Assembly (NCBI GenBank): GCA_024694125.1
Contig: JAILKE010000037.1
Location: 1 to 64,000, forward strand
DNA from: Bacteroidales bacterium
GTDB lineage: Bacteria > Bacteroidota > Bacteroidia > Bacteroidales > UBA3663
Direction of reading: 5' to 3'
DNA length: 64,000 nt
Part shown: positions 1 through 64,000 of the stretch, in pieces
Layout of the letters: the number at the start of each line of letters is the position of its first letter
Position numbering within the stretch: position 1 is the first letter of the stretch
Translations under genes and position numbers: made by a program
The notes under the pieces: model-generated
The model's database searches: none
What the model saw: only the letters and a program-made list of their open reading frames with translations
Told to the model about the DNA's origin: nothing

Positions 1-1417
1 GATAGCGCAGACGGTTGATAGCCTCGGGGTCAATGACGAACTCCGCATAACCATCAAGCGAACCACCACCCACGGACGATACGTCGGCACTGTTCTTGGC
101 AGGATACTTGACCGGTGTAGCCGGTACATCGTCCAGGAAGCGCAACACCACCTGACCCGGCAGGATATGTTCGCCGTGCGTGCCCAGCACCCAGGCAGTA
201 TCGGGGTTCGATCCGTAGTGCCAGTTGGCGTGATAGACCGTGGTGAAAGTGGCATCGTAGCGCGAGTCGCGGCTCTTGTCCCCGAAGTTTTCGATTGCGT
301 CAATGCAGGGAGCCATACGGATCCAGGGACGGCCCAAAGGCTGGGTGGCCTCACGTTCGCAGGGGTTGATCAGGTTCTTCTTGTTGGTCTCGCTGCAACG
401 GGCCTTGATGTTGGGATAGTTCCAGTTGCACATCCAGCCGGCGAAGTTGTCGGGCGCCTTGCCCGAAGCGTACGACCACGAGGCACCGCTCTCCTCCATA
501 CCACTGAACTTGGCACTCTCGGTAGTATGGTCGGCATAGAGCAGTATCTCCTTGTTGCGGTCGTTGAGATATGAGGTAGCATCGTAATAAGTATCAACCA
601 GTCCGTAGGGGCCTGGATTCTCGATGGCATCCATTGCCACGTCGTAGGCCTGCTGGAAGTACCAGGCAGCATCGTGTCCGTCGGGATCCTTGCGGTCACA
701 CTCTGGGTAGGTAGGAACGCCGTTGGGGTTTTCGAGCCACCAGGCATAGGTCAGGTATGCCTCGGCGAGGAACTTGCGTGCCACGGTCTTGGTCACTGCA
801 CCCGTGGTACGAGGTTCATCGGGCAACTGTTCTACAGCCAGGAGCAGGTCAGGGAAGACTGCCGTGGTATAGACCTCGGGGACGGTATTGCGGACCGAAG
901 TGCGCGATGGAGTCTCGTTGAACGCCAGCACACCCGAACCGAAATCCATCGGCACGCCGCCGAAGGTGCGCACCAACTGGAAGAAGTCGAAGGCGCGGAA
1001 GAACCTTGCCTCGGCTATCTTGCTGTCCGGCATACCGGCAGCAGTGGCATTCTCGATGATGGCACTGGCTGTATTGATGAACTGGAACGAATTGTTCCAC
1101 AGCACGTCGGCGCGGCAGTTATCGGGGGTCAATGTTCCGGCATCGGAGTGGTCAGCGGCCTTGAAGTTCTCATCGGCGCTGCCGCCATAGGTATATTCGT
1201 CGGTACCCGTCTCGCAGATATTGAGGAAATAACCGTTGCCATACATATATCGCAGGTGAGCATAGAGCGAGGTCAATCCGCCATCGATGCCCTTCTCGGT
1301 CTTGAAGAACCCAGGCGCATACATACTGCGTGGCTCCTCATCGAGCGTATCATCGCACGAACACCACACAGCGCCCGAGAGACAAGCCAACAGGACTGGA
1401 AGAAATATATTTTTCAT
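1..1417 (-). CDS. SusD-family nutrient-binding lipoprotein (3' end cut by window edge)
   Basis: Surface glycan-binding partner of the SusC porin encoded just upstream on the same strand. The protein starts MKNIFLPVLLACLSG and has Cys residues near positions 18-20 followed by DDTLDEEPRS, as expected for a SusD lipoprotein signal and N-terminus. About 472 residues are visible and the frame is open to base 1; the last visible residues (DPEAINRLRY) look like the region shortly before a SusD C-terminus, so only a few tens of residues are probably missing. The start lies about 110 bases after the SusC stop, as in normal susCD operons. The ligand cannot be read from the sequence, and the enzymes of this locus must lie to the left of the window. 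Confidence 0.9.
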   Translation of the reverse strand, partial: MKNIFLPVLLACLSGAVWCSCDDTLDEEPRSMYAPGFFKTEKGIDGGLTSLYAHLRYMYGNGYFLNICETGTDEYTYGGSADENFKAADHSDAGTLTPDNCRADVLWNNSFQFINTASAIIENATAAGMPDSKIAEARFFRAFDFFQLVRTFGGVPMDFGSGVLAFNETPSRTSVRNTVPEVYTTAVFPDLLLAVEQLPDEPRTTGAVTKTVARKFLAEAYLTYAWWLENPNGVPTYPECDRKDPDGHDAAWYFQQAYDVAMDAIENPGPYGLVDTYYDATSYLNDRNKEILLYADHTTESAKFSGMEESGASWSYASGKAPDNFAGWMCNWNYPNIKARCSETNKKNLINPCEREATQPLGRPWIRMAPCIDAIENFGDKSRDSRYDATFTTVYHANWHYGSNPDTAWVLGTHGEHILPGQVVLRFLDDVPATPVKYPAKNSADVSSVGGGSLDGYAEFVIDPEAINRLRY

Positions 1418-1526
1418 AGGGTTCAATTTTTAATTCAAGTTTCAATTTTCAATTTGAAATTAGACGTTTCATTCGTCCTTGTCACTTCTCTTTCACTTCT
1501 TTGTCACTTCTCTTTCTCTTCCTTTT

Positions 1527-4500
1527 TCAGAACGTAACATTCAGTCCGAACAGGAAGTTGCGGGTCGAAGGTGTATTGTAGCCAATGACCGGAATCTGGT
1601 GAGCACCCTTGTAACCCTCCATCGTGACGGACATAGAGTTGCTCGATGCACTGGTAGCATTGGTCTCGGGATCCAGGCCGCACTCGTCCGTGAAGTCGGA
1701 GAAGATGACAAATGGGTTCTGGACCGAAGCATAGACACGCAGGCGGTCTATGCCCATGTCGCGCAGCGGTTTGAAGTGGCTGAAGTTGTAGCCCAATGTG
1801 ATGGTACGCACCTTGAGGTAGCCTGCATCGAAGTAACCGAGCGTCGAACCATAGACAGGATTATCATTGTCCGACAGACCGCCTGGGCGTGGGTACTTGG
1901 CACCGGGATTGTCCTCGGTCCAATAATCGACATCAATCTGGCCGCGGCGGCCATTGAGCATGTTCAGATAGCCGTTGGACGAGTGCAGGGCGCTGACCAA
2001 CTTACCTCCTATCTGGAAGGCGCCTATCACTGTCAGGTCCCAGTGGCGGTACGAGACCGTCGTATTGAAACCGCCCATCAGGTCCGGCTCCATGTCCATC
2101 ACCTGGCGGTCGTCCGTATTGATCTGGCGCACAGGCTTGCCCTCGGCATCATACTCGCCGGTATATTCGACCTTGATCATACCGACATTGCCGCCTGGTT
2201 CGAGTTGGTTGAGCAGGTCCTCCTCGCCCTGCTGCCACAGGCCTATTTTCTTGTAGTCGTAGAGCACGTCGATAGGATGGCCCACGAACCAGCGGTTCTC
2301 CACATCCTCCTTGGCGCCCGAAGCCAGTGCGACCAGTTTGTTGCGGTTGGCATAGAGGTTGACGCCCATGTCCCAGCTCCATCCGTTCAGGTTATCCAGG
2401 ATGACGCCGTTCAGCGAGAGTTCGAAGCCCTTGTTCTCGGTCTCGCCCACATTGGCCATATAACTGCTCACACCCGATGGAGTAGGCAGCTTGACGCTCA
2501 GCAGCAGGTCATTGGTATGCTGCACATAGTATTCGATGGTACCATACAGTCGGCTGTCCAGGACGGAGAAGTCGATACCGTAGTTCCACGTCGTCGAGTA
2601 CTCCCAACCCAGGTTCGGATTAGGCAGGGTCGATACATAGTAGCCCGTAGCCATGTTGCTGCCGTAGTTGTAGTAATTCGTGCTCAATGCTCCGAGGGTA
2701 GAATAGGGGTCGATGCTCTGGTTCGAGGTCTCGCCATATCCCACACGCAGTTTCAGGCGGTCTATCCATGCCACATTGCCCATCCACTGCTCATTGGCCA
2801 TGTTCCAGCCCACCGACACAGCGGGATAGGTGTGACGTTGGTGACCCTTGGCCAATCGGGACGAGGCATCCTGGCGCAGGGCAACCGAGAGCATATACTT
2901 GTCATCGTAGGTATAGATGGCACGGCCCATCCACGACATCAGGCCGCTCTGCCAGTAGTTGCCGGGGCTGGCATCTACGTTCAGGTCCGACTCCGCTGCT
3001 CCCAGCTGGTAGTACTGGAACTCGTCGGCAGGGATGCTGCGGCCCGATATACGGATGCGCTCATAGCGGGTCTCTTCGGCCGAATAGAGCGCTGTCAGGC
3101 TCAGTCGGTGCTTGTCCCACTGATGGTCGTACGAGAGGATATTCTCCAGGGTCCAGTTGCGGGTCTGCGACTCGAGGACCGAGGCTGAGTTCGGTTCGGC
3201 AGCATTGCTCGACCCGATGCCCGTGCCCGTGAAGGAACCCGTCTTGCCCACCTTGAAGTTCAGACCGACATTGGCCCTGTAGCTCAATCCCTCCACCCAG
3301 GGGCACTTGACCTCGGCAAAGAGTGTGTTGTAACTGCCGAAGGCCCTCGACTGGTTCAGATACTGGTCGTCCAGGTCCTCCAGGCGCTCCTTGGTCCAGA
3401 TGTATTGACCATTGTCCAATGGCATGTTGACCGCGCGCTTCAGGTTACCTTCGCTGTCGTAGGGGTCTATCATTGGGGTCTTGGAGAGCACGCCGTACAG
3501 GCCGACGTTGCTGCCTGTAGTCTCGCGGAAATTGGTCGTGCTGCTCAGACCGAAGCGGAAATACTTGCCGATGGCCTGGTCATAGTTGGCGTGCAGGCTG
3601 TATCGGGTGAAGCCCTGCGTCGGCACGACCGACTCGTCGTGATAGTAACCGCCGCCCAGGCTGTAGCTGCCGTCGGTCGTACCACCTGTCACGGTGATGT
3701 CGTGGCTCTGAGTGAAACCGGTCTTGTAGAACAGGTCCTGCCAGTCGGTATCTACCCCCTCGACCTCGTCCAGGGTATTGGTGTAGAGGCCGGCATAGTC
3801 GCGCATGGCCTGATACTTGGCTGCGCCCATCATCGGGTACTTGTGGAAGACCTTCTTGAATCCAGCATAAGCATTGTACGTCACACGCGCGGGACTGCCC
3901 TGTGCGCCCTTGACCGTCTGGATGATGATCACGCCGTTGGCGCCGCGGCTACCGTAGATGGCTGTGGCGGATGCATCTTTCAGTATGTCCATGCTCTTGA
4001 TGTCCGATGGATTGATGTCCGATAGCGAGCCCATGAAGGGGATGCCGTCCAGGACGATGAGCGGGTCATTGCTCGCATTGAGCGAACGCTGACCGCGTAT
4101 GCGTATCTGCATCTCGGCGCCAGGCTGCGAGGATGTCTGCTGCATGTTGACGCCGGCTATACGGCCCTGCAGCGAGTAGGCTGCATTGGTAGCCACGACC
4201 TGGTTCAATCGGTCTCCGCCTATGTTGGCAACCGAACCGGTGACGTTCTCCTTGCGCTGCGTACCATAGCCTATCACGACCACCTCGTCGATGGCCTGGC
4301 GCTCTTCGGTCAGGGTCACGCGGATGGGCGATGTGGATGCAGGGACCTCCTGCGGCTCGTATCCTATGAAGGAGATAACCAATACGGCATCTTTCGCTAC
4401 CGAGAGCGAGAAGTTTCCGTCTATGTCGGTGACCACTCCGTTGCTGGACGAACCTCGTTCCATCACGGTCGCTCCGACCAACGGGCCCATGGCATCATAG

Positions 4501-4622
4501 ACACGACCTGTGACGCGCTGCGTCTGTCGGGCTGACTGTGTCTGTGCTGCCGCTGTCGGCATCAACGTGGGTGCCGTCATCGCTGTCAGCGTGAGCAGGC
4601 CGCCCACCAAGTAAGTCTTCAT
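1527..4622 (-). CDS. SusC-family TonB-dependent outer-membrane glycan transporter
   Basis: About 1031 residues from the chosen start MKTYLVGGLLTL, which opens a clean signal peptide ending near AAAQTQ. A further ATG 15 bases upstream (4637) would add only five residues. A carboxypeptidase-like regulatory domain follows (VTGRVYDAMGPLVGATV, then a DGNFSLSV loop), then the TonB-type motif VVVIGYGTQRKENVTGS, the plug (IRGQRSLNASNDPLIVLDGI), and a 22-strand barrel ending in NFLFGLNVTF with the expected terminal Phe. It imports oligosaccharides captured by the SusD protein encoded downstream. The divergent HTCS regulator gene is its likely controller. Length and domain order are normal for the family. 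The substrate is not identifiable from this window. Confidence 0.93.
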   Translation of the reverse strand: MKTYLVGGLLTLTAMTAPTLMPTAAAQTQSARQTQRVTGRVYDAMGPLVGATVMERGSSSNGVVTDIDGNFSLSVAKDAVLVISFIGYEPQEVPASTSPIRVTLTEERQAIDEVVVIGYGTQRKENVTGSVANIGGDRLNQVVATNAAYSLQGRIAGVNMQQTSSQPGAEMQIRIRGQRSLNASNDPLIVLDGIPFMGSLSDINPSDIKSMDILKDASATAIYGSRGANGVIIIQTVKGAQGSPARVTYNAYAGFKKVFHKYPMMGAAKYQAMRDYAGLYTNTLDEVEGVDTDWQDLFYKTGFTQSHDITVTGGTTDGSYSLGGGYYHDESVVPTQGFTRYSLHANYDQAIGKYFRFGLSSTTNFRETTGSNVGLYGVLSKTPMIDPYDSEGNLKRAVNMPLDNGQYIWTKERLEDLDDQYLNQSRAFGSYNTLFAEVKCPWVEGLSYRANVGLNFKVGKTGSFTGTGIGSSNAAEPNSASVLESQTRNWTLENILSYDHQWDKHRLSLTALYSAEETRYERIRISGRSIPADEFQYYQLGAAESDLNVDASPGNYWQSGLMSWMGRAIYTYDDKYMLSVALRQDASSRLAKGHQRHTYPAVSVGWNMANEQWMGNVAWIDRLKLRVGYGETSNQSIDPYSTLGALSTNYYNYGSNMATGYYVSTLPNPNLGWEYSTTWNYGIDFSVLDSRLYGTIEYYVQHTNDLLLSVKLPTPSGVSSYMANVGETENKGFELSLNGVILDNLNGWSWDMGVNLYANRNKLVALASGAKEDVENRWFVGHPIDVLYDYKKIGLWQQGEEDLLNQLEPGGNVGMIKVEYTGEYDAEGKPVRQINTDDRQVMDMEPDLMGGFNTTVSYRHWDLTVIGAFQIGGKLVSALHSSNGYLNMLNGRRGQIDVDYWTEDNPGAKYPRPGGLSDNDNPVYGSTLGYFDAGYLKVRTITLGYNFSHFKPLRDMGIDRLRVYASVQNPFVIFSDFTDECGLDPETNATSASSNSMSVTMEGYKGAHQIPVIGYNTPSTRNFLFGLNVTF

Positions 4623-4826
4623 TGTACAGATATTCATTGTTTAGGAGATAAAAGGGTAATATTATATTTAAGGAAGTTTTCGTTTTTTTTATCACCGAAT
4701 TCAACGAATTAATACTAATATATTTCGTTATTTTCGGGAATTTCGCGCTCTAAAAAATTAAACGAATTAGGTCCGTAGTTTTTTTCGTTATCGTTATCGT
4801 TTTCGTACGAAGTTTTTTTTCGTCGG
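4623..4826 (-). promoter_or_regulatory. Long AT-rich leader of the susCD operon with repeated ACGAA motifs
   Basis: About 200 bases separate the susC start from its predicted promoter. Read on the minus strand the leader is A-rich and carries many ACGAA/ACGAAAA units, including ACGATAACGATAACG. No gene is visible. Such a long leader could act in post-transcriptional control, but that is inference. Confidence 0.4.
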
Positions 4827-4856
4827 CAAAGATACTTATTCTTTCATTGCGGTCAA
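4827..4856 (-). promoter_or_regulatory. Bacteroidota-type promoter for susCD
   Basis: On the minus strand TATCTTTG (4834 to 4827) fits the -7 box TAnnTTTG. A TTG (4856 to 4854) lies 19 bases upstream of it as the -33 box. It faces susC. Confidence 0.7.
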
Positions 4857-4972
4857 GGAATGTCGGTTACATCAAATTTGAAATAGGGTCAATAATTGTA
4901 ACAATTTTTTTGGGCAATGTTACATCGATTGAATATCAAAAAGTTAGAATTGCAAAAAAATACATATCTTTA

Positions 4973-5003
4973 TTGCACGTTTCAGCAAAAGGGCTTATCT
5001 TTG
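4973..5003 (+). promoter_or_regulatory. Bacteroidota-type promoter for the HTCS gene
   Basis: TTG at 4973-4975, a 20-base spacer, and TATCTTTG at 4996-5003, followed about 24 bases later by the ATG at 5027. The short leader contrasts with the long susC leader on the other strand. Confidence 0.75.
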
Positions 5004-5026
5004 CACTGCCAAAAACACTTATTGAC

Positions 5027-8000
5027 ATGAGACACTACCTTTGGACACTCCTTCTGGCCCTTGTTACCACGCCGATGTTACAAGCCCAGACATGCCGACT
5101 CTTTACCACAGGACATGCACTGCCCAGCACATTGATCACCGACATAGTCGAGGACGCCGACCACTATCTGTGGGTGGCGACCGAGTTTGGTCTGTGCCGC
5201 TATGACGGTGCCAAGTTCACCACCTATCAGTACGATGCAGCCGATCCCCACTCGTTGCAGAACAACTTCGTGCGCGCGCTATATGTAGATAGTGAGCGGC
5301 ATCTGCTGGTGGGCACCCGCGCCGGACTGCAGATATACCGGCCGGAGAGCGATGACTTCACCACCGTGGCACTCTTCCGCGACACAGTGCACCATGTGGG
5401 CGACGTATCGTACATCACACAGATGGCCGATGGACGGATATGGCTCAGCGGCAGCGTGTCGTGCTGTGCGGGCATTGACCCCGACGGCACCCCCTGGCTC
5501 TATGCCAACCCACTCACGGACCAGCTCACCCTGACCGGCTACATGGCGCAGGACACACTGGGACGCATCTGGATCAGCCGCCACAGCAACGAGCTCTACC
5601 GTCTGGACCCCGCATCGGGCATAGCACGGTTGGGCGACAATCTGCACCCCGCTCCCTACAATGTGTTGGCTCTGGGCGGCGACGGCAGGATGTACTTCGG
5701 CGGACAGACCCGCGGACTGTATTGCTGGGACGATGAGGGACAGACCTTCCACCGCGTGGACAGTGACATGGACGATGGTCTGATGGTGTGTGACCTGACC
5801 GACACGGGCGATGGCCACCTGCTCATAGCGACGGACAATGAGGGTCTGCTCTCCCTCGACTATGCCACCCGACGCATCGAGCCCTGTATGTTCGATGACG
5901 GGCGCACTGACCCCACCACACAGAAGGTTCACGTCGCCTATACGGCCGCCGACCATACCGTGTGGCTGGGCATCTACCAGAAGGGTCTGCTCATGATACC
6001 GCAGCAGCCGCAGCCGTTCCGTTATCTTGGTGCCCAATCGACCCTGTACAACTGTGTGGGCGACAAGTGTATCACCTCGCTCGCCCAGACGCACGACGGC
6101 CGCGTGTGGGCTGCCACGGACAATGGTGGTCTCTATGCCATCGACTCGGAGGGGCACCAGTACCGCCATTTCCCCTGCACGGGTCAGCCCGGTTCGGTCC
6201 CCTCTGCACTGATGGCTCTGTTCCAGGACTCGCGCCATCGGCTCTGGTTCGGTTCGTACAATCAGGGTTGCGGATGGGTCGATACCGAGACGGGCCGCTG
6301 CCGGTACTTCACCCAGGCGCATGGTGACCCGATGCCGCAGCACGCCTACGACTTCGCCCAGGATAACCAGGGCCGCATCTGGGTCGCCACCATGAACTCC
6401 GGCCTGTTCCTGTTCGACGAGCAGCAGGAGCGCTTCACGCAGCCCTTCCGCCACGACTCCTGCCGGTGGGTGAACTGTCTGTACTTCGACAGTCTCACCG
6501 ACAGGCTCTATGCCGGTTCGTACAATGGTCTGACCGCCATCGACCTGAGCCAGCCGGACCTGCCTCACCGCCAGGACCTGGGCACCTATATCATATACAG
6601 CATCACGCCCTACACGCAGGGACGCCTCGCCGTGGGCACCTCGCAGGGACTCATCCTGTTCCATCCCGGGACCGGTTCCTACCGGCTCTACACTACGGCG
6701 GACGGACTGCCCAGCGACATGATCTATGCCGTGCGTTGTGCCCCCGACGGCCAACTCTGGTTGAGCAGCAACGTCGGACTGACCTGCTACAACGAGCAGC
6801 GCGACCAGTTCTGCAGCTACACGCTCCAGGATGGCCTGCAGTGCAATGAGTACTACAAGAATGCCGCTCTCCTGGACCGTGACCACTGCATGTGGTTCGG
6901 CGGCACCAACGGCATTACTTACTTCGACCCGTCACGCATCCACCAGACGGTCAGTTCGTGTGCGGTCCGGCTGGTAGGCTTCAGTGCTGCGGGTCTGCCT
7001 GTCGGCCTCACCCAGGGACAGTCGTTCGATGCCAGCTCCTTCTCGTTCGAGATGGGCACGTTGCCGCTCAGCTACACGGCTGGGGCTACCTACAGTTATG
7101 CCTTGGACGATGACCCCTGGTCCCGTCTGCGCCCCGGCCAGAACACCGTCTCGTTCAGCCACCTGTCGGCTGGCACGCATCTGTTCCGCTGCCGTGCTGC
7201 CATGGGCGATGCTCAGTCGGACCCCATCTCCTTCCAGTTCATCGTGCTGGCGCCATGGTATCTGCGCTGGTGGGCGTTCGTGGCCTACTTCGTCCTGGCT
7301 GCCTTCGTGACCTGGCTCATCGTGGTTCAGGTCCGACGTCGCCGCGAGGTGCTGCGCCGCATAGCACGCCACGTGCAGGAGCAGGCGGAGGGCGAGGCGA
7401 AGATGCAGTTCTTCGTCAATATCGCCCACGAGATTCGCACGCCTATGACGATGATTGTCTCTCCGTTGCAGAAGTTGGCGGAGTCGGACCATGACCCGGA
7501 GCACCATCGCTCGTACCAGATCATGCAGCGCAATGCCAACCGCATCATCGGCCTGGTCAATCAGCTCATGGACCTGCGCCGCATCGACAAGGGCAAGATG
7601 CAGCTCTGTTTCAGTCCTGTACCTATTGCCGACTATGTGGCTGAGGTGTGCCGCACTGCCAGCGACCTGGTCGAGGTGCAGCACCTGCAACTGCACATCA
7701 CGGACCAGACGCAACCGGGCAGGGAGGTGTGGATTGATACTGCCAACTTCGACAAGGTCATCGTCAATCTGCTCTCCAACTCTATCAAGCATACGCCTGC
7801 GGGCGGCGAGATTGAGGTCCGTCTCGCCGAACTGCCTGCTTCGGCGGACTATGCCGAGGGTGCCCTCGCGCTCTCTGTGACCGATACGGGCCAGGGCATT
7901 CCGGACGAGGCAAAGCAGCACATCTTCGAGCGTTACTACCAGTTGCGTGCCGATGCCGGCCGCATGGGTACGGGCGTCGGACTGCACCTCACTGCCTCGC

Positions 8001-9004
8001 TGGTACGGCTGCATCATGGCACCATCTGTGTGACGGACAATCCTGCCGGCCCGGGCACCTGCATCACGATCACCATCCCGTTGGGCAAGGCGCACCTGCG
8101 TCCCGACGAACTGACCGAGGCGCGCACACTGGCTCCCTCCTCTCCTGCCCCGCTGGAGAGCATTGACCCCAATGCCTATGTTCCCGAGCAGCACTCGTCG
8201 TGCGACGCTGCTGTCTGCAACAAGCATATCGTCATCGTCGAGGACAACGACGACATCCGTCTGATGCTGCAGCACGAGTTCTCGGACGGTCTGCGCGTGG
8301 CTTCGTTCAGCGATGGGCGGGCTGCTCTGGACGATATCCTGCAGCACGTTCCTGACCTGATCATCACGGACCTGATGATGCCGGGCATGGATGGCATGGA
8401 GCTGTGCCGCCGCGTGCGTCAGAATGTCCGTCTCAACCATATCCCTATCGTGGTGCTGACGGCCAAGACATCGGAGGAGGCTCACCTGGAGTGTCTCGAC
8501 CTGGGCGCCGATGCCTTCATCACCAAGCCGTTCATCACGGAGATTCTACGCCGCACGGTCTATAACCTACTTCGCAACCGCGACAGTCTGCGCAATAACT
8601 TCTCGGGCCAGCAGGTCCCTGCTGACCGCATCGAACTGCCGGAGGCCAAGACGCCGGACGAACGGATGATGGACCGCATCATGCGTGTGGTCAATCAGAA
8701 CCTGAGCAACCCGAAGCTCTCCATCGAGATGGTAGCTGACGAGGCAGGCATGAGCCGTGTACACCTATACCGCAAACTGAAGGAGTTCACCAATCAGTCG
8801 CCCACCAAGTTCATCAAGAGTCTCCGTCTCACCAAGGCTGCCGAGATCCTGTCGCAGAAGAAGTGTTCTATCACGGAAGTGGCTGAGCAGGTCGGTTTCA
8901 CCAATATCTCTACTTTCACCACGGAGTTCAAGGAGATGTATGGTGTTCCGCCCTCTAAGTACATGGGACGGTGTGAAAGTGAAAAGGGGGACCAGTCTTC
9001 CTGA
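5027..9004 (+). CDS. Hybrid two-component system regulator (HTCS)
   Basis: A one-protein sensor and transcription factor of about 1325 residues. The start MRHYLWTLLLALV gives a good signal peptide and lies just after a promoter; the open frame extends 60 codons further up but crosses that promoter. Domains in order: periplasmic beta-propeller repeats (units such as GRIWVATMNSGLFLFD, up to about residue 630), a Y_Y_Y-type domain, one membrane helix (WWAFVAYFVLAAFVTWLIVV, near 750), a histidine-kinase dimerisation helix with AHEIRTPMT (His801), an ATPase domain (NLLSNSIKHTP; GTGVGLHL), a receiver domain with the phospho-acceptor in TDLMMPGMDG (Asp1115), and a C-terminal AraC-type HTH. All key residues are present. 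It lies divergent from susCD, which it very likely controls after binding a glycan fragment in the periplasm. Confidence 0.95.
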   Translation: MRHYLWTLLLALVTTPMLQAQTCRLFTTGHALPSTLITDIVEDADHYLWVATEFGLCRYDGAKFTTYQYDAADPHSLQNNFVRALYVDSERHLLVGTRAGLQIYRPESDDFTTVALFRDTVHHVGDVSYITQMADGRIWLSGSVSCCAGIDPDGTPWLYANPLTDQLTLTGYMAQDTLGRIWISRHSNELYRLDPASGIARLGDNLHPAPYNVLALGGDGRMYFGGQTRGLYCWDDEGQTFHRVDSDMDDGLMVCDLTDTGDGHLLIATDNEGLLSLDYATRRIEPCMFDDGRTDPTTQKVHVAYTAADHTVWLGIYQKGLLMIPQQPQPFRYLGAQSTLYNCVGDKCITSLAQTHDGRVWAATDNGGLYAIDSEGHQYRHFPCTGQPGSVPSALMALFQDSRHRLWFGSYNQGCGWVDTETGRCRYFTQAHGDPMPQHAYDFAQDNQGRIWVATMNSGLFLFDEQQERFTQPFRHDSCRWVNCLYFDSLTDRLYAGSYNGLTAIDLSQPDLPHRQDLGTYIIYSITPYTQGRLAVGTSQGLILFHPGTGSYRLYTTADGLPSDMIYAVRCAPDGQLWLSSNVGLTCYNEQRDQFCSYTLQDGLQCNEYYKNAALLDRDHCMWFGGTNGITYFDPSRIHQTVSSCAVRLVGFSAAGLPVGLTQGQSFDASSFSFEMGTLPLSYTAGATYSYALDDDPWSRLRPGQNTVSFSHLSAGTHLFRCRAAMGDAQSDPISFQFIVLAPWYLRWWAFVAYFVLAAFVTWLIVVQVRRRREVLRRIARHVQEQAEGEAKMQFFVNIAHEIRTPMTMIVSPLQKLAESDHDPEHHRSYQIMQRNANRIIGLVNQLMDLRRIDKGKMQLCFSPVPIADYVAEVCRTASDLVEVQHLQLHITDQTQPGREVWIDTANFDKVIVNLLSNSIKHTPAGGEIEVRLAELPASADYAEGALALSVTDTGQGIPDEAKQHIFERYYQLRADAGRMGTGVGLHLTASLVRLHHGTICVTDNPAGPGTCITITIPLGKAHLRPDELTEARTLAPSSPAPLESIDPNAYVPEQHSSCDAAVCNKHIVIVEDNDDIRLMLQHEFSDGLRVASFSDGRAALDDILQHVPDLIITDLMMPGMDGMELCRRVRQNVRLNHIPIVVLTAKTSEEAHLECLDLGADAFITKPFITEILRRTVYNLLRNRDSLRNNFSGQQVPADRIELPEAKTPDERMMDRIMRVVNQNLSNPKLSIEMVADEAGMSRVHLYRKLKEFTNQSPTKFIKSLRLTKAAEILSQKKCSITEVAEQVGFTNISTFTTEFKEMYGVPPSKYMGRCESEKGDQSS

Positions 9005-9104
9005 CCCCCTCCCTCTTTCTCTGTTTCAACCTGTCTTAATTCAGCTCGAAATCTCACGTTTTCAACACTTATCGTAATTATCTGATTTTCAGCACACATA
9101 TTTC

Positions 9105-9162
9105 TTATCAACATAGATATCCACTGAGTTATCCACAATTTTATCCACAATGTTGTTGATAA
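9105..9162. other. Cluster of DnaA boxes (oriC or DnaA-titration candidate)
   Basis: Within 58 bases there are two perfect TTATCCACA boxes (9129-9137 and 9141-9149), a TTATCAACA (9105-9113), its reverse complement TGTTGATAA (9154-9162) and a weaker ATATCCACT (9117-9125). TTATCCACA is the classic DnaA-box consensus. The flanks are AT-rich and the gap holds no gene for more than 400 bases. dnaA itself is not in the window. Confidence 0.5.
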
Positions 9163-9440
9163 GTCATCTCTCGCAAATCTGTAACTTGCGATACTATTTC
9201 GCCACCACTTCGGTAGCCTTCAGTAAATCAGCTGGTGATTATTATGCCAATTGGTTGCGGATTTAAGTTTTGAAAATGTAGTGTGCATCTTTGAAGAGGG
9301 CACTGCTAGCTGTGACACGGCAAAGGCTCACATTATTATTTCAAATACAAGCGAAACCCTCTTAAAATAAGCGGATCAACTGTCAATTTTGGAGCTAAAT
9401 CGCTAAAAAATGCACTTGAATCTGCTTTTTGTATGAGAAA
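9163..9440. other. Gene-free AT-rich spacer
   Basis: No coding sequence or recognisable RNA was seen. A small palindrome, CGCAA...TTGCG, lies near 9174-9190. The stretch links the DnaA-box cluster to the small RNA unit. Confidence 0.4.
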
Positions 9441-9442
9441 GA

Positions 9443-9474
9443 TTTGTTAGAATGACAAAATCTTTATATCTTTG
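9443..9474 (+). promoter_or_regulatory. Promoter of the small RNA unit upstream of the Abi remnant
   Basis: TTTG (9443-9446), a 20-base spacer, then TATCTTTG (9467-9474). This is a near-perfect Bacteroidota promoter, although no intact protein gene follows it. The expected transcription start is about 9480. Confidence 0.75.
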
Positions 9475-9479
9475 CATCG

Positions 9480-9530
9480 TTAGTTCCCGCCAAGCCTCTC
9501 ATTGACGCTCAAATGCGCGGGGCTTTTTTT
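9480..9530 (+). ncRNA. Short terminated non-coding RNA preceding an Abi_2/AbiF-type gene remnant
   Basis: A predicted transcript of about 50 bases starts just after a strong promoter and ends at an intrinsic terminator. The terminator stem pairs AAGCCTC (9492-9498) with GGGGCTT (9519-9525), including one U-G pair; an inner CATT/AATG pairing caps it, and seven T follow (9524-9530). A competing pairing, CCCGC (9486-9490) with GCGGG (9517-9521), is possible. The unit sits directly in front of the HEPN-type remnant, the place where AbiF-like toxins have been reported to carry a small antitoxin RNA. It has no coding capacity. An antitoxin or guide role is inference; it could also be a plain attenuator leader. 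Confidence 0.55.
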
Positions 9531-9540
9531 GTTTGTAAAT

Positions 9541-9825
9541 ATGGCAAGAAGAAACTCTTGTTGCCATCATTCCAGAGTATGGAACAAGGTAAATTTCATC
9601 CTTCCCATGATGCCTAGACGAATATGTTATCCTTGGATTACATTGCCAGTAGATCCTCAGAGAGCCTATTTTAACATATGCGTTATCAAGTATTTCCTGG
9701 AAGTGATTTCTCCAAACAACGATATGCTTGCTAAACTTCGATGGCTCTTTGTCGATTTTCCAGAAATAGACCTTGCTGCAATGGGCTTCCCTAAAGGATG
9801 GGAAATGGAACCTATCTGGCAATAA
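9541..9825 (+). pseudogene. C-terminal remnant of an Abi_2/AbiF-family HEPN protein
   Basis: The 94 visible residues match only the last third of the Abi_2 (AbiD/AbiF) family, whose members are about 300 residues. The remnant begins with the HEPN motif RNSCCHHSRVWN, an R-x4-H ribonuclease signature equivalent to the family's RNxCAHHSRxWN. It ends with the family's typical tail: RAYFNICVIKYFLEVI, then PEIDLAAMGFPKGWE and a final W. The roughly 200 N-terminal residues are missing, and the break falls between the upstream RNA terminator and the HEPN motif, so it looks like a clean internal deletion that kept the promoter and RNA. The same frame stays open to about 9499, but that part runs through the terminator. 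Abi_2 proteins act in phage abortive infection; this copy is unlikely to be active. Confidence 0.7.
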
Positions 9826-10102
9826 CAATTATCATGAAGACCAACTTGGACAATACATTTTTCAATATTCAAACACTTTAATTATCACGATTCTACCCAG
9901 GATGGAAGGACATCAATTATCCAACTACTTTTGAAATCGTGTGGTCCGATGCTCTGAAATAATTCTTATAATTCTCTAATTCTAGTGATTTATATAATTC
10001 TCGTCAATTCCCGATTATTAGAAATAATTCCTATAATTCTCTAATTCTAGTGATTTATATAATTCTCGTTATTCTCTAATTCTTGAGATGATATAAGAAA
10101 AA
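9826..10102. other. Gene-free AT-rich region downstream of the Abi remnant
   Basis: No protein or RNA gene is supported. Apart from the direct repeats at 9956-10069, only very short open frames occur. Confidence 0.4.
9956..10069. repeat. Two 49-base direct repeats
   Basis: Copy 1 is 9956-10004 and copy 2 is 10021-10069. They begin GAAATAATTC and end ATATAATTCTCGT, and differ at one base (T versus C at the eleventh position). A 16-base spacer separates them, giving a 65-base period. Shorter TAATTCT units occur within and after them. The function is unknown. Confidence 0.8.
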
Positions 10103-10131
10103 GCGGTGGAGGACATCTAGTCCTTCACCGC
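10096..10131 (-). terminator. Intrinsic terminator of the smalltalk cassette
   Basis: A 12-base stem, GCGGTGGAGGAC (10103-10114) with GTCCTTCACCGC (10120-10131), has one wobble pair and a five-base loop. On the minus strand it is followed by TTTTTCTT. It lies seven bases after the smalltalk stop codon. Confidence 0.85.
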
Positions 10132-10137
10132 GAGAGT

Positions 10138-10236
10138 TTAGCCGATGGTGAACCCAAAGGCAGAGAGCAGTGCTGTGATGGTCGTGAGAGCCAGGTTAAT
10201 GACTACTGACCATTTGTTCTTGCGTTCCTGTGTCAT
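10138..10236 (-). CDS. Smalltalk-type small peptide
   Basis: A 32-residue protein, starting MTQERKNKWSVVINLALT and ending SAFGFTIG. It matches the short Bacteroidales peptides called smalltalk proteins: a charged N-terminus followed by one hydrophobic stretch of about 20 residues (VVINLALTTITALLSAFGF). It is the last gene of a three-gene minus-strand cassette and is followed at once by a terminator. Its function is unknown. In other Bacteroidales such peptides often lie beside HU-like genes, amidase genes and similar small genes. Confidence 0.75.
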   Translation of the reverse strand: MTQERKNKWSVVINLALTTITALLSAFGFTIG

Positions 10237-10271
10237 AGTTTTTTTCGGAGAAAAAAGTTAATAGTTAATAG

Positions 10272-10466
10272 TTACGAGTTAGGTTTCTTCGTCAGGCTGT
10301 CGGTGCGTTCGGCCTTGATCCCCAGGAGCGTAGTACAGAGGACGAGCAACTGAGCTACGAGGAGCAGGACTGAGGAGTCAATTTCGCCTTCGGGCGGTAG
10401 AAAGAGCGAGAGAGTAGCGAAGCAAATAGCAGCCACGAAGCTAAATAATGCCATCTTCTGTTTCAT
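10272..10466 (-). CDS. Small membrane protein of the smalltalk cassette
   Basis: A protein of 64 residues with two predicted membrane segments, FSFVAAICFATLSLFL (about 8-23) and VLLLVAQLLVLCTTLLGI (about 33-50), and a lysine-containing polar tail (AERTDSLTKKPNS). It lies 35 bases upstream of the smalltalk gene and 56 bases downstream of the 149-codon frame, so the three are probably co-transcribed. No function is recognised. The hydrophobic pattern and the conserved neighbourhood argue that it is real. Confidence 0.7.
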   Translation of the reverse strand: MKQKMALFSFVAAICFATLSLFLPPEGEIDSSVLLLVAQLLVLCTTLLGIKAERTDSLTKKPNS

Positions 10467-10522
10467 AGCTTTGGGGAGTTAAGAGCTAAGGGGAGCGGGG
10501 TGGAGCTCCCCCTTGGCTCAGT

Positions 10523-10942
10523 TTATCCGAGGTCGCCGCCGCCAGTTGAACCGCCAGAACCAGAACCAGAACCGCTGCCGCCGGTAGTATCGCCGATGGT
10601 TACGGTGCCATCCTTGAACTTGCTCGACACGAAGGCGCGGAAGTTGCCGATGCGGTGCTGCGCCTTGTAGGCCGCGAGGACCTTCTGGTAGATTTCGGTG
10701 CCATTGACGTTCTTGGTCGATGGGCCGTTCTCATTCACCCACTGCTTGACCTGCCCCATCAGTTGGCCGAAACGGGTGCGGGCTGCCAGCTGTGCTTCGG
10801 TGGGAGCTGCCTCACTGGGGAAGCAACGCTTGCCGGTATAGACATGCCCAGTCTGCTTGTTGGTGGAGAAATACATATCGCTGTGTCCGCAGATCTTGCC
10901 GGACATCCTGGCGACAATGCCAATAGGAGATACTCTTGCCAT
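10523..10942 (-). CDS. Conserved Bacteroidales protein of unknown function with Gly/Ser tail
   Basis: About 139 residues from MARVSPIGIVARMSGK; an upstream in-frame ATG would add ten unlikely residues. The N-terminal half contains GKICGHSDMYFSTNKQTG and TEAQLAARTRFGQLM. The C-terminus is a low-complexity glycine/serine tail (GGSGSGSGSGGSTGGG). It resembles a basic Bacteroidales protein found beside smalltalk peptides and HU-like genes, but I know no function for it. It is the first gene of the cassette, behind a structured leader of about 165 bases. A nucleoid-associated role is possible, but no DNA-binding motif can be shown. Confidence 0.7.
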   Translation of the reverse strand: MARVSPIGIVARMSGKICGHSDMYFSTNKQTGHVYTGKRCFPSEAAPTEAQLAARTRFGQLMGQVKQWVNENGPSTKNVNGTEIYQKVLAAYKAQHRIGNFRAFVSSKFKDGTVTIGDTTGGSGSGSGSGGSTGGGDLG

Positions 10943-11108
10943 AATTGTGTAATGTTTTTGAAGGTTAAACAAAGCGATTACTCTCTGATTGCGGTGTGAC
11001 TACGTGCGCGCTTCGGGCCAACTGCAATCGCGCTCCGATGGTAATATTCATCTAATACCCATGTGGTACCCTATGGGTAGGGATGGCATCCCTTTCGGAA
11101 TCGCGGTG
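10943..11108 (-). ncRNA. Structured 5' leader of the smalltalk cassette
   Basis: Between the predicted promoter and the first gene of the cassette the minus strand holds several good hairpins: GGGAT-GCC-ATCCC, TACCCAT...ATGGGTA with a ten-base loop, and GCGCG...CGCGC. The local GC content is much higher than in the flanks. The density of pairing suggests a cis-acting RNA or a processed small RNA. I could not assign it to a known family. Confidence 0.5.
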
Positions 11109-11116
11109 CAAAGGTA
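11109..11116 (-). promoter_or_regulatory. Promoter -7 box of the smalltalk cassette
   Basis: TACCTTTG on the minus strand fits TAnnTTTG and lies just before the structured leader. No TTG at the normal distance was found, so the -33 half is weak. Confidence 0.5.
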
Positions 11117-11185
11117 CGAAGAAAGTTTTGCGGCCTAAAATTTTTTGACAACTTTTTTCAAAAATTTTTAAGATGTAACACACCG

Positions 11186-11325
11186 AAACAACGTTACAGT
11201 CTTTTTTACGCCATACCTTTTTCCAAAAAGTAGTTTTAAATATATATATATATATAAATATATATATATATATTTAAAGTTTATTTTTGAGAATGAATGG
11301 CATTTTTTTTACTGTAACGTTGTTA
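11186..11325. repeat. Inverted 29-base repeats around a TA-rich palindrome
   Basis: The minus strand at 11214-11186 and the plus strand at 11297-11325 both read ATGGCRT, seven bases, then ACTGTAACGTTGT. The inner 14 bases are perfectly inverted (11187-11200 versus 11311-11324). Between them a 44-base near-perfect palindrome of TTTAAA and alternating TA (11235-11278) shares almost the same centre of symmetry. A third copy of the 29-base unit lies at 63604-63632. Confidence 0.8.
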
Positions 11326-11671
11326 TATTGTATTTAGATTATTGTGCAAGTTGTTGTTGTACAGCATTTTATATTGTTGCACATTTCTTTGTCTTCAAGT
11401 GTTTTCAAGCGTATTTTTACCCCAATTCAGCACTAAAATTCAATAATTTTGGTCGTCACGATATCGCATTTTTTGCAATTTTACGGCTATTTTTTGCTTA
11501 TTTTTATCGTTTTTGCGGTGTTTTTTGGTCGTTTTTCCATTGTTTTTTACCATTTTCCTATGTAGTTTTTCAATGCTGATACATGTTTTTGGGGAGTTCT
11601 TACTACGAAAAACATATTGAATATGGATGCAAACGTAGGGAAAAAAGCGATGAATAGAGAGCAAAAAGAAG
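11326..11671. other. Very AT-rich gene-free region
   Basis: The stretch is T-rich on the plus strand, with several TTTTT runs. The open frames that cross it have a low-complexity Lys/Asn composition and no recognisable features. No gene is supported. Confidence 0.5.
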
Positions 11672-11702
11672 AAAGGACCCGCTCGTTGAGCAGGTCCTTT
11701 TT
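11672..11702 (-). terminator. Terminator after the DUF4861/kdu genes
   Basis: The stem pairs AAAGGACC (11672-11679) with GGTCCTTT (11693-11700), extended by GCTC/GAGC around a GTT loop. It lies 35 bases after the DUF4861 stop and could act on both strands. Confidence 0.75.
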
Positions 11703-11736
11703 GTCCCATAGGGGGTCAATCGGGAATCGGAATTCC

Positions 11737-12882
11737 TTACTTAACCGTAACCGTGAGAGGTGAGGAGAGGCGCTTGGCATCGAGGCCAATGGCAGCATCC
11801 CACTCCTGGTCAGTAGCATAGTCGCGCTTGCTCCATGCACCGCCGAAGTAGTAGGTCAATGTATCACCTACCTTGTACTTGCGAACAGCAACCTCGGTAT
11901 TGTCATACTGAGCGAAGTCCTCGGCACCAGGGACGAAGACGGCGCAGTAGTTGCGGCCGAAGTCAACAGTGGCAGGATCGATACCCTGCTGCTGGTGGAT
12001 GCCATAGATGCCCTTGTCGCTGTTGGCTGTCTCACAATATGTGATATAACCACGCTCGGCAGCGATGTTGAGGTTCTGGATAGAATCGTGCAGGAAGATG
12101 GCACCGCCCAACTGGAGGTCGGCTATGTCAGCACCCTTCAGGACTACTTCAGCCTTGTTCATGTTGGCACCGGCATTGACGGTGATAGTAATCTCCTCGG
12201 AGAGAACGTTCTCGCCGACCTGTACGCTGTCATAAGCAAGCTTGAAGATGGTCTGCAGTGGACCCTGCTGCAGGATCTCGTAGCGGGCATAGGGGCCGCC
12301 AGGCCAAATCTTGCCGTCCGAAACGATAGCTACGCCACCGCAACCAGCTGCATGACCTACCTTGTAGCTGTCAATACCCAGACCGAAATCGACATGGTAA
12401 GGCTTGCCTTCCTTCTCCTCCTGCGTGTACATAGCGTCGGCAGTAAGGTCAGACGAGTGCTTGAGCCACAGATCTACGCCGCTCGAAGGATTCTCCTTGA
12501 GCAGGGCAGGACCGTACATACGATAGGCAGCCTTGTCGTTCTCCCAGCAGAAATCGTCCTTGCGGCGATCGCCCAGGAAGAAAGCTGTGGTGAGAGGCTT
12601 GACCTCGGCTGGAGTGCCCTCGGTCCATGAGTAGGTAGCTGTGCCCTGAGCAGGGACATCGGCCAGGAAGAGGATACCGTCACCCTTGACCTGATAGGCT
12701 ACTTCATTGCCCTGTGCATCCTTGAGGATGTGAGGCTTGCTGGTATCGACCTTAGCGCAAACCATCTCGCCGTTGCGGACTGCATCAAGTGAGTTGCTTA
12801 CTTCAATCGATGATTGATTAGGAGCTGAACAAGCAGCGAGACATACGCCCGCTGCTATGTAATATAATGCTGTATTCTTCAT
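11737..12882 (-). CDS. DUF4861-family lipoprotein of the pectin/uronate cluster
   Basis: About 381 residues from MKNTALYYIAAGVCLAACS, which has a lipobox (LAAC). A longer reading from an upstream start would overlap kduD and lacks a signal. The body contains AFFLGDRRKDDFCWENDKAAYRMYG-type sequence and GVDLWLKHSS, typical of the DUF4861 family. This family usually accompanies kduI/kduD and unsaturated glucuronyl hydrolase genes in pectin clusters; its exact reaction is not known to me. The start lies ten bases after the kduD stop, so the two are one transcript. A terminator follows. The protein should face the periplasm or the cell surface. Confidence 0.8.
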   Translation of the reverse strand: MKNTALYYIAAGVCLAACSAPNQSSIEVSNSLDAVRNGEMVCAKVDTSKPHILKDAQGNEVAYQVKGDGILFLADVPAQGTATYSWTEGTPAEVKPLTTAFFLGDRRKDDFCWENDKAAYRMYGPALLKENPSSGVDLWLKHSSDLTADAMYTQEEKEGKPYHVDFGLGIDSYKVGHAAGCGGVAIVSDGKIWPGGPYARYEILQQGPLQTIFKLAYDSVQVGENVLSEEITITVNAGANMNKAEVVLKGADIADLQLGGAIFLHDSIQNLNIAAERGYITYCETANSDKGIYGIHQQQGIDPATVDFGRNYCAVFVPGAEDFAQYDNTEVAVRKYKVGDTLTYYFGGAWSKRDYATDQEWDAAIGLDAKRLSSPLTVTVK

Positions 12883-12892
12883 ACCCGGCTGC

Positions 12893-13702
12893 TTATTTAG
12901 GCTGCTTGCCGATGTATGCCAGAATACCTCCATCTACGTACAGAACGTGACCGTTGACAGCATCCGAAGCGTGAGAAGCCAGGAATACTGCAGGGCCGCC
13001 CAACTCCTCGGGCTCCAACCAACGACCGGCAGGAGTCTTGGCGCAGATAAAGCTGTCGAATGGGTGACGGCTGCCGTCAGCCTGGCGTTCGCGCAGAGGT
13101 GCAGTCTGTGGAGTAGCGATGTAACCAGGGCCAATGCCGTTGCACTGGATGTTGTACTCACCATACTCAGAGCAGATGTTGCGGGTCAGCATCTTGAGGC
13201 CACCCTTGGCAGCAGCATATGCGCTGACAGTCTCACGACCCAGTTCAGACATCATAGAGCAGATGTTGATGATCTTACCCTCACGACGCTCCATCATCTC
13301 GGGCAATACAGCTGCAGAAACGATGTAAGGAGCAACCAGGTCGATGTCGATGACCTGCTGGAACTCGGCGCGCTTCATCTCGTGCATAGGGATACGCTTG
13401 ATGATACCGGCGTTGTTGACGAGGATGTCAATCTGACCTACCTCAGCGTGAATCTTCTCTACGAGAGCCTTGACACCAACCTCGTCGGTAACGTCGCATA
13501 CGTAACCCTTCACGTTGGTGATACCAGCCTCCTTGTAGTTGTTGAGACCGCGCTGCAAAGCCTCCTCGTTGATGTCGTTGAAGATGATGTTCTTCACGCC
13601 AGCAGCAACGAATGCCTTGGCAATATTGAAACCAATACCGTAAGATGCGCCTGTGATCCAGGCATTCTTACCCTCGAGAGAGAAATCTTTCAAACTCTTC
13701 AT
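12893..13702 (-). CDS. kduD: 2-dehydro-3-deoxy-D-gluconate 5-dehydrogenase KduD (SDR family)
   Basis: A 269-residue short-chain dehydrogenase. It shows the nucleotide-binding motif TGASYGIG (residues 17-24), the structural motif NNAGI (near residue 97), and the catalytic Ser and YxxxK in NICSMMSELGRETVSAYAAAK. It interconverts 3-deoxy-D-glycero-2,5-hexodiulosonate and 2-keto-3-deoxygluconate using NAD(H), the step after KduI in the breakdown of unsaturated galacturonate from pectin. The neighbours kduI, the DUF4861 gene and the LacI regulator support this over other SDR functions. The length is normal. Confidence 0.9.
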   Translation of the reverse strand: MKSLKDFSLEGKNAWITGASYGIGFNIAKAFVAAGVKNIIFNDINEEALQRGLNNYKEAGITNVKGYVCDVTDEVGVKALVEKIHAEVGQIDILVNNAGIIKRIPMHEMKRAEFQQVIDIDLVAPYIVSAAVLPEMMERREGKIINICSMMSELGRETVSAYAAAKGGLKMLTRNICSEYGEYNIQCNGIGPGYIATPQTAPLRERQADGSRHPFDSFICAKTPAGRWLEPEELGGPAVFLASHASDAVNGHVLYVDGGILAYIGKQPK

Positions 13703-13908
13703 AATAGATTGTTTTGTACGTCAATGCAACTCTCCGTAATGTGAATCGTTGTAGTGACAGGTTATGTGTTGATTAAAGTTAGTTAATAATACAGACTCGA
13801 CAATATAACCTACTCGATATGAGCTATTTGGCATTTTCGTCTGGTAGCTGTGTTCCAGTCAGGTTATATGCTCAGACAGGGTCGCTCAGAAATCAGCTTG
13901 CAACTTAC

Positions 13909-14070
13909 TTATTTCTTCAACAGATAGAGGATGAAGTAAACGAGCAGTGCGATAGGGCCGAAGAGGAGGCCCAGGATGATGGCTAAGATCCCATTGTGAC
14001 CGCCTTTGCCTGCAAATACGTAGCAACCGTACAAGCAAAGAATCCAAAGAACAATGCCAATGATGTTCAT
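13909..14070 (-). CDS. Small two-helix membrane protein
   Basis: A 53-residue protein starting MNIIGIVLWILCLYGCYVF and containing GKGGHNGILAIILGLLFGP before a second helix and a KK end. An upstream ATG (14100) would add ten residues. It has two membrane helices joined by a Gly-rich loop, as in the small phage/Bacteroidota membrane proteins of unknown function. It sits between kduD and kduI, with about 200 bases of non-coding DNA on its kduD side and a REP-like palindrome on its kduI side, so it may be an insertion into the uronate cluster. Confidence 0.65.
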   Translation of the reverse strand: MNIIGIVLWILCLYGCYVFAGKGGHNGILAIILGLLFGPIALLVYFILYLLKK

Positions 14071-14107
14071 AGTGTAAGTAGTATTTAGTAAATTGAACAA
14101 TATATAC

Positions 14108-14176
14108 TATTCAAGTTTCGCAAGTATTCGGCACGTTTGCACGCTTTATTTGTCTCACACTTGCGAAACTTGAATA
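14108..14176. repeat. REP-like palindrome with TTCAAGTTTCGCAAGT termini
   Basis: A perfect 18-base inverted repeat: TATTCAAGTTTCGCAAGT (14108-14125) with its complement (14159-14176). The loop is 33 bases. The same terminal sequence ends a larger element at 51684-51881. It starts three bases after the kduI stop, so it may also work as a terminator. Confidence 0.8.
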
Positions 14177-14178
14177 TA

Positions 14179-15039
14179 TTATCGCAGATCGGTCTCCTTG
14201 AACCAGTCCTGGTCTGAATAGTCGAGGTTCTCGCCGCCCATGCCCCAGATGAAAGTATAGTTGTGGGTAGCAGCAGCTGAGTGGATTGACCATTCAGGAG
14301 AGAGGACAGCCTGGTCCTTCTTCATCCATACGACACGGGTCTCGGTTGGTTCACCCATGAAGTGGCATACAGCCTGATCCTCGGGCAGGTCAAAGTAGAA
14401 ATAAGCCTCCATGCGGCGAGAGTGGGTGTGAGCTGGCATGGTGTTCCATACAGAACCTGGCTTGAGCTCGGTCATACCCATCTGCAACTGGCAGGTAGGC
14501 AATACCTGGTTGACCAACATACGGTTGATGACGCGGTCGTTGGAACCCTCCAGTGAGCCCAGCTTGAGTACAGCGCCAGATGTCTCGGCATCGGCCTTGG
14601 TCACCTTCTTGGATGGATAGGTGGTGTGAGCTGTGCAAGAGTTGAAGTAGAACTTGGCAGGCTTGCTGGCATCCTTGCTCTTGAAGGTGACGTTCTTGTC
14701 ACCACGGCCGATGTAGAGAGCCTCCTTGAAGTTCAATTCGTAATCACCTTCTCCCTCCACGGATACAATACCTGCACCCTCACCGACGTTGAAGATACCA
14801 ATCTCACGACGGGTCAGGAAGTAAGGAGCCTTGAGTGGGTCAATGGCCTCGAGTGGAAGAGCCTCGTTGACTGGCATAGCGCCACCTACTACCATACGGT
14901 CGTACATAGAGTAAACCATATTAACTTCATCAGCCGCAAATACCTTTTCAATCAGGAATTCCTTACGGTTACGCGCAGTGTCATAATGCTTGGCATCCTC
15001 TGGATGAGATGCATAACGCAATTGATAATTTGTCTTCAT
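14179..15039 (-). CDS. kduI: 5-dehydro-4-deoxy-D-glucuronate isomerase KduI
   Basis: A 286-residue cupin-type isomerase that converts 5-keto-4-deoxyuronate (from unsaturated galacturonate) to 3-deoxy-D-glycero-2,5-hexodiulosonate, the substrate of KduD. Seen in the sequence: the N-terminus [20 protein letters not shown], the central block [15 protein letters not shown], and the metal-binding segment [17 protein letters not shown] with its two His and one Glu. The full length and these motifs fit KduI well. It lies 53 bases downstream of the LacI-type regulator gene and upstream of kduD. Confidence 0.93.
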
Positions 15040-15092
15040 TTTAATTTAATAAATTGTTTATGGTAAAGTAGTTAGTCCTATGAATATGTATG

Positions 15093-16118
15093 TCAGATGA
15101 GAGACTCACGCAGTATCATGTCGTGCTTGATGATGGTGTGCGCCGGAGTATCGAGCGCAGCATCATCGTCCTTGACACGAGCTATGAGAATCTTGGCAGT
15201 CTGTTCGCCCATGCGCTGCTGGTTCAACTCGACGGACGAGAGCGGAGTGGCGAGGTAGGCATCAAATGGCTCGTTGGCCACACCGATGATGGCAATATCA
15301 TCCGGGATGATAAGTCCTTTCTTGCGGAAGGTATCCATGGCCGTGATGGCTGGGAAGTCGCCCGATGAGAAGATGCCGTCAGGACGGTCCGTCATGGCGA
15401 GAATCTTCTGTGCAGCATCATAACCAGTCTCGATGGTAATGCCCGGGATGATCCACTCGGGACGTGAGGAGAGGTGCAGGTCGTCCAGTGCCTTGCGATA
15501 ACCACGGAAGCGGTCGATGTAGGAGCGCTGGTTCTGCGGACCTGCGAAGTGTCCTATCTTCTGACAACCGCGACGGTGCAACTGGATGACGGCATCGTAG
15601 CCAATCTGATAGTTGTCGTTCGATATTGTATCGTAATCCTGCCAATCTATGGGAAGACGGTCGAAGAAGACGAGCGGAATATTGTGCGACTGGCACAATC
15701 CGGCATAGTCGGCAGCATTCTGCGTGTTGACCGAAAGAGAGATGGCAATGCCATCGACTTTTTTGAGAATCAGCGATTTGAGTGCAGCGAACTCATCGTC
15801 AGCACTTTCATTGCTGGCTGCGATGATGATCTGGAACCCAGATTGTTGCGCAACATTCTGGAACGCACTGATGATGCTGGCGAAGAAGTTTCGGTCGATA
15901 CGGGGCACTATGATACCCAGCACATTGCCGCGCCCGGTGCGTAAGTGATGTGCAATCGGGTCGGGGATGTAGTTGTACTCGCGAGCCAATTTCTTGACAG
16001 CTTCACGTGTTTTTAGGCTGATTCGGGGATTGTCTTGCAAAGCGCGGGAGACTGTTGAAGCAGTTGTTCCGAGCTTTTGCGCAAGATCGTAAATGGTTAC
16101 TTTGTTCTTGTCGCCCAT
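15093..16118 (-). CDS. LacI-family regulator, probably of the uronate cluster
   Basis: A 341-residue protein with an N-terminal LacI HTH (KVTIYDLAQKLGTTASTVSRALQDNP, residues about 6-30) and hinge (YIPDPIAHHLRTGR), then a periplasmic-binding-protein-like sensor domain (NVLGIIVPRIDRNFFASII...). It is the first gene of the minus-strand run kduI, kduD, DUF4861 and has its own promoter. By position it most likely senses a uronate intermediate such as 2-keto-3-deoxygluconate, as KdgR-type LacI proteins do; the ligand is inference. No obvious operator was identified between it and kduI. Confidence 0.9.
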   Translation of the reverse strand: MGDKNKVTIYDLAQKLGTTASTVSRALQDNPRISLKTREAVKKLAREYNYIPDPIAHHLRTGRGNVLGIIVPRIDRNFFASIISAFQNVAQQSGFQIIIAASNESADDEFAALKSLILKKVDGIAISLSVNTQNAADYAGLCQSHNIPLVFFDRLPIDWQDYDTISNDNYQIGYDAVIQLHRRGCQKIGHFAGPQNQRSYIDRFRGYRKALDDLHLSSRPEWIIPGITIETGYDAAQKILAMTDRPDGIFSSGDFPAITAMDTFRKKGLIIPDDIAIIGVANEPFDAYLATPLSSVELNQQRMGEQTAKILIARVKDDDAALDTPAHTIIKHDMILRESLI

Positions 16119-16282
16119 TTTTCTAAATTGTTAGGAGGTAATACAAAATAAGTCACATTCTTTTTGAGCAGGACTCAGGTCCTCTGTTGGGATTCAATAT
16201 TTCAATTTGGGTTTCAAATCCAGCTCAATCCACAAAAAATATTGTAAATTTTTTGCTTATTGCATGTAATAGAATACGGGTG

Positions 16283-16313
16283 CAAATATACAAACAAAAA
16301 ATTAGTATTCCAA
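16283..16313 (-). promoter_or_regulatory. Promoter of the LacI-kdu cluster
   Basis: On the minus strand TTG (16313-16311), a 20-base spacer and TATATTTG (16290-16283), about 165 bases before the lacI-type start. Confidence 0.75.
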
Positions 16314-16346
16314 ATTTTTTGTGCAACTTTTTACAATATTTTGCAC

Positions 16347-17636
16347 TTAAAGCTCCAAAAATTTAGAAAATGCCATAATGCAATACTTGTGATCGGCGCA
16401 ATTGCCTGTTTCACGTGCCGAGTGCATTGCCCAAATGGGATTGCCCATATCAACACCACGCAGAGGCAGACTACCCGTCAGGATATTGCCCAATGTGCTG
16501 CCTCCGGCTATGTCGCTGTGATTGACGAACTTCTGACACGGTACGCCTGCCAGACGGCACACTTCGGCAAAGACCGATGCACTGTCTGCATCGCTGGCAT
16601 ACTTCTGAGCAGCATTGAACTTGATGACGGGACCGCCGCCCATCACGGGATGGTTGGTCGGATCGTACTTGGCATCGTAGTTGGGGTGCCAGGCATGGGC
16701 ATTGTCCGCACTGACCATGAACGAGCGCTCTATGCAGCGATAGAAGTCGTCGAGCGTGCCTCCCTGCGCCAGTACGAGGCGGGTGACGAGACTCTGCAGG
16801 AAGGGGCTGCCAGCGCCCTGCTTGGTGCCGCTGCCCGTCTCCTCGTTGTCGAAGATGGCAAGACACTGAGTCGCGGCGGTAGGAGCGGAACTGGACAGGA
16901 GTGCCTCCAGCCCTGCGTGCACCATACTGAGGTCGTCCAATCGGCCAGACTGGATGAACTCTCCGTTCAGTCCGATGACCTGTGCCGGTGTCGTGTCGTA
17001 GAGGTAGAGGTCGAAGTCGATGATGTCCCCGACAGAGACAGACAACTGCTGTGCAACGAGATTGATGAGCAACAGATTCTTCTCGAGTTGATCATTGACT
17101 ATGCCCAGTATAGGGAGAGTGTCCTTCTGCTTGCTTAGTGCCACACCGTCATTGACTTGGCGATTGAAGTGAATGGCCAGATTGGGTATGGTCAGAATAG
17201 GACGGTCTATACGTAACAGCCGTGTAACCGGGTGCAATGGATCATTGCTGCGCAACAGGACGCGACCAGCCAACGAGAGCGGACGGTCGAACCAGGTGGA
17301 AAGGATGGCACCGCCATAGACCTCGGTATTGAGGCGTACGATGTTGCCGTCTCCGCGCATCTCGGCATTGGGTTTGACGCGGAAGGTAGGGCTGTCGCAA
17401 TGTGCGCATATCAGACGCAAACCCTCGTCGGCCAACGGCTGGGTGCCTATGCGGAAGGCATAGAGTGAGGAGTCATTCTTAGTGAAATAAATCTGATCAC
17501 CGGGATTGAGTGCAGGCATGGGCATGGCGGCATCCAGCTTGTGGAAACCGGCTGCTGACAACCGTTCTTCGAGCGTCGATACGGCAAAGAAATTGACGGG
17601 CGATGCGTTGAGAAATGAAATAAGAGAATCGATCAT
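16347..17636 (-). CDS. M18-family aminopeptidase
   Basis: A zinc aminopeptidase of 429 residues from MIDSLISFLNASPVNFFAV; this matches the usual M18 length and N-terminus, so the longer open frame upstream (to 17849), which would overlap mscS, is rejected. Motifs: ICAHCDSPTFRVKP (first metal His), FDNEETGSGTKQGAGSPF (catalytic and metal Glu), SADNAHAWHPNY, and a C-terminal VNHSDIAGGSTLGNI. It removes N-terminal, typically acidic or neutral, residues from peptides in the cytoplasm. Family and length point to the ApeB/aspartyl-aminopeptidase type. Confidence 0.92.
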   Translation of the reverse strand: MIDSLISFLNASPVNFFAVSTLEERLSAAGFHKLDAAMPMPALNPGDQIYFTKNDSSLYAFRIGTQPLADEGLRLICAHCDSPTFRVKPNAEMRGDGNIVRLNTEVYGGAILSTWFDRPLSLAGRVLLRSNDPLHPVTRLLRIDRPILTIPNLAIHFNRQVNDGVALSKQKDTLPILGIVNDQLEKNLLLINLVAQQLSVSVGDIIDFDLYLYDTTPAQVIGLNGEFIQSGRLDDLSMVHAGLEALLSSSAPTAATQCLAIFDNEETGSGTKQGAGSPFLQSLVTRLVLAQGGTLDDFYRCIERSFMVSADNAHAWHPNYDAKYDPTNHPVMGGGPVIKFNAAQKYASDADSASVFAEVCRLAGVPCQKFVNHSDIAGGSTLGNILTGSLPLRGVDMGNPIWAMHSARETGNCADHKYCIMAFSKFLEL

Positions 17637-17674
17637 AATGTTTTGTGTTGTAAGTCGGGGGAATATTTTTGAGA

Positions 17675-17717
17675 GGAGGTAATGGAAATCTTCTTCGTGT
17701 TGATTCCCATTACCTCC
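17675..17717 (-). terminator. Hairpin between mscS and the aminopeptidase gene
   Basis: GGAGGTAATGG (17675-17685) pairs with CCATTACCTCC (17707-17717) around a 21-base loop. It lies 12 bases after the mscS stop. There is no strong T-run, so terminator function is uncertain. Confidence 0.5.
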
Positions 17718-17728
17718 ATGAAGAGAAA

Positions 17729-18577
17729 TTACTTCTGTATAGTAACGTCGAGCTTGTTGAATGGGAACATGAAGCCCGAATTGCGGAGTTTCTGATATAC
17801 GTTGTAGTTCATATATCCAGCTACGACGAAATAGTCTGTGCTCTTGCACCAGCTGCGGGTAGCAATGGTAACGCCGCTCTCACCGAGATTGGCCAGTCCC
17901 TGCCAAGGAGCAGCAACAGGTTCGCCGTCGATTGGCTCCTTGATAATCTCTGGACATGCCGCCTGAATCTCAGCAATAGCCTTGCGAACCTCTTCATAGT
18001 CAGTGCCGTAAGCGAAGTCAAAATTGACATCTACACGACGATATGGCTGCTTGGTTACATTTACGAGCGAACCGGTCGAAAGACCTCCGTTAGGAATGAA
18101 AATAGTCTTGTTGTCGAGGGTAACAAGCACGGTGTTGAAGATCTGAATCTCCTTGACCGAACCCTCGTAACCTTGTGCAATGATATAGTCACCGACCTTG
18201 TAAGGCTTGAAGAGCAGGATCATCACGCCACCGGCGAAGTTGCCCAGCGTACCGCTCATTGCCATACCGATGGCCATACCTGCACCAGCGAACAGTGCTA
18301 CGAACGATGAGGTCTCGATGCCCAGGATAGACACGATGGCGATGATGAGAATCAGCCACAGAGAGACCTTGATGATGCTGCCCAGGAAGGAGCGAAGCGA
18401 TGCCTCGACTGCCTTTTTGGCCATCAGTGTATCGGCGAGCTTGATAATCTTGCCGATGATCCATTTGCCCACAAGATAGATGAGGATGGCAGCCAGGATG
18501 TTCTTACAGAAAGTGACTGCGTAGGAGGTCAGACTCAGGATAGCGCTTTCGCTAAACCAACTAGTTAATTGTTCCAT
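17729..18577 (-). CDS. MscS-type mechanosensitive channel
   Basis: A 282-residue small-conductance channel. Three membrane helices are visible: about 15-40, 60-85, and the Gly/Ala-rich pore helix with AGAGMAIGMAMSGTLGNFAGG. The conserved beta domain follows (KPYKVGDYIIAQGYEGSVKEIQIF...NKTIFIPNGGL). The size and layout match E. coli MscS. It releases solutes during osmotic downshock at the inner membrane. Confidence 0.93.
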   Translation of the reverse strand: MEQLTSWFSESAILSLTSYAVTFCKNILAAILIYLVGKWIIGKIIKLADTLMAKKAVEASLRSFLGSIIKVSLWLILIIAIVSILGIETSSFVALFAGAGMAIGMAMSGTLGNFAGGVMILLFKPYKVGDYIIAQGYEGSVKEIQIFNTVLVTLDNKTIFIPNGGLSTGSLVNVTKQPYRRVDVNFDFAYGTDYEEVRKAIAEIQAACPEIIKEPIDGEPVAAPWQGLANLGESGVTIATRSWCKSTDYFVVAGYMNYNVYQKLRNSGFMFPFNKLDVTIQK

Positions 18578-18677
18578 AGTGATAATTGTTTAAAGTTGTT
18601 GGATTTGAATATAAGTTCCAGGGGTCAATGGGAGCAGTCTGCCGTCAGGTCAGTCGGACAACTTCCATGTTGGACTC

Positions 18678-19757
18678 CTATAGACTATTTGAGCATTCCT
18701 GTAGGGGAAAGGGAATAGGGGCAATCGGCTCGACGCCTATGCCCGGTTTGTCATTGAGCTGGATATAGCCATCCACGATCTGCATTCCCGTGAAGGGATC
18801 ATTGGCTATGAGCAGATTACCGTCCAGGTCGGCAAAATCGGCGAAACTGGCCAACTGGGCAGCAGCACTGACGGCACACGAGGTCTCGGTCATGCAACCC
18901 AGCATTACCTTGAGATGGAGCCGCTGTGCCTCCTGTATCATCAGGTATGCCTCGTGCAGTCCTGTACACTTCATCAGCTTGATATTGATGCCCGAGAAGG
19001 AGTCTGCCAGCCGCGGCAGGTCCACAAGGCGTTGAACCGATTCGTCGGCAATGATGGGCAACGGCGAACGGGCAGTGAGCCAGGCATGGTCTCGGAGTGC
19101 GCCTTTGGGCAACGGTTGTTCGACCATGATACAACCCTGTTCGGCCAACCATTCTATCTCGTCCAGAGCCTTGTGTGGGTCACTCCAGCCCTGATTGGCA
19201 TCGACCGTTAGGGGCAGGTCCGTGACGCGGCGTATGGCTTGTACCAATGCGTGGTCGCCCGGTACCCCAACCTTGATCTTGAGCCGACGGAAACGGCCAG
19301 CCACTTCGAGCACCTTCTGCTGCACTTTCTCTTCGGTATCAATACCAATAGTATAGGTAGTGGGCAACGGTTCACGTCCCGCCATCAGTTGGGCATCATC
19401 ACGTCCCGTGAGCATACGGCGGACGGTCTGCCCGGTCATCTTGCCCTGCAGGTCGTGCAGCGCTATGTCGATGGCTGCCTTGGCAGCACAGTTGCCCACA
19501 TCAACCGAATCGACATACTGCAGGATGGCGTCCGTCTGCATCGGATCGGCAAAGGGGGATAGGTCTATCCGCGACAGGAACCGGCACACACTTTCGATTG
19601 ATTCGCCCAGATAGGGTGGCATCGACGCCTCGCCATACCCGATCACTCCGTCATAACATATAGACACCAACACGTCGGGCGTAGTGGTGCGGGAGCAGGT
19701 AGCAACGGTAAAGGTATGCTTAAGGTTAAGTGGGTATTGACAAAAAGAAAGTGTCAT
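18678..19757 (-). CDS. Dipeptide epimerase (L-Ala-D/L-Glu epimerase type, enolase superfamily)
   Basis: A 359-residue enolase-superfamily enzyme. Visible catalytic elements in order: KIKVG (Lys base), LTVDANQGW (metal Asp), MVEQPLP (metal Glu), IADESV (metal Asp) and INIKLMKCTG (second Lys base). The DxD-type loop LGCMTETSC near the C-terminus is typical of dipeptide epimerases, which recycle murein peptides. Substrate specificity within the family cannot be read with certainty. It shares its upstream region with the divergent AddB-like gene. Confidence 0.85.
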   Translation of the reverse strand: MTLSFCQYPLNLKHTFTVATCSRTTTPDVLVSICYDGVIGYGEASMPPYLGESIESVCRFLSRIDLSPFADPMQTDAILQYVDSVDVGNCAAKAAIDIALHDLQGKMTGQTVRRMLTGRDDAQLMAGREPLPTTYTIGIDTEEKVQQKVLEVAGRFRRLKIKVGVPGDHALVQAIRRVTDLPLTVDANQGWSDPHKALDEIEWLAEQGCIMVEQPLPKGALRDHAWLTARSPLPIIADESVQRLVDLPRLADSFSGINIKLMKCTGLHEAYLMIQEAQRLHLKVMLGCMTETSCAVSAAAQLASFADFADLDGNLLIANDPFTGMQIVDGYIQLNDKPGIGVEPIAPIPFPLQECSNSL

Positions 19758-19777
19758 AAAGCTTTAATTTTCGGGTG

Positions 19778-19808
19778 CAAATATAAGAATTATTGGAGTA
19801 TTTCGCAA
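19778..19808 (-). promoter_or_regulatory. Promoter of the dipeptide epimerase gene
   Basis: On the minus strand TTG (19808-19806), 20 bases, TATATTTG (19785-19778), about 20 bases before the start codon. Confidence 0.8.
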
Positions 19809-19824
19809 AATTCTAACTAAAAAA

Positions 19825-19855
19825 TTGTAATATTTGATTTATTAGCTTATATTTG
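19825..19855 (+). promoter_or_regulatory. Promoter of the AddB-like gene
   Basis: TTG (19825-19827), 20 bases, TATATTTG (19848-19855). The ATG is at 19877. It is back to back with the epimerase promoter. Confidence 0.8.
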
Positions 19856-19876
19856 CAGTCGATTTTAGGGAAGTTT

Positions 19877-22852
19877 ATGACAGAATTTCTGTACACAGTT
19901 GCCAGCCATTACTTCAAGCCATTGCTGCTATCCGGCAAGGGCGCTTCGGCCAACCTGGAACTGACCGACTGGCTCTTCATCTTCCCGAGTCGGCGTGCAG
20001 GTATGTTCTTTTGCAAATATCTGTGTGACCTGAATGACAACAAACCTCTGCTCGCCCCTCGATGCCAGACGATAGGGGACCTGTTCGGCCTGTTCTCCGA
20101 CTACAGGGTCGCCACCCGCACGGAACTGCTGTTCCGCTTGTACAAGGTGTACAATAAGGTGAGGACCAAGGGCAATGCCACGGTCGAGGCAGAGCGGTTC
20201 GAGGACTTTATCTTCTGGGGCGAGATGATACTGCGCGACTTCGACGAGGCAGACAAGTATCTGGTACCCGCCGATAAGCTCTTTCACAACATCCGTGACC
20301 TGAAACGAATAGACGAGGAACTGGGCGGATTGGACGAAAAGACCATCGAGATAGTCAAGTCCTTCTGGCGCAACGTATCGGCCGATGACCTCAAACCCGG
20401 TAAGGCTAAGGAATCGTTCACCCAGACATGGGCCATTCTGTACGAAGTGTACTCGCTCTTCCGTCAGGAACTGCGCAAGGAGGGATTGGCATACGAGGGT
20501 ATGAGACAACGCGACGTGGCGGAATGTCTCGGCATGAGCGACATGCCCGAAAGGTTGAAGCAACTGCCTTCCCACATTGTCCTGGTCGGCATCACCGCCA
20601 TCAACGAGGCCGAACGTCAGTTGCTCAAATGGCTGCAGAAGCAGGGTGTGCTCGAGTGCTGCTGGGACTATGCCAGCGAACAGGTTCAGGGCTTGCCCTT
20701 CGTACAGGACAACCTGACCGATTTCCCCAATGCACTGAGAGAAGAGGAATGTAGGATGGGCATTGTCCCTGTTGCCGAACAGAAGATGAGCCGTATGGCT
20801 GTATCGTCGGGCACGGGACAGGCTGCCGAGGCTGCCTATGTGCTGCAGCAATGGTCCACGGAAGACTTGATTCATACAGCCGTAGTGCTGCCGGACGAGC
20901 ATCTGCTTGACTCGATGTTGTATCACCTGCCGGAGGAATATACGGATTACAATGTCACGATGGGTTATGCGCTCAAATCGACCCCCGTAGCATCATTGGT
21001 CGAATCGCTCATCTTCCTGCAGAACAATATGCGAGAGGCCTCGCGCGGACGCGTAACTTATTATTATAAGGCAGTACTGCCCCTGCTGTCGCACTCCTTC
21101 ATGTTGGCGCTGGCTATGGATGACTGCGTCGCCCTGTCGCGCGAAATCAACAAACAGAGCTTATACCAGGTACCGCAGGAAATGCTGCAGGGTAATGAGC
21201 TGCTGCAACTCATCTTCCGTTACGACAAGCCATTGCCCTATCTCAAGTCCGTGCTGCAGTACTTCCTGCAGGCATTCAAACCCCAGGAGGGCGAGGAACA
21301 GGATGATCCATTGGCCGAAAATGCTCCGGACCGCCACATACTCAACCGCGAGTGCCTCATCGCCTATCTGCAGGTATTGGACGATACCGAAACGCAGATG
21401 CAGGATGCAGGTATGTCGCACCTGGAGGACATCGCTCAGTACCATCTGGTACGCCGATTGGCGCAAAGCCAGAGCGTGAGCTTCAGTGGCGAACCGATGC
21501 GAGGATTGCAGATAATGGGTGTGCTCGAGACCCGTGCCATCGATTTTGACCGCATCGTCGTCCTCTCTATGAACGAAGGCGTTGTGCCTGCCAAACCATC
21601 GCACAACTCCTTTATCCCGCACTCATTGCGGCAGGCTTTCGGATTGCCTACGCAGATATACAAGGACCAGATCTTTGCCTACCATTTCTATCGTCTCATC
21701 AGTCGTGCCCGTGAACTGGTATTCCTGTACGATAGCCGTACGGATGGGTTGCAGACGGGCGAACAGAGCCGATACCTGATGCAACTGGAACTGCTCTATC
21801 GGGCAAAGATAGCACAGATGCAGCTGCACAGCGCTATCATCAAGACCGAGGTCCCAGTGGTCGAGATTCCGAAGACTCCGGACATTGTATCAAGTCTGGA
21901 CCGCTTCCGGGCAGGTGGCGACCTGTTCCTGTCGGCGACTAATCTCAAGACCTATATATCGTGCCCACTGCAGTTCTACCTCGCTCACGTGCGACAACTG
22001 TCCACGGAAGACGAGATGGAGGAGGAGATGGACGATGCTGTCTTCGGCGATATTCTGCATGGCGCTCTCAGGGCTTTCTACGAGCAGATGGAGGGCAAGA
22101 CGGTAATGGCGGATGTGCTGCATCGGGCTATCGACGATGATGAATATATCTCCCGTCTGGTACAGGAGGAATATCAACGCCACTATAAATGTAAACCTGA
22201 ATCGGGCTACCAGCAACTGGTATGCAGCCTCATATCGACCAATGTCAAGAGTATATTGAAACATGATTGCTCGGTCACTCCGTTCCACTATCTGATAGGT
22301 GAGGGTAAGTGTACGCTGCAATATCGTATCAACGATTCTTTGACCGTCAATCTGAAAGCTGTCTATGACCGTCTCGACATCGTGCGACGACAGGATGGAA
22401 CAAGTACGTTGCGTGTAGTGGACTACAAGACCGGCAACCCCGCCGGGAAGGTGCAGACGGGACCGATAGACCAGATTTTCGCACAGGACAGCAAATGCTC
22501 GCGCGAGGCATTCCAGGTACTGCTGTATTGCCTGATGCTGGAGTATCTCGACGACAATGAACGCGACAGATTGCACCTGCTGCCCCTCACGCCAGACAAT
22601 GTCTATCAGCATCTGTCGCCCAATCTCTACTTCTCCCGACAGTTCCTCAACGAGAACGAGGAGAGCCGCACTCAGGTGCTGGAAGGCGAAGATGATTTCG
22701 AACTGAGCCGCAAGGAGGTCGAACAACAGATGAAACAACTGATAGAACAGATATTTGACCCCACAATACCGTTCAGACAAACTGAGAACGAAAAAAATTG
22801 TAAATTCTGCAAATTTATAGCAATTTGCAATAAAAATATAAATGATGAGTGA
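19877..22852 (+). CDS. AddB-like PD-(D/E)XK nuclease of recombinational repair
   Basis: A protein of 991 residues from MTEFLYTVASHYFKPLLLS; the open frame extends eight codons further but into the promoter. The N-terminal part is the inactivated helicase domain typical of AddB/RexB (LFIFPSRRAGMFFCKYL). The C-terminus holds the nuclease: SCPLQFYLAHV, FGDILHGALRAFYE, then the catalytic VVDYKTGNP. A final cluster CKFCKFIAIC, together with the earlier Cys, fits the AddB iron-sulphur site. It would process double-strand ends with an AddA partner, which is not in this window. Its stop overlaps the following sigma-factor gene by 11 bases. Confidence 0.85.
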   Translation: MTEFLYTVASHYFKPLLLSGKGASANLELTDWLFIFPSRRAGMFFCKYLCDLNDNKPLLAPRCQTIGDLFGLFSDYRVATRTELLFRLYKVYNKVRTKGNATVEAERFEDFIFWGEMILRDFDEADKYLVPADKLFHNIRDLKRIDEELGGLDEKTIEIVKSFWRNVSADDLKPGKAKESFTQTWAILYEVYSLFRQELRKEGLAYEGMRQRDVAECLGMSDMPERLKQLPSHIVLVGITAINEAERQLLKWLQKQGVLECCWDYASEQVQGLPFVQDNLTDFPNALREEECRMGIVPVAEQKMSRMAVSSGTGQAAEAAYVLQQWSTEDLIHTAVVLPDEHLLDSMLYHLPEEYTDYNVTMGYALKSTPVASLVESLIFLQNNMREASRGRVTYYYKAVLPLLSHSFMLALAMDDCVALSREINKQSLYQVPQEMLQGNELLQLIFRYDKPLPYLKSVLQYFLQAFKPQEGEEQDDPLAENAPDRHILNRECLIAYLQVLDDTETQMQDAGMSHLEDIAQYHLVRRLAQSQSVSFSGEPMRGLQIMGVLETRAIDFDRIVVLSMNEGVVPAKPSHNSFIPHSLRQAFGLPTQIYKDQIFAYHFYRLISRARELVFLYDSRTDGLQTGEQSRYLMQLELLYRAKIAQMQLHSAIIKTEVPVVEIPKTPDIVSSLDRFRAGGDLFLSATNLKTYISCPLQFYLAHVRQLSTEDEMEEEMDDAVFGDILHGALRAFYEQMEGKTVMADVLHRAIDDDEYISRLVQEEYQRHYKCKPESGYQQLVCSLISTNVKSILKHDCSVTPFHYLIGEGKCTLQYRINDSLTVNLKAVYDRLDIVRRQDGTSTLRVVDYKTGNPAGKVQTGPIDQIFAQDSKCSREAFQVLLYCLMLEYLDDNERDRLHLLPLTPDNVYQHLSPNLYFSRQFLNENEESRTQVLEGEDDFELSRKEVEQQMKQLIEQIFDPTIPFRQTENEKNCKFCKFIAICNKNINDE

Positions 22853-23408
22853 TATGAATCAAGATCAGGATGCAGCACTGACTCGGGCTCTGATGAACCC
22901 GGATACCCGTCGTGCCGCTTTCAGTCAACTGATCAGCGCCTATCAGGAAAAGCTCTATTGGCAAATCCGTAAACTCGTCATCAACCACGATGATACTGCC
23001 GATGTACTGCAAAACACTTTGCTCAAGGTGTGGCAGAATCTCGACAACTTCCGTGGAGATGCCAAGATTTCTACATGGATGTACACCATCGCTCAAAACG
23101 AAGCCCTGTCATTCCTGTCCAAGATGCAGAATGAACGGGAAAATACGCTCGATGACCCCGAAGGTTATCTGCAGAACCAGATAGAAGGGGATTCATACTT
23201 CGATGGTGACGAAACGCAGAAGAACTTGCTGCGTGCAGTGGCGGAATTGCCGACACGACAACGCCAGGTATTCAACATGCGATACTATGACGAAATGCCC
23301 TACGAAGAAATCTCGCAGATATTGGGGACTTCGGTCGGGGCGCTCAAGGCTTCTTATCACTTCGCCGTGGAGCGTATAGCACTGTTTTTTGAGAAAATCA
23401 AGACTTGA
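22842..23408 (+). CDS. ECF-type RNA polymerase sigma factor
   Basis: A 188-residue sigma-70-family protein with region 2 (ADVLQNTLLKVWQNLDNFRG and KISTWMYTIAQNEAL) and region 4 (LPTRQRQVFNMRYYDEMPYEEISQILGTS...). It begins inside the end of the AddB-like gene (overlap 11 bases; a second ATG at 22845 is equally possible), suggesting translational coupling. The two downstream genes encode a probable anti-sigma factor and a Spy-like periplasmic protein, a common Bacteroidota envelope-stress layout. The signal and the regulon are unknown. Confidence 0.92.
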   Translation: MMSDMNQDQDAALTRALMNPDTRRAAFSQLISAYQEKLYWQIRKLVINHDDTADVLQNTLLKVWQNLDNFRGDAKISTWMYTIAQNEALSFLSKMQNERENTLDDPEGYLQNQIEGDSYFDGDETQKNLLRAVAELPTRQRQVFNMRYYDEMPYEEISQILGTSVGALKASYHFAVERIALFFEKIKT

Positions 23409-23496
23409 TTGACCAATGCTCAGAATAAATAGTGAAAAAATATTAAAATTATTTTAAACCTTTCGATAACTGTCTCATCAAAAGTGTAAAAATCAG

Positions 23497-23898
23497 ATGA
23501 AAATGAAAAATTTAGATGAAATCAAATTTGACGGGAAGAAACGTACTCAAGCCGGAATGTCTGTTCCGGATGGCTTCTTTGAGCAGTTTCAACAGCAATT
23601 GGAAGCTAAAATAGATACGCTGGAGGCAGTCAAACAATCTCCTGTCATTCCTATGCCCCAGCAATCAAATACCCGACGCCTGATGCGTTGGGCAGTCGCA
23701 GCTTGTGCAGTAGTCGTAATCAGCATCGGCGCACTGACCTATTTCCAGATGCAAGATGATTCATCGGTCATTCCTGCTCCACAGACAGCCGCCATCGAGC
23801 AAGCCGTCGATTCGGTAGAGGAGGAGTATAACATGGAAGATATGGTAATGCGTTCGGTCAATGACTTCGAACTATACGAACTGTATTGTAATCTCTAA
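23497..23898 (+). CDS. Probable membrane anti-sigma factor
   Basis: About 131-133 residues (start MKMKNLDEIKF or the second Met). A soluble N-terminal part (VPDGFFEQFQQQLEAKID) is followed by one membrane helix (MRWAVAACAVVVISIGALTYF, near residues 65-85) and a short acidic periplasmic tail. Size, topology and position directly after an ECF sigma gene point to an anti-sigma factor. No zinc-binding anti-sigma motif (HxxxCxxC) is present, so the call rests mainly on context. Confidence 0.65.
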   Translation: MKMKNLDEIKFDGKKRTQAGMSVPDGFFEQFQQQLEAKIDTLEAVKQSPVIPMPQQSNTRRLMRWAVAACAVVVISIGALTYFQMQDDSSVIPAPQTAAIEQAVDSVEEEYNMEDMVMRSVNDFELYELYCNL

Positions 23899-23935
23899 TA
23901 ACAGTCAGTCTTTGTGCTGTTAAAATCAACTATAT

Positions 23936-24412
23936 ATGAAAAAAATTCTTTCGTTATTTGTTTTGCTTCTAACTTGTACAATCTGCCTCTATGGTCAGAA
24001 CCGCCGCAATGGCGATGAGGGAAAACGACCCTCGTTCGAGCAATTCCTGGCCCACAAGACAAATTTCATGGTCAGAGAGATGCAGCTGAATGAAGCTGAT
24101 TCTGTTCGCTTCGTAGGTGTGTATATGCAGCTACAGAAGGAAAAGGGCGAATTGATGCGAAAGTATCATACCGGACACGAGGTCTTTCAGAAAATCAAGG
24201 CAGGTACCGAATGGCCAGATAGTCTCTATCTGCGTATCGTATTCAATGATGCTCAGTTGCAGATGGAAGATACTCAACTGGAACGCCAGTATCTGGATAA
24301 GTTTTCCAAGATTCTCACCCCCAAGCAATTATTTATGTATATGATGGCTGACCGCAAGTTCAAGAACAGCTTTATGCAGCGCAGGCCTAATCATACAAAA
24401 AGAAATAACTAA
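23936..24412 (+). CDS. Periplasmic Spy/CpxP-like protein
   Basis: A 158-residue protein with a signal peptide (MKKILSLFVLLLTCTICLYG) and a largely helical body. It contains LTPKQLFMYM near the C-terminus, comparable with the LTxxQ motif of Spy/CpxP chaperones, and a basic end (RRPNHTKRNN). It is the third gene after the sigma factor and anti-sigma factor and may serve as the envelope-stress sensor or target. The family assignment is tentative. Confidence 0.65.
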   Translation: MKKILSLFVLLLTCTICLYGQNRRNGDEGKRPSFEQFLAHKTNFMVREMQLNEADSVRFVGVYMQLQKEKGELMRKYHTGHEVFQKIKAGTEWPDSLYLRIVFNDAQLQMEDTQLERQYLDKFSKILTPKQLFMYMMADRKFKNSFMQRRPNHTKRNN

Positions 24413-24443
24413 CCTATTTAATCAATTTAATAATCAAGTTATT

Positions 24444-24890
24444 ATGGTAATAGACTCACTTCAAAACAGTGCAAAGTACGAATCTCTGCACCCAGCTTTC
24501 AAGCAGGCATTCGACTTTGTAAAGAACACTGATTGGTCTAAAATGGAGACAGGCAAGATTATGCTCAATGGCAAGGACCTGTTTGTCAACTACACTTTAG
24601 CTACTGGCAAGACTGCTGATGAAGCTAAGATGGAGACCCATAAGGATTATATCGATATTCAGATCGCTATTGAAAAGGCTGAAACTATGGGTTATACCCC
24701 TACTTGCGACCTCAAGGAGCCTCGCGACGCATACAATGCTGAGAAGGATATCACTTTCTATTTCGACAAGGCACAGAACTTCATCAAGGTGCAGCCTGGC
24801 CAGTTCTGCATCTTCTTCCCAGAGGATGGTCACCAGCCTTGTATCGCCGAGGGTGAATTTCGTAAGATTATTGTCAAGGTTAAGCTTTGA
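24444..24890 (+). CDS. YhcH/YjgK/YiaL-family protein
   Basis: A 148-residue cupin-fold protein. Family marks are ETHKDYIDIQ (near residue 62) and the C-terminal IFFPEDGHQPCIA with a conserved His. Members are linked to sialic acid, beta-galactoside or other sugar metabolism (YhcH, EbgC), but the exact reaction is often unknown. It follows the sigma/anti-sigma group by 31 bases, though its low-GC, codon-regular sequence suggests high, separate expression. Confidence 0.85.
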   Translation: MVIDSLQNSAKYESLHPAFKQAFDFVKNTDWSKMETGKIMLNGKDLFVNYTLATGKTADEAKMETHKDYIDIQIAIEKAETMGYTPTCDLKEPRDAYNAEKDITFYFDKAQNFIKVQPGQFCIFFPEDGHQPCIAEGEFRKIIVKVKL

Positions 24891-25084
24891 TATAATTGGA
24901 CTATATATAAATTACAAGCAGCAGGGGTATAAGCCTCGTGCTGCTTGTGCTCGTTGATGCCTGCTCGCCATACGGATGATATGCATCGTATATAGCATTG
25001 TATTTCATAATGTTAGATGTACCTTCCCGTATTTCCGCACATATAGTTGGTAATCATCACAATAAAACAAAAACTTAGTATCAG

Positions 25085-27235
25085 ATGAAAACACAAAAGG
25101 AGACAAGCCGCACCTATGCCGCCTTCCCCAAGGTTGCCAATCAGGTGCTCGCTACCAAGGATGAGGATATCATCAAACGTTGGATGGACAAGTTGAAACC
25201 GCACTCTCTGCGCGTTATCCGCCAGGATCCATACCTCGAACCTTTCGGTGATGCTATCTTAGGCCGATACAAATATCAGTTCTGGAAGGAACACGAACTG
25301 ACTGCCCAAACTCAAAACCTGAGTGAAATGGCTTCGGGTTATAACTATTTCGGTTTGCATTATGACAAGAAGGGCAAGAAGTGGTACTTCAGGGAATGGG
25401 CTCCCAATGCTACGGAAATATACCTGATCGGCACTTTCAATGACTGGAAGGAAACTGAGGACTTCAAACTTACCAAGTTGGGAGACAATGGTATATGGGA
25501 AATATGCCTACCGTCGGAGCAACTTCACCACCTTGATCTCTACAAACTGAAGGTATATTGGAATGGTGGGGAAGGAGAACGTATCCCTTCTTATGCTGAC
25601 CGTGTCGTTCAGGATGAACAGACTAAGGTCTTCTCTGCTCAGATATGGATGCCGGAACGGACTTATCATTTCCGTCACAAGATATTCAAGCCGTCCGTTG
25701 ATCCCCTGATGATATATGAGTGCCATATCGGTATGGCTACTCAGGAGGAGAAAGTCGGCACATACGAGGAATTCAGAGTAAATGTATTGCCCCGTGTGCG
25801 CAAATTGGGTTATACGGCCATTCAGATTATGGCCATCCAGGAACACCCATACTATGGTTCGTTTGGCTACCATGTTTCTAACTTCTTCGCCGCATCAAGC
25901 CGGTTCGGCACGCCCGATGAATTGAAACACCTCATTGATGATGCTCACGGTATGGGTATTGCCGTAATCATGGATATTGTCCATAGTCATGCAGTCAAGA
26001 ATGAGGTGGAGGGCCTCGGAAACTTCTGTGGTCAACCGGATCAGTATTTCTATGGTGACAGCCGTCGTGAACATCCGGCATGGGATAGCCTCTGCTTCAA
26101 TTATGCCTCGAATGATGTATTGCACTTCCTGTTGAGCAACTGCAAGTATTGGCTCGATGTATATAACTTCGATGGATTCCGCTTTGACGGTGTTACTTCC
26201 ATGCTTTACTGCAATCATGGCCTTGGACAGGATTTCTCTGGTTATGCCGATTATTACAACGGTAATCAGGATGGCGATGCAATATGCTATCTGACATTGG
26301 CCAACAAGATGATCCATGAATTCAAGTCCACAGCTATCACTATCGCCGAGGAGATGTCCGGTATGCCTGGACTCGCTTCTCCAATCGAGGATGGTGGTAT
26401 TGGATTTGACTACCGTCTTGCTATGGGTGTTCCGGATTATTGGATAAAGTTGCTCAAGGAAAAACGCGACGAGGATTGGAACACTACAGATATATATTGG
26501 AAACTAACTGACCGACGCAAGGACGAGAAGACTATCTCGTACGTCGAGAGTCATGATCAGGCATTGGTGGGAGATAAGACCGTCATTTTCCGCTTGATAG
26601 ACAGCGATATGTATTGGCACTTCCGAATCGGGGACGAGAACCTCGCCGTACATCGTGGCATAGCTCTGCACAAGATGATTCGCCTCATTACCATGGCAAC
26701 AATGGGAGGGGGGTACCTCAACTTTATGGGCAATGAGTTCGGTCATCCTGAATGGATTGACTTCCCACGTGAGGGTAATAACTGGAGCTATAAGTATGCA
26801 CGTCGTCAATGGGACCTGCTAGATCGAGAAGACCTCAACTACAAGTTCCTGAATCAATGGGATATAGATGCTGTTCATCTCGTTCAATCAGTCCACAAGT
26901 TCAGCGAAGCACCTCTCATCCCAATTTGGGACAACCGTGGTGATCATGTCATTGCTTTCGAACGCCGTCGTTTCCTTTTCGTCTTCAATTTCGACGGAAA
27001 CCGTTCATACACCGATTATGGTTTCCTGTGCCGCAAGGGCGACTACAAACTTGTGCTCAATAGCGATGATCCGAAATATGGAGGTTTCGGCAATGTCCAA
27101 ATTGGAGATGATGAAATGTACAGCACTCAAGCAGACCCAATGTATGAAGCCGACAATAAGGGTTGGTTAAAACTCTACATTCCAGCTCGTTGTGTACTTG
27201 TTTTCAAACGAATGTTGCAAGATAACGATGATTAG
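25085..27235 (+). CDS. glgB: 1,4-alpha-glucan branching enzyme (GH13, eukaryote-like type)
   Basis: A 716-residue enzyme that adds alpha-1,6 branches to glycogen. An N-terminal CBM48-like module (WYFREWAPNATEIYLIGTFNDW) precedes the GH13 barrel. Barrel motifs: VIMDIVHSH (region I), DGFRFDGVTSM with the nucleophile Asp (region II), TIAEEMSG with the acid/base Glu (region III) and YVESHDQALVGD (region IV). The pattern and length resemble the plant/animal type of branching enzyme found in Bacteroidales rather than E. coli GlgB. It stands alone here; no other glycogen gene is adjacent. A long hairpin follows. Confidence 0.9.
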   Translation: MKTQKETSRTYAAFPKVANQVLATKDEDIIKRWMDKLKPHSLRVIRQDPYLEPFGDAILGRYKYQFWKEHELTAQTQNLSEMASGYNYFGLHYDKKGKKWYFREWAPNATEIYLIGTFNDWKETEDFKLTKLGDNGIWEICLPSEQLHHLDLYKLKVYWNGGEGERIPSYADRVVQDEQTKVFSAQIWMPERTYHFRHKIFKPSVDPLMIYECHIGMATQEEKVGTYEEFRVNVLPRVRKLGYTAIQIMAIQEHPYYGSFGYHVSNFFAASSRFGTPDELKHLIDDAHGMGIAVIMDIVHSHAVKNEVEGLGNFCGQPDQYFYGDSRREHPAWDSLCFNYASNDVLHFLLSNCKYWLDVYNFDGFRFDGVTSMLYCNHGLGQDFSGYADYYNGNQDGDAICYLTLANKMIHEFKSTAITIAEEMSGMPGLASPIEDGGIGFDYRLAMGVPDYWIKLLKEKRDEDWNTTDIYWKLTDRRKDEKTISYVESHDQALVGDKTVIFRLIDSDMYWHFRIGDENLAVHRGIALHKMIRLITMATMGGGYLNFMGNEFGHPEWIDFPREGNNWSYKYARRQWDLLDREDLNYKFLNQWDIDAVHLVQSVHKFSEAPLIPIWDNRGDHVIAFERRRFLFVFNFDGNRSYTDYGFLCRKGDYKLVLNSDDPKYGGFGNVQIGDDEMYSTQADPMYEADNKGWLKLYIPARCVLVFKRMLQDNDD

Positions 27236-27245
27236 AATCAAGTAT

Positions 27246-27307
27246 AATTCTCAAGAAACAAACAATGAATCGAATTAACCGAGATTCGTTGTTTGTTTCT
27301 TGAGAAT
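27246..27307. terminator. Long hairpin after the branching-enzyme gene
   Basis: About 24 bases, beginning ATTCTCAAGAAACAAAC (27246), pair with their complement ending at 27307, with one mismatch. It lies just after the stop codon. No T-run follows, so it may be a processed 3' end or a bidirectional terminator. Confidence 0.6.
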
Positions 27308-27645
27308 CTAATCTATTCTTGAATCTAATTGTATCCATTTTATCTTTTAGTCCTTATGCTGCCGAACTAATATTGGCAGTATAAGGACATTATTCTAATC
27401 GTTTTTTATCCATTCCTGATTAATTACAATAATTTTCTTAATCGCAGCCTTAATGATAGCGTAATTACCGAGTATTTCTATGCTTATTATTTCAATATAG
27501 TAATTTATTATAATTTGGATTATGTAAAGTTAATATATGGGAACTGTGTACATTCTGTTCTCCCTACTTAGTAATTGACATATGTTTTGGATTGACCCAC
27601 AAGAATTGGCAAGTCAAGACTTAAACCTATTAGATGGCGCAAAAT
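27308..27645. other. AT-rich intergenic region without a gene
   Basis: This lies between the convergent branching-enzyme and helicase genes. No coding frame, RNA or repeat was found beyond the hairpin at its left end. Confidence 0.5.
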
Positions 27646-30600
27646 CTATATCGCTCCTGCTTCAATTACAACACTTTGGTCTATCAATTGGCCAAAAACC
27701 TTATCCTGACGTAAAAGTGAAATGTCTCCGAGCATAATCTGAATCTCACGGGCACGAGTCAAAGCCACGTTTAGTTTCCGGTCTATTATGTGGTCATTCT
27801 CCATAAAGCGGTTGTTGGCCAAGAAATCCAATTGATAAGGCCTACTTACCGTGAAACCATAAATGATTATATCACGCTGACTTCCTTGATATCGTTCTAC
27901 TGTATCTATGGATATTTCAAGGAGTTGTGGTATTCCTAACGGTTCGAGAGCCTTGCGGATGGTCGAAATCTGATGACGATATGGGACAATGACTCCTATT
28001 GAATCATTGGGGCTGAATTCCAGATTGTTCTCGGCATATAGCTGCCAGGATGCACGAACGATCTGGGCAATAACCTCTGCCTCCTGAACATTTACCTTAT
28101 CTGACCCTAACTCCTTGGGATTCCGTTCCTTACGGACATTGACGAACGAGACACGACGATTTGACAGGAGTTGCATCCATGGATCATCCTGCTCAGTATG
28201 GTATGGGATCGGGCGTTGTTGATGCACCAAAGGAACTTCGTTCAGTAATCCATCGTAAAAGGCGTGATTGGGGAACAATGCAACGTCGTGATGCATACGC
28301 CCTTGACGGGAAAGCATATATATCAAATCTTTATTGTCCTTATTTAGGCGTAAAAGTCGTTCAAAGAGAGACTGACGACAATTATACAACCCTATCTGAC
28401 GCAAGCTATCTTCACGGACCTCTGACTCTTCTTCACTCTGTTGAACTACAGCAGGTAGCTGCTTGTGATCGCCGATCATTACAAACTTGCGGATTGCATT
28501 TTCTTCTCTGTGTTTGGCGCAAAGAAGTGCCAAAAGTTGTGGCTCGAGTATCTGGGATGCCTCGTCAATGATGCAGAGGTCAAATTGCTTCAATTCAAAG
28601 AGTGCTATATTGCTCGACATTGATGTTGTCGTACTCACCACTACCCTACACTCCTGTATCATCTTGCGTATTTCGGTAGCTGTTTTGTACTGCTTGCATC
28701 GTATTGGTAACAGATATTTCTTGTATTCCTCGGAGCAGGACAATTCATTGCCCAATCGAATGAAAGGAAGCCCCATCCCTACCAGTTTGGAACAAATCTC
28801 ATCTACCGCTCTATTGGTATATGAAACAAGCAATACATTGGTAGGAGTTTCTGTAGATGTATTCAATGTCTCATTTAGAATATTGACAAGGCCACACGAT
28901 GTCTTGCCTGTACCTGGAGGACCTACCAGAAGGAAATAATCCTGTGCCTGTTTGCTCCTCAGTACCAGGTCGTTGAATCGGCCATAATCACCTGAAAGTT
29001 TCAAGGACTTGTCAATCTTCGGTTCGCGCTGACCTAGCAACAAAGAACGACGATTCTCTGTTGCCTGTAACAAGGAGAACAATCCTCTGTATATGCCATT
29101 GTACGAAGATTCCATAAAATCGTGCTCAACTGCCCATTGGATATCTCCTTCGGGATAGAACAATGAGGTATTGCGTTGGGGAGCACGAAGCCGTAGTTGC
29201 ATACTCTCGGACCTGAGCCATACGATACTGGCTCGGAATACCATATCTCGTCTTGCATCGGGCGTAGATTGTCTGGAATAAGCATACAGAACCACGGTAT
29301 CGCCAGTGCGGAAATTGGGCAATATCGTTTCGTCGTCAGCACTGATGGATAATGTAATGAGTTCATTGTTTTCGTCAATGTCCATGATGCTCAATCCATC
29401 CATCAGGTCTCCGGCTTCTCGTTTCTCGGCAGCACTGCAATTCCATAGTGCAGCAAATCCGCTGGCCTCCTTTTGCGAGGTACCGATCTTGGATAGAATA
29501 TGTTCGCGCCACTCGAACGTCAGCATCCTATAGAAATATTCTTGCGCCAATGGAGAGGCCTCATGTATGGTATTCAGCACCTCCTGCAATCGAGGACGTA
29601 CATACTCAAGCCATAGACGTCCAGTTTGTTGCGAAGTATTGAAAACTTCAGGGGTAAGATTGCCTATCAATTTCCGACCCTCTCCCCTGCTGAGCAACAA
29701 CTGTATATAGGCTATTTGATTGCGAATCTCGAAGGCTTTCTCTATCAATGCAGGAGCAGGAGATTCCTTGATCAAACCATCTGAATAGCGTGAATAAAGT
29801 AGGTAACTGGCGATATCATCATTGCTCAAACTATTTCCATCAGCAGCAGTATAGGCATAATGCAGCATTGCCTGATAAAGCAAGACCTGAACAAAGTGAT
29901 CTTGCTTGTGCGTATGTCTCCATTCATCCATCTTGCCGGATTTCTGCTCCATCAGGACATGCTTGTCCGACTGGAGAAGGTCCATACGGCCCTGTAATCC
30001 AAGCATCTCACAGAAGAATGTCGGTTCGAGCACTACCTTTTGTAATTGTATGGTACGATCTTCAGAAAAGGTCTGACGTACTAATCGACGGATATTGAGT
30101 TGCTGTTCACGTGCCTGATTATGAAACTGTTGCTGCAGATTGGGTATCAAGAATTCGCTGCATGTGATTACCTGCATTGCATTGTCGGCGAAGAACCGAC
30201 CCAAACTCTCGGCATATGTCGATACCTTGTCGCTATCCGCTCCATATACCTCCTCGTCAAGCATCTGCCCTGCCAGATTACCCAGCAACTGGGCACTGCT
30301 CATTGGGGCATTGTCAAATAACCCAATCAAGTAATGCCACACAGTTACGCCTATTGCTTGAAAACAATGTGCAATTCTGCTCGTATCTATCAGTAAGTCA
30401 GGTTCATAAATAACATATTCAGCACAGATGCTATCATCCTGCAACCATGGGCGAATCAAATTGAGTTGGGATCCAGCCTGGAGCATTACCTGCAAATGGG
30501 ATACAGAGCGTATATTGCCATCCGGAGTCGTGTACTGCCAATGCATGACCCACTCCTGCCCTTCTGGGCCTGTCAGCCGTATTGCCGATTCATCAACCTC

Positions 30601-31023
30601 TGCAACGATACATCGCAGGACATTGGATATGACCTCATGTTGTATTTCGCTCAATGGTTGATATTCTGCCTGCAGATGTGGCTGGAGCGAATCTGGGACT
30701 GGCGATTGGTAAAGTTCCGACAAGAACTCAATCAGTGCCCTTACATCAGCTTCATGATAGTATTCAAGTTGTTGAGCCGTGTATTGTTTCAGGTGCATAC
30801 ATCGGACTCTCAATCCACATATCTGCCTATATGCCTGTCTGTGCTTGTCTCTGTATTGCAATTCCCTGCAGATATAATCCAGACGAGCGAAAGTACCCGA
30901 AAACTCCATTGTGAGTCCTCGAGTCTTGTCATTCAGTGCAGCTACCAGAATACGGTACAATCCTTCGTACAAACTATGTATTGATAATTGATAGCTCAAA
31001 AGCTCCTGTAGGTCAGATAGCAT
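27646..31023 (-). CDS. Dna2-like superfamily 1 helicase with PD-(D/E)XK nuclease domain
   Basis: A large protein of 1125 residues. A nuclease block in the N-terminal half (VVLEPTFFCEMLGLQGRMDLL, then VLMEQKSGK) carries the Asp and ExK of a Cas4/Dna2-type PD-(D/E)XK site. The C-terminal half is an SF1 helicase: Walker A GPPGTGKTSCG, DEAS box CIIDEASQILEP, motif III VMIGDHKQLPAVV, and the late motifs YQGSQRDIIIYGFTVSR and NVALTRAREIQIMLGD. The order nuclease then helicase is that of Dna2. It probably acts in replication-fork or break repair. It is transcribed alone; no phage-defence partner lies beside it. Confidence 0.85.
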   Translation of the reverse strand: MLSDLQELLSYQLSIHSLYEGLYRILVAALNDKTRGLTMEFSGTFARLDYICRELQYRDKHRQAYRQICGLRVRCMHLKQYTAQQLEYYHEADVRALIEFLSELYQSPVPDSLQPHLQAEYQPLSEIQHEVISNVLRCIVAEVDESAIRLTGPEGQEWVMHWQYTTPDGNIRSVSHLQVMLQAGSQLNLIRPWLQDDSICAEYVIYEPDLLIDTSRIAHCFQAIGVTVWHYLIGLFDNAPMSSAQLLGNLAGQMLDEEVYGADSDKVSTYAESLGRFFADNAMQVITCSEFLIPNLQQQFHNQAREQQLNIRRLVRQTFSEDRTIQLQKVVLEPTFFCEMLGLQGRMDLLQSDKHVLMEQKSGKMDEWRHTHKQDHFVQVLLYQAMLHYAYTAADGNSLSNDDIASYLLYSRYSDGLIKESPAPALIEKAFEIRNQIAYIQLLLSRGEGRKLIGNLTPEVFNTSQQTGRLWLEYVRPRLQEVLNTIHEASPLAQEYFYRMLTFEWREHILSKIGTSQKEASGFAALWNCSAAEKREAGDLMDGLSIMDIDENNELITLSISADDETILPNFRTGDTVVLYAYSRQSTPDARRDMVFRASIVWLRSESMQLRLRAPQRNTSLFYPEGDIQWAVEHDFMESSYNGIYRGLFSLLQATENRRSLLLGQREPKIDKSLKLSGDYGRFNDLVLRSKQAQDYFLLVGPPGTGKTSCGLVNILNETLNTSTETPTNVLLVSYTNRAVDEICSKLVGMGLPFIRLGNELSCSEEYKKYLLPIRCKQYKTATEIRKMIQECRVVVSTTTSMSSNIALFELKQFDLCIIDEASQILEPQLLALLCAKHREENAIRKFVMIGDHKQLPAVVQQSEEESEVREDSLRQIGLYNCRQSLFERLLRLNKDNKDLIYMLSRQGRMHHDVALFPNHAFYDGLLNEVPLVHQQRPIPYHTEQDDPWMQLLSNRRVSFVNVRKERNPKELGSDKVNVQEAEVIAQIVRASWQLYAENNLEFSPNDSIGVIVPYRHQISTIRKALEPLGIPQLLEISIDTVERYQGSQRDIIIYGFTVSRPYQLDFLANNRFMENDHIIDRKLNVALTRAREIQIMLGDISLLRQDKVFGQLIDQSVVIEAGAI

Positions 31024-31069
31024 ATACTAACTCGATGATTTGATGTAAATTGACAAAGATTGACGTTGA

Positions 31070-31120
31070 ACAAAAAAAACGAAATATAGATCCGGAATCT
31101 TTAGGGTTCCGAATCTATAT
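31070..31120 (-). terminator. Intrinsic terminator after the DJ-1 gene
   Basis: ATATAGATCCGGAA (31084-31097) pairs with the segment ending at 31120 with one mismatch and a nine-base loop. On the minus strand it is followed by TTTCGTTTTTTTTG. Confidence 0.75.
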
Positions 31121-31147
31121 CTGCATCTCTATTCTATAGATTGAATA

Positions 31148-31702
31148 TTACTCATATACGCCGTACATCATACGACCCAGGACCTCGTCAGCTGTAGCTT
31201 CGTCCAATAGAACTGCTACCATCTCGCGTCCCAAAGCAAATCCTGCGCCTGCACCACAACCTGTAATGAAGTGACCAGACCGGACGCAAGTCTTCTTCTG
31301 ATGTTCTGCACCATGCAGGTCTTGCTCAAAACCTGGGAAGCAAGTAGCCTTTTCTCCCTCGAGAATGCCCATCCGGCCGAATACCATTGGAGCAGCACAA
31401 ACAGCAGTGAGCCACTTGCCCTCCTTGTGATACTTCATTATCACTTCGGCAACCTCCTTGCTGTCACGCAAGTTGTTGGAACCAGGCATACCTCCAGGCA
31501 GGAAGAGCATAGAACCATCATTAAAGTCTGTGTCCGACATCAACTGATCCGCAACGACAACAGTACCGTTGCTGGCAGGAACTGTCGGCTGATTATCAAT
31601 GGAAACAGTCTTTGTTTCAATCTTTGCTCGGCGCAATATGTCCAATGGCAACATAGCTTCGGCTATCTCAAAACCAGGAGCCAACAAAATATATACTTTC
31701 AT
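31148..31702 (-). CDS. DJ-1/PfpI-family protein
   Basis: A 184-residue protein of the DJ-1/ThiJ/PfpI superfamily. It has the N-terminal PGFEIAEAM with the conserved Glu, the central LPGGMPGSNNLRD loop, and the nucleophile elbow TAVCAAPMVFGRMG with its Cys. This is the YajL/DJ-1 subgroup, described as glyoxalase III or protein-repair enzymes, though their roles are debated. It is a single gene with its own terminator. Confidence 0.9.
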   Translation of the reverse strand: MKVYILLAPGFEIAEAMLPLDILRRAKIETKTVSIDNQPTVPASNGTVVVADQLMSDTDFNDGSMLFLPGGMPGSNNLRDSKEVAEVIMKYHKEGKWLTAVCAAPMVFGRMGILEGEKATCFPGFEQDLHGAEHQKKTCVRSGHFITGCGAGAGFALGREMVAVLLDEATADEVLGRMMYGVYE

Positions 31703-31827
31703 AATCTAAAAATTTACTGAGGATTGAAATATAAAGTGGAAACGAATATAGATCGTTCAATATAACGGGCATAACTACAGATAGTTACATAATATATTAT
31801 GCTAAATACCTTCCACTCTATTCTAAT

Positions 31828-33087
31828 TTATTTGCGAATCTGTCCGTCACCTTTCACCAGATATTTGTATGTCGTGATTTCATTGAGAGCCATCGGGCCT
31901 CGGGCATGCAGTTTTTGGGTCGATATACCGATTTCAGCACCAAAACCGAACTGTGCGCCATCCGTCCAGGAAGTCGGCAGATTCTGATAAACACAAGCCG
32001 CATCTATCAATCGGAGGAATCGTTCACAATGTTCAGAGTTTCGACTTACGATACTCTCGCTATGGTGGCTGGTATGTTGTTGTACATACTCAATTGCCTC
32101 GTCCATATTATCGACAGTACGGATAGCCATCTTGTAGGCTTGAAATTCCATTCCGAAGTGTTCGGGTTGAGCCTCACGCAACAATTCTGCTGGATATTGT
32201 CCCTTCAAAGCCTTGTATGCCCGTTCGTCCGCATAGATAATAACCTGTTTTGCAGCATCTGTCGATGCGCAGAGAGGAGCACAAATAGTAGGCAGATCTG
32301 CCAATCGGTCCTGATGAACAACAACACAATCCAGGGCATTGCAGACCGATACTCGACGAGTCTTGCCGTTGCATACTATGGCTGCAGCCTTCTCGACATC
32401 TGCTTCACTATCGATATAAGTGTGGCAGATACCGGCTCCTGTCTCTATTACAGGCACCTTGGCATTGTCACGGACATAGTCAATCAGACGACGGCTGCCT
32501 CGTGGTATGACCAAATCTACTTTGCCCACGGCGCATAGCATCTCGGTCGTAGCATCGTGATCGTTGGGCAACAACGTACAAAGTGTCTCGGGCAACTGAG
32601 AACGGCGCAAAACGGTATGTATCACATCAACAATGGCTTGGTTGCTTTCTGCAGCTTCCTTACCACCCTTGAGCAATACAGCACTACCTGCCTTGATACA
32701 TAGAGAAAATACGTCAACAGTTACATTTGGACGAGCCTCGTATATCACTCCTATCACACCGAATGGGACACTTACCTTGGTGATTGTCATTCCATTGGGG
32801 CGTGTTGTTTCGCTCAATACCTTGCCCAATGGGGAAGGCAACAATGCTACATTGCGGGTATCTGCAGCAATGGCGCGAATTCTTTCTTCATTGAGCAACA
32901 GGCGGTCATAACGAGGGTCACTACTATCCATCTTGCTCAGGTCCAATGCATTGGCCTCTACAATCTGTTTGGCATTGGCTACCAATGCATCAGCCAGTTT
33001 GAGCAATACTTCATTGATTTGTGCGGCACTCTGATCGAGCAGAGCATAGCTCGACGTACGAGCTTCTGTGAGTTGTTGTTCTATCAT
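31828..33087 (-). CDS. proA: Glutamate-5-semialdehyde dehydrogenase (gamma-glutamyl phosphate reductase)
   Basis: A 419-residue enzyme for the second step of proline synthesis: NADPH reduction of gamma-glutamyl phosphate. Motifs: [17 protein letters not shown] near residue 100 and the catalytic Cys in [17 protein letters not shown]. The C-terminus ([22 protein letters not shown]) is typical. Its ATG overlaps the stop of the upstream DUF4250 gene (ATGA). proB is not adjacent. Confidence 0.95.
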
Positions 33088-33254
33088 TTGAATTGATTAT
33101 TTTCGGAGTCATAGTCAAACCCTGCCTCATGCAATTTGCAGAGAAGTTCATCACGGTCGTAATCCTCGTTGGCACAGAGTTCTTCCAGCGAGTCATATTG
33201 GTCTCTCAGCTTCATATTGACTATGCTAAGTAGCATAAATGGGTCTTTTATCAT
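33084..33254 (-). CDS. DUF4250-family small protein
   Basis: A 56-residue protein, [20 protein letters not shown] at the N-terminus and [11 protein letters not shown] at the C-terminus. It closely matches the DUF4250 pattern ([25 protein letters not shown] ... LNQFK). Acidic and soluble, with no known function. Its TGA overlaps the proA ATG by four bases (ATGA), so the two are probably translated together. Confidence 0.85.
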
Positions 33255-33305
33255 TTTTCCAGTATTGTTATATGTTTGATGGTAATATGTCTTTTACAGA
33301 GGTCT

Positions 33306-33953
33306 TCAAACGTATGGATTGCACTGAATCTCTTGAGCAATGGATGTCATTGGCCCATGTCCAGGGTAAACTTTAGTCAATGGTGGGAGCGCGAAGAGTT
33401 TGCATCGTATGCCATCAATGAGCGTTTCTCCGTTGCACCCCATCTCAGTACCGAAGTCCGAACGCCCTACACTACAGAAGAAGAGTACATCGCCCGAAAA
33501 CAGCATTTGTTCTTGAGGCAGATAGTAGCACAAACCATGATAACTATGTCCTGGTACATCGAGCACCTGTATCTCGGTCTCTCCCACGTGAATCACATCT
33601 CCCTCTTTTATATTGTTCGATACAACGGCAGGTTTCTTGTGATACCCGATGCCGAACATCCGGCACTGCATTTCGGGAGCAGGCAGACGTTCTATATCTT
33701 CGACAGGGCCTTCTGGTTGTAAACCATATTTTTCTGCCAAGTATCCTGTTCCCATTACGTGGTCCAAATGGCCATGAGTTAGCAATATCCTAACCGGAGA
33801 GAGCCGTTCATTGGTAATGAAACAATCAATCTCCTGCCATTCTTTTTCATTGCACATACCTGGGTCAATGATAACACACTGACGCGTGGACGTGTCATAG
33901 AGCAGGTATGTGTTCTCCTGAAATGGATTATTGGTGAAACATTTTACTTGCAT
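33306..33953 (-). CDS. MBL-fold metallo-hydrolase (glyoxalase II-like)
   Basis: About 215 residues from MQVKCFTNNPFQENTYLLYD; eight further residues upstream are possible but unlikely. The metal site THGHLDHVMG and the later motifs GHSYHGLCYY and YPGHGPMT fit a single-domain glyoxalase II-like hydrolase, a class that acts on thioesters. The true substrate is unknown. It lies 51 bases upstream of DUF4250-proA on the same strand and may be part of that transcript. Confidence 0.88.
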   Translation of the reverse strand: MQVKCFTNNPFQENTYLLYDTSTRQCVIIDPGMCNEKEWQEIDCFITNERLSPVRILLTHGHLDHVMGTGYLAEKYGLQPEGPVEDIERLPAPEMQCRMFGIGYHKKPAVVSNNIKEGDVIHVGETEIQVLDVPGHSYHGLCYYLPQEQMLFSGDVLFFCSVGRSDFGTEMGCNGETLIDGIRCKLFALPPLTKVYPGHGPMTSIAQEIQCNPYV

Positions 33954-34011
33954 ATGCTTGTAGGCTTTGTGAAACAATTATAAGGGTATTACAAGTGTAT
34001 TATATCAGTGG

Positions 34012-34614
34012 TTATTTGTCGAAGGGCGTAAATACGACAAACTTCTCTTCGAAATATGGATCTGCTATCCATTGCTGTACGGGTATTTGTATAGTCCCGC
34101 GGCAAATGGCTGGACGAATCTCTTCGGTCAAGTCTCCCCCCTTCAGACAAATCAGACCTCGCTTGGTGCACCGTTTGACCAGTTTCAGCAAATCAGGCAG
34201 GTTCATCACTGCTCGCGACACTGCATAGTCAAAGGTTTCCTTGACCTCTTCTATTCCAGCATGGCGAGTCGTCACATTCTGGAGTCCTATTGAATCGGCT
34301 ACAGCTTGAGCAACTTTTACTTTTTTGCCGATTCTATCGACCAACAGGAACTGCACCTCGGGAAACATTATGGCCAATGGGATACCAGGGAAGCCACCGC
34401 CACACCCTACATCCACTACCGTTGTACCAGGTTTCCAACCACCTAAATGGTCGTTGACAAAATGAGCAATAGCAAGAGAATGCTGTACATGATGCAACTG
34501 CAACTGATCAATATCCTTGCGTGAAACAACATTGATTTTGGCGTTCCAATCTGCATATAGAGCAGGCAACGCATCAAACTGCTTCTTTTGTAGTTCGGTC
34601 AATAACTCCGTCAT
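34012..34614 (-). CDS. rsmG: 16S rRNA (guanine-527-N7) methyltransferase
   Basis: A 200-residue SAM-dependent methyltransferase that modifies G527 of 16S rRNA. The SAM site is VVDVGCGGGFPGIPLAI (near residue 68), followed by LVDRIGKKVKVAQ and the late motif AVSRAVMNLPDLLKL, all characteristic of RsmG (GidB). The ATG at 34614 is preferred; a TTG two codons upstream is also in frame. It shares a symmetrical upstream region with the divergent TPR gene. Confidence 0.95.
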   Translation of the reverse strand: MTELLTELQKKQFDALPALYADWNAKINVVSRKDIDQLQLHHVQHSLAIAHFVNDHLGGWKPGTTVVDVGCGGGFPGIPLAIMFPEVQFLLVDRIGKKVKVAQAVADSIGLQNVTTRHAGIEEVKETFDYAVSRAVMNLPDLLKLVKRCTKRGLICLKGGDLTEEIRPAICRGTIQIPVQQWIADPYFEEKFVVFTPFDK

Positions 34615-34654
34615 AGACAATCATTGAGAATTGTATAAAAAACTCTAAAAATTG

Positions 34655-34700
34655 GTGCAAAGATAAACATTTTCGACAAATATTCGTTATCTTTGCACCA
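34655..34700. promoter_or_regulatory. Symmetrical divergent promoter region of rsmG and the TPR gene
   Basis: The sequence runs from GGTGCAAAGATAA to its exact complement TTATCTTTGCACC. The two TATCTTTG boxes (minus 34665-34658; plus 34688-34695) face away from each other. No clear -33 box is visible for either. Confidence 0.55.
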
Positions 34701-34712
34701 AAAAATATAATT

Positions 34713-35543
34713 ATGCCAATTAAAATCCTGTTTTCTGCCCTTTCGTTACTCTTTTTGAGTGGCATTAGTGCCATTGGTCAAACTTATGACGAATGGGTAA
34801 ATCGCAGTTTCGATTATATTGACCAGGACAGTACTGCTCTGGCCGAGGAATGTCTGAAGAAAGCAATGCGCCTTGATCCTGCCAATCCTCGCAATGGTAT
34901 GCTTTTCGTCAATCTCGGCACATTACAACGCACATTGGGCAAATATCAAGATGCCGAAATCAGTTACAGTTGTGCCCTATCCTTGTTATCCGAAATGCCT
35001 AAAATCCGTCAGAACAGAGCAGAGCTTTATGCCGATATGGGCCGATATCGCGATGCTATTGACGACTATACGATACTGCTGCAGGCAGAACCGAACAATG
35101 AGGAATGGCTATATCGCAGAGCATTGTGCCGACTGATGGCCTCCGACACTTTAGGTGCAAGACAAGACCTGGAATATATTGATACATTCAATCCCAAGAG
35201 TGCCAAATCTCGCCTGGGGATGGCAGTAGTGTACAAAACTAAGGGAGAATACTCCATGGCTGAAGAACTTTACAATGCTCTGATTAAAGCCAATCCGGAC
35301 AGTTGGAGTCTGCTCCGGGACCGAGCAGAGGTTTATTACCTCAGCAACAGGTATGGAGCAGCTCTGGTGGATATCAACGAATCCATAAAACGCAATCCAA
35401 ACGACCCCATGAGCTATATTCTGCGGGCACAGATACGGTATGCCAAGGGTGATAATGAGTATGCCCGTCGTGACCTGAATACAGCGCTTCAAAAGGGTGC
35501 ATCGCAGGAAATCGTATCGGACATAATAGGAAAAAGCAGGTAA
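34713..35543 (+). CDS. Exported TPR-repeat protein
   Basis: A 276-residue protein with a signal peptide (MPIKILFSALSLLFLSGISAIG, cut before QTYDEW). It consists of about six tetratricopeptide repeats (for example AEECLKKAMRLDPANPRNGM and AALVDINESIKRNPNDPMSY). Probably a periplasmic scaffold protein. No enzymatic domain is seen. Confidence 0.85.
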   Translation: MPIKILFSALSLLFLSGISAIGQTYDEWVNRSFDYIDQDSTALAEECLKKAMRLDPANPRNGMLFVNLGTLQRTLGKYQDAEISYSCALSLLSEMPKIRQNRAELYADMGRYRDAIDDYTILLQAEPNNEEWLYRRALCRLMASDTLGARQDLEYIDTFNPKSAKSRLGMAVVYKTKGEYSMAEELYNALIKANPDSWSLLRDRAEVYYLSNRYGAALVDINESIKRNPNDPMSYILRAQIRYAKGDNEYARRDLNTALQKGASQEIVSDIIGKSR

Positions 35544-35567
35544 TTTTGCACGATTTTTAATCAAATA

Positions 35568-35599
35568 TTTGGAAATGCGGCCAAATAATATTATCTTTG
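35568..35599 (+). promoter_or_regulatory. Promoter of the HU/SPOR-recJ-recQ run
   Basis: TTTG (35568-35571), 20 bases, TATCTTTG (35592-35599); the GTG start follows at 35634. Confidence 0.8.
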
Positions 35600-35633
35600 C
35601 ACGATTTTAAACCGAGAAAAACTGGCAGAAAAC

Positions 35634-36911
35634 GTGAGACCACTGTCCATCTACATAGAATATTTGCTAATGACCCGACACTATGCATTTGTGCCGGGCT
35701 TAGGTGGTTTTATGTTCCAGGAGATATCGGCGCATCTTGATAAGAATGGCACTTTTACCCCTCCATTCCGTCTCATCAAGTTCAATCGATTCATGGACCA
35801 CGACGATGGAATGTTGGCCAACGTCATAATGCAGTGCGAATCTATTTCGTACGACAAGGTTGTACAATCTATTCGCATTTCGGTCAATGACATATTGAAC
35901 AAGGTACAACATAATGAGAGATATCAGTTGGGCCGTTTGGGATATGTATTCTGTGACGAAGATTGCCATATTTCATTCAGAGGTGCTGGACAAATGGAAA
36001 ATGATCCAGTGCATTTCGGATTGAGTCAGGTCAAGATGCAACGTTGGCAAGATGTTGCTGCAAGCCGCGGAATCAATGTAGAAGCCACCCCTGTAAATGC
36101 CGCAGAACAATCCGCTGAGACAATTAAAACATCGGAGAAAAAAGAAAAGACAACGAAACCGAGATTAAAACATCATGACGGAATAGTAGAACTCCCGACT
36201 CGTTGGTTAAGACGTGCGGCCATAGTTCTATTGGTTGTTTCTTTCATCATAGCCAATATGATTCCTTGGAGCACAACACACAATGGCATGCACTTTGCCA
36301 ATTTGGTTGATACGGGTTCGCTGCTCCGTCACTTGAATATACTTGACCCTGCTCCTCATTCTGACCTCGTTTCTGCTGAAACAATTTCTGCAGATTCTAC
36401 CCATTCTGCTTTGGCTAATGAGGTATCGGCTGATTCAACTACTGTTCAGAGTGCATCTTCTACTATCGCAGAGGCTCCTTCTGTTGTTGCTTCAACCGAC
36501 GAGCAGCCAGCATCAGTAGAGGTTAAAGTATCAAAGAATATAGTCACACCCCCCCAAAAGAGTATATCTTCTATCTCGCACAAGCAATATTATGTCATTG
36601 TGGGCAGTTGCGCAACGGTAGAAGAAGCAAATCAATATGTGCGCCGCTTGCAGAAACGGGGCATTGAGGGGTTGGATATATTAGAGAAAGATGGTCGATA
36701 TAGAATTTACATCGACCACTTTGACCGTAAGCAGGAGGCTGTATCATATCTTGACCAGCTTCGGGCTACAACGTCCTTCAAGGACGCTTGGCTTCTGGCC
36801 GTACGCCCCTCTGCTCATCCTATCTCGTATAATAAAAAAATAAAAGATAATGACCAATTACCAATGGAATTGTCGCACTTTAACAGAACAACAGAAAGAG
36901 ATCAAGGATGA
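35634..36911 (+). CDS. CCDC81-type HU-domain and SPOR-domain membrane protein
   Basis: A 425-residue protein. A GTG start gives MRPLSIYIEYLLMTRHYAFVPGLGGF, which aligns with the usual N-terminus of Bacteroidota HU/SPOR proteins; starting at the later Met would cut the first helix. Two HU-like segments (to about residue 150) are followed by a Lys-rich linker, one membrane helix (RRAAIVLLVVSFIIANMI, near 190-208), a Ser/Ala/Glu-rich stretch, and a C-terminal SPOR domain (QYYVIVGSCATVEEANQYVRRLQ) that should bind denuded septal peptidoglycan. Probably a cell-division protein. Its last 62 bases overlap recJ in another frame. Confidence 0.85.
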   Translation: MRPLSIYIEYLLMTRHYAFVPGLGGFMFQEISAHLDKNGTFTPPFRLIKFNRFMDHDDGMLANVIMQCESISYDKVVQSIRISVNDILNKVQHNERYQLGRLGYVFCDEDCHISFRGAGQMENDPVHFGLSQVKMQRWQDVAASRGINVEATPVNAAEQSAETIKTSEKKEKTTKPRLKHHDGIVELPTRWLRRAAIVLLVVSFIIANMIPWSTTHNGMHFANLVDTGSLLRHLNILDPAPHSDLVSAETISADSTHSALANEVSADSTTVQSASSTIAEAPSVVASTDEQPASVEVKVSKNIVTPPQKSISSISHKQYYVIVGSCATVEEANQYVRRLQKRGIEGLDILEKDGRYRIYIDHFDRKQEAVSYLDQLRATTSFKDAWLLAVRPSAHPISYNKKIKDNDQLPMELSHFNRTTERDQG

Positions 36912-38664
36912 AATCACTTCAGAACTGAACTTGAATCCAATCGTCGCCCAACTGTTGGTACAGCGAGGTGTGACGAGTTCTAAAGAAGTTCACGACTTCT
37001 TCCGTCCACAACTTAATCAGGGTTTGCACGACCCATTTTTGATGAAGGATATGGACAAGGCAGTAGCACGCTTGAATGAGGCTATAGGTAACCGTGAAAA
37101 AATCTTAATCTACGGAGATTATGATGTAGATGGTACTTCGAGCGTTGCTCTTGTCTATAAATTCCTTCGTTCCTTCTATTCTTCACTTGATTATTATATT
37201 CCTGATCGCTACGACGATGGGTACGGCATTTCGGAAAAAGGCGTAGATTTCGCTGCTTCCGAAGATGTCAAACTTATCATTGCCTTAGATTGTGGAATCA
37301 AGGCGCAAGATATGGTAAGCTATGCCAAAACTAAAGGTATAGATTTCATTATTTGTGACCACCACAAGCCAGATGATAAATTGCCTGAAGCTGTAGCAGT
37401 TCTCGATCCCAAGAGGGCTGATGATGAGTATCCTTATCCTCATCTTTCTGCGTGCGGTGTAGGTTTCAAGTTCATGCAGGCTTTTGCCCGGGACAATGGT
37501 ATGAACGAGATGGGGTTGCTCTACCCTCTTCTTGACCTTTGCGCTATCAGCATAGCAACGGACATTGTACCTGTAACTGGCGAGAACAGACTCCTGTCCT
37601 ATTACGGATTACGCAGGCTCAATGATTCTCCGTGTTTTGGACTTAAGGCTATCATTCAGCAATGCGGATTGGCCGACAAGGATTTGACCAACTCTGACAT
37701 TGTCTTCAAGATTGGTCCCCGCATCAATGCGGCAGGTCGTATGATGTGCGGCAAGGAAGCCGTAGATCTCTTAACGGCCAAAGACGAAAAGACTGCCAAG
37801 GTCGTTGCCGAGAAGATTGCCGAATACAATGAAAGCCGCAAAGACCTTGACAAACGTGTCACAGAGGAAGCCTATCAGATGGTGGACAGCATGGATATCA
37901 GTGCCAAGAAATCTATCCTCGTATATAATCCTTCTTGGCATAAAGGTGTAATCGGTATCGTGGCAAGCCGTTTGACCGAACATTATTATCGTCCTGCCGT
38001 TGTCCTTACCACTGCATGTGGTTTTGCGTCTGGTTCGGCACGTAGCATTCAGGGTTTTGATGTATATAGCGCCATCAACAGTTGTCGAGATTTGGTCGAA
38101 AACTTTGGAGGACATACCTATGCTGCCGGTTTGACTTTGCCAGAACAGAACATTCCGGAATTGACCAAGCGTTTTGAGCAATGGGTCGAAGAACATATCA
38201 CTCCAGTTCAACAGCAGAAGCATTTGGACATAGATATGGAGGTGAAGTTCAAAGAGGTATCTCCTCGCCTGTACAGGAACTTGAAATCGCTTGCTCCTTA
38301 TGGTCCTGGCAACAGCAAACCTCTCTTTGTGGCTCGTCACATCAAGGATCAAGGGAATACTCGTCTTGTTGGACGCAATAACGAGCATATCCGATTGGAA
38401 ATGATTGACCCAGAAACCAAGTTCCAGCACAATGGCATTGCTTTTAACCTGTCAGAAAAGTTTGATATAGTAAAAAGCGGCAAGCCATTCGACATTGTTT
38501 TTACCATTGAAGAAAATACTTACAATAGTAACAACATCCAACTTTTGGTCAAGGACATCAAAGAGAGTGAAACCAACTCTATAGCATCTGTATTGGCACA
38601 ATTGATCCGGTCTAAGGATGATGCCGTTACGATAGATGCAGGACTCGGTGATTTACATGAATAA
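36850..38664 (+). CDS. recJ: Single-stranded-DNA exonuclease RecJ
   Basis: A 604-residue enzyme that degrades single-stranded DNA 5' to 3' in recombination and mismatch repair. DHH-family motifs: YGDYDVDGTSSVALVY (near residue 90), IALDCGI, and the diagnostic ICDHHKPDDKLPEA (about 171). The DHHA1 part follows (GFASGSARSIQGFDVY; GGHTYAAGLTL). The start MTNYQWNCRTLTEQQ matches the RecJ N-terminus although it overlaps the SPOR gene by 62 bases. It also overlaps recQ by eight bases. Confidence 0.93.
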   Translation: MTNYQWNCRTLTEQQKEIKDEITSELNLNPIVAQLLVQRGVTSSKEVHDFFRPQLNQGLHDPFLMKDMDKAVARLNEAIGNREKILIYGDYDVDGTSSVALVYKFLRSFYSSLDYYIPDRYDDGYGISEKGVDFAASEDVKLIIALDCGIKAQDMVSYAKTKGIDFIICDHHKPDDKLPEAVAVLDPKRADDEYPYPHLSACGVGFKFMQAFARDNGMNEMGLLYPLLDLCAISIATDIVPVTGENRLLSYYGLRRLNDSPCFGLKAIIQQCGLADKDLTNSDIVFKIGPRINAAGRMMCGKEAVDLLTAKDEKTAKVVAEKIAEYNESRKDLDKRVTEEAYQMVDSMDISAKKSILVYNPSWHKGVIGIVASRLTEHYYRPAVVLTTACGFASGSARSIQGFDVYSAINSCRDLVENFGGHTYAAGLTLPEQNIPELTKRFEQWVEEHITPVQQQKHLDIDMEVKFKEVSPRLYRNLKSLAPYGPGNSKPLFVARHIKDQGNTRLVGRNNEHIRLEMIDPETKFQHNGIAFNLSEKFDIVKSGKPFDIVFTIEENTYNSNNIQLLVKDIKESETNSIASVLAQLIRSKDDAVTIDAGLGDLHE

Positions 38665-40414
38665 CAACGCATTAGAAATATTACAAAAATATTGGGGCTA
38701 CAATTCCTTCCGTCCTTTGCAGGAGGATATTGTAGCCTCAGTGCTTTCTGGCAATGATACGTTAGGAATGTTGCCCACGGGTGGCGGAAAGAGTATTACC
38801 TTTCAGGTGCCAGGCATTGCGTTAGGTGGCCTTACATTGGTTGTAACCCCTCTCATTTCGCTGATGAAAGACCAGGCAGATCACCTTGCAGAAAGAGGCA
38901 TCAAGGCAGCTTGCATCAATATGGGCATGACTCGCGAAGAGGTGCAGAAGACCTATGACAAGGTCATTGCCCAACATTACCAGTTCCTATATGTCTCACC
39001 AGAACGTCTGCACACTCAGATGTTCAAGAACAAGGTCCCGTACCTTGATGTACGTCTTCTGGTCGTTGATGAGGCTCATTGCATTTCACAATGGGGATAT
39101 GATTTCCGCCCCTCCTATCTCCGTATTGCCGAGTTTAGAAGTTTCCTGCAACAGGAATGTCCCGACAAGCCTTTAGTACCTTGCATTGCCTTGACGGCTA
39201 CTGCCACACCGGAAGTAGTTGAGGATATTTGCAAACAACTGAAATTTCGTAAAGGCTATCAAATATTCAAGGCCTCATTTGTTCGTCCCAATCTCACTTA
39301 TACAGTGATTAGAACAGATGACATCTTGATGCAAATGGTCAATTTACTGACAGACAGGGGTTCCTCCATTGTATATTTACGTTCTCGCAATCGTACAGAG
39401 AGATTGGCCGAAGCGCTTACCGTAAATGGCATATCTGCGACATTTTACCATGCAGGGCTCAAACCAGAATTGAAACAAGAAAGACAGGAGGCCTGGATGC
39501 GAGGAGAGATCAATACAATGGTGGCTACTAATGCTTTTGGCATGGGTATCGACAAACCTGATGTAAGAGTAGTAATACATACCGATTTGCCATCTTCTCC
39601 TGAAGAGTATTTTCAAGAGGCAGGACGTGCAGGACGTGATGGAAAACCTGCAACGGCATATCTGATAGTCAATGGAGAAGCTCGAGCCAATCTCATCAAT
39701 CAAATCAATGATGCATATCCCGAAAGGCGACAGATCAGAATGGTATATGAAAGATTGGCGTACTTTTTCAAAATCGAACCTGGATTGGGATTTAACAGTA
39801 CTTTCGAGTTTGATATATATAAATTCTGCGGAGCATACCATTTACAGGCTACTATGGTTTATAATGCCTTGCAAATGTTGACCATGGCTGGATATATTCG
39901 TTTCAATGAAGACCCAGAATGTTATTCGCGCATTATGTTTGTTTGTTCGAAGGAGACTTTGTATCATATAGATCGATTTGACGATGATTGTCAGCACATC
40001 ATATCGGCTCTATTACGGTGTTATCCTGGATTATTTGCAGATTTTCAGAAGTTCAGTGAAGACCGTATTGCAAAGTTCGTTCATATGGAGAGGTCCGACC
40101 TATACCAGAAATTATTGCTCTTGAGCCGCAATCATATTGTACACTATATTCCTGCACGACAGATGGCCTCTATTTATTATTGTCGTCCACGCTTGGATAT
40201 TGACGAAGTAACAATACCCCATCAGTTGTACGAAGATCGCAAGAAACGAGATGAGCACCGTGCACAAGCGATGATAGATTATGCTTACAATGATGATGAA
40301 TGTAGGTTGAACAAATTACTTCGATACTTCGGAGAAACGCCACATGATACTTGCCACAAGTGCGATGTTTGTACAGGTACAACCTATCAGCCTTGGGCTT
40401 TCGGCAACGAATAG
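38657..40414 (+). CDS. recQ: RecQ-family ATP-dependent DNA helicase (short form)
   Basis: About 585 residues from MNNNALEILQKYWGYNSFRP; a GTG/TTG-type extension upstream is not needed. Helicase motifs: MLPTGGGKSITFQVP (Walker A), LLVVDEAHCISQWGYDF (DEAH) and TNAFGMGIDKPDVRVVIH with QEAGRAGRDGKP (motifs V-VI). The C-terminal part keeps a short zinc-like CHKCDVC, and there is no HRDC domain, so it is the shorter RecQ type common in Bacteroidota (E. coli RecQ is about 610 residues). It acts with recJ, whose stop it overlaps. Confidence 0.9.
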   Translation: MNNNALEILQKYWGYNSFRPLQEDIVASVLSGNDTLGMLPTGGGKSITFQVPGIALGGLTLVVTPLISLMKDQADHLAERGIKAACINMGMTREEVQKTYDKVIAQHYQFLYVSPERLHTQMFKNKVPYLDVRLLVVDEAHCISQWGYDFRPSYLRIAEFRSFLQQECPDKPLVPCIALTATATPEVVEDICKQLKFRKGYQIFKASFVRPNLTYTVIRTDDILMQMVNLLTDRGSSIVYLRSRNRTERLAEALTVNGISATFYHAGLKPELKQERQEAWMRGEINTMVATNAFGMGIDKPDVRVVIHTDLPSSPEEYFQEAGRAGRDGKPATAYLIVNGEARANLINQINDAYPERRQIRMVYERLAYFFKIEPGLGFNSTFEFDIYKFCGAYHLQATMVYNALQMLTMAGYIRFNEDPECYSRIMFVCSKETLYHIDRFDDDCQHIISALLRCYPGLFADFQKFSEDRIAKFVHMERSDLYQKLLLLSRNHIVHYIPARQMASIYYCRPRLDIDEVTIPHQLYEDRKKRDEHRAQAMIDYAYNDDECRLNKLLRYFGETPHDTCHKCDVCTGTTYQPWAFGNE

Positions 40415-40465
40415 AATAAAGACAGCAAGTTGACAATAATGCGTCATCCTGCTGTCTTTATTTTT
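40415..40465. terminator. Bidirectional terminator between recQ and the DUF5020 gene
   Basis: AATAAAGACAGCA (40415-40427) pairs with TGCTGTCTTTATT (40450-40462), 13 bases, followed by TTT on the plus strand and A/T-rich sequence on the other. Confidence 0.85.
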
Positions 40466-40502
40466 AGAAAGGATTATCTTTCAATAACTCAATAGAGGCC
40501 AA

Positions 40503-41225
40503 TCAGAAGTGCCACTTCAAGGCCAATGTCGGATTGATGAAGAATGATTGATCATCGGTCGTATTGTATATGAAATTATTTGAAATTTCACACTCAGTAC
40601 CTATGCTCAAGTTCAATCCTTCTTTGTGGGTATTAAGATTATACCAGAGTTGTGGCTCAGTCAGGAAGGTCATCTGTCCGTGGTGGTTAGCCTTTTCTGT
40701 GCGCCAAAAATCAATGAATCCGCTAAATGTCAAAGCATTGTCGCAAAAGTTAGTACTCCATACTCCAGTTAATTGAAGTGAATGATAAGCGCTGGTATAA
40801 CTATAGCTCTTGAATATCCGCTTGTACATAAGCTGCACGCTGTACGTTGTCGAGAAATCGCTGTTGTGCCCATTCCAGGCACCACCTATCAATGCAGATT
40901 GTTGGAAGCTTCCACCTCTACTGCTCAATCCACCGTCATACTCAATGTGTGCTGCAAAACCATTTTTGCCGATATTGAACTCTCTACTAACCTCAGTATA
41001 GGCAGATTCGGTGAATTTCCGACTGAAGTCAACATCCACGAAATAATACCAGCTACCCCACTTATCGGCAGAGAAATTCTCGTAGGTTAATGTTACTTTA
41101 GGGCGAGTGGATTGATTGTCACTGTACAAATTACGTCCAAAATCATAATGTAATTGGAGATCCTGGGCAAAGGTTGCCGTACAGATTGTGGACATAGCCA
41201 CCAACAAAAGATTTTTTTTCTTCAT
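40503..41225 (-). CDS. DUF5020-family outer-membrane protein
   Basis: About 240 residues from MKKKNLLLVAMSTICTATFA, a signal peptide cut before QDLQLHYDFG. The body shows alternating aromatic beta-strands (WGSWYYFVDVDFSRKF, GFIDFWRTEKANHHGQ) and ends in WHF, a barrel-type C-terminus. It matches the DUF5020 family, which is related to Tsx-like nucleoside channels; the substrate is unknown. It lies 112 bases downstream of the LytS-type kinase gene. Confidence 0.8.
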   Translation of the reverse strand: MKKKNLLLVAMSTICTATFAQDLQLHYDFGRNLYSDNQSTRPKVTLTYENFSADKWGSWYYFVDVDFSRKFTESAYTEVSREFNIGKNGFAAHIEYDGGLSSRGGSFQQSALIGGAWNGHNSDFSTTYSVQLMYKRIFKSYSYTSAYHSLQLTGVWSTNFCDNALTFSGFIDFWRTEKANHHGQMTFLTEPQLWYNLNTHKEGLNLSIGTECEISNNFIYNTTDDQSFFINPTLALKWHF

Positions 41226-41337
41226 AGGTTTCAGTAAATTTAATAATTTGTTTATATACAAGACCTGGAAAACCATAGCAGGCCTATTCTTTTATAATAA
41301 GCAATTTTATATTAGACGAAACATTCAATGGGAATAA

Positions 41338-42237
41338 TTATAATCTAACATAAAGATGCGTTTTGTATCGATCATCAACTATGCCGTATTCAAAATCACA
41401 TCGAGAACCATAGAGCAGGTCAAGACGTCTCTTCAATATGATCATGCCGATGCCTTTGCGCTTGGGCTTATTTGTATCTCGTGAATCACCATTGTCCTCA
41501 GACAGATTGTTATCACTTTCGAAGTGGAGATTACCCTCTTTCACGATGATTTTAAGATGTATTGCTCCCTCCTCATTGATATTGCCACAGTGCTTGAAGC
41601 AATTTTCAATTAGAGGTAGCAACAGCAAGGGGGCAATCATCTTCTTCGGATTATCAATACTTGTTTCAAAGGTAAGCGAGTTCGGAGTTGTCATTCTCAA
41701 TCTCTGCAATTCAATCAGCAATTGCAGATTACTTATCTCCTCGCCCACTTGAACCATATCTTGCTTAGCGCTATAGGTAATATAGCGCATCAGTCCGCTC
41801 AGATTGTTTACTGCTGAAGAGGCTTTCTCTTGATCCAACCAAATCAGCGCATCAATATTGTTAAGAGTATTGTACAGGAAATGCGGATTGAGTTGACTGC
41901 GCAACATCATATTCTCACTTTGACTCTGCAGCAATCGTATCTCTGCCAGATTTTCACCTTGAACAATACCGATCAACGCCAATCCAGCTAAAAGGAATAC
42001 CAGAGTTATTGCAAATATTCCCATTGATTCCCAATAGAGCAAAGTAAACACGGCCAATGCCACTACCCAGCACTTCAGATACAGGTAGAATAATCGTTTG
42101 CCATTATATATTTGTTGCACAGCATACCCTTCATCGTGCCAAGTCTTGTAGCGAACCCATAGGTTCACCGCCCAGACAATGGCCAAGAACATCCCCAATA
42201 GAATAATGAGGTATATAAACGACGAAGGAAGTAACAT
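41338..42237 (-). CDS. LytS/YehU-type sensor histidine kinase
   Basis: A 299-residue membrane kinase. Two or more N-terminal helices are visible (SFIYLIILLGMFLAIVWAV; VVALAVFTLLYW...). The kinase block has the family signature QLNPHFLYNTLNNIDALIW with the phospho-accepting His, then an ATPase domain (PLLLLPLIENCFKHCG and KGIGMIILKRRLDLLYG). Such kinases work with a LytTR response regulator, usually encoded next to them; none is present on either side here. It lies between the GH95 and DUF5020 genes. Confidence 0.88.
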   Translation of the reverse strand: MLLPSSFIYLIILLGMFLAIVWAVNLWVRYKTWHDEGYAVQQIYNGKRLFYLYLKCWVVALAVFTLLYWESMGIFAITLVFLLAGLALIGIVQGENLAEIRLLQSQSENMMLRSQLNPHFLYNTLNNIDALIWLDQEKASSAVNNLSGLMRYITYSAKQDMVQVGEEISNLQLLIELQRLRMTTPNSLTFETSIDNPKKMIAPLLLLPLIENCFKHCGNINEEGAIHLKIIVKEGNLHFESDNNLSEDNGDSRDTNKPKRKGIGMIILKRRLDLLYGSRCDFEYGIVDDRYKTHLYVRL

Positions 42238-42310
42238 ACAAATATTGAAATTTACAACAGATAGTTCAAGGAATCAGTTGAGAAACAATCCATTCACCCA
42301 GGCAGGGATA

Positions 42311-44773
42311 CTATTTATTGACAATAATCTTGCTTTGCCCAGGACGAAGAGAGACCTTCCATTTCTTATCACCACAACATAGTTGCAGTTTGCCGACATC
42401 CGTTCGACGAGATGTCACTTGAAGATATACAACTCTTCCCTCCTTCCAAGCAAAGTCCAACTTGAACCCGCCACGGAGACACAGACCTTTGGCAGAGCCA
42501 TTCTTGCTCCAAGATTCAGGGATAGCAGGAAGCAAGATTGCTTTAGACGTTTGGCCAACCTCATAGGTAGATTGCACCAACATCTCTATTATGCCTGATG
42601 TTCCACCGAAATTCCCATCTATCTGGAAAGGAGAGTGTGCGTCCAGCAGATTAGGATATGTGCCACCGCCATTCCCATTAGGAGAAATGTACGTAAGTAA
42701 TTGTCGCAAAGTACGATATGCCATATCCGCATCACGCAATCTCGCCTGTAGATTTATGCGCCAACCAGTACTCCACCCCGTTGATTTAGGGCCTTTTATC
42801 TGCAGAGATTTAGCGCAGGCTTTCGCCAGTTCAGGAGTTTTTTCTATTGATATATGGTGGCCAGGATACAAACCGAACAAATGACTCTGATGTCTATGTT
42901 GTGGGTCTTCTCCTTCCCAATCGTGAAAGAATTCCTGCAGATTTCCTCTATTCCCGATACGGTAAGGCAAAAGTTTTTCCAATACATCTGTCAATGTATC
43001 GCAGTAAGCCTTGTCAATACCCAGCACTTCAGCAGCGGCACGAGTATCGAGCAGACATTCCCTTATCATTGCGAGGTCCGCAAACCCGCCATAGAATGTC
43101 GCCCCTTTCACTTTCGATTCGGGTATAAAATATCTATTCTCAGGGGATGTGCAAGGGGCCGTCAGCAAGTATGGCTTGACCTTACCGTCATTACCCTTTA
43201 TTTCTTTAGAAATCAACCAATCTATACAAAAATCGGCAGATCCCTTGAGGGTATTATATGCCTGCTGCAAGAATGCCTTGTCCTGAGTAAATTGATAGTG
43301 TTCCCATAGATGCGTAGAGACCCATGCTCCACCCATATTCCAACTGGCCCAACACGGGTCTCCTTCCCGACGTCCCACAGGATTAGTCAGTCCCCATATA
43401 TCGGAGTTGTGACCTAAGCACCAGCCTCTCTGAACATTATAATAGTTTCGGGCCGTAATAGCTCCAGACTTAGGTAACTGCTGAACGAAATCGAGCATCG
43501 GCTGATGCATTTCACTGAGATTTGCCGTTTCTGCCAACCAATAATTCTCTTCAAGGTTGATGTTTGTGGTATAATTACAGCTCCATGGCGGTAACAGGTG
43601 CTCGTTCCAAAGTCCTTGCAGATTAGCAGGCACACCTTGGGTACGAGAACAAGAAATCAGCAGATACCTTCCGTACTGGCAATAGAGTTCTTCCAGATCA
43701 GGATTATATTGCTTCAATTCCGTGTATTGTTTCAACTGCACATCAGTTGGCAATTTTGCTATGTCAGCATCAGTCGTTCCCCAATCGATAGAAACTCGGT
43801 TGAAATACTGTCCAAAATCAGTTATATGATTGTTATATAGGGTGCTATAATCTTTTTTAGAAGCCTTTTCTATGCGACTTTTGGCCAATGAAACATAATC
43901 ACGACCTTCAGTTACAGGATCCTTGTAAGCTCCATTGAAACTTGTGACATTAGCTACCAATATAATAGCTTCCGAGCAATCTGAAAGCATCAAAGCCTCA
44001 TTGTACAGCGGGTGGACGGTTCCTCCTCCCATTGGAATGACCCTGATAATCGTGCAGAAGTGAATACCTCGTTTAGAATCAGTCAAGTAATCAGACCCGG
44101 CATAATTTGGCGAAGATGTATAAGCAGTATAACCGCTGATTGTCATATCAGCCATTTTCCCTTCAGCCCTCCGACATTGTTTACTGATTGGTAACAGAGA
44201 GGAGAAGCCTATACGCATATTGATTTTCGATTGATTTTCAGCGCTCAATCGAATGACCATTACACTATCAGGAGCAGAGACGAAATAAGAACGTTGTCTA
44301 TCACCATACGAAATGGAAGCTGTAGCAGTAGGCAGGTCAAGAACCCTTTTGTAATCTCCCGCAGTTTCTATATCAGTTTCCGACAATAGGAGATTGCCCA
44401 GAGGCTGATAATTCTGCGTGTATTGTCCTTGCAATTTCTTATTTACCTTGTCGGCAGCGACATAATCCTCCTGGTCCAGCAATCTGCGGATTTCGGCCAG
44501 GTGTTTCCATGCATCAGGAGAATAAACATCATTAGCACTGGGTTCTCCCGTCCATAGAGTCAAGTCATTGAGCGAAATCTTTTCCTCTTGAATACCTCCA
44601 TAGACCGTAGCTCCGAATGTGCCATTGCCGAGCACGAGAGCCTCTTCAAAAAACTCAGCCGGCTTGTCATAGTACAAATGCAAAGCCCCCGACTCCTGTC
44701 CACAGACAAGGGGCGGAAGCATAGATATTGCAAATGAGCAAAGTACCGTGTGAAAAGTATTGCTACCAATCAT
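42311..44773 (-). CDS. GH95-family alpha-L-fucosidase (or alpha-L-galactosidase)
   Basis: An 820-residue enzyme with a signal peptide (MIGSNTFHTVLCSFAISMLPPLVCG). The N-terminal GH95 domain begins LHLYYDKPAEFFEEALVLGNGTFGA and contains EEKISLNDLTLWTGEP, the usual family hallmark. The (alpha/alpha)6 barrel follows, with active-site elements NYTTNINLEENYW and, late, QIDGNFGGTSGIIEML. GH95 removes alpha-1,2-linked L-fucose or L-galactose from plant xyloglucan, pectin side chains or host glycans. The gene starts eight bases after the GH35 stop, so the two are co-transcribed. Confidence 0.9.
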   Translation of the reverse strand: MIGSNTFHTVLCSFAISMLPPLVCGQESGALHLYYDKPAEFFEEALVLGNGTFGATVYGGIQEEKISLNDLTLWTGEPSANDVYSPDAWKHLAEIRRLLDQEDYVAADKVNKKLQGQYTQNYQPLGNLLLSETDIETAGDYKRVLDLPTATASISYGDRQRSYFVSAPDSVMVIRLSAENQSKINMRIGFSSLLPISKQCRRAEGKMADMTISGYTAYTSSPNYAGSDYLTDSKRGIHFCTIIRVIPMGGGTVHPLYNEALMLSDCSEAIILVANVTSFNGAYKDPVTEGRDYVSLAKSRIEKASKKDYSTLYNNHITDFGQYFNRVSIDWGTTDADIAKLPTDVQLKQYTELKQYNPDLEELYCQYGRYLLISCSRTQGVPANLQGLWNEHLLPPWSCNYTTNINLEENYWLAETANLSEMHQPMLDFVQQLPKSGAITARNYYNVQRGWCLGHNSDIWGLTNPVGRREGDPCWASWNMGGAWVSTHLWEHYQFTQDKAFLQQAYNTLKGSADFCIDWLISKEIKGNDGKVKPYLLTAPCTSPENRYFIPESKVKGATFYGGFADLAMIRECLLDTRAAAEVLGIDKAYCDTLTDVLEKLLPYRIGNRGNLQEFFHDWEGEDPQHRHQSHLFGLYPGHHISIEKTPELAKACAKSLQIKGPKSTGWSTGWRINLQARLRDADMAYRTLRQLLTYISPNGNGGGTYPNLLDAHSPFQIDGNFGGTSGIIEMLVQSTYEVGQTSKAILLPAIPESWSKNGSAKGLCLRGGFKLDFAWKEGRVVYLQVTSRRTDVGKLQLCCGDKKWKVSLRPGQSKIIVNK

Positions 44774-44781
44774 AAGTTTAT

Positions 44782-46770
44782 TTACTTAGCACCAGGCGCA
44801 GCATCATTGCCGATTAGCTGATTGCTGTCGAACTTCTTATTACTGTTCAATTCCAATCGGAATCCATCCTTAGGCAGATATTCACGATGCAGGTCATCCA
44901 GTACAGGTTTGGTTTTACCCGACATCTTAGCCGATGTTGGTCCAACGATATCCATCACGATTACCTCGTTTACTCCCTTCTTGAGCCAGCAACCTGGTAC
45001 ATAGAGCGTTTGTTGGGGGCCGACATTCCAGAAACGGCCCAAGCAATGACCGTTGATCCATACAAGGCCCTTGCTCCAGCTGCTCATATCCAGATAGGTA
45101 TCACCGACTTTCTTAACCTTGAAAGAACTCTTGTAATAGCCTGGAGCAGACGAGGGTTCGATATTTCCATATTTGCGGGAAGCGACAAAGTCATAATCAA
45201 CAGGCAGCAATTGAACTTGCCAATCCTTGAGGTTATAAGTCAATTCAGCGCCCTTGATTCTTGTGCTGAGTTCTACTCTTTCAGTGATACCCTTGTGATC
45301 GTGAATCAATTTGCTATAATTGATACGACCCATTGCTTCCATCATAATCTGCAACGTACCGCCCTTAGGCAAAGCAGGCATCCGTAAAGTATTCTCGAAC
45401 TTATTTCCTCTGTATAGACGGCCTATCAGTTTGCCATCTACCATGACAGTAGCGTAATCACAAACCTCGTGAATAGTGAGCAGACCCTCCTGCTGAGTCT
45501 CGGGCAGTTGGCAAGTATAGAGCATTGAGCCATAACCCTGATTATAGAACTCCATTGGATGAATATCTTCCGACATGATTGGAGCAGGCAGATTCTCTGC
45601 AGCCAGAAGAGGTGCAAATTCATTAAACCCAAATTCTGCAATTTCCGTCATAGGTTTAGCCTTAGGGACGGCAGGCAGTTTTTTGTCCGAATAGTTCTGC
45701 AGCAAATCACGGAGTTGATAATACTTGTCCGTTGCAGCACCTTGTTCATTGATAGGTGCATCGTAATCATAACTGGTACAATCAGGAGCGAAACCAGTAT
45801 TGTTAGCACCTGCCCATTGTCCGAAGGATGTTCCTCCATGAGTCATATATAGAGAGAACGATATGCCACGGTCAAGCATATCCTTGATGCCATTGACCAT
45901 CTTGTTCGCAGGACGAGTCTGATGAGCCGTTCCCCATCCGTCAAACCAACCTGACCAGAACTCCGAACACATCTTAGGTGCATCTGGGCGCAGTTTTCCT
46001 ACAGTTTCGAACTGCTTGTCGATATTGGCGCCCGTACCGAAGTTCATTGTCCATAGCAGGTCAGGCAGGGCATTGTCCTGGAAATTGCTCGACCAGTCGC
46101 ACTGGAAGAGCTGAGTCTTGTCCCATCCAGCAGCACGGAGAGAATCACGTACAGCCGAGACATAAGGTTTGTCCTTCGCATACGAACCATATTCATTCTC
46201 GACCTGGACCATCAGGATATTACCACCATTTTCCAGTCTGTATGGTTCCAATTGCTTGGCCAGTGCACGTTCGAAACGTCCGACAGCCTTCATGAAGTCA
46301 GGATTCAACGAGCGGAGCTTCATATTGTCATATTTGAGCAACCACCAAGGCAAGCCACCCATCTCCCACTCGGCACAGACGTAAGGTCCGGGGCGTACTA
46401 TAACCCACATATCGTTTTTCTGACAGAGGCGTACAAATTCAGCTACATTGCGTTCTTCTGTCTCGAAGTCATATACGCCCTCCTGTTGTTCATGTTGGTT
46501 CCAGAAGATATATATACATACTGCATTCATACCGAGCGCCTTGCACATCTGGATACGATGTTCCCAATAGGCTTTCGGGATACGCAGATAATGCATTTCT
46601 GCTGCTTTAATTACAAAGGGTTTGCCATCCAGCAGGAATGTGCCTTTACCCTGTTCAAAGGTGTGTGTTGCTACTTCTTTAGCGGTTGCGAAATTGGTAG
46701 TAGATAGAAGACAGCCGGTAATCATGGCAGCCTTGCAAAAGGTTGAAAGAGATGAGTGTAAATGTACCAT
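44782..46770 (-). CDS. GH35-family beta-galactosidase
   Basis: A 662-residue exported enzyme with a signal peptide at the N-terminus. It shows FLLDGKPFVIKAAEMHYLRIP and the TIM barrel with acid/base Glu in VQVENEYGSY (near residue 180) and the nucleophile Glu in MCSEFWSGWFDGWG (near 260). Beta-sandwich domains (WINGHCLGRFWNVGPQQTLY) complete the GH35 layout. It would remove terminal beta-galactose from plant side chains, exposing or following removal of fucose by the neighbouring GH95. It is the first gene of the minus-strand run with its own promoter. Confidence 0.92.
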   Translation of the reverse strand: MVHLHSSLSTFCKAAMITGCLLSTTNFATAKEVATHTFEQGKGTFLLDGKPFVIKAAEMHYLRIPKAYWEHRIQMCKALGMNAVCIYIFWNQHEQQEGVYDFETEERNVAEFVRLCQKNDMWVIVRPGPYVCAEWEMGGLPWWLLKYDNMKLRSLNPDFMKAVGRFERALAKQLEPYRLENGGNILMVQVENEYGSYAKDKPYVSAVRDSLRAAGWDKTQLFQCDWSSNFQDNALPDLLWTMNFGTGANIDKQFETVGKLRPDAPKMCSEFWSGWFDGWGTAHQTRPANKMVNGIKDMLDRGISFSLYMTHGGTSFGQWAGANNTGFAPDCTSYDYDAPINEQGAATDKYYQLRDLLQNYSDKKLPAVPKAKPMTEIAEFGFNEFAPLLAAENLPAPIMSEDIHPMEFYNQGYGSMLYTCQLPETQQEGLLTIHEVCDYATVMVDGKLIGRLYRGNKFENTLRMPALPKGGTLQIMMEAMGRINYSKLIHDHKGITERVELSTRIKGAELTYNLKDWQVQLLPVDYDFVASRKYGNIEPSSAPGYYKSSFKVKKVGDTYLDMSSWSKGLVWINGHCLGRFWNVGPQQTLYVPGCWLKKGVNEVIVMDIVGPTSAKMSGKTKPVLDDLHREYLPKDGFRLELNSNKKFDSNQLIGNDAAPGAK

Positions 46771-46799
46771 AAATGTGTCAATTGTTTTTCAAATCGGTG

Positions 46800-46830
46800 C
46801 AAAGGTACTTATTATTTGCCGAATAAACAA
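46800..46830 (-). promoter_or_regulatory. Promoter of the GH35-GH95 run
   Basis: On the minus strand TTG (46830-46828), 20 bases, TACCTTTG (46807-46800), about 30 bases before the GH35 start. Confidence 0.8.
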
Positions 46831-46889
46831 ATTGTAATAGTAAAAAAATCATAGGCAGACAATTTTTCAACAACGCACGCGTTATATTA

Positions 46890-48878
46890 ATGATGAAATT
46901 AGGAAAAATTCTTATATATTCAGCATCCTTTGCTTTATTCTCCCTTTCGGTCGGCTGTAAGTCGGCCAAATTTTCGACTGCACTCGAAGAGATAGAACGA
47001 GGAGAGTATTACAAGGCATCACAAACCCTCAAGCAGGTATATCGCAAAACCAATCCCAAAGAACAGAGAGCCAAACGAGGCGAGGTCGCCTGGTACATGG
47101 GATATGTATATGACAAGCTTATGATGCCTCAACAGGCCGCATCGGGATATCTCAATGCAGAGAGGTATGGCTGGGGAGACTCAACCATCCATTTGAGCAT
47201 TGCACGATCATTGCATCATGCAGGAAAGTACAAAGAGGCAATCAAGCATTACCAGCAATATCTACAGCTCTGTCCCGAAGATGAATCGGCCAAATCCGGT
47301 CTGGAAGGAGCTGCACAGGCTGCACAATGGAAACTGGATGGAAGCCGATATCAAGTCAAGCGTTTTCCCCTGGTCAATACGAGGCGAGCAGAATACTGTC
47401 CGGCAGTCTGGGGAGAGAATGACGAAGAGTTGTACTATACCACCAGCAATGACAAAGTCACTGGAGAGGAAACAAGCGATATAACCGGTACCAAGTATTG
47501 CGATATCTGGGTCATACGCAAGGACGAAAAAGGCAAATGGGGCAAACCGGAATCAGTGGAAAACATCAATTCCAAATACGATGAGGGAACACCCTACTTC
47601 TCGACCGATGGGCAGACAATGTTCTATACCTGTGCAGGCGGTGGAGATGGTTTGCCGGGTGCACCACAGATATATGTCTCCAAGCGTTCAGATGCATCGT
47701 GGGGCAAGGGCACATTGCTCAATATGCTGGGCGACACACTCTCTACATTTGCTCACCCAGCCCTTTCGCCCGATGGCAAGTATCTTTACTTTGTCAGTGA
47801 CCAAAAAGGTGGCGAAGGGGGATTGGATATCTGGAGATGCACCTTCGACGATGGAAATCCAGGCATTCCAGAGAATTTAGGTCCTACCATCAATACACCA
47901 GGCGATGAGATGTTCCCTACATTTTCGCCCGATGGACTACTGTATTTCTCGAGCAATGGACGCGAAGGAATGGGAGGATTGGACCTGTACAGTGCCCGTC
48001 TGGACGATTGGGGCACGTGGCACGTCGAGCATCTCGGAGCTCCGATCAACTCAGCGGGAGACGATTTCGGAATGACATTCATGCATCATACCGAGGCCAA
48101 GCAGGAAGGATGGTTCAGCAGCAACCGAAACCAGGGCAAAGGATATGACAATATATTTTCCTTCCTTCTGCCCTCCATTACAGTACGTATCTCGGGCAAT
48201 GTATATGATACAGAGGGGGAGCCTATTGCAGAGGCAATCGTCCGTATTGTCGGGCGCAATGGCATGAACTTCAAATCGGTGACCAAACCCGACGGTTCGT
48301 ACGAAGTCAAGATAGACCGCTCGACCGAATATGTAATGATGTCAGGCAAGGAAGGATATTTGAACAGGAAATCACAATTCACATCCGATCCAGACGAGGA
48401 AGATGCCGATTACGTGATAGATTTCTATCTACCCACCATTACCGAACCGGTTCTGGTGGACAATATATTCTACAATTACAATGATGCAAGTCTGCGCGAA
48501 GAGTCGTACCCTGCGCTGGACAACCTGGTTGAGATGCTCAACGACAACCCCTATTGCGTCATAGAGCTGTCGGCACATACCGACCGCATAGGTTCGCAGG
48601 AATACAACCTGGACCTCTCCCAGCGCCGTGCACAATCTGTATGTGATTACCTCATTGAGAAAGGCATCCATCCAGACCGGCTTGACCCTGTAGGTTATGG
48701 CAAATCAGACCCTGTTGTGGTCGATGAACGACTGAACGAACAATATAGTTATCTCCCAGTCGGACAGACATTGGACGAAGAGTTCATTGCGACCCTGACA
48801 CCCGAGCAACAAAAGGAGGCAGACCAGATCAACCGACGCACCGCATTCCGCGTGATAGCATTAGATTTTGGTCTGTAA
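46890..48878 (+). CDS. PorE-like OmpA-family lipoprotein (TPR, beta-propeller, CRD, OmpA domains)
   Basis: A 662-residue protein. A lipobox in the signal (FSLSVGCKS) is followed by TPR-like helices (up to about 150), a PD40/WD40 beta-propeller (TPYFSTDGQTMFYTC; PALSPDGKYLYFVSDQKGGEGGLDIW; PTFSPDGLLYFSSNGREG), a carboxypeptidase-regulatory fold (VRISGNVYDTEGEPIAEAIVRIV) and a C-terminal OmpA peptidoglycan-binding domain (IELSAHTDRIGSQEYNLDLSQRRA). This order is that of PorE of the type IX secretion system in Porphyromonas. Bacteroidales without that system also keep similar proteins, so T9SS membership is not certain. Confidence 0.8.
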   Translation: MMKLGKILIYSASFALFSLSVGCKSAKFSTALEEIERGEYYKASQTLKQVYRKTNPKEQRAKRGEVAWYMGYVYDKLMMPQQAASGYLNAERYGWGDSTIHLSIARSLHHAGKYKEAIKHYQQYLQLCPEDESAKSGLEGAAQAAQWKLDGSRYQVKRFPLVNTRRAEYCPAVWGENDEELYYTTSNDKVTGEETSDITGTKYCDIWVIRKDEKGKWGKPESVENINSKYDEGTPYFSTDGQTMFYTCAGGGDGLPGAPQIYVSKRSDASWGKGTLLNMLGDTLSTFAHPALSPDGKYLYFVSDQKGGEGGLDIWRCTFDDGNPGIPENLGPTINTPGDEMFPTFSPDGLLYFSSNGREGMGGLDLYSARLDDWGTWHVEHLGAPINSAGDDFGMTFMHHTEAKQEGWFSSNRNQGKGYDNIFSFLLPSITVRISGNVYDTEGEPIAEAIVRIVGRNGMNFKSVTKPDGSYEVKIDRSTEYVMMSGKEGYLNRKSQFTSDPDEEDADYVIDFYLPTITEPVLVDNIFYNYNDASLREESYPALDNLVEMLNDNPYCVIELSAHTDRIGSQEYNLDLSQRRAQSVCDYLIEKGIHPDRLDPVGYGKSDPVVVDERLNEQYSYLPVGQTLDEEFIATLTPEQQKEADQINRRTAFRVIALDFGL

Positions 48879-48916
48879 CGTTCCACAACAATCCATAATT
48901 TATCATAACAAACAAT

Positions 48917-48960
48917 AATCCGTCGATTCCAGTTACAATTCTGGTCAATCGACGGATTTA
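48917..48960 (+). terminator. Terminator after the PorE-like gene
   Basis: AATCCGTCGATT pairs with AATCGACGGATT with a further CAG/CTG pairing inside the loop, followed by TATATTTT. It lies about 40 bases after the stop. Confidence 0.75.
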
Positions 48961-49007
48961 TATTTTACAAATAGAAGAACAGTAGATCGTGACAGAGATT
49001 TTCAACC

Positions 49008-49238
49008 TCAAATCACGCACACCTTGTAGTACGTTTCATCCCCGAAGCCACAGACCTCGTCCATTTTACTATCACGAGTTATGGCTATGATGCGGCATCT
49101 TCTACCTTCCACATACAGAGAGCTGTTCAATTGAGGAGCCTCTTCCCTACGCAAAGAATAGATAAACACGTCAAACGGGTCAGTTTCATCGTAATGACCA
49201 ATGTCGCTCGGTTCGTATATGTTCCAGATGTAAGTCAT
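49008..49238 (-). CDS. Small unknown protein
   Basis: About 76 residues from MTYIWNIYEPSDIGHYDE; a TTG three codons upstream is also in frame. It has a mixed acidic/aromatic composition, ending CGFGDETYYKVCVI. No signal, membrane helix or known motif is visible. Regular codon use and isolation from other genes suggest a real gene, but this is weak. It lies between convergent transcription units and ends 48 bases after the terminator of the PorE-like gene. Confidence 0.5.
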   Translation of the reverse strand: MTYIWNIYEPSDIGHYDETDPFDVFIYSLRREEAPQLNSSLYVEGRRCRIIAITRDSKMDEVCGFGDETYYKVCVI

Positions 49239-49309
49239 ATAAAACAAATGGAGGGAAAGCGATGCTCCCCTCCATATTTTATTTCAGATTGAATTTCAAG
49301 GACAGTGCA

Positions 49310-50470
49310 TCAGTATTGCTGCTGTTGCATCTTTTTCAACTTCATTCGCATATTACGGATCCAACCATAATATCGTTTGATGATGGCGTCAGGCGAACTG
49401 CTCATCCACACATAACTATTGCGCAGTCTGTAGCTGATATCGTTGATGTCATCACGCTTGATGCCATCATAATCGCTGAAGAAAGGTCTGCCCGTTTCAA
49501 TATCATAGAAGCGGTTCCACACCAGAGTCGTGTCTCGGCTATTGGTCACCTTGACGTCACGTAGTCCATTTCTATTGACATAATAGAGCATTTTTTTATG
49601 TCGGATGGCATGTTTCTCCAGCCAATGTACAGCTGAAGTAACCGACTCCAATACTCTCTCGCTCGGTTCGGGGATATCCATCAGGAGAGAGAGAATACCT
49701 ACAGTCTCACCACATCCAGTCAATGCCGGAATCTCGAAATCGCGAGCCTTCATCGGCTGCATTGTCTTCTGGTCATACTGCTGTGCCCATACCGTCAAAT
49801 CGTTACCGCTACGCACCTGGCAGTCCAGTATGCACAGGACACCTTTGTAGAACGAGGCAGTACATCTGGCCTTCAATCCTTCATCTATCTGAGCGAACAT
49901 ATATGGGCTCTTGTTATCGGCCACATCCTTGAGCAACCGCATCACATTTACCATTGCATCGTTGTTGAACGTGATGTAGTCCTGGTAAGATGGTTCCATG
50001 TCAAAAGACGAAGTCTGCGATGGCCACACGAGGGGCCAACCGCCATTCTCGTACTGCATGCTGAGCAGATATTCCACACCGCGGATCATCGCTTCGCGAT
50101 ATCGCACATCTGCTGTTTTCTGATATACTCTGGCCAGATAGAAAACCTCGAGTGTAGTGGCACCTCCCTCAATCGTCGTACCTAAACCATTATTCTTTAT
50201 GGCTTGTCTCAGTTTAGCTCGACGTTGGGCCTCCTCGGGAGTGAGAGGATTCATCTCCCAGGTCTGGTTCTTGGGCCAACCGCCATTGGGGAACTGGTAC
50301 AATAACAATGTGTCAGCAATCGGAATCAGATGTTCTTCAGGCAGACGAGAATAGTCCTCCACCTCAGTGAGTTGTTTAAAACTGATCGTTATGCCCTTGC
50401 GGCCAGATTGACCGAACAGCAAACCAGAACTAACAGCAAAGAAAAAAGCAATAAATAATCTTCGGAACAT
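49310..50470 (-). CDS. PL10-family pectate lyase
   Basis: A 386-residue exported lyase (signal peptide MFRRLFIAFFFAVSSGLLFG). PL10 signatures in order: YQFPNGGWPKNQTWEM (near 60), LGTTIEGGATTLEVFYLARVY, YENGGWPLVWP, ITFNNDAMVNVMRLL, VWAQQYDQKTMQPMKARDFE, and the C-terminal VWNRFYDIETGRPFFSDYDG. It cleaves polygalacturonate by beta-elimination, making unsaturated products that KduI/KduD at 13-15 kb could process after further hydrolysis. It is not linked to that operon, and the promoter is its own. Confidence 0.88.
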   Translation of the reverse strand: MFRRLFIAFFFAVSSGLLFGQSGRKGITISFKQLTEVEDYSRLPEEHLIPIADTLLLYQFPNGGWPKNQTWEMNPLTPEEAQRRAKLRQAIKNNGLGTTIEGGATTLEVFYLARVYQKTADVRYREAMIRGVEYLLSMQYENGGWPLVWPSQTSSFDMEPSYQDYITFNNDAMVNVMRLLKDVADNKSPYMFAQIDEGLKARCTASFYKGVLCILDCQVRSGNDLTVWAQQYDQKTMQPMKARDFEIPALTGCGETVGILSLLMDIPEPSERVLESVTSAVHWLEKHAIRHKKMLYYVNRNGLRDVKVTNSRDTTLVWNRFYDIETGRPFFSDYDGIKRDDINDISYRLRNSYVWMSSSPDAIIKRYYGWIRNMRMKLKKMQQQQY

Positions 50471-50668
50471 AAAAAATATGTAAAGGAATGATTACCATAG
50501 GCACATAATACCTCAATCAATATAACTTAGAATACACATTGTCAACATTCGACGGACCGATGGCCGTAACAATCATAAAGAGTCGTAATTAATTGAATAG
50601 TATCTCATAATGGGACTCTAAGCAAAACATTTTCTAAATCATTTGGGTATATAGAGCCGAATTCTGGG

Positions 50669-50699
50669 CAAAGATAGTCTTTTTTCGTCAGTTCTCCAA
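50669..50699 (-). promoter_or_regulatory. Promoter of the PL10 pectate lyase gene
   Basis: On the minus strand TTG (50699-50697), 20 bases, TATCTTTG (50676-50669); the start codon follows nearly 200 bases later, so the leader is long and AT-rich and contains no gene. Confidence 0.7.
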
Positions 50700-50750
50700 A
50701 CTTTTTGTATTATTTCGCACTTTTTCATCCCGTATAGCATTAAGCTTCAT

Positions 50751-50780
50751 TGTTTTTGTTCAATGCTCTAAACAAAAACA
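50751..50780 (-). terminator. Hairpin after the DUF5715 gene
   Basis: TGTTTTTGTT (50751-50760) pairs with AACAAAAACA (50771-50780). It lies 34 bases downstream of the DUF5715 stop. The GC content is low, so its strength is uncertain. Confidence 0.4.
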
Positions 50781-50813
50781 GCATTAGCGCGCATGGCTTA
50801 TACCTCTGCCTGT

Positions 50814-51659
50814 TTATCGTGGTCGGACGGTAACGTGGAAGCAAGACTGTCTGTATTCATATTTGACATAACAATGTCCTGCAATCTTCATGTCATACAG
50901 CGCTCTGGCCAGGTCGGCTTTCAACTTATGGTCAGGCACCTTGCCACAATCGGCAAATCGGACATAAGTGATATCGAACGTGGTACCGTATCGGTGACAA
51001 CTCTCTCTGGTTGCATTCACGTTCCTGCGGCGTAATCTCTTGATATCAGCATCAGTACGCAGACAGGAAGTGATGATGAACCGGCTATCCGAACCATGGT
51101 ATTCCTGCCAACGTTGTCCCAGCGAGGTCAGGAAATCCGCTGCATCGGGCACCAGATAAGCTACCGAGTGGGACATCGGGTCGAGGTGATAGTATTTCGT
51201 GTCGCGGAGTTTGACCAATTTATTTTTATACTGATCGACATCCGTTCTTTTGGACAGAGGTTTGATGCCAAGACGTTTGGCAGCTTTCAACTGAACATCA
51301 TTCAGGTCCTTGAATGTACGAGACAGCGGAATGTTCTTCTTGGTCAATGCCCCGCACTTGAAGACTCGATGCTTGTTGTCGCCCGAATATAGAATAGATT
51401 TATATCCGTCACCGTCTGCCAACTGTTGGACATACTGCACCACTGCGTCGCGACCGCTGATCCAGTCATAGCCCTTGTATATCGCCATGCACACACCCCA
51501 TAGCAGCGTACCGAACATGCAGATGCCCAACATCAGCACGCTCCACCCTACCCGATGCCGGGTACGGGTACCTAAATGCCAATACCAGTCAACGACCTTG
51601 GGGCCATACAGACGAAACAGTTTTCGCAAATACAGATATAAGAAATAAAATATTCGCAT
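50814..51659 (-). CDS. DUF5715-family membrane-anchored protein (M15-peptidase-like fold)
   Basis: About 281 residues from MRIFYFLYLYLRKLF; an upstream Met (51698) would place the start next to the repeat element. One membrane helix (GWSVLMLGICMFGTLLWGVCM, near 40-60) leads to a periplasmic domain. The late block RFIITSCLRTDADIKRLRRRN, followed by ESCHRYGTTFDITYVRF, with His and Asp, resembles the D,D-carboxypeptidase (M15/VanY) metal site, and the C-terminus has HVTV. The family is DUF5715 in Bacteroidales; a peptidoglycan hydrolase role is plausible but unproven. Confidence 0.75.
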   Translation of the reverse strand: MRIFYFLYLYLRKLFRLYGPKVVDWYWHLGTRTRHRVGWSVLMLGICMFGTLLWGVCMAIYKGYDWISGRDAVVQYVQQLADGDGYKSILYSGDNKHRVFKCGALTKKNIPLSRTFKDLNDVQLKAAKRLGIKPLSKRTDVDQYKNKLVKLRDTKYYHLDPMSHSVAYLVPDAADFLTSLGQRWQEYHGSDSRFIITSCLRTDADIKRLRRRNVNATRESCHRYGTTFDITYVRFADCGKVPDHKLKADLARALYDMKIAGHCYVKYEYRQSCFHVTVRPR

Positions 51660-51683
51660 CGAAGCAATACAATAAGTAAATGT

Positions 51684-51881
51684 ACTCAACTTTCGCAAGC
51701 TCCAGTTGAGAGTAGGGAAAGGCTAAAAAAAGTAGTAAAAGGGGAGTAAAAGGGACGATACAAACAATCCCTGAAAACTCCCGCCAGTAATAGCAAATGT
51801 CCCTTTTACTACCTTTTTACTCCCCTTTTACTCCCCTTCTTTACTGAAAGTGAGCAAGTTGGAAACTTGCGAAACTTGAAT
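51684..51881. mobile_element. MITE/REP-like palindromic element
   Basis: A 198-base element. Its ends, ACTCAACTTTCGCAAGCT (left) and the complement of ATTCAAGTTTCGCAAGTT (right, 51864-51881), are imperfect inverted repeats of the same family as the element at 14108-14176. Inside, a 25-base arm beginning GTAGTAAAAGGGGAGTAAAA (51732) pairs with a partner starting at 51799 (GTCCCTTTTACTACC). No protein is encoded. It lies immediately upstream of the DUF5715 start and may carry that gene's promoter. A transposase or RAYT partner is not in the window. Confidence 0.65.
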
Positions 51882-51974
51882 AAAGGTATATAGTGGCCAG
51901 ACAACAAAAAAGAGACTCATTCACCTACCCGCCATAGCGCTGGCAGATGAATGAGTCATATAGTCATGAATCCG

Positions 51975-54248
51975 TTAAGGCATAGGCTGGAGGCCCTCCC
52001 AACGGACATCCCAGTTACCATCCTTAGGGAAACCAGGATTGGTCTCGGAGCAACCATCCCAACCGGCGCACATCAGAGCTACGGCTGTGAGCAGACCACC
52101 GTTGCCAGGCAGATAGAGTCTCAGTCGGGCATCCTGGTAGTTGTGACCGCTGAGCAGATAGGTGTTGGTACGCTTGTTGCCGAGCAGCACCTTGACCGCC
52201 ATCTCAGGTTCGCCCAATCGTACGGCGCACATTGCGGTCATAGGATAATCCCAACCCCAGGTCTTGCCCCAGTTCCAGTTGTCCCAAACCCAATTCAGCG
52301 TATTGCGCATGATATCCTCGCGCACCAACGGGCACTTGGGGAATATACCCAGGGCACCCAACACAGCCATGTGGTCGGAGGTCAGACGGATGTCGCGATA
52401 GGTATCCTCGCTATCCTCGCTGGCAGTATAGAGCAATCCGTACTTCTCCGAATAGACACTGTCCGAGATATAATGAAGTGGAGACAGTTTGTCACGCATC
52501 TCATCCCAGTCCATGTTCTGCATGCCTTCGTGACGTTTGCGCCATTCATTGGCTATGCCCATAGTAAAGTGCCACTGCGAGAGTTCGAAGGGCGAATTGA
52601 TGGTCTTGCTTGCCTTGAGGGTCTCCTGAGCAGGGATAGCACCCTTCAGGATATAGCGGTTAGGCATCGTGTCATAGACGGCGAAATCATACATGAACTC
52701 GGCAGTCTTCTGAACCAGGTCATAATACTCGGCAGTCACTTCGGCGACCTTCTTCTCATCACCCTGAGCCGCATAGGCACGACGAACCAACTCACTGAGG
52801 TAGATGTAGTGAGGTTGCTGCCATATCAGGAAGGAACCCGTGCTGGATGGAGCTTCCATGGCCGATGGGTCAGTCATCTTCATCCAGCGTACGCCCTTGA
52901 AGCCCTGACGCTGTGCGATGTGGCGGGCGACGGGTTCAGCCTGCTTGTACCATGCCAGGGAGCGTTGCAGCAACTCTGGATGGCCATACAGGGCAAACTG
53001 AGCCTGGTGCCACCATATCATCTCGAGGTGATACTTGCCGAACCAACTGTTGTAGGTGAGGCCAGTCTCCTGTGGAGGAGTATTGCCGGCGCAGTTCACT
53101 GCGAGCAGATACTGGCTGAGCACTACGCGGCGCTCCAGTTCAGCAGCTTCGGGAGCCTTACAGTGGCTGAAGTCCACGATACCGCCTTCGTACCAGTATT
53201 TATGCCAATATTCGGCAGCAGCCTCTTGGTTGCGAGCCACAATGCCCGATGGGTCATAACCCGATTCCGATTCATTGCGCGATGTATTGCTGCACCATTC
53301 GCAAGTGAAGCTGAATACAGGCGATTTAGGAGTGATTACCACCTTGTTAGGACCAATCTGTTCGATGGTAGCCTGGCAGCTGTCCAGTTCAATGTCGAGC
53401 CAGTAGCTGTAATCCTGCATCGACTTCTGTCCAAACTCGTCAAATACCTCCACCTCAGGGAAGTTGTGACGCACGATGAAATCTTTGTCCGACTTAGCCT
53501 CGATGCTGGTACTGTGCTTCGAGTCATCGTCTATCCAGAGGCAGGCGTCGTCACTGTGGCCGCCTGTAGGATAAGGCATGCGGATGACGATTGGTTTGGG
53601 CGATTGAGCCTCTATACGCACAGCTATGAGCGATACACGAGGATTGGCGCAGGTCTGTACGCGGACAGGTTCGCCGTTCAGTTTGTACGATGACGTGATC
53701 ATGCCCGTCTCCAGGTCGAGTTTCTGGTCAATGTCAGTAAATGCCTCGAAGCCCGTTCCTTCGGGCAGATAGAGGCCCAGGGTACCCAAGTGCAGACGGT
53801 GAGGGTTCTTGCGCACGAAGTCGATAGCGGCACGCTTGCGCTGGAAAGCCTTCCACACAGCGCCACCAGCCTTTTCAGCCTCGGCAGCCTGAGCCTTGCT
53901 TGTCTGGCTGGCATAGATCTCCTTGTGGCCGCGACCGAAGTCACATTCTACCAGAGTCTCGTCGAATGAATAATTTTCAGTGTTAGGGAAAGAGTGCCAA
54001 CCCCAGTCGGACATTGTACCCAGAGGGACACCCTTCGAGTACTCCTCGGGGAATGTCTGCAATCCGCTGGCATCCACGCTGTAGGCAAAACGTCCGTTAC
54101 CTACAGTGAGGGTGCTCAGACTGTCGAACTGATGCACGACGGGCGAATTACGTTCCAGCAGAGCATGTCTGTCTATCGGTTGTGACTCGTTTTTACATCC
54201 TGCTACGAGGCAGGTTGTGGCAAGTGCAATAATCAGATAGTTTCGCAT
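51975..54248 (-). CDS. (alpha/alpha)6-barrel glycosidase-like lipoprotein
   Basis: A 757-residue exported lipoprotein (MRNYLIIALATTCLVAGCKN). The N-terminal beta-sandwich (LTVGNGRFAYSVDASGLQTF) and C-terminal helical toroid (LTYNSWFGKYHLEMIWWHQAQFALYGHPELLQRSLAWY, given as two blocks: LTYNSWFGKYHLEM and WWHQAQFALYGHPEL) resemble the six-hairpin glycosidases related to GH65 and GH95. A family number cannot be fixed by eye, and catalytic residues are not assigned. It stands alone rather than in a visible susCD locus. A cell-surface or periplasmic glycan-degrading role is likely. Confidence 0.7.
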   Translation of the reverse strand: MRNYLIIALATTCLVAGCKNESQPIDRHALLERNSPVVHQFDSLSTLTVGNGRFAYSVDASGLQTFPEEYSKGVPLGTMSDWGWHSFPNTENYSFDETLVECDFGRGHKEIYASQTSKAQAAEAEKAGGAVWKAFQRKRAAIDFVRKNPHRLHLGTLGLYLPEGTGFEAFTDIDQKLDLETGMITSSYKLNGEPVRVQTCANPRVSLIAVRIEAQSPKPIVIRMPYPTGGHSDDACLWIDDDSKHSTSIEAKSDKDFIVRHNFPEVEVFDEFGQKSMQDYSYWLDIELDSCQATIEQIGPNKVVITPKSPVFSFTCEWCSNTSRNESESGYDPSGIVARNQEAAAEYWHKYWYEGGIVDFSHCKAPEAAELERRVVLSQYLLAVNCAGNTPPQETGLTYNSWFGKYHLEMIWWHQAQFALYGHPELLQRSLAWYKQAEPVARHIAQRQGFKGVRWMKMTDPSAMEAPSSTGSFLIWQQPHYIYLSELVRRAYAAQGDEKKVAEVTAEYYDLVQKTAEFMYDFAVYDTMPNRYILKGAIPAQETLKASKTINSPFELSQWHFTMGIANEWRKRHEGMQNMDWDEMRDKLSPLHYISDSVYSEKYGLLYTASEDSEDTYRDIRLTSDHMAVLGALGIFPKCPLVREDIMRNTLNWVWDNWNWGKTWGWDYPMTAMCAVRLGEPEMAVKVLLGNKRTNTYLLSGHNYQDARLRLYLPGNGGLLTAVALMCAGWDGCSETNPGFPKDGNWDVRWEGLQPMP

Positions 54249-54363
54249 GAGATAAGAAACAGATTCTTTATATATTTGTTAAATAATGAGAGAAAAAAGC
54301 GAGTATAAGCCCCGCTCCTGCCCCACACGGACAGACGTGACCTATACTCGTTTTATAATATGA

Positions 54364-55545
54364 TCAATGGTGGAACAGACGTACACCGGTGAAGCACATA
54401 GCCATACCGTACTTGTCGGCAGTAGCAATGACATTGTCATCACGAACCGAACCGCCTGCCTCGGCTACATACTCGACGCCGCTCTTGTGAGCACGCTCGA
54501 TGTTGTCGCCGAATGGGAAGAAGGCGTCCGAGCCAAGGCTTACGCCCTTCAGTTGGCTGAGCCACTCCTTCTTCTCGGCCAGGGTGAGCACCTCGGGCTT
54601 CTCGGTGAAGAAGTTCTGCCATGTGCCCTCGCGCAGCACGTCATCGTGCTCCTCCTCGCTGATATATACGTCGATGGTATTGTCGCGGTCAGCACGCTTG
54701 ATGTCGGCCTTGAATGGCAGGTTCATCACCTTAGGATGCTGACGCAGCCACCATATGTCGGCCTTGTTGCCTGCCAGACGGGTACAGTGGATACGGCTCT
54801 GCTGACCAGCGCCAATGCCGATAGCCTGACCGTCCTTGACGTAGCATACAGAGTTAGACTGAGTATATTTGAGGGTAATCAGGGCGATGACCAGGTCACG
54901 GCGAGCCTCGGCAGGAATATTCTTGTTCTGGGTAGGAATATTCTGGAAGAGGGCATCATCGTTCAGGTCAATCTCGTTGCGGCCCTGCTCGAAGGTTACG
55001 CCGAATACCATCTTGCGCTCTACAGGAGCTGGACGGTATTCAGGATCCATCTGAATTACGCAGTAGGTACCCTTACGCTTGTTGCGCAGAATCTCAAGAG
55101 CCTCGTCGGAGTAACCAGGAGCGATCACACCGTCCGATACCTCGCGGTTGATCAACTTGGCAGTAGCCACGTCACATACGTCCGACAGAGCAATAAAGTC
55201 ACCGAAAGACGACATACGGTCAGCACCACGGGCACGTACATAGGCGCATGCCAATGGAGAGAGTTCGTAATCGTCGGTGAAGTAGATACGCTTCAATGTA
55301 TCGCTCAGGGGCAGTCCCACGGCAGCACCGGCAGGGCTGACGTGCTTGAACGAGGTAGCTGCAGGCAGTCCTGTAGCGGCCTTGAGTTCCTTGACGAGCT
55401 GCCAACTGTTGAAGGCATCAAGCAGGTTGATGTAGCCAGGACGACCATTAAGTACCTGGATGGGGAGTTGCTGGTCCCCCTCCATGAAGATTCTCGACGG
55501 CTTCTGATTGGGATTACAGCCGTACTTCAGTTCGAGTTCTTTCAT
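54364..55545 (-). CDS. Stand-alone AICAR formyltransferase
   Basis: A 393-residue enzyme of purine synthesis that formylates AICAR to FAICAR with 10-formyl-THF. It starts MKELELKYGCNPNQKPSRIF and has the catalytic KH in TSFKHVSPAGAA (near residue 66), and later SDAFFPFGDNIERAHKSGVEY and the C-terminal region. The usual fused IMP cyclohydrolase domain of PurH is absent, as in the stand-alone class found in some Bacteroidota and Firmicutes. IMP cyclohydrolase must therefore be encoded elsewhere. Confidence 0.9.
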   Translation of the reverse strand: MKELELKYGCNPNQKPSRIFMEGDQQLPIQVLNGRPGYINLLDAFNSWQLVKELKAATGLPAATSFKHVSPAGAAVGLPLSDTLKRIYFTDDYELSPLACAYVRARGADRMSSFGDFIALSDVCDVATAKLINREVSDGVIAPGYSDEALEILRNKRKGTYCVIQMDPEYRPAPVERKMVFGVTFEQGRNEIDLNDDALFQNIPTQNKNIPAEARRDLVIALITLKYTQSNSVCYVKDGQAIGIGAGQQSRIHCTRLAGNKADIWWLRQHPKVMNLPFKADIKRADRDNTIDVYISEEEHDDVLREGTWQNFFTEKPEVLTLAEKKEWLSQLKGVSLGSDAFFPFGDNIERAHKSGVEYVAEAGGSVRDDNVIATADKYGMAMCFTGVRLFHH

Positions 55546-55576
55546 TACTGAATAATTGTTTGGTTATATTAGATAG

Positions 55577-56950
55577 TTAATAGAATAACATTGTCAACAG
55601 GAAGCCCACTACCGACGAAACCGTGACGCACACCAGGCCCGGCATCATGAAGGAGTGGTTGAGCAGATACTTGCCTATCACCGTGGTACCCGACCGGTCG
55701 AAGTTGACCGTGGCGATGTCCGACGGATAGTTCGGGATGAAGAAGTATCCATAGACCGAAGGCAGCAGTCCGAGCAGTACAGGACCGGACAGTCCCAATG
55801 AATAGGCCAGCGGCAACATAGCCACGACCACGGCACCCTGGCTGTTGATCAGCACCGAGACGGCGAAGAATACAAAGGCTATCGACCACGGATACTGGGT
55901 CACAATGTCGCCCAGGCCTGCCTTCATTTCGGCCATATAGTTGCTGAAGTAGGTATCGGCCAACCAGGCAATGCCGTAGATAGCCACTACTGCGACCATA
56001 CCCGATTGCCATACGGAACCAGCCACGGCCTTCTTGGGCGATGCCTTGGCAAAGATGATCATGAATGCCGCAGCTGCTATCATCACTATCTGGATGATCA
56101 GGTTCATGCCCAATGGCTTGGTCAGCGGGGTGCCGTCATCAGCCACCTTGCCTGTAGGGAACGACGGACGGATGTCGAATCCCAGTATCTGGCACAGAGA
56201 GAAGAGCACGATCACGCCGATGGCTCCGACGAAGATATACACGCTCAACTTAGCATCGCGGCTCACCTCCTTGTCCAGGAGCGAGGCGTTGCTGCCGTAC
56301 ATATACGCCTTGGTGGCAGGGTCTGCCAGACGAGCCTGGAAGGCAGGATCCTTGTCCAGGTCCAATCCGCGGCGATACGAGAATATCGATGCAGTGATCA
56401 AGCCGCACAGACAGGCGGGAATGGTGATGGCTATGACCTGCAGGTTATTGACCTCAAATCCGTTGGCATTGGATATCACCACGAACGAAGCGACCGCCGC
56501 TGCAATGGGCGAACAGGTGATGCCTACCTGGGAAGCGACCGATGCCACACCACAGGGTCGTTCGGGACGGATGCCTTTCTTCAGTGCAATGTCACAGATG
56601 ATGGGCATCAGGGTGTAAACCACATGTCCGGTACCGACCAGCACCGTGAGGAAGAAGGTGCACAGCGGTGCATAGAACGTGATGTGGTCGGGATGTTTGC
56701 GCAACAGTCGTTCGGCTATCTGAATCAACCAATCCATACCGCCGGCGGCCTGCATGATGCCGGCACAGGTCACTGCTGCGATGATGATGTAAATCACGTC
56801 CGTTGGCGGATTGCCTGGCTTCATCTGGAAACCGAATACGAGGATGGCCAATCCGATGCCGGAGATGGCTCCCAGGGCAAGGCTACCATAGCGCGAACCC
56901 ACATAGAGAGCCAGTAGTACTACTAACAGTTCAATAATAATGATCAACAT
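55577..56950 (-). CDS. Anaerobic C4-dicarboxylate transporter (DcuA/DcuB family)
   Basis: About 457 residues from MLIIIIELLVVLLALYVGS; the longer reading adds 28 residues with no membrane pattern and is rejected. Ten or more helices are visible, with the Dcu-type segments GTGHVVYTLMPIICDIALKKGIRPERP and ASQVGITCSPIAAAVASFV. It exchanges or takes up fumarate, aspartate or malate for succinate at the inner membrane, a core activity of anaerobic succinate-producing Bacteroidales. It starts 121 bases from the gamma carbonic anhydrase gene on the same strand. Confidence 0.9.
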   Translation of the reverse strand: MLIIIIELLVVLLALYVGSRYGSLALGAISGIGLAILVFGFQMKPGNPPTDVIYIIIAAVTCAGIMQAAGGMDWLIQIAERLLRKHPDHITFYAPLCTFFLTVLVGTGHVVYTLMPIICDIALKKGIRPERPCGVASVASQVGITCSPIAAAVASFVVISNANGFEVNNLQVIAITIPACLCGLITASIFSYRRGLDLDKDPAFQARLADPATKAYMYGSNASLLDKEVSRDAKLSVYIFVGAIGVIVLFSLCQILGFDIRPSFPTGKVADDGTPLTKPLGMNLIIQIVMIAAAAFMIIFAKASPKKAVAGSVWQSGMVAVVAIYGIAWLADTYFSNYMAEMKAGLGDIVTQYPWSIAFVFFAVSVLINSQGAVVVAMLPLAYSLGLSGPVLLGLLPSVYGYFFIPNYPSDIATVNFDRSGTTVIGKYLLNHSFMMPGLVCVTVSSVVGFLLTMLFY

Positions 56951-57071
56951 ACTGGTAAAAAAATTAAGGATAATGACAAGCCTGTAGTAGTTGGTAGGCA
57001 GGCATCTGAATAAAATAAAAATCTCCCCCGTCATTCCGCTCGGTCACGGTACTGCAGTGTCGATGACTGGC

Positions 57072-57599
57072 TCAAAGCTGTACGGCAGGCTCCTTGAGAT
57101 ACTCGTCGCGCCAGTAGTCATAGTGCAGCAACCCCTGGGTGATGATGCGGTCAATGGCTTCGGGAGATAGTTTCTTGATCATTTTAGCAGGACATCCGCC
57201 CCACAGTTCGTTGGGGCCTATCTCGGTGTTGCCCAGGACCAATGCACCAGCCGCCACGACCGACCCCGACGCGATGTGAACGCCATCCAGTACGGTCGCA
57301 CCCATCCCGATCAGCACGTGGCTCTCGATGTGAGCGCCGTGTACGCAGGCATTGTGTCCGATGGTAACGTCGTCGGCTATCTGTATGTCGCAGTCACCCA
57401 GCGATGTATGCAGGCACGAGCAGTCCTGGACGTTGACGCGCTTGCCGAGTCGGATGCGGTTCACGTCGCCACGCAGCACGGCACTGTACCAGATACTGCA
57501 CCCCTCGCCCATCTCGACGTTGCCTATCACGGCAGCGGTCTCGGCGATGAAGCAGTTGTCACCTATTTTGGGTTCCATACCCTGCAGATTCTTGATCAT
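57072..57599 (-). CDS. Gamma-class carbonic anhydrase-like protein
   Basis: A 175-residue left-handed beta-helix protein with hexapeptide repeats (IGDNCFIAETAAVIGNVEMGEGCSIW). The metal-binding His residues lie in HTSLGDCDIQ and TIGHNACVHGAHI. It is the bacterial gamma-CA/PaaY-like type. Not all such proteins have proven anhydrase activity. It may supply bicarbonate for the carboxylation pathway that leads to succinate, in keeping with the downstream Dcu transporter, but this is inference. Confidence 0.88.
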   Translation of the reverse strand: MIKNLQGMEPKIGDNCFIAETAAVIGNVEMGEGCSIWYSAVLRGDVNRIRLGKRVNVQDCSCLHTSLGDCDIQIADDVTIGHNACVHGAHIESHVLIGMGATVLDGVHIASGSVVAAGALVLGNTEIGPNELWGGCPAKMIKKLSPEAIDRIITQGLLHYDYWRDEYLKEPAVQL

Positions 57600-57665
57600 A
57601 TATTCAATGGGTTAGACGGCCTGGGGTGTTGTTCTGAAGGGACAATCACCTATATTCCTTGCGTG

Positions 57666-57673
57666 CAAAGATA
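57666..57673 (-). promoter_or_regulatory. -7 box of the carbonic anhydrase gene
   Basis: TATCTTTG on the minus strand. No TTG at 19-20 bases, so only half a promoter is supported. Confidence 0.45.
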
Positions 57674-57761
57674 ATGAATAATTCGGAATAAATCGCTTTT
57701 TATCGTTTTTTTATTTAAACCATACTCAATTATTGGGGTCATAAAGTCAAAATTGTAACAA

Positions 57762-60700
57762 ATGAGCACTTTTCTAAAACCTTTTTTACTTATTTCCATG
57801 TGGCTGACTGCTGTATCTAGCTGGGGTTTGGTTACAGTCAAGGGCCGACTGGCATCCGCCACCGACGACACTCCACTGGCCGGCGCTACGGTCAGGCTTC
57901 TGACATTGCCCGATTCCACCCTTCTCATCGGTTCATTTTCCGACAAGGAGGGTCAATTCACCATATCCAGTTCCAGGGTCAAGCCACCATCGGACCACAA
58001 GAAAAGTGTGCAGGTGCTGCTGGTCGCAACCTACATGGGCTACCAGACCATACAGAAGGTGATCAATGTCCGTGCCCGGACCAAGGAATATGACCTCAAG
58101 GATCTCTTTATGCAGGAGGACTCACGCATCCTGAGCGAGACGTTCGTCAATGCCACTCCCCCTCCCATCATGATCAAGGAGGACACGGTGGAGTACTTCG
58201 CCGCATCGTACAAGACTCAACCCGATGCCACGGCCGAGGACCTGCTCAAGCGTCTGCCCGGCGTCGAGGTGGCGGAGGACGGCTCCATCACAGCCCAGGG
58301 CGAGTCGGTACAGCAGGTATATGTAGATGGCAAGGAGTTCTTCGGCACGAACACCCAGGTGACGACCAAGAACCTCACTGCCGACATGATTGAGTCTGTT
58401 CAGGTGGTCGATATGCAGACGGAGGAGGCCCGACTGACGGGCATAGATGACGGCGAGCGGCGCAAGGTGATCAACCTGAAGCTCAAGCCCAAGATGCGCC
58501 GCGGATGGTTCGGCAACCTGGCAGGTGCCTGGGGCATGGGACGCGACATCTCGGACCGGTTTGAGGGTCGAGGGATGGTCGGCTACTTCCGCGGCAACAG
58601 TCAGAATGCAGCCTACCTGAATGCCAACAATACGAACAATGCCGGATTCGGCGACCTGGGCGACCGGATGATGTCGGGTTCAGCCATGCGCGGCATGCGC
58701 CGTTCGGGCGCCCGTGGTGACGGTATCAATACGTCGTGGAGCGCGGGTGTCAACATCGGGTACGACGAGGGCAACCGCATGCGCGACCCCGAATCGCCCC
58801 TTGCCATCAATGGCAATGTGATGTATGGAGGCAGTTCGCAGGACGAGTACTCCAAGTCGCACCGCAGCGACTTCTGGCAACGCACCGACACGCTCACCGG
58901 CGGCACCCAGACGGGTACCACCGAGACGGACAGCTACAACACCGGTCACAACGAGAGCCAGAACCTCCAGGTCGAGCTCCGTTTCGAGAAATCATGGGGC
59001 GATGCGAAGGCGAATGGCAAGCATCGTGTGCAGATTAACCCTTCGTTCGGATTTAACCGGACCGAAACCGAGGATTACGGCGACAACCACGTCTGGACGA
59101 CCTATGGAGATGAGTCCGAATCGGACAGTGTCCTGACGCGCTATACCACCCAGAGCCAGTACCGCAGCGACATGAATCAGCGTGGCTATTCGTTCGGCAT
59201 AGGCGGCACATACAGTTTCACCAAGCGTACCGACCTGGGACGCCGCCGCACCAGTGTGACCATCAACGTGAGCGAGCGCATCAATGACGGCAACAGGCAC
59301 TACCAGTCGTTCACCACCTACGACACGGCACGGGTCGATTTCAATATCCTGCAAGACGTCGCGTCGCACGTCATGTTGGAGGGCGATACGCTCATCGACC
59401 AACTGTCGGACGAGGACTCACACCACGAGTCGTACCGTCTGCGCCTGACGCACGTCGAACCGATTGCCGAAGGTCAGACCATCGAGTTGTCCGCCGCGGC
59501 AAGCCTCTCCGACCAGCGCAGCGAGAACATGTATTACTTCTGGGATGGTACCCAATGGGCGGACAGCATCAACGGACGGTCCAACACGGAGTATAGCAGC
59601 GACACATGGTTGCGCAATGTGAACTATACCCTATCGGTCAGTTATCGGCTCAAGACGGACAAGTACAACCTCTCGACAGGCATCGACGTGCTGCCGCAGA
59701 GCCAGTCGTACAAGGACTACTTCGACCACAGCCGCGACTACACGCGCCATTACGTCAACTACTCTCCCCGACTGGAATACAGGTACAAGTGGAGCCGCCA
59801 TCAGAACCTGCGCATCAAGCTCAACGGCCAGATGTCCCAACCCTCCATGTCGCAACTGCAGGCGCGCAAGAACCAGTCTTCGGCCACACACGTCTCGCTC
59901 GGCAATCCGGACCTGGACCCCTCCTACACCGCCGACTTCAATGCCAGTTACCGTTCGTTCAACGACCAGACCTATGCCACATTCGATGTGGGCATGTCAG
60001 CCAGGGCATCGTTCAACAACCGTGTGACCAAGCGCTGGTACAGCGAGGACTTCCGCACCGACACCACGCAGACGGTCAATCTGTCGGGCATAGGCGGACT
60101 CTCGGCCAACGGATATTTCCGCGGTTCATGGCCATTCTACGACAATATCTGGTACGTCACTTCCAATACCAATCTGGGATACAGTGAGAGTGACGGCTAT
60201 GCGTCGGCGCGCAGTACCGAGGCGTTGCTCAATACCACGCGTAGCTACACGGGTTCGGAACAGGCGGGCATAGCCTACCGCAGCGAGCGGCTCAATGTCG
60301 AGTTGCGCGGTCATTACAATATTCAATATAGTGAGGCAACGGTGGCTACCTCCAGTTACCTGGGGGCTACGCACAACTTCGGAGTATCGTCCCACCTCAC
60401 AGCCCACTTGCCGCTGGATTTCACCATCTCGTCGGACTTCAATTACACTGCCCGCCGCGGCTACAGCGCCGGCCTGACGCGCAACCAGAGTATATGGAAT
60501 GCCCAACTGTCGCGCACCTTCCTGAAGCGCAAGAATCTCTCGGCCTTTGTCAAGGTGTTCGACATCCTGCAGCAGCGCAGTGCCATCAGCCGCCAGGTCA
60601 GTGCCACCTCGGTCGTCGATCGCGAGACGACGGTGCTGGGTCAGTTCTTCCTGGTCGGCGCCAGCATCCGCTTCAACAAGATGGGCGGCGGTCAGCAACG

Positions 60701-60809
60701 CGGCAAGCGTCGCGAGGCACAGGGCGGCGAGGACCGCGAGATGCCCGGCATGGATCGTGGCGGAATGCCCATCGGAGGCGGCGAACGGATGCGTGATGAC
60801 CGTTTCTGA
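57762..60809 (+). CDS. Outer-membrane beta-barrel protein, TonB-receptor-like
   Basis: A 1015-residue protein with a signal peptide (MSTFLKPFLLISMWLTAVSS), a carboxypeptidase-regulatory-like domain (VKGRLASATDDTPLAGATVRLL), a plug-like segment with VYVDGKEFFGTNTQVTTKNL, and a long barrel made of alternating Tyr/Ser-rich strands. It resembles the outer_membrane_beta-barrel_3 family (TonB-dependent receptor-like, without SusD). The end is odd: after the barrel's last strand (FFLVGASIRFNKMGGG) there is a tail of about 40 residues rich in Arg, Gly, Glu and Met, ending RMRDDRF. No partner gene lies beside it. Confidence 0.85.
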   Translation: MSTFLKPFLLISMWLTAVSSWGLVTVKGRLASATDDTPLAGATVRLLTLPDSTLLIGSFSDKEGQFTISSSRVKPPSDHKKSVQVLLVATYMGYQTIQKVINVRARTKEYDLKDLFMQEDSRILSETFVNATPPPIMIKEDTVEYFAASYKTQPDATAEDLLKRLPGVEVAEDGSITAQGESVQQVYVDGKEFFGTNTQVTTKNLTADMIESVQVVDMQTEEARLTGIDDGERRKVINLKLKPKMRRGWFGNLAGAWGMGRDISDRFEGRGMVGYFRGNSQNAAYLNANNTNNAGFGDLGDRMMSGSAMRGMRRSGARGDGINTSWSAGVNIGYDEGNRMRDPESPLAINGNVMYGGSSQDEYSKSHRSDFWQRTDTLTGGTQTGTTETDSYNTGHNESQNLQVELRFEKSWGDAKANGKHRVQINPSFGFNRTETEDYGDNHVWTTYGDESESDSVLTRYTTQSQYRSDMNQRGYSFGIGGTYSFTKRTDLGRRRTSVTINVSERINDGNRHYQSFTTYDTARVDFNILQDVASHVMLEGDTLIDQLSDEDSHHESYRLRLTHVEPIAEGQTIELSAAASLSDQRSENMYYFWDGTQWADSINGRSNTEYSSDTWLRNVNYTLSVSYRLKTDKYNLSTGIDVLPQSQSYKDYFDHSRDYTRHYVNYSPRLEYRYKWSRHQNLRIKLNGQMSQPSMSQLQARKNQSSATHVSLGNPDLDPSYTADFNASYRSFNDQTYATFDVGMSARASFNNRVTKRWYSEDFRTDTTQTVNLSGIGGLSANGYFRGSWPFYDNIWYVTSNTNLGYSESDGYASARSTEALLNTTRSYTGSEQAGIAYRSERLNVELRGHYNIQYSEATVATSSYLGATHNFGVSSHLTAHLPLDFTISSDFNYTARRGYSAGLTRNQSIWNAQLSRTFLKRKNLSAFVKVFDILQQRSAISRQVSATSVVDRETTVLGQFFLVGASIRFNKMGGGQQRGKRREAQGGEDREMPGMDRGGMPIGGGERMRDDRF

Positions 60810-60838
60810 CTATTCGCCCATATTTTCGCACATTTTAG

Positions 60839-60871
60839 CGGCGCTTGGAGTCTCATTCACCCCAGGCGCCG
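60839..60871 (+). terminator. GC-rich hairpin after the barrel gene
   Basis: CGGCGCTTGG (60839-60848) pairs with CCAGGCGCCG (60862-60871), one wobble pair. No T-run follows. It lies 30 bases after the stop. Confidence 0.5.
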
Positions 60872-60993
60872 TAGTTAATACAGCGGGCGTAGAATGTCTG
60901 CCCTATCCCGCTTCCCGAGCGTCCTGTTGTCCTCTTTTTCCCAATTTTTGCACATTTTTGCGCCAAAACTAATGATTTGTAGAAAAAACTTAT

Positions 60994-61001
60994 TATCTTT
61001 G
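60994..61001 (+). promoter_or_regulatory. -7 box for the acyltransferase fusion gene
   Basis: TATCTTTG at the start of an 80-base leader with a CCCGC...GCGGG hairpin (61021-61045). The -33 half is poor: the nearest TTTG gives a 14-base spacer. Confidence 0.45.
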
Positions 61002-61076
61002 TCGCAGATTTAGTTACTCCCCCGCTGTCAGTCGATGCTGGCGGGTGGGTATGTTAATTTCTAATTTCTATTGATT

Positions 61077-63554
61077 ATGTTAAAGGATTTCGGTAAGACA
61101 GCCATCATAGCTGGCGACCATCGTATCAGTTTTACGGAGGTACTGTACCGAGTGGATTACTTCAAGCAGATCGTACCTCTACACAAGGGAGATAAATGTC
61201 TCATATTAAGCGAAAACCGAGAGGGTTGGGTATATGCTCTATACTCCATCTGGGCCAATCACGGCATCGTGGTGCCGGTCGATGCGACCAGCACCGTGCA
61301 TGACGTGGCATACATACTGCGCGACTGCCAGCCATCGTGCATCTGGACATCGACCGGGCGCATGGAACTGGCCAAGGCAGCATTGGCCGAGGCTGGACAG
61401 GACCTACCGCTGTACAACATTGATGACTACGAACGGCAGGACCTCACACAGACGGGCCTCGCTCTGCAGCCGACCCCATTCTACCCCTCCAACGTCGAGG
61501 ATACCTGTTTCATCATCTACACATCGGGCACCACGGGCAATCCCAAGGGCGTAATGCTCTCCTTCCGCAACATCCTGGCTGTGGCCGATGCAGTCAGCTA
61601 CGAGGTGAAGATCTTCCGTCCCGAGTTGCGCACACTGATGCTGCTGCCCCTGCACCATGTACTCCCGTTGATGGGATCGGTCGTTGCGCCCATGCGCATG
61701 GGTGGCGGTATCACCATCTGTCCCAGCCTCTCGGCCACAGACTTGATGCAGACGCTGCAGACGGGCGAGGTGGGTATCATCATCGGTGTGCCGCGCCTCT
61801 ATCAGACCGTCTATGGCGGTGTGATCAAGATCATCAACAGCAACCCGCTCACCAAGGGCGTCTTCCGCCTGTGTCGCTGGCTGCAGTGGCGCTGGCTCAG
61901 CCGAATCGTGTTCCGTTCGGTACACAAGAAGTTGGGCGGACAACTCGCCTACCTCGTGTGCGGCGGTGCTGCGTTGGACAAGGAGATAGGCATCGGGCTC
62001 AAGACCCTGGGCCTGGACGTGCTGGAGGGCTACGGCATGACCGAAGCTGCTCCGGTGCTGGCCTTCACCCGTCCGGACGACATCAAGCCGGGCAGCGTGG
62101 GCCAACCGACCCCATCGGTCCAGGCCAAGTTCGTCAATGGCGAACTGTGCTGCAAGGGACCCAACATCATGCAGGGCTACTACAACCGTCCCGAGGAGAC
62201 GGCCGCCGTCATCGATGCGGACGGATGGTTGCACACAGGCGACCTCGGCTACTTCGACGACCAGGGACGCATCATCATCACCGGTCGCAGCAAGGAGATT
62301 ATCGTGCTGTCCAATGGCAAGAACATCAACCCCTCCGAGATTGAGTACAAGATTGAACAATACGCCGACTATGTCAAGGAGGCGGGCGTCGTGCAGGACT
62401 GCGACATGCTCCGCGCTATCATTGTGCCCAATCACGACTGGGCTGTCAACCTGTCGGACGAGGAGGTGGAGAAGACCCTGAAGCGCGAGGTGCTGGAGCC
62501 CTACAACCTCACCGTCGCACCCTACAAGAAACTGATGAACCTGTTCGTATATCGCGGCGACCTGCCCCGTACCAAACTCGACAAACTGCAGCGCTTCAAG
62601 TTGCCGTCCCTCATCCTGGCTGGTCGCCACAGCGCTCCCGCCAGGGAGAGCGCCCTGGTCGAACCGGCCTTCCCGGAGTACAAGCTCATCAAGCAGTACA
62701 TACGCAGCGAGAAGCATATCATGGTCAACCCTACTGACCATATCGAGACGGACCTGGCGTTCGACTCGCTCGACAAGATAGGTCTGCAGGGTTACCTCGA
62801 ACAGACCTTCGGCCTCGACATCACGGTCGAACAGATTGCCCAGTTTGCCAACATCACTGCCATGGCGGAGTATGTGGCTGACTACAAGACCCGTATGGAG
62901 GACGGTAAGACCGACTGGCACAGCATACTCAATAATGCATCGCAGGCCAAGCTGCCCGCCTCGTGGCCCGACATCGTCCTGATGGCCAAGGGAGCATGGC
63001 TCCTCTCACGTCTCTACTTCCGCATCGAGGCGCACGGCCTCGAACATCTGCCCAAGCACGGTCCCTATATCCTGGCCAGCAACCACCAGAGTTTCCTGGA
63101 CGGACTCTTCGTCATGCAGTTCCTATCGCCCCGCGCCATGCTGGACACCTATTTCTATGCCAAGGAACAGCATGTGCACCGCGGATATGTCGCATGGTTG
63201 GCATCCCGCCACAACGTGATTGTCATGGAGCAGGCCAACCTCAAGAAGTCTATCCTCAAACTGGGTGAAGCACTCCGTCAGGGCAAGAATATCATCATCT
63301 TCCCCGAGGGGACCCGCACCCGAGACGGCCTCGTCGGTCAGTTCAAGAAGATGTTCGCCATCCTCTCCAGCGAGCTCGACGTCCCCGTCATCCCTGTATG
63401 CATCAAGGGTGCCTACCGCGCCATGCCTATCCACACCAAATTCCCCAGGCCGCACAAGATTACGGTGGAATATCTGCCCGCCATCCAGCCACAGGGGATG
63501 TCGTACGACGAAATAACTGCACGTGTGCGCGAAGCTATAGCCAAGCGGCTGTAA
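61077..63554 (+). CDS. AMP-dependent acyl ligase / carrier / acyltransferase fusion (Aas-like)
   Basis: About 825 residues from MLKDFGKTAIIAG; a TTG two codons upstream is also in frame. Three domains: an AMP-binding acyl-CoA or acyl-ACP ligase with FIIYTSGTTGNPKGVML (near residue 145) and GYGMTEAAPVLAF; a phosphopantetheine-type carrier (TDLAFDSLDKIGLQGYLE, Ser in DSLD, near 560); and a PlsC-type 1-acylglycerol-phosphate acyltransferase (ASNHQSFLDGLFV, NHx4D, and IIFPEGTRTRDG). This order resembles E. coli Aas plus a carrier domain, suggesting activation of free fatty acid and direct transfer to a lysophospholipid. The substrate is not proven. Confidence 0.88.
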   Translation: MLKDFGKTAIIAGDHRISFTEVLYRVDYFKQIVPLHKGDKCLILSENREGWVYALYSIWANHGIVVPVDATSTVHDVAYILRDCQPSCIWTSTGRMELAKAALAEAGQDLPLYNIDDYERQDLTQTGLALQPTPFYPSNVEDTCFIIYTSGTTGNPKGVMLSFRNILAVADAVSYEVKIFRPELRTLMLLPLHHVLPLMGSVVAPMRMGGGITICPSLSATDLMQTLQTGEVGIIIGVPRLYQTVYGGVIKIINSNPLTKGVFRLCRWLQWRWLSRIVFRSVHKKLGGQLAYLVCGGAALDKEIGIGLKTLGLDVLEGYGMTEAAPVLAFTRPDDIKPGSVGQPTPSVQAKFVNGELCCKGPNIMQGYYNRPEETAAVIDADGWLHTGDLGYFDDQGRIIITGRSKEIIVLSNGKNINPSEIEYKIEQYADYVKEAGVVQDCDMLRAIIVPNHDWAVNLSDEEVEKTLKREVLEPYNLTVAPYKKLMNLFVYRGDLPRTKLDKLQRFKLPSLILAGRHSAPARESALVEPAFPEYKLIKQYIRSEKHIMVNPTDHIETDLAFDSLDKIGLQGYLEQTFGLDITVEQIAQFANITAMAEYVADYKTRMEDGKTDWHSILNNASQAKLPASWPDIVLMAKGAWLLSRLYFRIEAHGLEHLPKHGPYILASNHQSFLDGLFVMQFLSPRAMLDTYFYAKEQHVHRGYVAWLASRHNVIVMEQANLKKSILKLGEALRQGKNIIIFPEGTRTRDGLVGQFKKMFAILSSELDVPVIPVCIKGAYRAMPIHTKFPRPHKITVEYLPAIQPQGMSYDEITARVREAIAKRL

Positions 63555-63603
63555 TTTCTCGCCCCTTTATTTCTGTTGTCCCTGCAATTTCCGTGCAGAA
63601 TGT

Positions 63604-63643
63604 ATGGCATATTTTTTACTGTAACGCTGTAACATTGTAACGT
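63604..63643 (+). repeat. Third copy of the 29-base repeat with three 8-base TGTAACnn units
   Basis: 63604-63639 matches 11297-11332 at 32 of 36 positions. It runs ATGGCAT, seven bases, ACTGTAACGCTGT and continues as three tandem TGTAACnn units at 8-base period (63620-63643). Iteron-like. Confidence 0.75.
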
Positions 63644-63662
63644 TCTGTACGCATAGATCAAG

Positions 63663-63716
63663 ATTGACTCATTCCCTATTCGAGGTAAGATCTCGACAGG
63701 AAATGAGTCAATTTTG
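63663..63716 (+). terminator. Terminator-like hairpin after the acyltransferase fusion gene
   Basis: ATTGACTCATT (63663-63673) pairs with AATGAGTCAAT (63702-63712), with inner CCT/AGG and CGAG/CTCG pairs, then TTTT. It lies about 110 bases after the stop, beyond the repeat copy. Confidence 0.6.
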
Positions 63717-63977
63717 TCTATAAAAAGGTCCAAAATTTACCAAAATGGAGGGTCAAATCTCCGGTTTTGATAGGAAAATACTGCAAAATAATGCCAAAAT
63801 GGAGTCAAACTCAGTCATGAAAAAACAGCAAAAATTCAAAAAAATCATCTGTTTTTATATGAAAAATGGTCAATTTTAGTCTCAAAATAACTGTTTCCCC
63901 TCACAAATACGTTACGTACTGCCACGTCTGTAACACAGGCATATTGCTATATATCAGCAAATTAAGTTTTAAACGCC

Positions 63978-64000
63978 GTTACTGCGTTACTGCGTTACAG
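63978..64000. repeat. Tandem GTTACTGC array at the window end
   Basis: Two GTTACTGC units and a GTTACAG (period 8 bases), cut by the window edge. The reverse strand reads CTGTAACGCAGTAAC, close to the tandem units at 63620-63643 in the opposite orientation. Confidence 0.7.

Follow-up and report, generated by a model that had tools for sequence, protein, structure and literature searches.

The window, by which we mean the whole 64,000-nt stretch of DNA analysed here, carries a small RNA unit with its own promoter in front of the last part of an abiF gene. The features are as follows.

9443..9474, forward strand: Bacteroidota-type promoter, with -33 TTTG at 9443-9446 and -7 TATCTTTG at 9467-9474 (direct reading)
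9486..9522, forward strand: abiF RNA (Rfam RF03085), an AbiF antitoxin RNA (cmscan, identity to locus L054)
about 9524..9531, forward strand: U-tract, terminator-like, 3' of the closing stem (direct reading)
9541..9825, forward strand: abiF remnant ORF of 94 codons, comprising the natural start and the C-terminal third (phmmer, comparison with L054)
9549..9556, forward strand: deletion junction, an 8-bp direct repeat AAGAAACT (comparison with L054)
9550..9567, forward strand: HEPN RNase motif R-N-S-C-C-H of the remnant (direct translation)

The segment from 9486 to 9522 matched RF03085 with 42.5 bits against a gathering score of 37 (cmscan, E 0.0002 over the whole window), and this was the sole Rfam match in the 64 kb. 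The RNA is 37 nt long, with a closing stem CCCGC/GCGGG, an inner stem AGC/GCU and the conserved bases CUCUC...GA...CAAAU. Its predicted fold (-14.8 kcal/mol, z -0.93) is not distinctive by energy alone; hence, the identity of the RNA rests on homology. It departs from a perfect family consensus but is still identical at 36/37 positions to the RNA of an intact relative, the Prevotellaceae locus L054. The lower Rfam score had raised the idea of a damaged RNA, which was dropped as L054 has the same subtype together with an intact toxin. The abiF remnant begins 18 nt downstream of the RNA, the location that is characteristic of RF03085.

This remnant aligns with the 300-aa AbiF chain 8vz6_A over residues 209-300 (phmmer, E 4e-38), and its RNase motif is conserved in that chain. 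The HEPN RxxxxH signature is present as RNSCCH at 9550-9567, minus the N-terminal two-thirds of the protein. For the full Abi_2 domain (PF07751, COG4823) the remnant scored only 10.4-12.7 bits against a cut-off of 25.6, and the Pfam overlap consisted of the last 12 domain positions, located in the remnant's first dozen residues. The intact counterpart at L054 encodes an AbiF that starts with MTRRNFTK and contains LVRNSCCHHSR. Two copies of AAGAAACT lie 615 bp apart in L054, one in the natural N-terminal codons (M-T/A-R-R-N) and the other at the HEPN motif, in its RNS codons; the window has a single copy, at the junction. As this comparison shows, the toxin was lost by a 615-nt in-frame deletion (205 codons) between the 8-bp repeats. 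A sequence-only reading of this DNA had noted that only the last third of the AbiF gene is left and that it begins exactly at RNSCCHHSR; both points stand, the second because two short AAGAAACT repeats sit there and not because of selection. Lacking two-thirds of AbiF, the remnant should be inactive, and the window lacks the functional toxin that, with the RNA antitoxin, makes up a type III-like toxin-antitoxin module, the toxin being deleted. At the orthologous locus of another genome of the genus (G011), the upstream regulator gene matches at 77% and the sequence beyond it has no similarity to the abiF unit, so that this comparison does not date the insertion.

A different view of the remnant is that its 94-aa product, being in frame, works as a mini-HEPN protein, either an inhibitor or a subunit, with the RNA as its partner. 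The deletion did leave the start codon, reading frame and RxxxxH motif in place, and the 94 codons are free of stops. However, in-frame joining is a one in three chance, set here by the 8-bp repeat, and most of the fold is missing. Other remnants break at varied points, keeping from 7% to 62% of the gene, and some are out of frame or contain stops; the remnant at L006, which is close and from the same genus, is joined elsewhere and out of frame. No recurrent mini-AbiF with a single boundary was seen among the remnants, and we regard a working mini-protein as highly improbable.

The full AbiF of a sister genome in the genus (L007) is nearly identical to 8vz6_A, almost end to end. The solved PbAbiF-AbiFr complex (PDB 8VZ6) is, therefore, a direct reference for the window module. 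In the account of this complex given in PMC12737573, which cites Zilberzwige-Tal et al. (Cell 2025), the RNase of PbAbiF is blocked by AbiFr, which occupies the protein. The window resembles this system in the alignment of its remnant to residues 209-300 and in the placement of the RNA upstream of the toxin but differs in that the toxin is deleted, leaving the promoter, the RNA and the C-terminal third. A second point of reference is the RCd22-AbiFCd pair of Clostridioides difficile, in which an RF03085 motif with its own promoter and terminator lies upstream of abiF and the toxin is expressed by read-through (PMC12373285). Direct binding by RCd22 silences AbiF both in cis and in trans; silencing is lost on mutations that break the RNA structure and regained with compensatory ones (PMC12373285). 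RCd22 has two RF03085 motifs (33 and 35 nt) and its toxin is intact and lies in a prophage, whereas the window carries a single motif and lacks a functioning toxin. In the intact relatives of the window unit, expression of the toxin is expected to depend on read-through past the U-tract. The window RNA is probably still transcribed and could probably still silence, by binding in trans, an AbiF of the same subtype; in-trans action of the antitoxin RNA has been published for a relative (PMC12373285). The sequence-only reading had proposed a strong promoter, an RNA and a terminator beside an AbiF-type HEPN toxin, with the toxin broken and the RNA unit intact, and this agrees with the Bacteroidota-type promoter, the RF03085 match and the U-tract after the closing stem. 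Its further suggestion of a relic that defines the RNA family does not hold, since the family already has its Rfam entry and its action as an antitoxin has been described (PMC12373285); RNA family, toxin and antitoxin mechanism were all known before.

Our favored explanation, to which we give a probability of about 0.7 as a whole, is that the window unit is what is left of an AbiF-AbiFr module, likely a leftover with a competent RNA, and that toxin-less copies of the RNA in phages likely inhibit host AbiF. Such a module is a type III-like toxin-antitoxin and abortive-infection system; here, its HEPN RNase AbiF lost ~205 N-terminal residues while the promoter, the 37-nt RNA and the U-tract stayed unchanged. 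A leftover is the most likely status of the window copy, since loss of the toxin first would be the only safe order of loss.

To place the window among related loci, genome contigs were scanned with the RNA core and the downstream gene was then checked, giving 98 evaluable Bacteroidota loci. An intact AbiF followed the RNA at 43 of these (including L097, with three tandem RNA copies), a full-length abiF with a broken frame at 2, a truncated abiF with varied breakpoints at 27 and no abiF at 26. Neither of the two outcomes that the sequence-only reading had named as refuting it was seen: the RNA does lie upstream of full-length AbiF (43/98), and its conservation extends far beyond the source genome. 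The RNA is often without its toxin. A frequent lone RNA would be expected if loss of the toxin is tolerated while loss of the RNA beside the toxin is not, and its common occurrence on its own allows the antitoxin role to be told apart from any role in cis. A TAnnTTTG box was present at 46 of the 47 RNA copies preceding full-length AbiF, and a U-tract at all 99 chromosomal copies compared. The -7 box was intact at 98% of toxin-bearing loci; this share fell to 88% where the toxin gene was truncated and to 69% where it was absent. This erosion of the promoter points to the toxin-less chromosomal loci being relics, at which expression may not be selected. Given this trend, and with its own promoter intact, the window copy is best read as a relic that is still competent and probably recent.

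It is also possible that the window RNA is an orphan antitoxin, selected for anti-addiction or self-immunity against AbiF modules on mobile elements. The promoter, RNA and U-tract of the window are all intact, and toxin-less loci are common (53/98 evaluable loci are truncated or without abiF). At loci without abiF, the 3' stem strand, which lay outside the search pattern in the census, was changed at 1/130 sites versus 12/156 for the -7 box (P 0.008), a difference that leaves room for a retained RNA. Furthermore, one 95% complete Bacteroidales genome (G337) has three abiF RNA copies at three loci (L015, L028 and L029), and a C-terminal search of this genome found no full-length AbiF. However, promoter erosion grows with toxin loss, as described above, and the RNA scan finds only copies with an intact core, so that decayed copies are missed. 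A search from the toxin side found the RNA at 3 of about 15 remnants, a number without a clear excess and too small to show preferential retention of the RNA. An upstream flank that is 97-98% identical between toxin-bearing and toxin-less loci shows that some of the toxin losses are recent. Finally, the only full-length AbiF found in the source genome, which is 79% complete, has its own diverged RNA. We consider a selected orphan antitoxin doubtful for the window copy.

This full-length AbiF of the source genome (G000) is an Abi_2 gene of 302 aa (C15, L002). A hairpin about 50 nt upstream has the layout of an abiF RNA with a different sequence (CCCACCACGCTTCTC...GGGTGGGACG; also given as CCCACCACGCTTCTCGTCGC...GGGTGGGACG) and was not detected by RF03085; it appears to represent a diverged RNA subtype needing its own model. 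Two further sequences of the window recur in this genome: an AT-rich repeat (TTCTCTAATTCTAGTGATTTATATAATTCTCG) at 9957-10090, of which the genome has many more copies, and a segment at 9105-9162 with two DnaA-box-like TTATCCACA motifs, of which a 93% identical copy is present at G000:C76:15443-15500. Elsewhere, two or three tandem abiF RNAs precede one intact AbiF at L097 (Ignavibacteriales), L095 and L131, an arrangement comparable to that of RCd22. At L009, L115 and L141, the abiF RNA is followed not by abiF but by genes that resemble ORF6N/KilA-N or DinD/BRO genes by eye, with a second hairpin between the RNA and the following gene at L009. The 37-nt consensus had no match in E. coli genomes and two matches in plasmids.

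The idea of an orphan antitoxin fits phages better than it fits the window copy. Using a looser core of 17 bases (AAGCCTCTCNNNNNNGCTCAAAT), we matched 91 IMG/VR records, and an Abi_2 gene was present in two of these and absent from 89, many of the records being fragments. Abi_2 was likewise absent from all 16 complete named phages with the RNA. Carriers include Mycobacterium phages of the Omegavirus (LittleE, Baka, Optimus and Thibault) and Lclasvirinae (Lolly9) groups, the T4-like Acinetobacter phage Acj61, Aeromonas T7-like phages, Salicola phage CGphi29, Synechococcus phages S-SZBM1 and S-CREM1, Arthrobacter phage Mimi and Roseobacter phage CRP-143. The Rfam cut-off was exceeded in 9 of the 10 phage regions fetched first, the exception being Mimi with 33 bits. 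The loop bases G19 and A20 were invariant in 78/78 unique toxin-less phage copies, and stem pairing, with 35 different 5' strands, held at 4.79 of 6 positions versus 3.40 (sd 0.11) after swapping of partners; neither G19/A20 nor stem pairing was imposed by the search pattern, and a separate comparison of stem pairing gave a similar outcome. Some of the 17-base matches may be due to chance, chiefly a stem-less minority. Covariation of the stem and invariance of G19/A20 are two independent signs that both the structure and the sequence of the phage RNA are kept by selection, and the toxin-less phage copies are clearly maintained.

A tRNA gene lay within 300 nt of 36 of the 101 phage copies, against 12.3 expected for random positions, and all 36 were on the same strand as the tRNA, most of them 4-15 nt away. 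The copy of S-SZBM1 lies between tRNA-Pro and tRNA-Ala, that of Mimi between tRNA-Tyr and tRNA-Lys and that of S-CREM1 between tRNA-Asn and tRNA-Gly, while the copy of Lolly9 directly precedes tRNA-Asn. In T7-like phages, the copy adjoins the scaffold gene, with either the connector or the capsid gene on its other side. Across phages, the RNA occurs in tRNA arrays and late operons and also in a terminase region or among small ORFs, with no fixed partner gene. Both tRNA arrays and late operons would supply abundant RNA, which in the arrays would be released by tRNA processing. The short same-strand spacing to tRNAs in many phages and the T7-like position between connector and scaffold genes could instead indicate a role in phage RNA processing or regulation, for instance as a late-gene leader or as a signal for cleavage within tRNA arrays, with no action against AbiF. 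Such a role is unlikely, as the RNA has no constant neighbor across these diverse settings, the non-phage core occurs mostly in AbiF modules or their remains, and a relative's RNA binds AbiF (PMC12373285).

We think it reasonably likely, from comparative sequence data, that the stand-alone abiF RNAs of many unrelated phage groups (T4-like and T7-like phages, mycobacteriophages, cyanophages, Arthrobacter, Roseobacter and gut or environmental phages) are RNA inhibitors of the AbiF RNase, many made in tRNA arrays and others in strongly transcribed late operons, and would constitute a general counter-defence parallel to RNA anti-CRISPRs (Racrs). As binding of the RNA silences AbiF (PMC12373285, PMC12737573), the same RNA from a phage should turn host AbiF off; it would keep the host enzyme in, or put it into, the off state. 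The phage abiF RNAs resemble the ToxI mimics of phage PhiTE (PMC3475682) and Racrs (PMC10651486) in being a defence RNA found in phages without the effector (89/91 records, some of them fragments, and 16/16 complete phages), and mimicry of a host defence RNA offers an analogy for them. However, the RNA families and the targets (ToxN, Cas proteins) are different, and anti-AbiF action is proposed here by extension. The abiF sRNA of cyanophage S-CREM1, one of the phage copies found here, was noted in a study (PMC9964418) that reported RF03085 for this phage as well as for three phages in Rfam. That study described a copy in a lytic phage, assigned no function to it and made no link to absence of AbiF, stem covariation or counter-defence, and a review calls the role of the phage abiF RNA unconfirmed (PMC12197685). 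The absence of AbiF from RNA-carrying phages, the covariation and the placement in tRNA arrays appear to be unreported in the open-access papers searched.

If the phage copies are inhibitors, AbiF would be a real and widespread anti-phage pressure, and the copies would form a natural panel of RNA inhibitors in which varying stems and an invariant loop mark the important bases. AbiF is a proposed ancestor of Cas13, and its RNA a proposed forerunner of the Cas13 guide. The window itself offers a more modest lesson: a toxin was lost beside its intact antitoxin RNA, an ordinary event that can be clearly reconstructed, and the copy defines nothing new.

Two further phage observations concern related RNAs or AbiF itself. 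Rince in 2000 reportedly described, going by the title, a region of sk1 protecting phage 712 from AbiF; we found no RF03085 match in phage sk1, which speaks against the proposed anti-AbiF role of phage copies. In LittleE (L240 2530-2611), a sub-threshold match to the DUF3800-IV RNA (42.9 bits, cut-off 60.7) lies just upstream of a phage tRNA and is perhaps another stand-alone RNA beside phage tRNAs.
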